Below are positions 1 through 24,202 of a stretch of 24,202 bases of DNA, piece after piece (positions within the stretch are counted from its first letter, which is position 1; each line of letters begins with the position of its first letter). The position numbers and the translations under genes are program-made. The stretch is from a virus: IMG/VR virus record IMGVR_UViG_3300031658_000122, positions 1-24,202 of that record; one strand, 5' to 3'. Below the pieces are notes generated by a model. The model was not told the origin of the DNA. It searched no databases and worked only from the letters and a program-made list of their open reading frames with translations.

Positions 1-306
1 GCCATGAGCTACAAGCTCGTCAGCACCACCAAGTGTAGCGGTTTGAATGGCTGACCTTAAAATACCAGTGCCGCCTAAATCTTCAATAACCCTATCCTTT
101 GATTGAGTTTTAGACGTTGGTGTATAACCAGACCTTCTCGCTGAGGCTATCATGGAAGAAAACTCATCTCGTGATAGTTTCATGCTGTCTGCAAACTGAC
201 CCATAGGTATGTCTGAGTAACTTTTAGACCAAAGACGGTAGGTTAACTCACCATCTGGAAGATCATCATATTGCGGAAATTTACTTCTAATATCTTTTAG
301 CGACAT
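1..306 (-). CDS. Partial virion-associated protein, N-terminal 102 residues
   Basis: The ATG lies at 306-304 and the frame stays open to the window edge, so only the N-terminus is visible. The start reads MSLKDIRSKFPQYDDL, followed by a short helical segment ending in SDIPMGQFADSM. This N-terminal pattern (IR.KFPQY.DL.D..L...W.K.YSD.P...F) is one I know from large phage internal or ejection proteins and 'large polyvalent' proteins, where it precedes varied enzymatic domains. It is the next gene after the 317-residue protein, with an 8-bp gap, in the same minus-strand virion operon. The catalytic or structural part is outside the window, so the specific function cannot be given. Confidence 0.7.
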   Translation of the reverse strand, partial: MSLKDIRSKFPQYDDLPDGELTYRLWSKSYSDIPMGQFADSMKLSRDEFSSMIASARRSGYTPTSKTQSKDRVIEDLGGTGILRSAIQTATLGGADELVAHG

Positions 307-314
307 AATTATTC

Positions 315-1268
315 CTATCGGATGCCCATTGGGTCATTGCTTGAAGATTGACCGCTTGTGGGGATACGATCCAATACGCCTTGGTTTCGTTCTAATACAT
401 CTTTAATAACATCCCTTAAATCCATAAGAGCTTTTTTATAATCCTCTTCATCTTGCGCCAGATTAAGACGGGCTGTAGCCTGCTCCGCTTTCAATCCTTC
501 TACCTCTGTAATCTGACCACCACCCTTTAATGACTCAAAGGCAGCTAAGAATGCCTTGCCTTTGATTTGGTCGTGGTATGCCTCAAAAGCAACTGCATCT
601 GGCGTAACGCTTTTAAACATCGAATCAAGAGAGCCTACAGCGGCATTTAATCCAGCGTGGCCTAAAGCACTATTAATAGTCTCTATTGCGTTATTTGCAT
701 TTGTAACCTGTTTCTGAGCATTAATATCTACAACACCACCACTTATTGGAACCTGAGTGACAACTCCAGTAGTTGCATCCGTTATGTTAGTCATGCCGTC
801 TGGTGCTTTTGCTGGTGCGCCTGATGCTCCGCCTACAGTAATGGTATTACTACTAGCCCCTGACTTATTAAGAGCTAACTTGTATTCATTCCAAGTTCCC
901 TTGAATCCCTGTTCTTGAGCTAGGCGATAGCCGTCAATAGCCGCACCTTCAGACTTGGCTGGTGCGCGAGACTCTTTAATAGCTTCGTTAGGCGTAATAA
1001 AGCCTGCAACTAAAGCCTTAGATATTTCAGGAAACTTATTACCAAGCATCTGCAAAGCCAGTGCTGTCTGACGCTTTAACTGCTCTGCACTTGCTCCAGT
1101 AGCATTTTCTAGCTTGCGGTCACTACGCAAGGCAGTTAGACGATTCTGATACCCTTGCTGGATATTGCCAGCATTGGGATTACCACTCATGCCTGCAAAG
1201 CCAGAAGCTAAGTTAAGACGATTCTCTTCATCGCCTAAATACGAACCAATACTATCTAAGATTCCCAT
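315..1268 (-). CDS. Putative internal/ejection virion protein, unknown function
   Basis: This is a 317-residue protein starting MGILDSIGSYLG, with an AAGGGG ribosome-binding site about 7 bases before the ATG. It is rich in Ala, Gly, Gln and Asn. A middle stretch (about residues 145-180) is Gly/Ser/Thr-rich and probably flexible. The C-terminal half (about 185-300) looks helical, with charged heptad-like segments such as LNLAQDEEDYKKALMDLRD. No signal peptide, membrane segment or catalytic motif is seen. It sits between the repeat protein and the large polyvalent protein in the virion operon, which suggests a structural or DNA-ejection role; that is inferred from context only. Confidence 0.7.
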   Translation of the reverse strand: MGILDSIGSYLGDEENRLNLASGFAGMSGNPNAGNIQQGYQNRLTALRSDRKLENATGASAEQLKRQTALALQMLGNKFPEISKALVAGFITPNEAIKESRAPAKSEGAAIDGYRLAQEQGFKGTWNEYKLALNKSGASSNTITVGGASGAPAKAPDGMTNITDATTGVVTQVPISGGVVDINAQKQVTNANNAIETINSALGHAGLNAAVGSLDSMFKSVTPDAVAFEAYHDQIKGKAFLAAFESLKGGGQITEVEGLKAEQATARLNLAQDEEDYKKALMDLRDVIKDVLERNQGVLDRIPTSGQSSSNDPMGIR

Positions 1269-1270
1269 AA

Positions 1271-3427
1271 TTAACCCCTTTTCATCCCTGCGCCTAGTGA
1301 TAAGTAGTCGAATAATCCTGGGGTGTACCCAGATGTTTGAGAACCAACATTAGGTGCGCCACCCACTGCTTGAAGCAATGCTTGTAAGCTCTGTTGTGGT
1401 GCGCCTGTGAAGCCTTGATACTGGCCTTTAGCTTCGTTAATAAGCTGCTGCTGTAGTGCCTGTTGTGCCAAGCCCTGCTGATCCATACGGTTCTGAATCT
1501 GCTGGCCCATACCGAAGCCCAAGTTAGACAAGTTGCCAAGCTGACTTGCTGCGCCTAGACGCTGCTGCGATCCTGATAAGCCTGCATTCTGGTTAGCTAA
1601 TCGTGCTTGCATCATGGCTGATTGATTCATCTGGCCTGCCTGATTAAAGGCGTTAGCACCGAATTGACCAGCCTGATTGTAAGCACCTTGGTTAGCCTGT
1701 TGAGCCGCCAAAGAGTTAGCTGCTGAGGCTTGTTGTGCCTGCATACCTGCTGACTGATTAGCTAATGATGCTTGGTTAGTAGCATTGGCTCCAAACTGTC
1801 CTGCTTGCATATTTGCAGCTTGGTTTGCTTGCTGTACCGATAGCTGATTAGCTGCTGTTGCTTGATTAGCCTGCAATCCTGCTGACTGATTAGCTAACCC
1901 TGCCTGATTCAATGCAGAAGCACCAAACTGACCTGCTTGCATTTGTGCGTTCTGATTAGCCTGCTGTACGGATAAAGCGTTTGCTGCTGTAGCTTGCTGT
2001 GCTTGCATACCTGCCTGTTGATTAGCCATACCTGCCTGATTTAGTGCGCTTGCACCGAATTGGCCTGATTGGTTAAGTGCTTGCTGGTTTGCCTGCTGTG
2101 CCTGTAGAGCGTTGCCTGCCGATGCTTGCTGCGCTTGTACACTAGATTGTCGGTTAGCTAATGCCGCTTGGTTTGCTGCACTTGCGCCAAACTGACCTGA
2201 CTGCATACGGGCCGCTTGGTTGGCTTGTTGCGCTGCCAGTGTATTAGCCGCGTTAATCTGCTGCGCCTGTATTCCTGCACTCTGGTTAGCTAATGATGCC
2301 TGATTCTGAGCCGAAGCACCGAACTGACTAGACTGCATTTGTGCTGCCTGATTAGCCTGTTGGCGCTGTAGATCAGTACCTACGTTAAACTGTCCAGCCT
2401 GCATATTTGCTTGCTGATTAGATAAGTCTGCCTGCATTCTACGGTCAATATCTTGGCCTGCCTGCTCTTGTGCATTCATATAACCAGCTTGACGCAAGCC
2501 TGATGCTGTCTTAGCAGCCTGCTCTGCAAAGGCTCGATTAGTCTCAGACTCTGCAATACCCTGACGCGATCCGCCATAAGCATTAGCTGCACCTGCCTGC
2601 GCTCCACCAACATTCTGGGCCATCAAACGCTGGCGCTCAATATCACCAAGGGCTTGATCTACAACCTGAGTCTCGTATGGATTGGTATAAGCAAATAAGC
2701 CAGTGCCAGATAATTGACCAGCCTTAATGTTATCAGCAGATACAGTGCGAACATCACCAATAGTGCTGGCTCCATAACCCTGCCCGATCACATTATTTGA
2801 TGTTACGTCATTGGCTCCAGCTATTGTGGATGGGCCATAGCCTTGGCTTGCAACATCGTAGGAGTTAATTGGATTTACGCCAGCTACGCTAGACGCATTA
2901 TAGCCCTGCCCAGTTACATTAGAAGCCGTGATTGGATTAACGCCTGCCATCGCTACTGAATCGTAGCCCCTACCTACTACATTATCGGAAGTTATTGGGT
3001 CAACACCAGCCATTGCTGATGGATCGTAACCTTCACCAACTATACTGTCAGATGTAATTGGATTAACACCTGCCATAGTTGCTGGATTATACCCACGCTG
3101 ACGAACGATTGCAGGATTGACCTGCATAGGGCGGTAGCCTGTCTCTGCTGCTGCCGTACCCATAGCGCCTTGTAAACCCTGCGCTGCTGCTTGGTTTACA
3201 TTAAAGCCTTGCTGCGGCTGACTTATAGCGGAAGGAGCTTGGCTAATTCCACTACCAACCTCACCACCCCTAGTGGGAGCTGTAGGAGATCCATAAACCA
3301 CTTGATTAGGGTCGCCACCTACAAGACCTCTAAGCGGCCCTCTTGATGCTGTGTTTTGTATACCTTTATACATTTGATTTGCAAAAGTACTTGGTATTTG
3401 GCTATTTCTGCCTGCTGATGCTGCCAT
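1271..3427 (-). CDS. Repeat-rich virion protein with 21-residue and 44-residue arrays
   Basis: This 718-residue protein starts with an ATG preceded by AAGGA at 8-9 bases. Residues 112-237 hold six tandem 21-residue repeats with consensus GY..S.MAGVNPITSDNVVGQ. Residues 240-340 contain the segment TNPYETQVVDQALGDIERQR followed by a Gly/Ala-rich GGSRQGIAESETNRAFAEQAA region, a pattern I recognise from uncharacterised marine phage proteins. Residues 356 to about 619 form six 44-residue Gln/Ala/Asn-rich repeats, each divisible into four 11-residue units, as expected for hendecad coiled coils. The C-terminus is unique and ends in LFDYLSLGAGMKRG. No enzyme motif is seen. Its place beside other ejection-type proteins suggests an elongated virion component. 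Confidence 0.75.
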   Translation of the reverse strand: MAASAGRNSQIPSTFANQMYKGIQNTASRGPLRGLVGGDPNQVVYGSPTAPTRGGEVGSGISQAPSAISQPQQGFNVNQAAAQGLQGAMGTAAAETGYRPMQVNPAIVRQRGYNPATMAGVNPITSDSIVGEGYDPSAMAGVDPITSDNVVGRGYDSVAMAGVNPITASNVTGQGYNASSVAGVNPINSYDVASQGYGPSTIAGANDVTSNNVIGQGYGASTIGDVRTVSADNIKAGQLSGTGLFAYTNPYETQVVDQALGDIERQRLMAQNVGGAQAGAANAYGGSRQGIAESETNRAFAEQAAKTASGLRQAGYMNAQEQAGQDIDRRMQADLSNQQANMQAGQFNVGTDLQRQQANQAAQMQSSQFGASAQNQASLANQSAGIQAQQINAANTLAAQQANQAARMQSGQFGASAANQAALANRQSSVQAQQASAGNALQAQQANQQALNQSGQFGASALNQAGMANQQAGMQAQQATAANALSVQQANQNAQMQAGQFGASALNQAGLANQSAGLQANQATAANQLSVQQANQAANMQAGQFGANATNQASLANQSAGMQAQQASAANSLAAQQANQGAYNQAGQFGANAFNQAGQMNQSAMMQARLANQNAGLSGSQQRLGAASQLGNLSNLGFGMGQQIQNRMDQQGLAQQALQQQLINEAKGQYQGFTGAPQQSLQALLQAVGGAPNVGSQTSGYTPGLFDYLSLGAGMKRG
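1571..2362 (-). repeat. Six 132-bp tandem repeats coding for 44-residue hendecad units
   Basis: The units begin QQANQ and contain SGQFGASA.NQA and LANQSAGMQAQQ; five are exactly 44 residues and the sixth decays at its C-terminal end. Each unit splits into four 11-residue segments. The DNA repeats are diverged rather than identical, so this is an old expansion. Confidence 0.85.
2717..3094 (-). repeat. Six 63-bp tandem repeats coding for 21-residue units
   Basis: Each unit starts GY and carries MAGVNPIT or a close variant, followed by a V.GQ or V.GR ending. The last unit (IGDVRTVSADNIKAG) is the most diverged. The Gly/Pro-bearing turn pattern suggests a repeated beta or linker structure rather than a helix. 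Confidence 0.85.
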
Positions 3428-3438
3428 AATCTTATTCC

Positions 3439-4656
3439 TTATAAACCGAATTTATAGCCAGTTTTAGCCTTGCCCTTAGTAGATCCGCCTTGCCCTGCGT
3501 AGCCGTTGTTCTGTGGGGCCGACCATGTGTTGTTACCACCGCCCCCGCCACCGCCTTGGTTTACTGCTGCTGCAAGAGCGGCTTGCTGTTGTGCATAAGC
3601 TACCTGTGCGGCTTGTTCAGCAGCCATGCGTTGTGCTGCTGCGGCTTGTTCATCTGCATATGCTTGGGCGGCTGCTTCTGCATCTGCTGCTGCCTGAAGC
3701 CTATCTTGAGCTATCTTCTGTTGATGAGCCGCTTGAACTGCCTTTAATGACGCTGCGTACTGATCTCCATTACCGTAGTAGTCTCCACCACTAATAATAT
3801 TGGCTGATGGTATTCCAGTAGTCGTTACATTACTCATTAATCCACCGCTAACATCGCTATTATCTAGCTCACTAACGACAGCATTAGGCGATCCGCCAGA
3901 AAGAGGATTGTCAGTAAATCCTTCGTAGATCTGACCAAACATGCTTGAGTCTAGTAAGTTTCCAGCGATACCTGCCGCTGCGTCTGAATTGCTCATTATA
4001 CTATTGAAGCCGTTATTGTTAGCTGCTGCGTTAGCTAGGCCATGATCTACCTGACCTTCACCGTATCCAACTGTGTAACTATTGCCATCGTCACCAATAA
4101 AGGAATCTCCGCCTGTTAGGTCGCCAGATCCTGCTTGGGGATAGATAGAGTCATAAGCACTTCCACCGCCACTTCCTACGCTAGTAGTTGGGGCAGGAGG
4201 AACATAACCACCGCCTGTCTCGTTAGAGAACATCTGGCTAGTTTGTGTTGGAGTAGCCGCATAATTACCCTGCGCTTGCGCACCAGTAAACGGATCAATA
4301 AACATATCCGTCATTGCTTTATATTGTGCTGGTCTATTAGCTTGTAGCTGGTCAAGTGATTGCTGGTAGAGTGGAGCACTTGAGTAGCCTTGAATACCGC
4401 CTGCAAATGTCTGGGCCTGTGGCATTCCTGCCATAGCATCAAAACCTTGCGGAGCTAATCCAAAGGCGCTGGCTGCATTCCCAGTAGATTGCATAGACTG
4501 CTGTTGCATGGGTGAGAAAGCAGCTACATCGGGGCCGTAGTAAGGCACATAGCCTATACTGGATACGTCACGCGCTTTGTTGATGTTCTCAATAGCAGCA
4601 TTTTCCAACCAAGCTGGAATTTGTGTATTACTTGTAGTTGAACCGCCTTTTGACAT
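3439..4656 (-). CDS. Conserved phage virion protein, unknown function
   Basis: A 405-residue protein starting MSKGGSTTSNTQIPAWLENAA, with AGAGG 8 bases before the ATG, inside the end of the upstream gene. The N-terminal 70 residues (IPAWLENAA.ENI..A.....GYVPYYGPDVAAFSPMQ) match a family I know from marine phage structural clusters, always uncharacterised. Residues 130-290 are Gly/Ser/Asn-rich and low in complexity. Residues about 298-368 form a Gln/Ala-rich helical segment, and the C-terminus is a Gly run followed by a basic tail. It lies 2 bp after the GNAT-like gene and just before the repeat protein. A role in the tail or ejection apparatus is inferred only. Confidence 0.7.
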   Translation of the reverse strand: MSKGGSTTSNTQIPAWLENAAIENINKARDVSSIGYVPYYGPDVAAFSPMQQQSMQSTGNAASAFGLAPQGFDAMAGMPQAQTFAGGIQGYSSAPLYQQSLDQLQANRPAQYKAMTDMFIDPFTGAQAQGNYAATPTQTSQMFSNETGGGYVPPAPTTSVGSGGGSAYDSIYPQAGSGDLTGGDSFIGDDGNSYTVGYGEGQVDHGLANAAANNNGFNSIMSNSDAAAGIAGNLLDSSMFGQIYEGFTDNPLSGGSPNAVVSELDNSDVSGGLMSNVTTTGIPSANIISGGDYYGNGDQYAASLKAVQAAHQQKIAQDRLQAAADAEAAAQAYADEQAAAAQRMAAEQAAQVAYAQQQAALAAAVNQGGGGGGGNNTWSAPQNNGYAGQGGSTKGKAKTGYKFGL

Positions 4657-4658
4657 AT

Positions 4659-5015
4659 CTAAAACCTCTTCTCTAATAATACTAACTGCGACTTCCAGCC
4701 ATCACCTTTTAATGCCTTAACCCAGCCCTTGCGACCTGTCATGGTTAGACTCTCGCAGCCCTGATCTATGGCCCACTGCACCACTGATTCGTGCATACTT
4801 ATAATTTCATCTAAGTCACCACCGCCAAGGAATACATGGAGCACCTTCTTGCGTGGGTAAACTGTAATCTCTGTAACTAAACATGAGTCCTTTGCAGGCC
4901 ATAGCTGCATACTTCCAGCTAATATAGCCTCTACTATGTCTTCATATATATGAGTGCCACCACCGTACTCTAAGGCGCTCTCAATCCAACCTTTGCAGCG
5001 TTCTAGCTCAATCAT
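4659..5015 (-). CDS. GNAT-like small phage protein
   Basis: I chose the ATG at 5015, giving 118 residues, because its ATGA overlaps the stop of the preceding gene; an upstream TTG at 5027 would add four residues. The sequence has an acyltransferase-like layout. A beta segment SCLVTEITVYPRKKVLHVFLGGGDL resembles the paired strands before the cofactor site, a helix (HESVVQWAIDQGCESL) follows, and TMTGRKGWVKALKGDGWK ends the domain. I know this arrangement from short phage proteins beside tail genes. It may be functionally comparable to the GNAT-like gp13 of T7, but similarity to gp13 itself is not evident. Activity is untested. Confidence 0.65.
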   Translation of the reverse strand: MIELERCKGWIESALEYGGGTHIYEDIVEAILAGSMQLWPAKDSCLVTEITVYPRKKVLHVFLGGGDLDEIISMHESVVQWAIDQGCESLTMTGRKGWVKALKGDGWKSQLVLLEKRF

Positions 5016-5377
5016 CCGACAATCCAAGTTGTAGCATTCCTAAACACTGGGATTACCACTGATCCGCCTGCTGCCACGTTAGCGCCAAAAGTAGGTGATA
5101 ACGCATCTGTTACATAAGCCCGTTGACCAACTACACCCGTAGGTAGTGCTGATACTGTAAACCCTGAGTTAATTACAACACCAACAAAAGCACCGTTAAT
5201 AGACACTACTGGATAGCCTGTTCTGTCCCATAGGATTATGCCGTCCTCTGCTGCTGACTCACCGCTAACCTTATGGCGTAGCTGTGACCTAACCTGAGTT
5301 AAGTAGACCCCTAAACGCTGTGACCAATTAAGCCAATCATTGCCATTAGGCTTGGGTGGCATTTGTTGTACGCTCAA
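5012..5377 (-). CDS. Short conserved virion-cluster protein
   Basis: A 121-residue protein if translation begins at the TTG at 5377, whose TTGA overlaps the stop of the upstream gene and which follows GGGGG by 6 bases. The alternative is the ATG at 5362 (116 residues), which lacks a clear ribosome-binding site. The N-terminus PPKPNGNDWLNWSQRLGVYL is helical. The C-terminal part carries GYPVVSINGAFVGVV and the pattern LPTGVVGQRAYVTDA followed by a beta-rich NATTWIVG ending, a module also seen at the ends of phage tail fibres. A tail-associated role is likely but not shown. Confidence 0.65.
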   Translation of the reverse strand: MSVQQMPPKPNGNDWLNWSQRLGVYLTQVRSQLRHKVSGESAAEDGIILWDRTGYPVVSINGAFVGVVINSGFTVSALPTGVVGQRAYVTDALSPTFGANVAAGGSVVIPVFRNATTWIVG

Positions 5378-6855
5378 CGATTGCCCCCAGCTTTAACTTC
5401 AATTCGGTTAATACCAACACGCCAATCTCCATCTATAAGAGTGTCTATACGCAACCTGATTTGCCTGCCCGTTAATCTTAGCGATACAGGATTACCCATC
5501 GTATAAGGGCCATAACTGCGCTCTGTATCATTAGGGTAGAATCGAGTCTTGAGTGTGGCGGTAACATCACCCTGATTACGCTCGTCTGGGATCATTTGGG
5601 TGACGCTCATTACATTGTCACCAGATCCAAGCATGATCGGCCCTGACTCTGCATAAGGCTTTAAGCCACCATAATTAAAGCCAACCTCATGCTCATACAA
5701 GAGTTTATCTGTAGGGTTTGAGTAGATTGGGAATCGGTACACGCCTGCGTCAGATCCAGCAGTACGAGCCAGCTTGCCTATAGTCCATGTGTTCTCTTGG
5801 TAGTTAAACGAGACATACCTATCATTTTCTGTAGACGCGTCAGACGGATAGAACCAGCGTATCTCACTAAATTTAGCATTTGATACAGCGACAATTTTAC
5901 TCATTTGCCCTACGTTTATGTCACTATAAATATAGTCTGCCACATCACTACTTAACTCTTGTACAGTGCCGCCTGAGTAGACAAAGAAAGACTCTCTGCC
6001 CATCCATACAGCGCCCATATCAACTACAGCTACACCCTGCTTACTTACGCTACCGCATGATGTGCCTACCCGTTCAACACCGTAAACATATGGAGGCCCA
6101 GAATATGTGGCTGTATGCGCGTCTGTGGTCGTTAGGATCAAGGCTTGGTTCTGTACTCGTACACCGCTTTGGATTACACCAGACGTTTGTAGCTCAATGT
6201 CTCCAGCTTCGTTGGTTGCGGCAGGAGTCCATACAGTATTGTCTTCACGGTCTGACCATTGAATCTTACGAGGGTTTCCGCCAGCACCAAATGCCATTAA
6301 GAATCGTTCATCTGTGACCATCATGCTCACATTGCCTGTAGGCGCGTTAGCGATCACTGCTGCTGGTGTACTGGTGTTTAATTGCCACTCGTATAACTTA
6401 CCATCAGCATTAGAGCAGGCTACTAGATACTGTCCCCATGTATCCATAGACCAAGTAGTTGATGATAAGCCTAAAGTACTTTCTGGCCTTGGCTCCCCAT
6501 ACGGATCATAGCCATAAGTTCCACCACCAAACGAGGTTGAGTCAATCGCTGTCTCAGTGCCTGCTGTTAGACCTACTGGGGTAATGTTGTGTTGTACGCT
6601 ATCATCGTCATAGACATACAAATTCCTGTATGTGCCTGCTGCAATCCAGCGGTTACTACTATTATCAAGCCACACTTTCATAGAGCGTGTAATATCTAGC
6701 GTAGGCGTATCTGAACGTACACGCCAACCCTGTACAGGCTGCATAGTTCCATCATGCCAGCGTACTAAATTAGAATCGCGCCACCTTCCTTGCGATTGTA
6801 AATCTGTACCGTTTCTGTATATTCCTGCTGGAATATCTAGTGGAATAAGTGCCAT
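5374..6855 (-). CDS. Putative tail hub/nozzle protein
   Basis: A 493-residue, almost entirely beta-type protein with many Trp, Tyr and Gly. It starts MALIPLDIPAGIYRNGTDLQ with AGAGG 5 bases upstream. The N-terminal pattern IPAGIYRNGT..Q..GRW.D.NLVRW..GT..P..GW is typical of a phage family that I associate with the distal tail tube of short-tailed phages. Recurrent segments such as WGQYLVACSNADGKLYEW and RFLMAFGAGGNPRKIQWSD look like propeller blades. By analogy with gp12 of T7 or gp10 of P22 it may form the nozzle or stabilise packaged DNA. The assignment rests on length, fold pattern and gene order. Confidence 0.65.
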   Translation of the reverse strand: MALIPLDIPAGIYRNGTDLQSQGRWRDSNLVRWHDGTMQPVQGWRVRSDTPTLDITRSMKVWLDNSSNRWIAAGTYRNLYVYDDDSVQHNITPVGLTAGTETAIDSTSFGGGTYGYDPYGEPRPESTLGLSSTTWSMDTWGQYLVACSNADGKLYEWQLNTSTPAAVIANAPTGNVSMMVTDERFLMAFGAGGNPRKIQWSDREDNTVWTPAATNEAGDIELQTSGVIQSGVRVQNQALILTTTDAHTATYSGPPYVYGVERVGTSCGSVSKQGVAVVDMGAVWMGRESFFVYSGGTVQELSSDVADYIYSDINVGQMSKIVAVSNAKFSEIRWFYPSDASTENDRYVSFNYQENTWTIGKLARTAGSDAGVYRFPIYSNPTDKLLYEHEVGFNYGGLKPYAESGPIMLGSGDNVMSVTQMIPDERNQGDVTATLKTRFYPNDTERSYGPYTMGNPVSLRLTGRQIRLRIDTLIDGDWRVGINRIEVKAGGNR

Positions 6856-6856
6856 A

Positions 6857-7126
6857 TTAGCCTCTTAGGGAATACGCTATAAACGAAATACTTGCAGTAA
6901 ATAGCACAAAAAAGATTCGCTCTGCCATCCGACTTGCCCCTGTGTTCTCGATAACCGATATATTAATGGTATCGATGCGTTCACTATGATGGTCTAGTCG
7001 CTTATCTTGCGTCACGTTATGGTCAACCAAGCCCTCTAAACGGATACTGTGTTCAGTGAGCTTCACCATAGCTACAACAAGTGTGTCTACCTTACCCTCA
7101 ATCCTTGCAATCCTAGCGTCTTCCAT
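6857..7126 (-). CDS. Coiled-coil protein with C-terminal membrane segment, holin candidate
   Basis: I chose the ATG at 7126 (89 residues) because AAGGAAG lies 7 bases before it. The upstream ATG at 7165 has only a weak site and would add 13 residues. Residues 1-65 are charged and helical with a heptad look (IARIEGKVDTLVVAMVKLTEH, then RLDHHSERIDTINI). Residues about 70-86 (IFFVLFTASISFIAYSL) form one membrane helix near the C-terminus. This coiled-coil-then-membrane layout resembles XhlA-type proteins and some phage lysis proteins. No endolysin is nearby, so a holin role is only a possibility; a tail-membrane contact is another. Confidence 0.6.
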   Translation of the reverse strand: MEDARIARIEGKVDTLVVAMVKLTEHSIRLEGLVDHNVTQDKRLDHHSERIDTINISVIENTGASRMAERIFFVLFTASISFIAYSLRG

Positions 7127-7196
7127 TCGTTTACTTCCTTGATAGAGGTGTAATGCAAGCGCCATTTAAGCTACCTTGCTATACATGAAATACTAA

Positions 7197-7481
7197 TTAA
7201 GCAGCTAAATAATTAATTTCATCTTGTAGTCGTGCAATCTCGGCTACTACTGGATCTACCCAGCCAGCTACTTCTGCCCATGTAGTGCCATCAAAGGTAT
7301 AGCGACCACCTTTCCAATCAGCAGGAGGCGTTACACCAGCATGGATAGTTGCATTACTTGAATTCATATCACCAATCACGAAGTGTTGACAGATAATGTT
7401 GTCAGCAGTAGTGTTTAGCGTGTCGGTATCATCAAAGGTATAGGCTGATACGTTGTTAGAGTTAAATGTGATTGTTTGCAT
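7197..7481 (-). CDS. Small tail-fibre-associated protein
   Basis: A 94-residue protein immediately after the tail fibre gene, with AAGGGA about 10 bases before the ATG. The N-terminal two thirds are beta-type, with YTFDDTDTLNTTADNI and YTFDGTTWAEVAGW; the C-terminus is a helix (PVVAEIARLQDEINYLAA). Small genes directly 3' of a phage fibre often encode assembly chaperones or fibre-attached proteins, which is the best guess here. I do not recognise a named family. Confidence 0.6.
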   Translation of the reverse strand: MQTITFNSNNVSAYTFDDTDTLNTTADNIICQHFVIGDMNSSNATIHAGVTPPADWKGGRYTFDGTTWAEVAGWVDPVVAEIARLQDEINYLAA

Positions 7482-7485
7482 TAGA

Positions 7486-10368
7486 CTAGATTCCCTTTAT
7501 AAGTAATGTGGTTGCGCTTACTGCCTTACCTGCTATAACAGATGGGGTGTCAGCCGTTGTAGCTAAGGTCGCGTCACCTTGAACATAATAAGTAGCGCCT
7601 ATGGTTAAGCCGCTTTGGTTGGTAGATATACCACCTTGTAAAGCTATAGTGGCAGTTTGCCCATTAGTGAATGCTGCTGCGGAGGTTCCAGCGAAGTTGG
7701 TAGAAGTGAGGTTGGTTTCGGGGCGCACAGTGCCCATCTGACCTAGTATGGCTCTTCCGTTGCTGCTTACATCGTAAGCAACCACAAACTCACCCCCTTT
7801 GTTTGGATCAAAGGCTACTACGGTGTAATTTGTAGTTGCTGAGCTAAGTACATTCTCAGAACCAAAGGTAGCTGAAGTTCCAGAGATTGTACCCACTATT
7901 ACCGTACCGTAACTGGAATTACTCATATCTTTGTAAGCAACCACAAACTTACCTGCTGTGTTTGGATCAAAGGATATTGAGCTGTAGAGGGAAGTTCCTG
8001 AGTTATATACAACTTCACTTCCAAAGGTAGCTGAGGTTCCAGAGATTGTACCTACAACCACAGTACCGTAAGTGGAGTTACCTGCATCTGAGTAAGCAAC
8101 CACAAACTTTCCTGCTGTGTTTGGATCAAAGGCTACGTTGATATAACTTGTGGATGCTGAGTTATATACAGCCTCACTTCCAAAACTTATAGAAGTTCCT
8201 GAGACTGTACCTACTTTTGCTATACCGTAGGTGGAGGTAGAATTCTTGCAAACAACAATAAACTTATCTGCTGTACTAGGATCACATGATACTGAGATGT
8301 AACTTGTAGATGCTGCGTTAAATACAAATTCACTTCCGAAGGTAATTGAAGTTCCAGATACCGTACCTACTATTGCAGAACCATAATTAGAGTTACTTCC
8401 ATCTTGGTAAGCTACAACAAACTTACCTGCATTGTTAGGATCAAATGATATTGCGGTTTCAATAGTAGTTCCTGAGTTAAATATAATCTCAGAACCAAAG
8501 GTAATTGAAGTGCCCGTGATTGTACCTACTACCGCAGTACCTCGGCTGGAGTTACTAGAATCTCTGTAAGTAAACACAAGCATTCCTGCTGTGTTTGGAT
8601 CAAAGTCTACTGAGACGCTTGAAGTACTTCCTGCGTTAAATATAATCTCACTTCCAAAACTTATAGATGTGCCAGAAACTGTACCTACAACCACAGTACC
8701 CTTAGCGCCATTACCCATATCTTTGTAAGCAACCACAAACTTACCTGCTGTGTTAGGGTCATAGGCCATTGAGTTCATCCAAGCGTTTTGTGAGTTATAT
8801 ACAGCCTCACTTCCACTTGGAATACTTTCAGGTATAGTTGTTGGGGTGGCAACAACAGCCTCAATAGTTCCGTTAGACTTTAGTACAACAGGTACACCAT
8901 TAGGTAAAGTACCCGAAGCCACGAAATCTGCTGAGTTACCGCCCGCAGGTAGGTTTGTTAATGCCGCTCCGCTAATTGCAGGTAAAGCACCTGTAAGCAT
9001 TGAAGCAGGTAGCGTGGAGGGTAAAATGTAGTTGTTAGCTGACGTAGCAATACCATCTAACTTAGTGCCATCAGTAGCCACATCACGACCATCAAAGGTG
9101 CTGTTAGTGGTGATAGCGCCTGTCATGGCTCCACCAGACTTTAGTAGGTAATCACCTGTCACTATAGGCGCTACATCTTGCCATGATGAACCGTTCCAAA
9201 CTTGGCTCTTGCCTGATGTTGCGTTGTAATACTGAGCACCTAAAATAAGCGCATTACCTTGGTTATCAGTAGATGGCGCAGAGGCTTTAGAGCCTAAGTA
9301 GCGATCATCGAATGAGTCAAAGCTGGCAGAAGCAGAGGTGGCTGAGTTAGAAGCGGCTGTAGCCGATGTACTTGCATTACCTTCACTTGTAGCAGCGTTA
9401 GCAGCACTTGTAGCAGCGGCGGCTGTAGAGCCAAATAATACGTCAGTGTAGTTTTTAGTCGAAGCATCTTGCGCCTGCGTAGGATCTGCTACACCTGTGA
9501 TCTTGTTAGCGCCCATTGCTAGTACGCCAGACATAGTGCCACCTGACTTATCTAGCTTCTGAGTGTCTACACTATCAGCGTATGCTTTGGTGGCAGCGTC
9601 TGTGCCTGCGGTTGGAGTGCCAAGACCTGTGATCTTGTTGGTTCCCATTGCGATAGCGCCAGACATAGTGCCGCCAGCTTTAGGTAGTTTGGTTGCAACG
9701 CTTGCTGCTATCGTGGTGGCAAATGCTTCGTCATCGCCCAATGCGGCTGCTAGCTCGTTAAGAGTGTCTAGGTTAGCTGGAGCATTATCTATTAGGTTTG
9801 CTACTGCGGTATCTACATAAGACTTAGTGGCTGCATCTGAGGCTTGTACGGGTGTAGATAGTCCCGTGATAGTAGCGGAAGTGCCAGCGTCCATATCTAA
9901 TGAACCGCCAATAGTCACATGATTAAATGTGCTTGTTCCTGAGCCAGCAGTTATATTACCTGTTACATCACCTGTAACCGCGCCTGTGTGTACGCCAGCA
10001 GTGTTGCCTGTTACGTTACCTGTTACAGCGCCTGCTAATGGCCCTACAAAGTTAGCACCTGTGATAGTCGTACCGACAACCGTAGAAGCGGCAGAAGCAC
10101 CGATCTGAGTAGCATCAAGCGTACCACCATTAATATCAACTGTAGTAGCAACTAGGCCAGTGAACGTACCGCCAGCAGGAACTGCACCACCGATAACAGC
10201 GTTATCAACTGTGCCTGAGTTAATGTCGATACCTGTAATTGGCGTAGTACCGCCTAACAAGTTATCAGTCTTGAGCCAGTTAGCGTTTAACTTAGTACCC
10301 CAAGTATCATCAGATGCCCCTACTTCTGGGCTAGTGTATCCGTATACTGGTGTTGTAGTGTCAGCCAT
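7486..10368 (-). CDS. Tail fibre protein with seven-unit C-terminal repeat domain
   Basis: A 960-residue protein. The N-terminus (VYGYTSPEVGASDDTWGTKLNANW) is typical of virion-anchored marine phage fibres. It is followed by Gly/Thr/Val-rich beta repeats, then fibre-shaft modules: two copies of GGTMSG....G.NKITG and three of the A.TK.Y.D type at about residues 180-310, and an Ala/Ser-rich helical stretch. The block FDDRYLGSKASAPSTDNQGN precedes a beta module. Residues 520-880 hold seven tandem units of about 53 residues. The C-terminal 75 residues carry the familiar fibre end module GLTIGATYYVQGDATL..T..TPSV.AGKA. It is probably the receptor-binding fibre; the receptor is unknown. Confidence 0.88.
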   Translation of the reverse strand: MADTTTPVYGYTSPEVGASDDTWGTKLNANWLKTDNLLGGTTPITGIDINSGTVDNAVIGGAVPAGGTFTGLVATTVDINGGTLDATQIGASAASTVVGTTITGANFVGPLAGAVTGNVTGNTAGVHTGAVTGDVTGNITAGSGTSTFNHVTIGGSLDMDAGTSATITGLSTPVQASDAATKSYVDTAVANLIDNAPANLDTLNELAAALGDDEAFATTIAASVATKLPKAGGTMSGAIAMGTNKITGLGTPTAGTDAATKAYADSVDTQKLDKSGGTMSGVLAMGANKITGVADPTQAQDASTKNYTDVLFGSTAAAATSAANAATSEGNASTSATAASNSATSASASFDSFDDRYLGSKASAPSTDNQGNALILGAQYYNATSGKSQVWNGSSWQDVAPIVTGDYLLKSGGAMTGAITTNSTFDGRDVATDGTKLDGIATSANNYILPSTLPASMLTGALPAISGAALTNLPAGGNSADFVASGTLPNGVPVVLKSNGTIEAVVATPTTIPESIPSGSEAVYNSQNAWMNSMAYDPNTAGKFVVAYKDMGNGAKGTVVVGTVSGTSISFGSEIIFNAGSTSSVSVDFDPNTAGMLVFTYRDSSNSSRGTAVVGTITGTSITFGSEIIFNSGTTIETAISFDPNNAGKFVVAYQDGSNSNYGSAIVGTVSGTSITFGSEFVFNAASTSYISVSCDPSTADKFIVVCKNSTSTYGIAKVGTVSGTSISFGSEAVYNSASTSYINVAFDPNTAGKFVVAYSDAGNSTYGTVVVGTISGTSATFGSEVVYNSGTSLYSSISFDPNTAGKFVVAYKDMSNSSYGTVIVGTISGTSATFGSENVLSSATTNYTVVAFDPNKGGEFVVAYDVSSNGRAILGQMGTVRPETNLTSTNFAGTSAAAFTNGQTATIALQGGISTNQSGLTIGATYYVQGDATLATTADTPSVIAGKAVSATTLLIKGI
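7729..8811 (-). repeat. Seven 159-bp tandem repeats in the fibre gene
   Basis: Units of 53 residues (one of 52) share SE.V.N......I.FDPNTAGKFVVAY.D and VGT.SGTS..FG. Neighbouring units, especially those at about 7860-8190, are close at DNA level, which would allow unequal recombination to change copy number. Seven units of this size fit a seven-bladed propeller. Confidence 0.85.
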
Positions 10369-10379
10369 TTTCTATAATC

Positions 10380-11000
10380 CTAGTATGATTTAACTTTCAT
10401 TCGCATACCAGATCCGCCTACCTTGGCTTTCTGGCTGTCTTTGTTTAGGTTAGTTACGGCTGCATTAAACATAGCGGCCCATAGGGTAGTGCGTTCATCT
10501 TCTTTCAGATAAGGCGCTGTATGTATTAAGGAGCCGTATAGGTATACGTCTGGTGCGTAAGTTAGAAGCCAATTAGCTGTATTTGAATCACTGAGCGCAT
10601 CCGTTCTAGCTGTGTAGATAATGTCAGCAGTGCGAGTAGAGTCTGGTGATGGATACACTTCTAGGTCGCCACCACTAATGGCGTAATACTTTGGCCTACC
10701 TGTAGAGTCATCACTACCTGCCCTCATGTAACCTATCTCAGCTAGAGACACCAATTCCAACTCGCTAGTGCCATCGCCCTGTAAAGATAAGCGACCAGCT
10801 TCAAGCCAGTTAGTTGGTAGTGCTGTGAATTGTCCAGCGATTGCTAAGGTGCTTTTGGACTGCATGCGCCAATGACGTACATCACGGTTGATATTGGACT
10901 CTGCCAAAGCTATGAAGTCTGGAATAGTAGCTGTCAGATCATCGCGGTTTAAGAAGTTAGCGATTGAAGCCTGTAGCTCTGCGTATGTTGAAATAGCCAT
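10380..11000 (-). CDS. Head-tail adaptor-like protein
   Basis: A 206-residue protein starting MAISTYAELQASIANFLNRDDLTATIPDFIALAESNINRD in the phage adaptor pattern: an N-terminal helix, a short linker and an 'ALAE..I.RD.R' helix. A beta-rich middle follows (LPTNWLEAGRLSLQG, then PKYYAISGGDLEVYPSPDS.RTADIIYTAR). A C-terminal helical bundle contains APDVYLYGSLIHTAPYLKEDER. This matches proteins that bind beneath the portal, comparable to T7 gp11. It starts directly at the stop of the polyvalent protein gene and lies 11 bp before the fibre gene. No portal gene is adjacent, which is unusual. Confidence 0.75.
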   Translation of the reverse strand: MAISTYAELQASIANFLNRDDLTATIPDFIALAESNINRDVRHWRMQSKSTLAIAGQFTALPTNWLEAGRLSLQGDGTSELELVSLAEIGYMRAGSDDSTGRPKYYAISGGDLEVYPSPDSTRTADIIYTARTDALSDSNTANWLLTYAPDVYLYGSLIHTAPYLKEDERTTLWAAMFNAAVTNLNKDSQKAKVGGSGMRMKVKSY

Positions 11001-12209
11001 TTAATTACCTAGTAAACCTTTCGTTGGTCTAGTTGAACCCCTAACTAGCAATCCTCTCTCTGGAACGTCTAGTGTTTCCCAAGGTGCTTTAGCTACCCTT
11101 TCATCCATAGACATTGGCAGTCTAGTTTGTACGTTCCTAGCTTCCGCTTCGCCTGCTAAACTTCTGTATGCGGCCGCTCTACCATCAGGCCCATCAACCA
11201 ACATTTTGGCGTGATTCACTATAGCGTCCATAGTTGAATCTTTATTCGCTGGGTTCCTTTTAATCTGCTCAATCATTGAGCTTAGTAGTTTATCTCTCTC
11301 CCCATGCTGGTAAGGGCCAGAAATATTTCCACCTTTAGCAAATCCCTCTTGCTCTTGTATGTAATGCTGTCTCTCGTGGGCCATTGTGCTACGTGTGGTA
11401 GGCTCACCAGTTTTTAATATAGTGTTTCCAGTTACTGGGTCAAAAGCCCCTTTCACTCGATCATCAAATCCAATACTGTTTTTATATTGGACTGTAGCTA
11501 AATCACCTTTTGGGTATGCCGCACTAAACTCTGGGTGCTTGTTTACATCGTAAGACATAAACTTACCTCTAGTTATGTCGTTCATACTCTCGTAGATGTT
11601 TCTAATCGCTTCTGTTTGGTACTCGCTTGGACTACCATCAAACCCAACAAGCTCTGCAAGCTGTACTAAATCATCATCTGACGCTTCACGAATCATATTG
11701 AGTTCAGCCGTTGTGCTTGCGTCAATTCCGTTAATTGAATTGTTTAATGATTCTGGCTCAATGTACTGATACCCTTCGTCACTTATCTCTTGCTTCCAGT
11801 GTCCATCAACGTCTTTATAGGTTGGTGAGTTCAACTTACCTGTGGCTGTCCATATCTCTTCACGGGTAGCGCCTTTGCTAGACATAGTTTTAGCCAGCTC
11901 TAACGCTTTCTTATTAAACGTCTTAGCCATCTGACCTATGAATGTTGCCTTGCCGCCACCTGTAGCTATATCCAAGAGATCTAACTCTGGAGATACGCTT
12001 AACAGTCCTTGTGCTTCTGGGTGCTGTTGATAGTATGGAAGCGGATTACTTACTCGCTTCATGTACTCAGCTTCTGCTGACTGCATTTGCCCTAGCAGAC
12101 CACTTTTGCCTAAAGATAAGTCCGGCCTATCCGCAAGTAACCCAGTGCCAATAGAGCCAGCTTTCTTGTAGTCCTCTACTTGAGTCCTATAGTCATCAAG
12201 TAAACTCAC
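11001..12209 (-). CDS. Zincin-like large polyvalent phage protein
   Basis: A 402-residue protein with a GTG start at 12209 and a weak AAGG upstream. Residues 105-146 carry the common phage pattern in which GATREEIWTATGK is followed by DGHWKQEISDEG. Residues 278-282 are HERQH, fitting the HExxH zinc site, in the context STMAHERQHYIQEQEGFAKGGN. Residues 350-360 (SLAGEAEARNV) supply glutamates that could be a third ligand. I know these motifs from the 'large polyvalent protein' families, in which metallopeptidase activity is predicted. It sits between terL and the adaptor gene, so it may process a virion protein or be ejected into the host. The substrate is unknown. Confidence 0.72.
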   Translation of the reverse strand: MSLLDDYRTQVEDYKKAGSIGTGLLADRPDLSLGKSGLLGQMQSAEAEYMKRVSNPLPYYQQHPEAQGLLSVSPELDLLDIATGGGKATFIGQMAKTFNKKALELAKTMSSKGATREEIWTATGKLNSPTYKDVDGHWKQEISDEGYQYIEPESLNNSINGIDASTTAELNMIREASDDDLVQLAELVGFDGSPSEYQTEAIRNIYESMNDITRGKFMSYDVNKHPEFSAAYPKGDLATVQYKNSIGFDDRVKGAFDPVTGNTILKTGEPTTRSTMAHERQHYIQEQEGFAKGGNISGPYQHGERDKLLSSMIEQIKRNPANKDSTMDAIVNHAKMLVDGPDGRAAAYRSLAGEAEARNVQTRLPMSMDERVAKAPWETLDVPERGLLVRGSTRPTKGLLGN

Positions 12210-12273
12210 AATAAATAGCTGCCTTTATATGGCTTTTTGGTCATCACAAAGCACCTTAAACAATTGTTAGCGC

Positions 12274-12282
12274 ATTATACCA
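12274..12282 (-). promoter_or_regulatory. Possible extended -10 promoter for the virion genes
   Basis: On the minus strand the 75-bp gap after terL reads TGGTATAAT, a consensus -10 (TATAAT at 12279-12274) with the TG extension. The -35 region is poor (around GTTAAA). It could add transcription of the virion genes, but no mapped start exists. Confidence 0.4.
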
Positions 12283-12284
12283 TA

Positions 12285-13595
12285 TTATGCTAGTCCTTTA
12301 ACATTACGTTTTAACGCTCCACGGTGCTTTTTCTTAGAACGTCCAAGATCACCCGCAGCAAATGCTTGGGCTAGCTGTCGAAGCGCGTCAGCGGCCTCTG
12401 AGTGGCCCTCAGACTTATCTGGGATATGTGACCAGCGTTGCTCACTGTTAGACCATTTGCGCCTGTATGCTTTTAGGTGATCTAAGCCCTTAGCGCACTT
12501 AACTTCATCGATGTACAAGTACGGGAATACGTCACTCGTTTGTTGTATTCCCCATAGAATGTCTTGTATTCGTGGCACTATTCGCCAGTTAGAGCTAGGC
12601 ATTAGCTCCTTTAGCATCTGCTTAGGCGATTTGTTGTTGGTTTGTCCTTGGCGCTTGTGGTCAGCATCATGTGGTAAGTACATATCCTCAAACACTAGGT
12701 CTAAGCCCTTGAGCCACTTAACAGCATGACTGTACGGCTCACTCCATGCTTCATAGAAGTCTATTAGCCGGAACTCCAGCCCAATCTTCTGAACTACCCA
12801 AACTGCGCAGCCATCGCTTGCCCCAATATCAAAAAAAGCCATGCAGGGATGTGATTCAACTACAGGTATCCTTCCTATACGCCCATCAGCTTGAGCCTTG
12901 TTAATCTCTCGTAGCCAGAAAGCCCCCTCTGGGAACTCTAAGAAGTCACCCTCCCATACATGCCCGTAAGTGTCTGGGCGCTGCTCTAGGTCTTCTAGGC
13001 GCTGCTCAGTTAGCACTTTAGGCATCCACGGGTTGTCCTGCCAATTTATGGCGGTAATCTTGCAGCTATCGGGTGTGTTCTCACGGAATCGTTTATGTGT
13101 GGCTGATTCTTTAGACTGTGGGTTCCATATTACCCAGCACTCTGAATTCTCTTCACGTATCGATGGTAGTAGCTTCATGTAAGCCTCTTCGCTCACTGTC
13201 TCAGCTTCGTCAATGAATGCGAGGATAATACGAGCCTTAGACTTAATGCTGTCAATGTTGCGTGTTAAGCCTGCAAAACTGTAGTTGATCCGTCCGTCTT
13301 TGCTGCGTATGTAATGGTCGCCACAATCGTAGTAATCATTAAGGAATGGTACGGCTTGTATTGCGCTCTTAATCTCTGCGAATGAGCTTTCACTAAGGCT
13401 GTTCATGTACTGGCGTAAGCATAGGATCTGACCTGATCTGCCACTCATACCGAACTTATAGCCCCATACAGCGGTCATCATGGCAAAGGCTCTCGATTTT
13501 GCACCGCCTCGGCCTCCAAAACTGGCTCTGTATCGTGCCTCCCCTTCAAAGATTGGAACCAGCTTAGGTGGTAGCTCTATGTCTACTTCTGACAT
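12285..13595 (-). CDS. terL: Terminase large subunit, ATPase and nuclease
   Basis: A 436-residue protein that powers packaging of DNA into the procapsid and cuts it. The Walker A-like loop is GGRGGAKS (27-34); the Walker B strand with catalytic glutamate is ILAFIDEAE (124-132); a coupling-type WNPQSKESATHKRF lies at 157-170. The nuclease half has Asp256 in FFDIGASDG, Asp310 in YLPHDADHKR and the C-terminal Asp403 in GHSEAADALRQLA. Length and motif order fit the PBSX-type phage terminase family. Its ATG shares a base with the terS stop (TAATG). The next gene is a polyvalent protein rather than the portal. Confidence 0.93.
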   Translation of the reverse strand: MSEVDIELPPKLVPIFEGEARYRASFGGRGGAKSRAFAMMTAVWGYKFGMSGRSGQILCLRQYMNSLSESSFAEIKSAIQAVPFLNDYYDCGDHYIRSKDGRINYSFAGLTRNIDSIKSKARIILAFIDEAETVSEEAYMKLLPSIREENSECWVIWNPQSKESATHKRFRENTPDSCKITAINWQDNPWMPKVLTEQRLEDLEQRPDTYGHVWEGDFLEFPEGAFWLREINKAQADGRIGRIPVVESHPCMAFFDIGASDGCAVWVVQKIGLEFRLIDFYEAWSEPYSHAVKWLKGLDLVFEDMYLPHDADHKRQGQTNNKSPKQMLKELMPSSNWRIVPRIQDILWGIQQTSDVFPYLYIDEVKCAKGLDHLKAYRRKWSNSEQRWSHIPDKSEGHSEAADALRQLAQAFAAGDLGRSKKKHRGALKRNVKGLA

Positions 13596-13963
13596 TAAAG
13601 ATCACCAAACTCTTTAGCAACTAGCTTTATCACCGTTGGAGGGGTCATAGAGCCATCGCTGCTGGTCTGGTCAACCTTGTCAGTGTAATTATGCTTCGTC
13701 AAAACTAGCTTGGTTATAGCGGCATTAAAGTCGCCTGTAAGCCCTTTATCACTTAGCTCTATGAATTGAAGCTGCATAATTTTGTCTAACATCTCCGAAA
13801 ACTCTTCTTTGCCCTTCTCTTTAGCCCACGCATACATCGTTGAGTTAGCAATACCTAAGTGATATGCAAGCCCTATGTGTGAAGGTATAACTGTTGTATA
13901 ACTCTCTAAGTAGCCTTTCGCCTTAGTCAATACCTCTGGCGTGTACTTCGTTGGTCGTGCCAT
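13595..13963 (-). CDS. terS: Terminase small subunit
   Basis: I chose the ATG at 13963 (122 residues), with ACGGAG 8 bases before it; a TTG six bases upstream is less likely. The start MARPTKYTPEVLTKAKGYLESY, then IPSHIGLAYHLGIANSTMYAWAKE, shows the helix-turn-helix and layout of the P22 gp3-like DNA-packaging family. This subunit recognises the packaging site and delivers DNA to the large subunit. It overlaps terL by one base and follows a 59-residue gene by 2 bp. Any pac site is not identifiable by eye. Confidence 0.88.
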   Translation of the reverse strand: MARPTKYTPEVLTKAKGYLESYTTVIPSHIGLAYHLGIANSTMYAWAKEKGKEEFSEMLDKIMQLQFIELSDKGLTGDFNAAITKLVLTKHNYTDKVDQTSSDGSMTPPTVIKLVAKEFGDL

Positions 13964-13965
13964 GT

Positions 13966-14145
13966 TCAATACTCCGTTAATTCTAATAATAGGAACCCGT
14001 TTTCATCTACCCACTCTTCTGCCTTTTCCATTAGTAGATCGTCCTCTTCGTTGCGCGGCCTATCCTCTACTTCAATCACTGCGTTAATTAAAAGAGCGAT
14101 AATGTTTGCTCCCTCATAGATAAGTTCTTGCTGCCGTTCACTCAT
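13966..14145 (-). CDS. Small acidic protein between ninG and terS
   Basis: A 59-residue gene starting MSERQQELIYEGANIIALLI and ending LLLELTEY. Its ATGA overlaps the ninG stop, AGGAG lies 5 bases before the ATG, and it ends 2 bp before terS, all of which support a real gene. It is strongly acidic (a DRPRNEEDDLLMEKAEEW segment) and probably helical. In lambda this interval carries the Q antiterminator and lysis genes, but nothing here resembles a known Q protein. I do not recognise the family. Confidence 0.7.
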   Translation of the reverse strand: MSERQQELIYEGANIIALLINAVIEVEDRPRNEEDDLLMEKAEEWVDENGFLLLELTEY

Positions 14146-14732
14146 AACAACTCCTGTTGAGCTTCAAGCTCTTTGTATTTAAGTTTGTACTTCGCTTTAA
14201 TAGCCATAATATCTTCACGGTTATATTTTGCAGGGTCGTGTGGCCCCTCTAATTCTTCTACCCCATCTAACCCGATCTTCTTAATTAGATTAATGCGGTA
14301 ATCAATAGCGTTACCCGATAGATGGTTGTTACAGGGTGCGCATTGAGCGTGTACGTTGCTTTCGTTATATCGAAGCTCTGCTGCTGCCCCTACCGACCTG
14401 TAATGCCCTGCGTGGATCTGGCCTTGGTGGTGACGCTGGCAACTAATACAAGGTTGTCCCCTATCCCGTAATCTTATGTATCTGTTGAATTCTGGCTGTG
14501 CTTCTTTGTGTAGCTCCCCTAAGCTCTTAATGGCCTGCTTACGGGCTTTTATATCTTTCTTAGCTAATTGGATAGCTTTAGCGCGTATCTTGCTCACAGC
14601 AGCCATAGCTTTCGTGTGTTGGTGTTCTAGCGCATGATCTCTGTTGCAGAAGAAACCTAGCGGCACAGTTACCCCTGATTCAGCTAAAACAAACTCTTTG
14701 CAATGCCTGCACCTCTTCTTGCTGTTAGCCAT
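14142..14732 (-). CDS. ninG: NinG/Rap-like recombination nuclease
   Basis: A 196-residue protein of the lambda NinG (Rap) family, a structure-specific endonuclease acting on branched DNA during phage recombination. An N-terminal zinc-finger-like part has CRHCKEF (8-14) and FFCNRDHALEHQH (27-39). A lysine-rich helical region follows. The second part has CISCQRHHQGQIHAGHYRSV (95-114) and NVHAQCAPCNNHLSGNAIDY (126-145), an HNH-like Cys/His set with C95, C98, C131 and C134. Length is near the 204 residues of lambda NinG. It overlaps both neighbours (TAATG before, ATGA after), so translation is probably coupled. Confidence 0.9.
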   Translation of the reverse strand: MANSKKRCRHCKEFVLAESGVTVPLGFFCNRDHALEHQHTKAMAAVSKIRAKAIQLAKKDIKARKQAIKSLGELHKEAQPEFNRYIRLRDRGQPCISCQRHHQGQIHAGHYRSVGAAAELRYNESNVHAQCAPCNNHLSGNAIDYRINLIKKIGLDGVEELEGPHDPAKYNREDIMAIKAKYKLKYKELEAQQELL

Positions 14733-15142
14733 TACCTGTCCTTATTGGGAAATGGCACATGCACACCAAACTTGTCAGACAGATGGCGGTTAATCACATC
14801 GTAGATCTCGCTAACTTCATGCGTCTTTAGCTGATTAACTGACTTGTTCTCGTATTTTGTTTGCTGGATCTTTGCCCAGATGTGTTTCTTAACACTATCC
14901 TTACACCAAGGGATTTCTACACCTGACTGCAAGGTGCTGACCATATCTAACCCGCGATCGTTTAAATTGTTAGCCAGTAGGTCGCAATACAAGTAAACAG
15001 AGTTACGTTGCGTCCCAGTAATAGTCTTATCTGTTGACCACTTAACCTGAACGTACTTCTTTAGCTCATACAGTTCGCGTATATGCTTGATGAAGTTCTC
15101 TAGGCTTGCATCGCTGTTTACCGTCCAGTGCTCTCCATTCAT
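14732..15142 (-). CDS. Phage protein in the ninB position
   Basis: I place the start at the ATG at 15142 (136 residues), whose ATGA overlaps the previous stop. A start at 15205 would overlap the previous gene by 67 bases. Features are SLENFIKHIRELYELKKYVQVKW, a Q/N-R motif followed by SVYLYCDLLANNLNDRGLDM, then VEIPWCKDSVKKHIWAKIQ and the C-terminal pattern EIYDVINRHLSDKFGVHVPFP. I know this HVPFP family from phage recombination clusters beside ninG. It may be analogous to NinB (Orf), which loads recombination proteins on single-stranded DNA, but direct homology is not evident. Confidence 0.75.
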   Translation of the reverse strand: MNGEHWTVNSDASLENFIKHIRELYELKKYVQVKWSTDKTITGTQRNSVYLYCDLLANNLNDRGLDMVSTLQSGVEIPWCKDSVKKHIWAKIQQTKYENKSVNQLKTHEVSEIYDVINRHLSDKFGVHVPFPNKDR

Positions 15143-15453
15143 AAAGCAGCCGCCCAAGCACTCATAGGTAGCCGTGATAGCTTCATGCTCATGCGAATAT
15201 CCCATCCTTGAGATCCTAAGTTCTTACCTGTAGGCTCTGCTATTTTGCATTTGTGATCGATGGCTTTAAGCCTGTAGTCAGGGTCATCAATTAACTTATA
15301 TTCATCTAGCGGGAACTTGCTCGATCTACATCGATTTATTAGGGTTATATCGTAAAGATCTACTTCAAACTTCTTGGCAATTACTTTTGCAGCAACGCCA
15401 GAATTAATCCTCTTGATTACAGTCCTACATTCATCTAGGTCTAGTATTCTCAT
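15139..15453 (-). CDS. Hypothetical protein with helix-turn-helix-like N-terminus
   Basis: A 104-residue protein with GAGG 5 bases before the ATG and an ATGA overlap with the upstream stop. The N-terminal part (MRILDLDECRTVIKRINSGV, then AAKVIAKKFEVDLYDI) looks like a short helix-turn-helix. The rest is basic, with Cys43 and Cys69, and does not match a family I know. It is one of four very small genes between the replication initiator and the ninB-position gene. Function unknown. Confidence 0.65.
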   Translation of the reverse strand: MRILDLDECRTVIKRINSGVAAKVIAKKFEVDLYDITLINRCRSSKFPLDEYKLIDDPDYRLKAIDHKCKIAEPTGKNLGSQGWDIRMSMKLSRLPMSAWAAAL

Positions 15454-15698
15454 ACAATCCTCAACAGGCTTCGTGCTACCGAATGGCTGCGATCTTTTCC
15501 ATCCTCACGAATCTTGTTGTTATCAAGAAGCTCACGCACTCGACCAGTAACAGAATTGATAGCCCAACCTAGTTCTAAGCCAATATCCTGTCGTGTGATT
15601 GGCCCTTTCTCCTTGATGACCTTCATTACCTCAATGCGGCAACTTCCCGTTACAGGGCCAATTGAAGCCATACCTGCCATGCTATTTGCGTGAATCAT
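15450..15698 (-). CDS. Small winged-helix protein
   Basis: An 82-residue protein with a strong AAGGAGAGGG site before its ATG, which overlaps the upstream stop (ATGA). After a flexible 20-residue start it has a clear winged helix: CRIEVMKVIKEKGPITRQDI, LGWAINSVTGRVRELLDNNK and a wing IREDGKDR. Such proteins are common in phage replication clusters and may bind DNA as regulators. The target is not visible. Confidence 0.7.
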   Translation of the reverse strand: MIHANSMAGMASIGPVTGSCRIEVMKVIKEKGPITRQDIGLELGWAINSVTGRVRELLDNNKIREDGKDRSHSVARSLLRIV

Positions 15699-15871
15699 GC
15701 TGCCCTCTCCTTGTAATACTTCTTACGAGCTAATGGATTAAGTTGTGATTTAATGATGTGAGTTAAGCCGCCTGACTCACCCCAGCCTGCCTTTGTTACT
15801 GGCCCTTTGTAATCACCAATCAACTCGTCATACAGACTTTTAGGGCTAATTGGCTTTAGGTAATGTTTCAT
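15695..15871 (-). CDS. Small basic hypothetical protein
   Basis: A 58-residue gene starting MKHYLKPISPKSLYDELIGD and ending ARKKYYKERAA. GGAG lies 8 bases before the ATG, and the ATG and the stop both form ATGA overlaps with neighbours. The middle holds a Gly-rich turn (GWGESGG). It is basic overall and could bind nucleic acid. No family recognised; the tight packing into the operon is the main evidence. Confidence 0.6.
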   Translation of the reverse strand: MKHYLKPISPKSLYDELIGDYKGPVTKAGWGESGGLTHIIKSQLNPLARKKYYKERAA

Positions 15872-16140
15872 AGGTATAACTCCGCATAACTCAGAAAGCC
15901 TTTTGTAAGGTTGAACCTGCGATGTTCTCGTTTAAGCATCTGAATAGTCTTAACTGAACGGGCGAACTCTTCTGGTGTTTGGTGTCCTGCCTCCTGATGC
16001 CATCGCATTAACTTAATCTCGTTATCAACAGCTAACTGTCTGTTCTTCTCAGTAACCCTACGGCTGCCAGCAGTGATTGAAGCTGTGACTGCATTCTTTA
16101 GCACTGGGTTGGTTCTTATTACGTTGTCACCTGTAATCAT
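15868..16140 (-). CDS. Hypothetical protein downstream of the replication initiator
   Basis: A 90-residue, basic, mainly helical protein (SRRVTEKNRQLAVDNEIKLM, then EEFARSVKTIQMLKREHRRF). It starts 31 bp after the O-like gene, where lambda has the P helicase loader, but it is far shorter than P (233 residues) and shows no Walker motif or DnaC-like sequence. AGGA lies 11 bases before the ATG. It ends in an ATGA overlap with the next gene. A replication role is suggested only by position. Confidence 0.6.
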   Translation of the reverse strand: MITGDNVIRTNPVLKNAVTASITAGSRRVTEKNRQLAVDNEIKLMRWHQEAGHQTPEEFARSVKTIQMLKREHRRFNLTKGFLSYAELYL

Positions 16141-16171
16141 GTTCGATAGTCCTTTAAGTGATTTTTGTTGT

Positions 16172-16933
16172 TTACCATTCAGGGGGATTTAGAATGGCCT
16201 GTGTGAATTTTTGAGTTCTGATTTGCTTTTCGTTGTAGCCAGAGGGATGGTTGATCACGGCCCCATTGGATTGCTTCTGGTCATCTTTAGGTATATAGAT
16301 CGTCTGCCAGCCTCCAACAATTGCGTTTTCAAGCATCTGCGTTGTGTCGTGACCATCATTAAATGCTTTAGAGATTTTGTTAATCAGTAAAGAAATAGCT
16401 TTCTGAGTCATTGGATTCTTCTTGGCTTTACGCATATCGATAAAGTCATTCAATAACTCACCGTCCAACCATTCAGGAATGATTAAATCGATAGAGGATT
16501 TCTTTTTTATTGGTTTGTTAATATGGTGTGTTACTTGGTGTGTTACTTGTACTTGGTCTCTCAGTCCAACATCGTACTTGGTGTCTGAGTCCAAATTGGA
16601 GTTGGTATCTGTGTCCAAGTTGGTCTCTAATGCCAAGTTGGTCTCTGAGTCCAAGTTGGTAAGACGTTCAGGCATACACATTGTGTATTGATTACACCCT
16701 GTAAAACCCTTCTTTTTCTTAGTTAACCAACCCTTTTTAGCAAGGCTAGTTGTGATCTTAGATACTCTGGTTTTATCATTGATGTTAGATCGTTCAGCAA
16801 GCGCGTCTAAGCTAGGAAAAACCAACTCCGTCACTTTGCCTCGGTAGCTAAATAAAGCCAGTAGGACGCGCCTCTCTGGATCAGAAAGTAGTGAATCAGT
16901 TAGCGCCTCTAGCGGTGCTACAAGAATACTCAC
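16172..16933 (-). CDS. O-like replication initiator
   Basis: A 253-residue protein with a GTG start, AGGGG 6 bases upstream and a GTGA overlap with the previous stop. Residues about 18-75 are a winged helix (SLDALAERSNINDKTRVSKI, then SLAKKGWLTKKKKGFTG), the domain that would bind origin iterons. Residues 92-125 are a Thr/Asp/Asn-rich linker encoded by the iterons. The C-terminal part, IIPEWLDGELLNDFIDMRKA, then TQKAISLLINKI and MLENAIVGGWQTIYIP, is a pattern common at the end of phage and DnaT/DnaD-like replication proteins that recruit the helicase system. Role inferred: recognise the origin and start replication with host helicase and loader. Confidence 0.85.
   Translation of the reverse strand: MSILVAPLEALTDSLLSDPERRVLLALFSYRGKVTELVFPSLDALAERSNINDKTRVSKITTSLAKKGWLTKKKKGFTGCNQYTMCMPERLTNLDSETNLALETNLDTDTNSNLDSDTKYDVGLRDQVQVTHQVTHHINKPIKKKSSIDLIIPEWLDGELLNDFIDMRKAKKNPMTQKAISLLINKISKAFNDGHDTTQMLENAIVGGWQTIYIPKDDQKQSNGAVINHPSGYNEKQIRTQKFTQAILNPPEW
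16480..16654 (-). other. Probable replication origin inside the initiator gene
   Basis: Five 17-bp imperfect palindromes of the type TTGGTCTCTGAGTCCAA begin at 16553, 16578, 16602, 16620 and 16638; the last three are exactly 18 bp apart. Half sites flank them (TTGGT at 16535 and 16656, CCAAATTGG at 16591). An AT-rich stretch with TTTTTTAT lies alongside at about 16480-16525. This is the arrangement of the lambda origin, with O iterons next to an unwinding element. Confidence 0.8.
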
Positions 16934-17148
16934 CCTAAGCCCCTCTCACGTATTCTCTGAACATCCTTTGAGATGATCGGGAAAGCATCCGATAATTCGG
17001 AATGTAAACGCTTATGGAATTCGAGGTCTTGAGAAATGAGTAAATTAATACGTTCAGTTTTAGATACCCCTAGTGCGGCACACATCTTGCCAAACACTAA
17101 GTCTTTCTCTAAATCCAAATTAACGGTCATTTTATACTTTTCAGGCAT
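16930..17148 (-). CDS. Ribbon-helix-helix-like small regulator in the cII position
   Basis: A 72-residue protein with AAGGTGG before its ATG, which shares a base with the cro stop (TAATG). The N-terminal pattern KYKMTVNLDLEKDLVFGKMC, then GVSKTERINLLIS, fits a ribbon-helix-helix fold: a strand followed by two helices with a GVS-type turn. The C-terminus is helical and basic. Between cro and the initiator lambda has cII, so this may be an early regulator. It does not resemble CII in sequence. DNA binding is predicted, not shown. Confidence 0.65.
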   Translation of the reverse strand: MPEKYKMTVNLDLEKDLVFGKMCAALGVSKTERINLLISQDLEFHKRLHSELSDAFPIISKDVQRIRERGLG

Positions 17149-17330
17149 TACGCCACCTTTGACTGAGCAGTTTGATTTATTTGAGTTAGAAGCTCATGGA
17201 TCTGGTAGCCGCGTAGAGGAGGAACGTATTCGCCCCACTGAGAAACGGCTGAGTGTTGAATCCCAAGAGCATCAGCTAGTTTTTTGACACCACCAAATGT
17301 GCCTACGGCTTCTGATTTAAGTATTTTCAT
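17148..17330 (-). CDS. cro: Cro-like repressor
   Basis: A 60-residue protein (P22 Cro has 61) with the family pattern FGGVKKLADALGIQHSAVSQWGEYVPPLRGYQIHELL split over a helix-turn-helix at about residues 12-32. It would repress the cI promoter and later the early promoters. I chose the ATG at 17330 because the predicted transcription start falls on or next to it; an in-frame ATG at 17351 lies upstream of that start. No ribosome-binding site precedes 17330, so a leaderless mRNA is possible. It overlaps the next gene by one base. Confidence 0.85.
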   Translation of the reverse strand: MKILKSEAVGTFGGVKKLADALGIQHSAVSQWGEYVPPLRGYQIHELLTQINQTAQSKVA

Positions 17331-17337
17331 GTAAGGA

Positions 17338-17355
17338 ATGTTACTGCACATACAT
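17338..17355. promoter_or_regulatory. Operator overlapping the cro promoter -10
   Basis: ATGTATGTGCAGTAACAT on the minus strand. It shares the ATGT(n10)ACAT frame and the TAACAT end with the operators at 17386 and 18383. Binding here would block the cro promoter. Confidence 0.6.
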
Positions 17356-17366
17356 TACCTTGTCAA
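17338..17366 (-). promoter_or_regulatory. Promoter of the cro-replication operon (PR-like)
   Basis: On the minus strand: a consensus -35 TTGACA at 17366-17361, a 17-bp spacer and a -10 TAACAT at 17343-17338. Transcription should start near 17331-17330, the A of the cro ATG. Confidence 0.7.
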
Positions 17367-17385
17367 CCAAACGAGCTTAGGTAGC

Positions 17386-17403
17386 ATGTAAGATTGCTAA
17401 CAT
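17386..17403. promoter_or_regulatory. Operator and -10 of the cI promoter
   Basis: ATGTAAGATTGCTAACAT, an imperfect palindrome with half sites ATGTnAG and CTnACAT. Its right end is a TG-extended -10 (TGCTAACAT, hexamer 17398-17403) reading toward cI. No good -35 is seen, so the promoter is probably weak or activated. Confidence 0.65.
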
Positions 17404-17429
17404 ACATACAACTAGAGGCGGAACGCATC

Positions 17430-18056
17430 ATGGACTTAGGCAAGCGAATTAAGAATTTAAGAAAAGATCAGGGTTGGACACAGCTAGATCTGTCTAAGGC
17501 CACATCTTTAAGTAGGGGGCGTATTGCCCAAATAGAAACTAACCCTCTCGCCGAGGTAAAAGGTGAATCTTTGGTTTCACTAGCGAAAGCATTCGGGTAC
17601 TCAACTGAGCAATTACTGTCAGATGACGAGCTTGGGTTATTAGCGGGGTTGAAGCTACAACCAGTAACAAAGAAAGTTCCAGTAATAAGCTGGGCTTCTT
17701 TGGAAAGCGTAATGAACGGAAATTTTATGCTAGAAAGTAATCAATGGGTGGGATGCCCACACGATATTAGCGACAACTCGTTTGTCTTAGAAGTCGAAAA
17801 TGATCTGATGACAAGCTCCACAGGAAGAAGCTACCCCCGTGGAGCCTACATATTCATCGATCAGGATCGTAAACCAAGATCAGGTGATCGTGTAATAGCG
17901 ATAGACCGAAGCACAATGGAGTCAGTTTTTAGAGAGTATGTGATAGATGGCGGAATTAAGTATTTGAAACCTTTAAATACGGCTTACCCAATACAAACGT
18001 GCAGTGAATCAACACATATTATTGGAGTGATTGTTGGCTCCTATATGGCTGAGTAA
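17430..18056 (+). CDS. CI-like repressor lacking autocleavage residues
   Basis: A 208-residue protein starting at the ATG at 17430 (GGCGGA 8 bases upstream). Residues 1-65 are a helix-turn-helix domain (LGKRIKNLRKDQGWTQLDLS, then LSRGRIAQIET). Residues 82-205 follow the S24/LexA C-terminal fold, with ENDLMTSSTGRSYPRGAYIF, then DGGIKYLKPLN. In cleavable relatives the cleavage pair is Ala-Gly, the nucleophile is the Ser of GDSM and the base is a Lys before ..VIDGG. Here these positions are Ala89-Ser90, Leu126 and Arg168. The protein should still dimerise and hold the lysogenic state, but self-cleavage looks impossible. Divergent from cro. Confidence 0.88.
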   Translation: MDLGKRIKNLRKDQGWTQLDLSKATSLSRGRIAQIETNPLAEVKGESLVSLAKAFGYSTEQLLSDDELGLLAGLKLQPVTKKVPVISWASLESVMNGNFMLESNQWVGCPHDISDNSFVLEVENDLMTSSTGRSYPRGAYIFIDQDRKPRSGDRVIAIDRSTMESVFREYVIDGGIKYLKPLNTAYPIQTCSESTHIIGVIVGSYMAE

Positions 18057-18063
18057 TATTATT

Positions 18064-18279
18064 ATGCAAACTATATTTGATAATAAAAGTAAATTACAAA
18101 TCCGCGCGATGGCCTGGATGCGTAATTCTGAATGGAGATGGTACTTCACCCATGTTGATTGGATGAATAGCCTAATGCCACGCACTGGACTAACGTCCAT
18201 GCTAGTGTGGTTCACCGCGGATGGATTAAGTTTTGGTTGTGATTCCATCACCAACCTATCTAACGGCCCGAACGATTAA
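18064..18279 (+). CDS. Possible small Trp-rich protein after the repressor
   Basis: A 71-residue open frame beginning 8 bp after the repressor stop. It contains five Trp residues (MAWMRNSEWRWYFTHVDWMN, then MLVWFTADGL). No ribosome-binding site precedes the ATG, and no family is recognised. If real it would be co-transcribed with the repressor in the lysogen, a usual place for superinfection-exclusion or other lysogenic-conversion genes. The opposite strand also has an 81-codon frame. Low confidence. Confidence 0.4.
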   Translation: MQTIFDNKSKLQIRAMAWMRNSEWRWYFTHVDWMNSLMPRTGLTSMLVWFTADGLSFGCDSITNLSNGPND

Positions 18280-18372
18280 CTTTTCCATACCCTCCTGCCT
18301 CAGAAACACCTCTTAAAATACCTCTAAAAAATATCCTCCACTAACACTTTTATTCTAATTGTGCGTCTTCGC

Positions 18373-18400
18373 TTGCATTCTAATGTCAGTGTGCTAACAT
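18373..18400 (+). promoter_or_regulatory. Promoter of the recombination-integration operon (PL-like)
   Basis: -35 TTGCAT at 18373-18378, a 16-bp spacer and -10 TAACAT at 18395-18400 with GTGC before it. The first gene of the operon starts 33 bp further on. The 18280-18372 stretch upstream is pyrimidine-rich on the plus strand and holds nothing else I can identify. Confidence 0.6.
18383..18400. promoter_or_regulatory. Operator in the PL-like promoter
   Basis: ATGTCAGTGTGCTAACAT, matching the 17386 operator at 14 of 18 positions, including both half sites ATGTnAG and GCTAACAT. It covers the spacer and -10 of this promoter, so the repressor would shut the whole operon. Confidence 0.65.
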
Positions 18401-18433
18401 TCAATTGTATTCACAGTAACACGGAGAAGCGCA

Positions 18434-18775
18434 ATGAATTCATATACCAAGTTAAACACTAAGCATTTTGAGCTAAACCATTACGGTCAGTTAGTAACGC
18501 CAGACCTGAATGAGTTTATCGCTGAGTTTACCGAAGAAGGTTCGTTCACAACGCCAGAAGGTACGGTTGAAGCTAATGATTTGCTTGAGCACATTGACTT
18601 CTCTACTCGACAGATCGCCCATGACGCTATCCAAATGGAAGCCTTAAAAGGTGCGCCACTTAGCGAGGCTGAAGCCGCCAAGAACTGGTTCAAGCTAGAA
18701 GCGTTAATGAATGACGCTGCTGCTGACTTCTATAAAAGCAACATTGTTCCTGATTATCAGGATGGTGATTTATGA
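18434..18775 (+). CDS. First gene of the early-left type operon, unknown
   Basis: A 113-residue acidic protein with GGAG 7 bases before the ATG. It is beta/alpha mixed at the start (KHFELNHYGQLVTPDLNEFI) and helical at the end (LSEAEAAKNWFKLEALMNDA). No family recognised. Its place first behind the operator-controlled promoter is where lambda has the N antiterminator, but it is acidic rather than arginine-rich, so an N-type RNA-binding role is unlikely. Its stop overlaps the next start (ATGA). Confidence 0.7.
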   Translation: MNSYTKLNTKHFELNHYGQLVTPDLNEFIAEFTEEGSFTTPEGTVEANDLLEHIDFSTRQIAHDAIQMEALKGAPLSEAEAAKNWFKLEALMNDAAADFYKSNIVPDYQDGDL

Positions 18776-18867
18776 AAACGCTTAGAGAAACGCTAGTCAT
18801 TAATACAGTTGGTGCTGTGATCTTCTCGCTATGCAGCTACTTATTTTGGGTAGGGCTAGCAGCATGA
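18772..18867 (+). CDS. Tiny membrane protein, 31 residues
   Basis: It starts MKTLRETLVINTVGAVIFSL and ends FWVGLAA. Residues 8-30 form one hydrophobic helix with a positively charged N-terminal end. AGGATGG lies upstream, and both its start and stop form ATGA overlaps with neighbours. Small single-helix phage proteins can act on host membrane functions; no specific role is visible. Confidence 0.55.
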   Translation: MKTLRETLVINTVGAVIFSLCSYLFWVGLAA

Positions 18868-18932
18868 GTACCGCAACAATTCACACTGCGCTATTTGTAG
18901 TCGTTTTAATATTATCTGGAGTGCAAATATGA
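18864..18932 (+). CDS. Tiny membrane protein, 22 residues
   Basis: MSTATIHTALFVVVLILSGV followed by QI: nearly all of it is one hydrophobic helix. AGGG lies 8 bases before the ATG, and ATGA overlaps join it to the genes on both sides. Because of its size it could instead serve as a coupling leader for the next gene. Evidence is the junction pattern and composition only. Confidence 0.45.
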   Translation: MSTATIHTALFVVVLILSGVQI

Positions 18933-19102
18933 AGCCTGTAACGCTTGAATTTTTAGCTAAGACGAGAGCAGAAATAGATTTTAAATCTGCATCTGAGAAC
19001 CTTAACCCCTATGGATTAAGCACTAAAGCGCATGCTGAATACGACATCCGCTTCAGTGAGCTTGAAGAGATTTATGAAGAATTAACAAGGAGTGCAGCGT
19101 AA
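18929..19102 (+). CDS. Small hypothetical protein before erf
   Basis: A 57-residue protein starting MKPVTLEFLAKTRAEIDFKS and ending EIYEELTRSAA. GGAG lies 7 bases before the ATG. Its ATGA overlaps the previous stop and its TAATG joins it to erf. It is helical and acidic at the C-terminus. No family recognised; operon position suggests a helper in recombination or host takeover. Confidence 0.6.
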   Translation: MKPVTLEFLAKTRAEIDFKSASENLNPYGLSTKAHAEYDIRFSELEEIYEELTRSAA

Positions 19103-19791
19103 TGAGCGTTTATAAAAAACTGTCCGAGATCCAGCGGGAGCTTCATGCCCCAAAAGGCCAGACAAATAAGTTTGGAGGCTACCAGTACCGTAGTTGTGAA
19201 GACATTCTAAAGGCTGTTAAGCCACTACTAGGTGACTATGCTTTAACCATTACTGACGAATTAGTTTTTAGCGGAATGTTAGAAGATGAAATCCCTAGCG
19301 CTGGAGTGATCGTTAAAACTCAGCGGGTGTACATCAAGGCAACCGTAACCCTTAGTGACGGCACAGACACTATAACTACCTCAGCAATGGCGCGTGAAGC
19401 GTCTATAAAGAAGGGTATGGATTCTAGCCAAGTTTCAGGAGCGGCCTCTAGTTACGCTAGAAAGTACGCCCTTAACGGTCTATTCGCAATAGATGACAAC
19501 AAAGATGCAGACACAGATCAGCACCGCAAGGTGGTAGATGCAGGCCAAGATATGAGCCTTGAAGGGATAACATATCCTACAACAGTAGTGCCTAAGAAGC
19601 GTGTTGATAAGGCATTAATGCAAACCTCTTTAGCGGCACTGGTTGCCAGCTATGATACGGAAGATGACGCTGGTATGTCCGAAGTATGGGCAGAGCTAGA
19701 GCGCCATGAGCAGGAATTCGTATGGCATCAACTAAACGGCAAGCAGCAAGCAAAAATCAGATCTATTAAACCTAATAAGGAAGCAGCGTAA
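19102..19791 (+). CDS. erf: ERF-family single-strand annealing protein
   Basis: A 229-residue protein of the P22 Erf family, which anneals complementary single strands during phage recombination and genome circularisation. The hallmark N-terminus is YKKLSEIQRELHAPKGQTNK, then FGGYQYRSCEDILKAVKPLL. The core ends in SSQVSGAASSYARKYALNGL at 108-127. The last 90 residues are a variable helical tail. AAGGAG lies 9 bases before the ATG. Its stop touches the SSB-tail gene, an expected partner. Confidence 0.9.
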   Translation: MSVYKKLSEIQRELHAPKGQTNKFGGYQYRSCEDILKAVKPLLGDYALTITDELVFSGMLEDEIPSAGVIVKTQRVYIKATVTLSDGTDTITTSAMAREASIKKGMDSSQVSGAASSYARKYALNGLFAIDDNKDADTDQHRKVVDAGQDMSLEGITYPTTVVPKKRVDKALMQTSLAALVASYDTEDDAGMSEVWAELERHEQEFVWHQLNGKQQAKIRSIKPNKEAA

Positions 19792-20084
19792 TGCAGTATG
19801 ACAACAGTAATAAAGGCGGTATTTGGAAGAATGATAAGCGTGAGAGCGATACGCATCCACACTTTAAAGGTAACGCTGAGGTAGGCGGAGTTGAGTACTG
19901 GGTGAGTGGATGGTTGCGTAATAAGGATGGCAACCCGCTGGCTCCAGCTATGAAGTTTAGCTTTACGGCTAAAGAAAACCAGCCTCATGTTCAGCCGCCT
20001 CAGCAATCATCACAATTACAGCAAGCAAAGGCAGCAGTAGAAGGTGGCTTTGATAAATCCTTTGATGATGACATTCCGTTTTAG
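19791..20084 (+). CDS. Small protein with an SSB-type C-terminal tail
   Basis: A 97-residue protein. Residues 1-60 form a compact beta domain (GGIWKNDKRESDTHPHFKGN, then EVGGVEYWVSGWLRN and MKFSFTAKE). A Gln/Pro-rich linker follows, then the last residues FDDDIPF, identical to the end of E. coli SSB that binds RecO, PriA, exonuclease I and other repair proteins. I know similar small phage proteins beside recombinases but not a full SSB OB-fold sequence. It likely coats single strands for Erf or draws host repair proteins to phage DNA. Confidence 0.75.
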   Translation: MQYDNSNKGGIWKNDKRESDTHPHFKGNAEVGGVEYWVSGWLRNKDGNPLAPAMKFSFTAKENQPHVQPPQQSSQLQQAKAAVEGGFDKSFDDDIPF

Positions 20085-20096
20085 GGAGTAGTTGAT

Positions 20097-20654
20097 TTGA
20101 ATTACTACGGAATTAAAACCCCAGAAGAGAAGAAAGCTATTGCCAAAAAGCGTACTGATACTAGGCAGCGCAATAAGCTAATTAAAGAAGCCGCTCTAAG
20201 GGAGCAGATGCTAAGGCTAGACTCTGTAGAAATGCAAATCAAGGATCTTGAAGACCATCGAGATAGATTAGGAAGAGAAGTTGTTATGGGTAATTTATCT
20301 GCCAAGTTGACAGGTAAAACATTACTTAGAGAATGTGAGATTTTGGATGGATGCCAGCCGTGGACTAAAGCGGTTGGCGTTTATTTTCTTATAAAAGATG
20401 GGCGTGTAGTTTATGTTGGCCAATCTGGTTCAGTGTATAGCCGTATCTCAAACCACCAAAGCTCGAAAGACTTTGACTCTATAGCTTGGGTTCCATGTGA
20501 TACCAGCATATTAGACAGACTTGAATCGTTATACATACACTCATTGAGGCCAATCCTGAATGGAACTATGAATAATGGCTACAAATCTGCACCAATGTCG
20601 CTAGACAAAATATTTATGGAGAAAGATTATGATGGCAGCAACAGCAACGAATGA
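20097..20654 (+). CDS. GIY-YIG nuclease domain protein
   Basis: A 185-residue protein with a TTG start supported by AGGGAG 8 bases before it; the first in-frame ATG is at residue 38. Residues 10-65 are a charged helical or coiled-coil segment. Residues 93-156 are a GIY-YIG domain: GVY (94-96), YVG (106-108), Arg116, Glu143 and Asn155 form the expected catalytic set. No DNA-binding module of homing nucleases is seen. Position among erf, SSB-tail and int genes suggests a recombination or host-DNA-cutting role rather than a mobile intron nuclease. Confidence 0.82.
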   Translation: MNYYGIKTPEEKKAIAKKRTDTRQRNKLIKEAALREQMLRLDSVEMQIKDLEDHRDRLGREVVMGNLSAKLTGKTLLRECEILDGCQPWTKAVGVYFLIKDGRVVYVGQSGSVYSRISNHQSSKDFDSIAWVPCDTSILDRLESLYIHSLRPILNGTMNNGYKSAPMSLDKIFMEKDYDGSNSNE

Positions 20655-20898
20655 CGTAACAGGTGATCGACTAACGAGTAAAGGGAATAGCGATAAATTC
20701 CGTGACAGCTTTGATCGGATATTTGGTAAGAAAACAGCACCGGTAGCCGAGCCGAAACGCTTTAAGGATCGAACTAAACTGGGCATATCTCCCAGCAGTG
20801 AAGTAGAGACTTGGGACTGTCGCACCGAGGTAGAAAAAGCCGCAGAGTCATTGCTAAATCTTAGGTATGACGGAAATAAGATCGAACCAACTTTATGA
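20629..20898 (+). CDS. Small hypothetical protein
   Basis: An 89-residue protein with GGAG 7 bases before the ATG, overlapping the end of the GIY-YIG gene by 26 bases in another frame. It has a basic, Phe-bearing middle (DKFRDSFDRIFGKK, then PKRFKDRTKLG) and an acidic helical C-terminus (EVEKAAESLLNLRYDG). No family recognised. The ATGA overlap with the next gene supports expression. Confidence 0.6.
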   Translation: MMAATATNDVTGDRLTSKGNSDKFRDSFDRIFGKKTAPVAEPKRFKDRTKLGISPSSEVETWDCRTEVEKAAESLLNLRYDGNKIEPTL

Positions 20899-21065
20899 CG
20901 TTAAAAGAGAAGTTAGCAGCACGAATTGAGATAGAGCGCATCAAAATAGAGATCGCTAATTACGAAGAAGCAATGAGATCTATTAGCAAGTTTGCAGATT
21001 ACCATCGGTCAAGGATTGCCGTACTGGAAGGGAGAATTGAAGATGTTAGATCGCGTACTTATTAG
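20895..21065 (+). CDS. Small coiled-coil protein
   Basis: A 56-residue protein starting MTLKEKLAARIEIERIKIEI and ending RIEDVRSRTY, with heptad-spaced Leu and Ile over its full length. Its ATGA overlaps the previous stop, and its 3' end overlaps the xis start by 23 bases. It resembles short phage helical proteins of unknown role. Confidence 0.55.
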   Translation: MTLKEKLAARIEIERIKIEIANYEEAMRSISKFADYHRSRIAVLEGRIEDVRSRTY

Positions 21066-21321
21066 GAAGTTTTGTGAGCTGTCAGGCCACGGCTATGACG
21101 CAATTTATAAAAAGTGCAATAATGGGGTGTTTACCGAGGGCAAGGAATTCTTTCGAGCTCCCGACAATCACTATTTTATAAGCATATCGGGGTTTGAAAA
21201 ATGGGTAGAAAGTACACAGGTGTTAGCGCCCGTAGTGAGGCGACAATCGAGATCACGTTCACCTACCAGAATAGTCGGTGTCGAGAGACAATCAACCTCA
21301 AGCCTACGTCCGCTAATCTAA
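21043..21321 (+). CDS. xis: Excisionase-like protein
   Basis: I chose the ATG at 21043 (92 residues), with GGGAG 8 bases before it. Residues 1-57 match an excisionase-type winged helix: MLDRVLIRKFCELSGHGYDA, then IYKKCNNGVFTEGKEFFRAP and HYFISISGFEKWVE. Such proteins bend DNA at the attachment site and direct the integrase toward excision. The arginine- and serine-rich tail (58-92) overlaps the integrase gene by 121 bases, longer than usual, so the tail may be dispensable. Position directly before int supports the call. Confidence 0.78.
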   Translation: MLDRVLIRKFCELSGHGYDAIYKKCNNGVFTEGKEFFRAPDNHYFISISGFEKWVESTQVLAPVVRRQSRSRSPTRIVGVERQSTSSLRPLI

Positions 21322-22406
21322 AGAGGGCATCCAACCACCGCGCCTCGATCTTGCATGAGATCGACACAGGGGTATTTGATTACGCTGCTGTATTCCCTGA
21401 ATCACCCTCATTACATAAGTTTGCTAATTTAATTTTAGATACAACCATTGAGCAAGTGCTACGGAAATGGCTGTCTATCAAGAACCCTCAACTACAAGCA
21501 TCCACTAGGGATAGCTACAAAAAGATCGTATTCAATCAGCTTATGCCTCAGTTCGGTCATTTATCTGTCCATGAGTTTCGCGCCCATCACATGAGAGATT
21601 GGATAGTCTCTTGCGCCAGCATGGGTAATAAGCGAATCATCAACGTAGTCTCCCCTATGCGCTGCGCACTTCAACTGGCAGTGAAGGATGAAGTCATTGA
21701 TAAAAACCACCTACACCTATTTGAATATAGACGGGCCGAGACATACGCCCAAGTGAAAGCCAAAGCATTAAAGCTCGATCCCTTCGTCCCTGACGATATG
21801 AACCTCATTATCGACACAGCAACAGGCCAAGAGCGGAACCTATTCCAGACCGCGTTTTGGTCAGGCATGAGAACAAGTGAACTTTGCGCCCTACTGTGGA
21901 GCGATATTGATTTCAAGAATGGAACAATCAGCGTTGATAAAGGATTAACTCAAGCATCAGACGAAGCGGAACCACCAAAGACGGTTGCAGGTGAACGATT
22001 GATTAAAATGCTACCTCAAGCCCGAAGCGCATTGCTGGCTCAAAAAGAATACACGTTCCTGCAAAACAAAGAAGTCTTTCACGATTCGCTACATGATAAG
22101 CCTTGGGTTGGCGATCAACCAATTCGTAAACGCTGGACGGCTATCTTGAGAAAAGCTGGGGTTCGTTATCGCAGGCCATACCAAACTCGTCACACTTACG
22201 CATCGATGATGTTAACGTCTGGCGAGAAATTAGGATGGTTCAGTAAACAGCTTGGGCATAAGAATGCCAACGTAACGACAAGTATTTATGCAAAGTGGAT
22301 CGAAACAATTGATTCTGACTCTGGAAATCTGATTGATGCTAAATTCGGGGACGGGGGTTCGATTTCCAAACGAGGAACCGAACTGAGAATAGTGGTTAAA
22401 AAGTAA
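21201..22406 (+). CDS. int: Tyrosine integrase
   Basis: A 401-residue tyrosine recombinase that joins attP to the host site. Residues 1-60 look like the arm-DNA-binding domain of this integrase group. Residues 80-170 are the core-binding domain (STRDSYKKIVFNQLMPQFGH). The catalytic domain has Arg224 (FWSGMRTSEL), a probable Lys260, Arg330 (YQTRHTYAS), His353 (LGHKNAN) and Tyr363 (SIYAKWI). The usual first His of HxxR is Tyr327, which is normal in relatives I know. The start has GGGG 8 bases upstream. The last 20 codons contain a 13-bp match to the attachment core. The gene ends 79 bp before that core. Confidence 0.92.
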   Translation: MGRKYTGVSARSEATIEITFTYQNSRCRETINLKPTSANLKRASNHRASILHEIDTGVFDYAAVFPESPSLHKFANLILDTTIEQVLRKWLSIKNPQLQASTRDSYKKIVFNQLMPQFGHLSVHEFRAHHMRDWIVSCASMGNKRIINVVSPMRCALQLAVKDEVIDKNHLHLFEYRRAETYAQVKAKALKLDPFVPDDMNLIIDTATGQERNLFQTAFWSGMRTSELCALLWSDIDFKNGTISVDKGLTQASDEAEPPKTVAGERLIKMLPQARSALLAQKEYTFLQNKEVFHDSLHDKPWVGDQPIRKRWTAILRKAGVRYRRPYQTRHTYASMMLTSGEKLGWFSKQLGHKNANVTTSIYAKWIETIDSDSGNLIDAKFGDGGSISKRGTELRIVVKK

Positions 22407-22484
22407 CCAAATATGGTCTTAAATTGGTACAAATGCCACACCCACGCCACAACGTACTTATAAGTCATTGATTCATATAGGATA

Positions 22485-22515
22485 GACGGGGGTTCGACTC
22501 CCCCCATCTCCACCA
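22485..22515 (+). other. att core: 3' end of a tmRNA (ssrA) gene
   Basis: T stem GGGGG/CCCCC with loop TTCGACT, then acceptor CATCTCC, discriminator A and CCA. U at position 70 of the acceptor would give the G3-U70 pair needed for alanine charging. GGACGGGGGTTC-type T arms are typical of tmRNA. No 5' half of an RNA gene precedes it, so it is a fragment. Confidence 0.7.
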
Positions 22516-22528
22516 TATAGAAGTAACA

Positions 22529-22568
22529 AAAGGCAGCGTTTTCAATCACTTGGAGCGTTGCCTTTTTT
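22529..22568 (+). terminator. Rho-independent terminator after int
   Basis: AAAGGCAGCG (22529-22538) pairs with CGTTGCCTTT (22556-22565), a 10-bp stem with one G-U pair, followed by a T run to 22568. It ends the integration operon. Because it directly follows the CCA it may also be the host ssrA terminator carried in attP. Confidence 0.8.
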
Positions 22569-22702
22569 CGTTGTGGCATAATAATAGCCTATATTTGCCA
22601 CAGTTTGCCCTTGTCATGCCACAAGATCTGCCACAGTATTAGATTCTACTAATGGACTTTCTCTGTTTCAAACAGAACAACTCTAATTATTTTATCCACC
22701 CC

Positions 22703-22731
22703 TTTACATCTATTTGTATTGTATGTACAAT
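22703..22731 (+). promoter_or_regulatory. Promoter of the right-end small-gene operon
   Basis: -35 TTTACA (22703-22708), a 17-bp spacer and -10 TACAAT (22726-22731), five of six matches each. The perfect palindrome ATTGTATGTACAAT (22718-22731) covers the -10 and may be an operator for a regulator other than CI/Cro. Confidence 0.7.
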
Positions 22732-22761
22732 GCAGTTGTAGGTTGAGTTCAGCCACACCGA

Positions 22762-22776
22762 CCAAGCGGATCTTGG
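22762..22776 (+). promoter_or_regulatory. Leader hairpin, copy 1
   Basis: CCAAG-CGGAT-CTTGG, a 5-bp stem with a 5-base loop, four bases before the ACTAGGAG ribosome-binding region of the 70-residue gene. The surrounding bases match copy 2 at 23237. Confidence 0.6.
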
Positions 22777-22791
22777 AACTAGGAGAATGCC

Positions 22792-23004
22792 ATGAGTAGT
22801 TTTATAGAAGCGCAAGATGAATTTCACAACACTATGTGTCAAGCCGAAGCCGTTATTGGGTCGCTTTATGATAATTTCAGGTTTGAAGATTTGGAACCTG
22901 ACCATGTTGGGGCGCTATTATCTCTAATAAAGGATAATCTCAAGAAGCTAGGATGCACATACGAGGGTACGATAGCGGCAGTGAATAATGAACTAGGAGC
23001 ATAA
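22792..23004 (+). CDS. Small acidic protein, right-end operon
   Basis: A 70-residue protein starting MSSFIEAQDEFHNTMCQAEA, with AGGAG 6 bases before the ATG. It appears all-helical and acidic (two helices, about 3-28 and 35-68, linked by RFEDLEPDH). First gene behind a strong promoter and the leader hairpin. No family recognised. Confidence 0.65.
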   Translation: MSSFIEAQDEFHNTMCQAEAVIGSLYDNFRFEDLEPDHVGALLSLIKDNLKKLGCTYEGTIAAVNNELGA

Positions 23005-23005
23005 A

Positions 23006-23212
23006 ATGAGTATTGACTATCTAGTTACACCCAACACAAATGTTGACGAAATTCAGCTTGAAAAAATCAAAGCTAAGTTTGGGGGTCGCATTCAAATTGA
23101 AGAACAGTTATTGGATGGGCAAGATGAAGATATTTACCTTGTCGAGTTTCGCTGGGTTGATATTAAGCAAATCCGTGAGATTGAAGCGTTTATGTTAGAC
23201 CTTTATAAGTAA
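23006..23212 (+). CDS. Small hypothetical protein, right-end operon
   Basis: A 68-residue protein starting MSIDYLVTPNTNVDEIQLEK, with AGGAG 7 bases before the ATG and a 1-bp gap from the previous gene. The pattern is alpha/beta: a helix at 14-24, strands GRIQIEEQLL and DIYLVEFRWV, and a C-terminal helix DIKQIREIEAFMLDLY. The ribosome-binding region ACTAGGAG repeats that of its neighbours. Function unknown. Confidence 0.65.
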   Translation: MSIDYLVTPNTNVDEIQLEKIKAKFGGRIQIEEQLLDGQDEDIYLVEFRWVDIKQIREIEAFMLDLYK

Positions 23213-23219
23213 ATTAATA

Positions 23220-23231
23220 GGGCTTCGGCCC
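23220..23231 (+). promoter_or_regulatory. UUCG tetraloop hairpin in the intergenic leader
   Basis: GGGC-TTCG-GCCC, a very stable small hairpin in the 54-bp gap before the 133-residue gene. No T run follows, so it more likely stabilises or marks a processed mRNA end than terminates. Confidence 0.5.
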
Positions 23232-23236
23232 ACCGC

Positions 23237-23251
23237 CCAAGCGGAACTTGG
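23237..23251 (+). promoter_or_regulatory. Leader hairpin, copy 2
   Basis: CCAAG-CGGAA-CTTGG followed by ACTAGGAGAAATG. It repeats copy 1, with the same stem, a one-base loop change and the same downstream ribosome-binding region. Confidence 0.6.
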
Positions 23252-23266
23252 ACTAGGAGAAATGAA

Positions 23267-23668
23267 ATGTATAAAACATACCTTGAATATTGTGAAGCTA
23301 AATTGAAAAGTGCGATCAATGATGAATTTGATCTATCTAAGCGGCTTGATTCACTTAGGGAGAAATGCCGCGAAGCTCAGGAGTGTATGGCAGATTTAAG
23401 TCGTACAGTTGACGGCATAAAGAACGCGCCAACAAAGACTAAGCGTGAAGTCATGGCTAAAGCTAATGAGCTTGATATTGAAGTAAGCGACTGCTCTTAT
23501 GAAGATTATTATAATGTAGAGATTATTGCGCCAAATGGATTTCAGTTTGAAGAAAATGAATGTCAATCTAAAGAATTTGATTGTGATAAATATTCATATA
23601 CAAAAGGCATGATGTGGCAATTGGTTTACGACTGCCTTGAACTGCAAGAGAGGGATGAAGATGAATAA
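23267..23668 (+). CDS. Hypothetical protein with N-terminal coiled coil
   Basis: A 133-residue protein starting MYKTYLEYCEAKLKSAINDE, with AGGAG upstream. Residues 5-55 look like a coiled coil (LSKRLDSLREKCREAQECMA). The C-terminal half is acidic, Tyr- and Cys-bearing (SDCSYEDYYNVEIIAP), and ends ELQERDEDE. Preceded by the second copy of the leader hairpin. No family recognised. Confidence 0.65.
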   Translation: MYKTYLEYCEAKLKSAINDEFDLSKRLDSLREKCREAQECMADLSRTVDGIKNAPTKTKREVMAKANELDIEVSDCSYEDYYNVEIIAPNGFQFEENECQSKEFDCDKYSYTKGMMWQLVYDCLELQERDEDE

Positions 23669-23858
23669 CATGCGATATAGAACACCAACCAATAACCATG
23701 ACGCGGCTGTTTTAGCCCTTGATATATTCATGCGAGTTGATGAAGATGATCAAGATGGTCGAAGCAAGGCGTACTGTATGCTTGATTATTTCTTTGATCA
23801 AATGACCGAAGAAGAGATAAGTGCGGCTGAACAAGCTGGCGACTACCAAAAGAGTTGA
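23661..23858 (+). CDS. Small acidic hypothetical protein
   Basis: I chose the ATG at 23661 (65 residues), with AGGG about 6 bases before it; it overlaps the previous gene by 8 bases. The sequence is acidic (FMRVDEDDQDGRSKAYCMLD, then QMTEEEISAAEQAG) and helical. Acidic composition is shared with its neighbours. Function unknown. Confidence 0.6.
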   Translation: MNNMRYRTPTNNHDAAVLALDIFMRVDEDDQDGRSKAYCMLDYFFDQMTEEEISAAEQAGDYQKS

Positions 23859-23862
23859 TATT

Positions 23863-24039
23863 ATGACTGAACCACATGGAAACACTGGCAATAAGAACGG
23901 GGCAAAAGAAGTTACGAAATCGTCCGTCTTAACGATCCGCTGCACCCCTCAAGAAAAGGGGTTATGGGTTAAGGCTTCTCATGGTAATAAGCTGGCAGTT
24001 TGGGTAACTGATGCGCTTAACGCAGCGGCTGATAAATAA
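23863..24039 (+). CDS. Ribbon-helix-helix-like small protein
   Basis: A 58-residue protein from the ATG at 23863. A polar start (MTEPHGNTGNKNGAKE) precedes SSVLTIRCTPQEKGLWVKAS and KLAVWVTDALNAAA, a strand-helix-helix pattern resembling ribbon-helix-helix or relaxase-accessory proteins (T.R.sp.Ek..w..A.....l..W....LN). The ribosome-binding site is weak. Possibly a DNA-binding regulator of this operon, for example at the 22718 palindrome; that link is a guess. Confidence 0.6.
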   Translation: MTEPHGNTGNKNGAKEVTKSSVLTIRCTPQEKGLWVKASHGNKLAVWVTDALNAAADK

Positions 24040-24052
24040 TGAGGAATAAATA

Positions 24053-24202
24053 ATGACTTTTCCAAAATGTACAGAATGCGGTTCAACACACCCTGATTTT
24101 GATTTTGATTTGACTAGCGGGCTTACTGGAGTAGAAGGATCAGAAGACCCTACCATTGGTTTTGTATTGCGAGAGGGTGATTTCTGCCAAAATCATAACT
24201 GT
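24053..24202 (+). CDS. Partial small protein with CxxC start
   Basis: Fifty codons to the window edge, with GAGG 8 bases before the ATG. It starts MTFPKCTECGSTHPDFDFDL and reaches REGDFCQNHNC. CTEC near the start and CQNHNC near the end could be a zinc-binding pair. The gene continues beyond the window. Function unknown. Confidence 0.6.
   Translation, partial: MTFPKCTECGSTHPDFDFDLTSGLTGVEGSEDPTIGFVLREGDFCQNHNC

Follow-up and report, generated by a model that had tools for sequence, protein, structure and literature searches.

Prophage induction is classically explained by RecA-stimulated self-cleavage of the repressor, and autocleaving repressors of the S24/LexA type carry a scissile Ala-Gly (or Cys-Gly) together with a catalytic Ser and a catalytic Lys. 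Non-cleavable phage repressors are already known from Gifsy, N15 and 186; in phage 186, whose antirepressor is Tum, the C-terminal domain of CI is folded like LexA and has no cleavage residues. The Gifsy repressors likewise escape cleavage, and antirepressors under LexA control inactivate them (PMC3121763); among linear-plasmid phages the CI proteins of 210 of 271 loci are predicted to be non-autoproteolytic, as N15 CI was found to be (PMC10432266). Here we analyse a 24.2-kb stretch of viral DNA (the window), which is a whole virus record that may itself be a fragment. What appears to be new, within the literature searched, is a clade of P22/lambda-type repressors that keep a complete S24 fold, have lost all three cleavage elements and have living intermediates.

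How does this repressor compare with the described systems? It has the same domain order as P22 C2, phage 21 CI and lambda CI, and is about 34-35% identical to the first two over the whole protein; it also has the C-terminal fold of lambda CI and, like all three, a divergent cI-cro immunity region with OR and OL. All three carry Ala-Gly, Ser and Lys and autocleave, whereas the window's clade lacks all three elements. A repressor without cleavage residues is the feature shared with Gifsy- and N15-type systems. Like the repressors of Gifsy-1/2/3 (GfoR, GtgR, GfhR; antirepressors such as GfoA), it belongs to a lambdoid phage and is probably non-cleavable, but the Gifsy-1/-2 repressor is a small protein of 136 aa with no cleavage motif, whereas the window repressor keeps the whole S24 fold with dead residues (PMC3121763); Gifsy also has an antirepressor and a LexA site, neither of which was found in our searches of the window phage. 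The N15-type CI is non-autoproteolytic and comes from a temperate phage, as the window's does, but N15 is another phage type (TelN/RepA) with a known SOS-regulated antirepressor (PMC10432266). Structural neighbours of the window repressor include 7jvt, a hybrid of the lambda and 186 repressors; phage 186 is P2-like, and the similarity is much weaker (13-14% identity in the Foldseek alignment).

The repressor gene and the codons at the three cleavage positions are as follows:

17430..18056, + strand: CI/C2-like repressor of 208 aa, with an HTH at about residues 3-65 and an S24-fold C-terminal domain at about residues 81-208
17700..17705, + strand: Leu91-Glu92, aligned with the scissile Ala-Gly (21-sequence alignment and survey)
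17805..17807, + strand: Leu126, aligned with the catalytic Ser (alignments and survey)
17931..17933, + strand: Arg168, aligned with the catalytic Lys, which in lambda is Lys192 (alignments and survey)

The original prediction, made from the sequence alone, was of a CI-like repressor that had kept the fold around its lost residues, and both parts are borne out. Pfam finds HTH_3 and Peptidase_S24 (PF00717, E 4e-13), the best PHROGs match is phrog_4 'transcriptional repressor' (E 2e-30), the best phage matches are the CI/C2 proteins of phage 21, mEp235, DE3 and P22 (about 34-36% identity), and the best PDB matches are lambda CI. An AlphaFold model built from the clade alignment, of moderate confidence (pLDDT 77.6, pTM 0.57), aligns in its C-terminal half with lambda CI bound to RecA (8gmu; VIA-align Z 14.2, 121 residues, 3.3 A, 33% identity) and in its N-terminal half with P22 C2 on operator DNA. 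The protein thus has the N-terminal HTH and C-terminal S24/LexA fold of lambdoid CI/C2 repressors (phrog_4). Leu126 lies at a short helix of the model and Arg168 in a strand, as expected of the Ser and Lys sites.

The phmmer alignment pairs Leu126 with lambda Ser149 and Arg168 with lambda Lys192 (replaced by Ala in 2hnf/8gmu), a 21-sequence alignment agrees, and both positions are as the prediction had them. For the cleavage site it had named Ala89-Ser90. The lambda/P22 motif 'ISWV-S/Q-A-G' aligns with 'ISWA-S-L-E', which sets the scissile place at Leu91-Glu92, and the 21-sequence alignment likewise lays the W-x-x-Ala-Gly of P22, lambda and VP882 (H-V-Q-Ala-Gly in lambda) on W-A-S-Leu91-Glu92; Ala89-Ser90 is therefore ruled out as a cleavage-site remnant, and the shift of two residues downstream leaves intact the conclusion that a scissile Ala-Gly is missing. 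None of the hallmarks of an autocleaving repressor is in place, neither Ala-Gly nor Cys-Gly at the site, nor the catalytic Ser and Lys. Could an active site have re-formed elsewhere, as would have spoken against the prediction? Among the invariant residues of the dead clade (repressors lacking all three elements), Ser165 and Lys180 were the sole new or shared candidates, Lys180 being family-wide, and no pair fits a replacement Ser/Lys dyad, so this candidate was rejected. Judged on sequence alone, it is possible that Arg168 serves as general base, or that an unconventional nucleophile is used, and that cleavage still occurs.

The loss is fixed across a clade. Searches of viral contigs with the repressor returned 25, then 30 relatives at 63-80% identity, and the clade comprises 23 unique homologues on 30 or more contigs. 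In a survey of 77 unique repressors the site, Ser and Lys positions read L-x, L or V, and R in 23/23 members of the window's clade, compared with AG/S/K in 53/54 sampled repressors outside it (AA/S/K in the remaining one), a fraction that overstates the number of independent lineages because many of the 54 are P22 variants. In a tree of 41 diverse rows the dead sequences form one clade with support 100/100. A three-way loss fixed in 23 sequences, set against an almost uniformly intact outgroup, is more than chance would give and is no single-genome accident.

A search begun from an intact relative (L281) yielded intermediates: L323/L324 with AG.S.K, L326 with LS.S.K, L327/L328 with LS.Q.K and L325 with LN.L.K. 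The intact L324 comes from contig 3300020187_000123. All these relatives and the window's clade form one group (support 97/94) that includes the intact relative, and the graded series replaced an all-or-none dichotomy of dead and intact repressors. Within this group the partial and full losses are not one clade in the best tree, which implies that AG was lost more than once; a single loss of AG is not the best tree and is not rejected (AU p 0.198). The cleavage apparatus thus eroded stepwise, probably more than once, with Lys the last part lost among the sampled states. As a resource, the partial-loss repressors of L325-L331 (LS.S.K, LS.Q.K, LN.L.K) make up a natural series from intact to dead. 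Taken together, sequence, fold, clade-wide fixation and graded relatives strongly support the predicted loss of RecA-stimulated autocleavage.

The immunity region around the gene has the following features:

17148..17351, - strand: Cro of the P22_Cro family, divergent from cI (Pfam PF14549, E 3e-16), conserved in the clade
17386..17403, no strand assigned: predicted OR-position operator ATGTAAGATTGCTAACAT between cI and cro, with a counterpart at -43 to -65 relative to cI in most clade members
17338..17355, no strand assigned: weaker operator-like site ATGTTACTGCACATACAT adjoining the cro start, with 2 mismatches; similar sites in L031 and L036
18383..18400, no strand assigned: predicted OL-position operator ATGTCAGTGTGCTAACAT, which precedes the rightward early operon
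18434..18775, + strand: gene for a 113-aa protein, the first one past the OL operator, at the position of N in lambda and gene 24 in P22

As in lambdoid CI/C2 repressors generally, the gene diverges from cro and has operator-like sites on both sides, at which binding is predicted. The 18-mer ATGTNAGNNNNCTNACAT occurs exactly twice in the window, at 17386 and 18383, and 0 times in 100 shuffles, a post hoc figure, since the two sites had been picked out by eye and used to define the motif before it was counted. An independent test is given by the relatives, in which the same palindrome recurs at conserved positions relative to the cI start, the OL-position site at +934 to +1021 with 0-2 mismatches in many of them. 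We infer from these positions that CI would bind the 17386 and 18383 sites, and the OR/OL arrangement of the palindromes supports a working repressor. The 18-bp motif was not found in the outside relatives L323-L331, which suggests that operator specificity changed between the groups.

Selection on the gene agrees. Comparisons within the clade give a dN/dS of about 0.06-0.13 over the whole repressor gene and, for pairs with unsaturated dS, of about 0.05-0.2 in the dead C-terminal domain, indicating that the repressor is maintained and not decaying. The missing motif residues might by themselves suggest a decaying, non-functional repressor in a defective prophage; we regard this as highly improbable in view of the strong purifying selection, the reading frame intact in more than 30 contigs and the conservation of operators, cro and integrase. 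Clade-wide fixation, purifying selection and recurring flanking operators instead make the repressor of this clade very probably a working, non-cleavable one. Our main reading, to which we give a probability of roughly 87%, is that it is a functional lambdoid immunity repressor without self-cleavage, induced other than by RecA-stimulated autocleavage.

We propose that the N-terminal HTH binds the 18-bp operators OR (17386) and OL (18383), silencing cro and the early operons, and that the C-terminal domain retains its S24/LexA fold for dimer or higher-order assembly, having lost cleavage site, nucleophile and general base. DNA damage could then not inactivate CI via RecA-stimulated autocleavage, and the prophage would have to exit lysogeny otherwise; candidates are an antirepressor, repressor turnover, and Cro-driven or spontaneous switching. 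The loss would have arisen stepwise inside a clade known from metagenomes, where homologues changed in the site only, or in the site and Ser, persist.

The surrounding genes point to a temperate phage:

21201..22406, + strand: tyrosine integrase (phrog_1, E 5e-47), indicating a temperate phage
20992-21321: excisionase gene, overlapping the integrase gene (phrog_9668)

The genes around cI (P22-type Cro, NinG/Rap, replication O-like and NinB-like genes, terminases, Erf, SSB, excisionase and integrase) identify a lambdoid temperate phage. The clade consists of metagenome-derived sequences only, and scans of genome contigs for a host found no close relative. The terminase is similar to those of Paracoccus, Rhizobium and Sulfitobacter phages, while the repressor is similar to enterobacterial ones.

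That another induction route is needed, as originally predicted, is a fair inference, but the searches for SOS boxes and for ANT/Bro-N domains found no such route. The best-known solution for non-cleavable repressors is a LexA-controlled antirepressor (PMC3121763, PMC10432266), and SOS-linked induction of the Gifsy, N15 and 186 kind, by one encoded at another place in the genome, is a serious possibility, if one we lean against: gamma- and alpha-type SOS boxes in the window do not exceed chance (the host may have a different LexA box), relatives have no such site at a consistent place, and ANT or Bro-N antirepressor domains were absent from 11 records, which may be fragments.

The prediction had also suggested that small genes nearby might supply the inducer. 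One of them is closely linked to cI:

18064..18279, + strand: small gene of the cI operon, 71 aa, starting 8 nt past the cI stop

Homologues stand behind cI in every clade locus examined, so the gene is real, and homologous pairs evolve under purifying selection (dN/dS about 0.13-0.36). Searches of Pfam, PHROGs, NCBIfam and PADLOC gave no family for its product, and cultured phages gave no homologue; a structure model came out with low confidence (pLDDT 57.5) and was set aside. The family (about 66-78 aa; motif R-x-K-K-x-A-W-M ... W-x-W ... T-D ... Q/N-G-P-P) occurs in immunity operons of metagenomic phages (L223, L226, L228-L230, L237, L240, L281, L301, L308, L319, L323-L331), swapped between at least four repressor types. 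Two further repressor types among these loci, L223:3227-3886 and L237:3302-3973, have a distant S24-like C-terminal domain with no recognisable Ser/Lys dyad.

Did this gene, co-transcribed with cI, make cleavage dispensable by acting as antirepressor or inducer? It lies directly behind cI in the dead clade, behind all partial-state relatives and behind those two further repressor types, whose distant S24-like domains seem to lack the residues, it is absent at cleavable-repressor loci outside this group, and it is under the selection noted above. Yet family members also follow intact AG/S/K repressors (L281, L323, L324), which rules out a restriction to dead repressors, and occur in immunity regions that have no S24 repressor, the regulators there being HTH-only or MarR-like; the protein would, besides, be made together with the very repressor it is to block. 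Nor do companion and repressor identities correlate (Spearman -0.11): repressors that share just 17% identity can have companions that are 87% identical, and repressors that share 98-100% can have companions that share only 53-64%. Its presence beside intact and unrelated repressors and the uncorrelated identities argue against a dedicated antirepressor, a role we consider unlikely, and the gene is more likely a swappable lysogeny-operon cassette.

By analogy with lambda rexA, whose cI-operon position it shares, there is about an even chance that the gene is a variable superinfection-exclusion or lysogenic-conversion cassette unrelated to repressor inactivation; the swapping between unrelated repressors and the fast divergence fit such a cassette, against which stands the lack of any match in the four databases, PADLOC included. 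More speculatively, and in our view improbably, a RecA-independent means of inactivating the repressor, possibly via the cI-linked small-protein family, may have been gained before cleavage was lost, after which the cleavage parts would have eroded one by one, first the site, next the Ser and last the Lys, and the small protein would also have joined several unrelated non-cleavable repressors.

The clade and its relatives offer a natural series for studying the order in which autocleavage is lost, the purpose of a dead S24 domain and the signal that replaces DNA damage, and the 18064 gene defines a family of small, unannotated proteins linked to the immunity operons of phages.

Several other genes of the window merit mention. 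Behind cro, in the place of cII, a 72-aa protein (16930-17148, - strand) has weak similarity to ParG (ribbon-helix-helix) and is kept in 18 relatives. Between ssb and the small genes lies a nuclease-like gene (20097-20654, + strand) with a weak match to phrog_1111 'endonuclease' and another to the PADLOC candidate PDC-S14, missing from all relatives fetched. The ORFs at 22792-23858 have no homologue among the relatives searched, unlike a small, possibly ribbon-helix-helix protein 3' of the integrase (23821-24039, + strand), kept in five. Among the structural genes, 1271-3427 and 7486-10368 (both - strand) encode long repetitive proteins, with Gln/Ala-rich repeats and, in a tail-fibre-like protein, repeats about 50 aa long.
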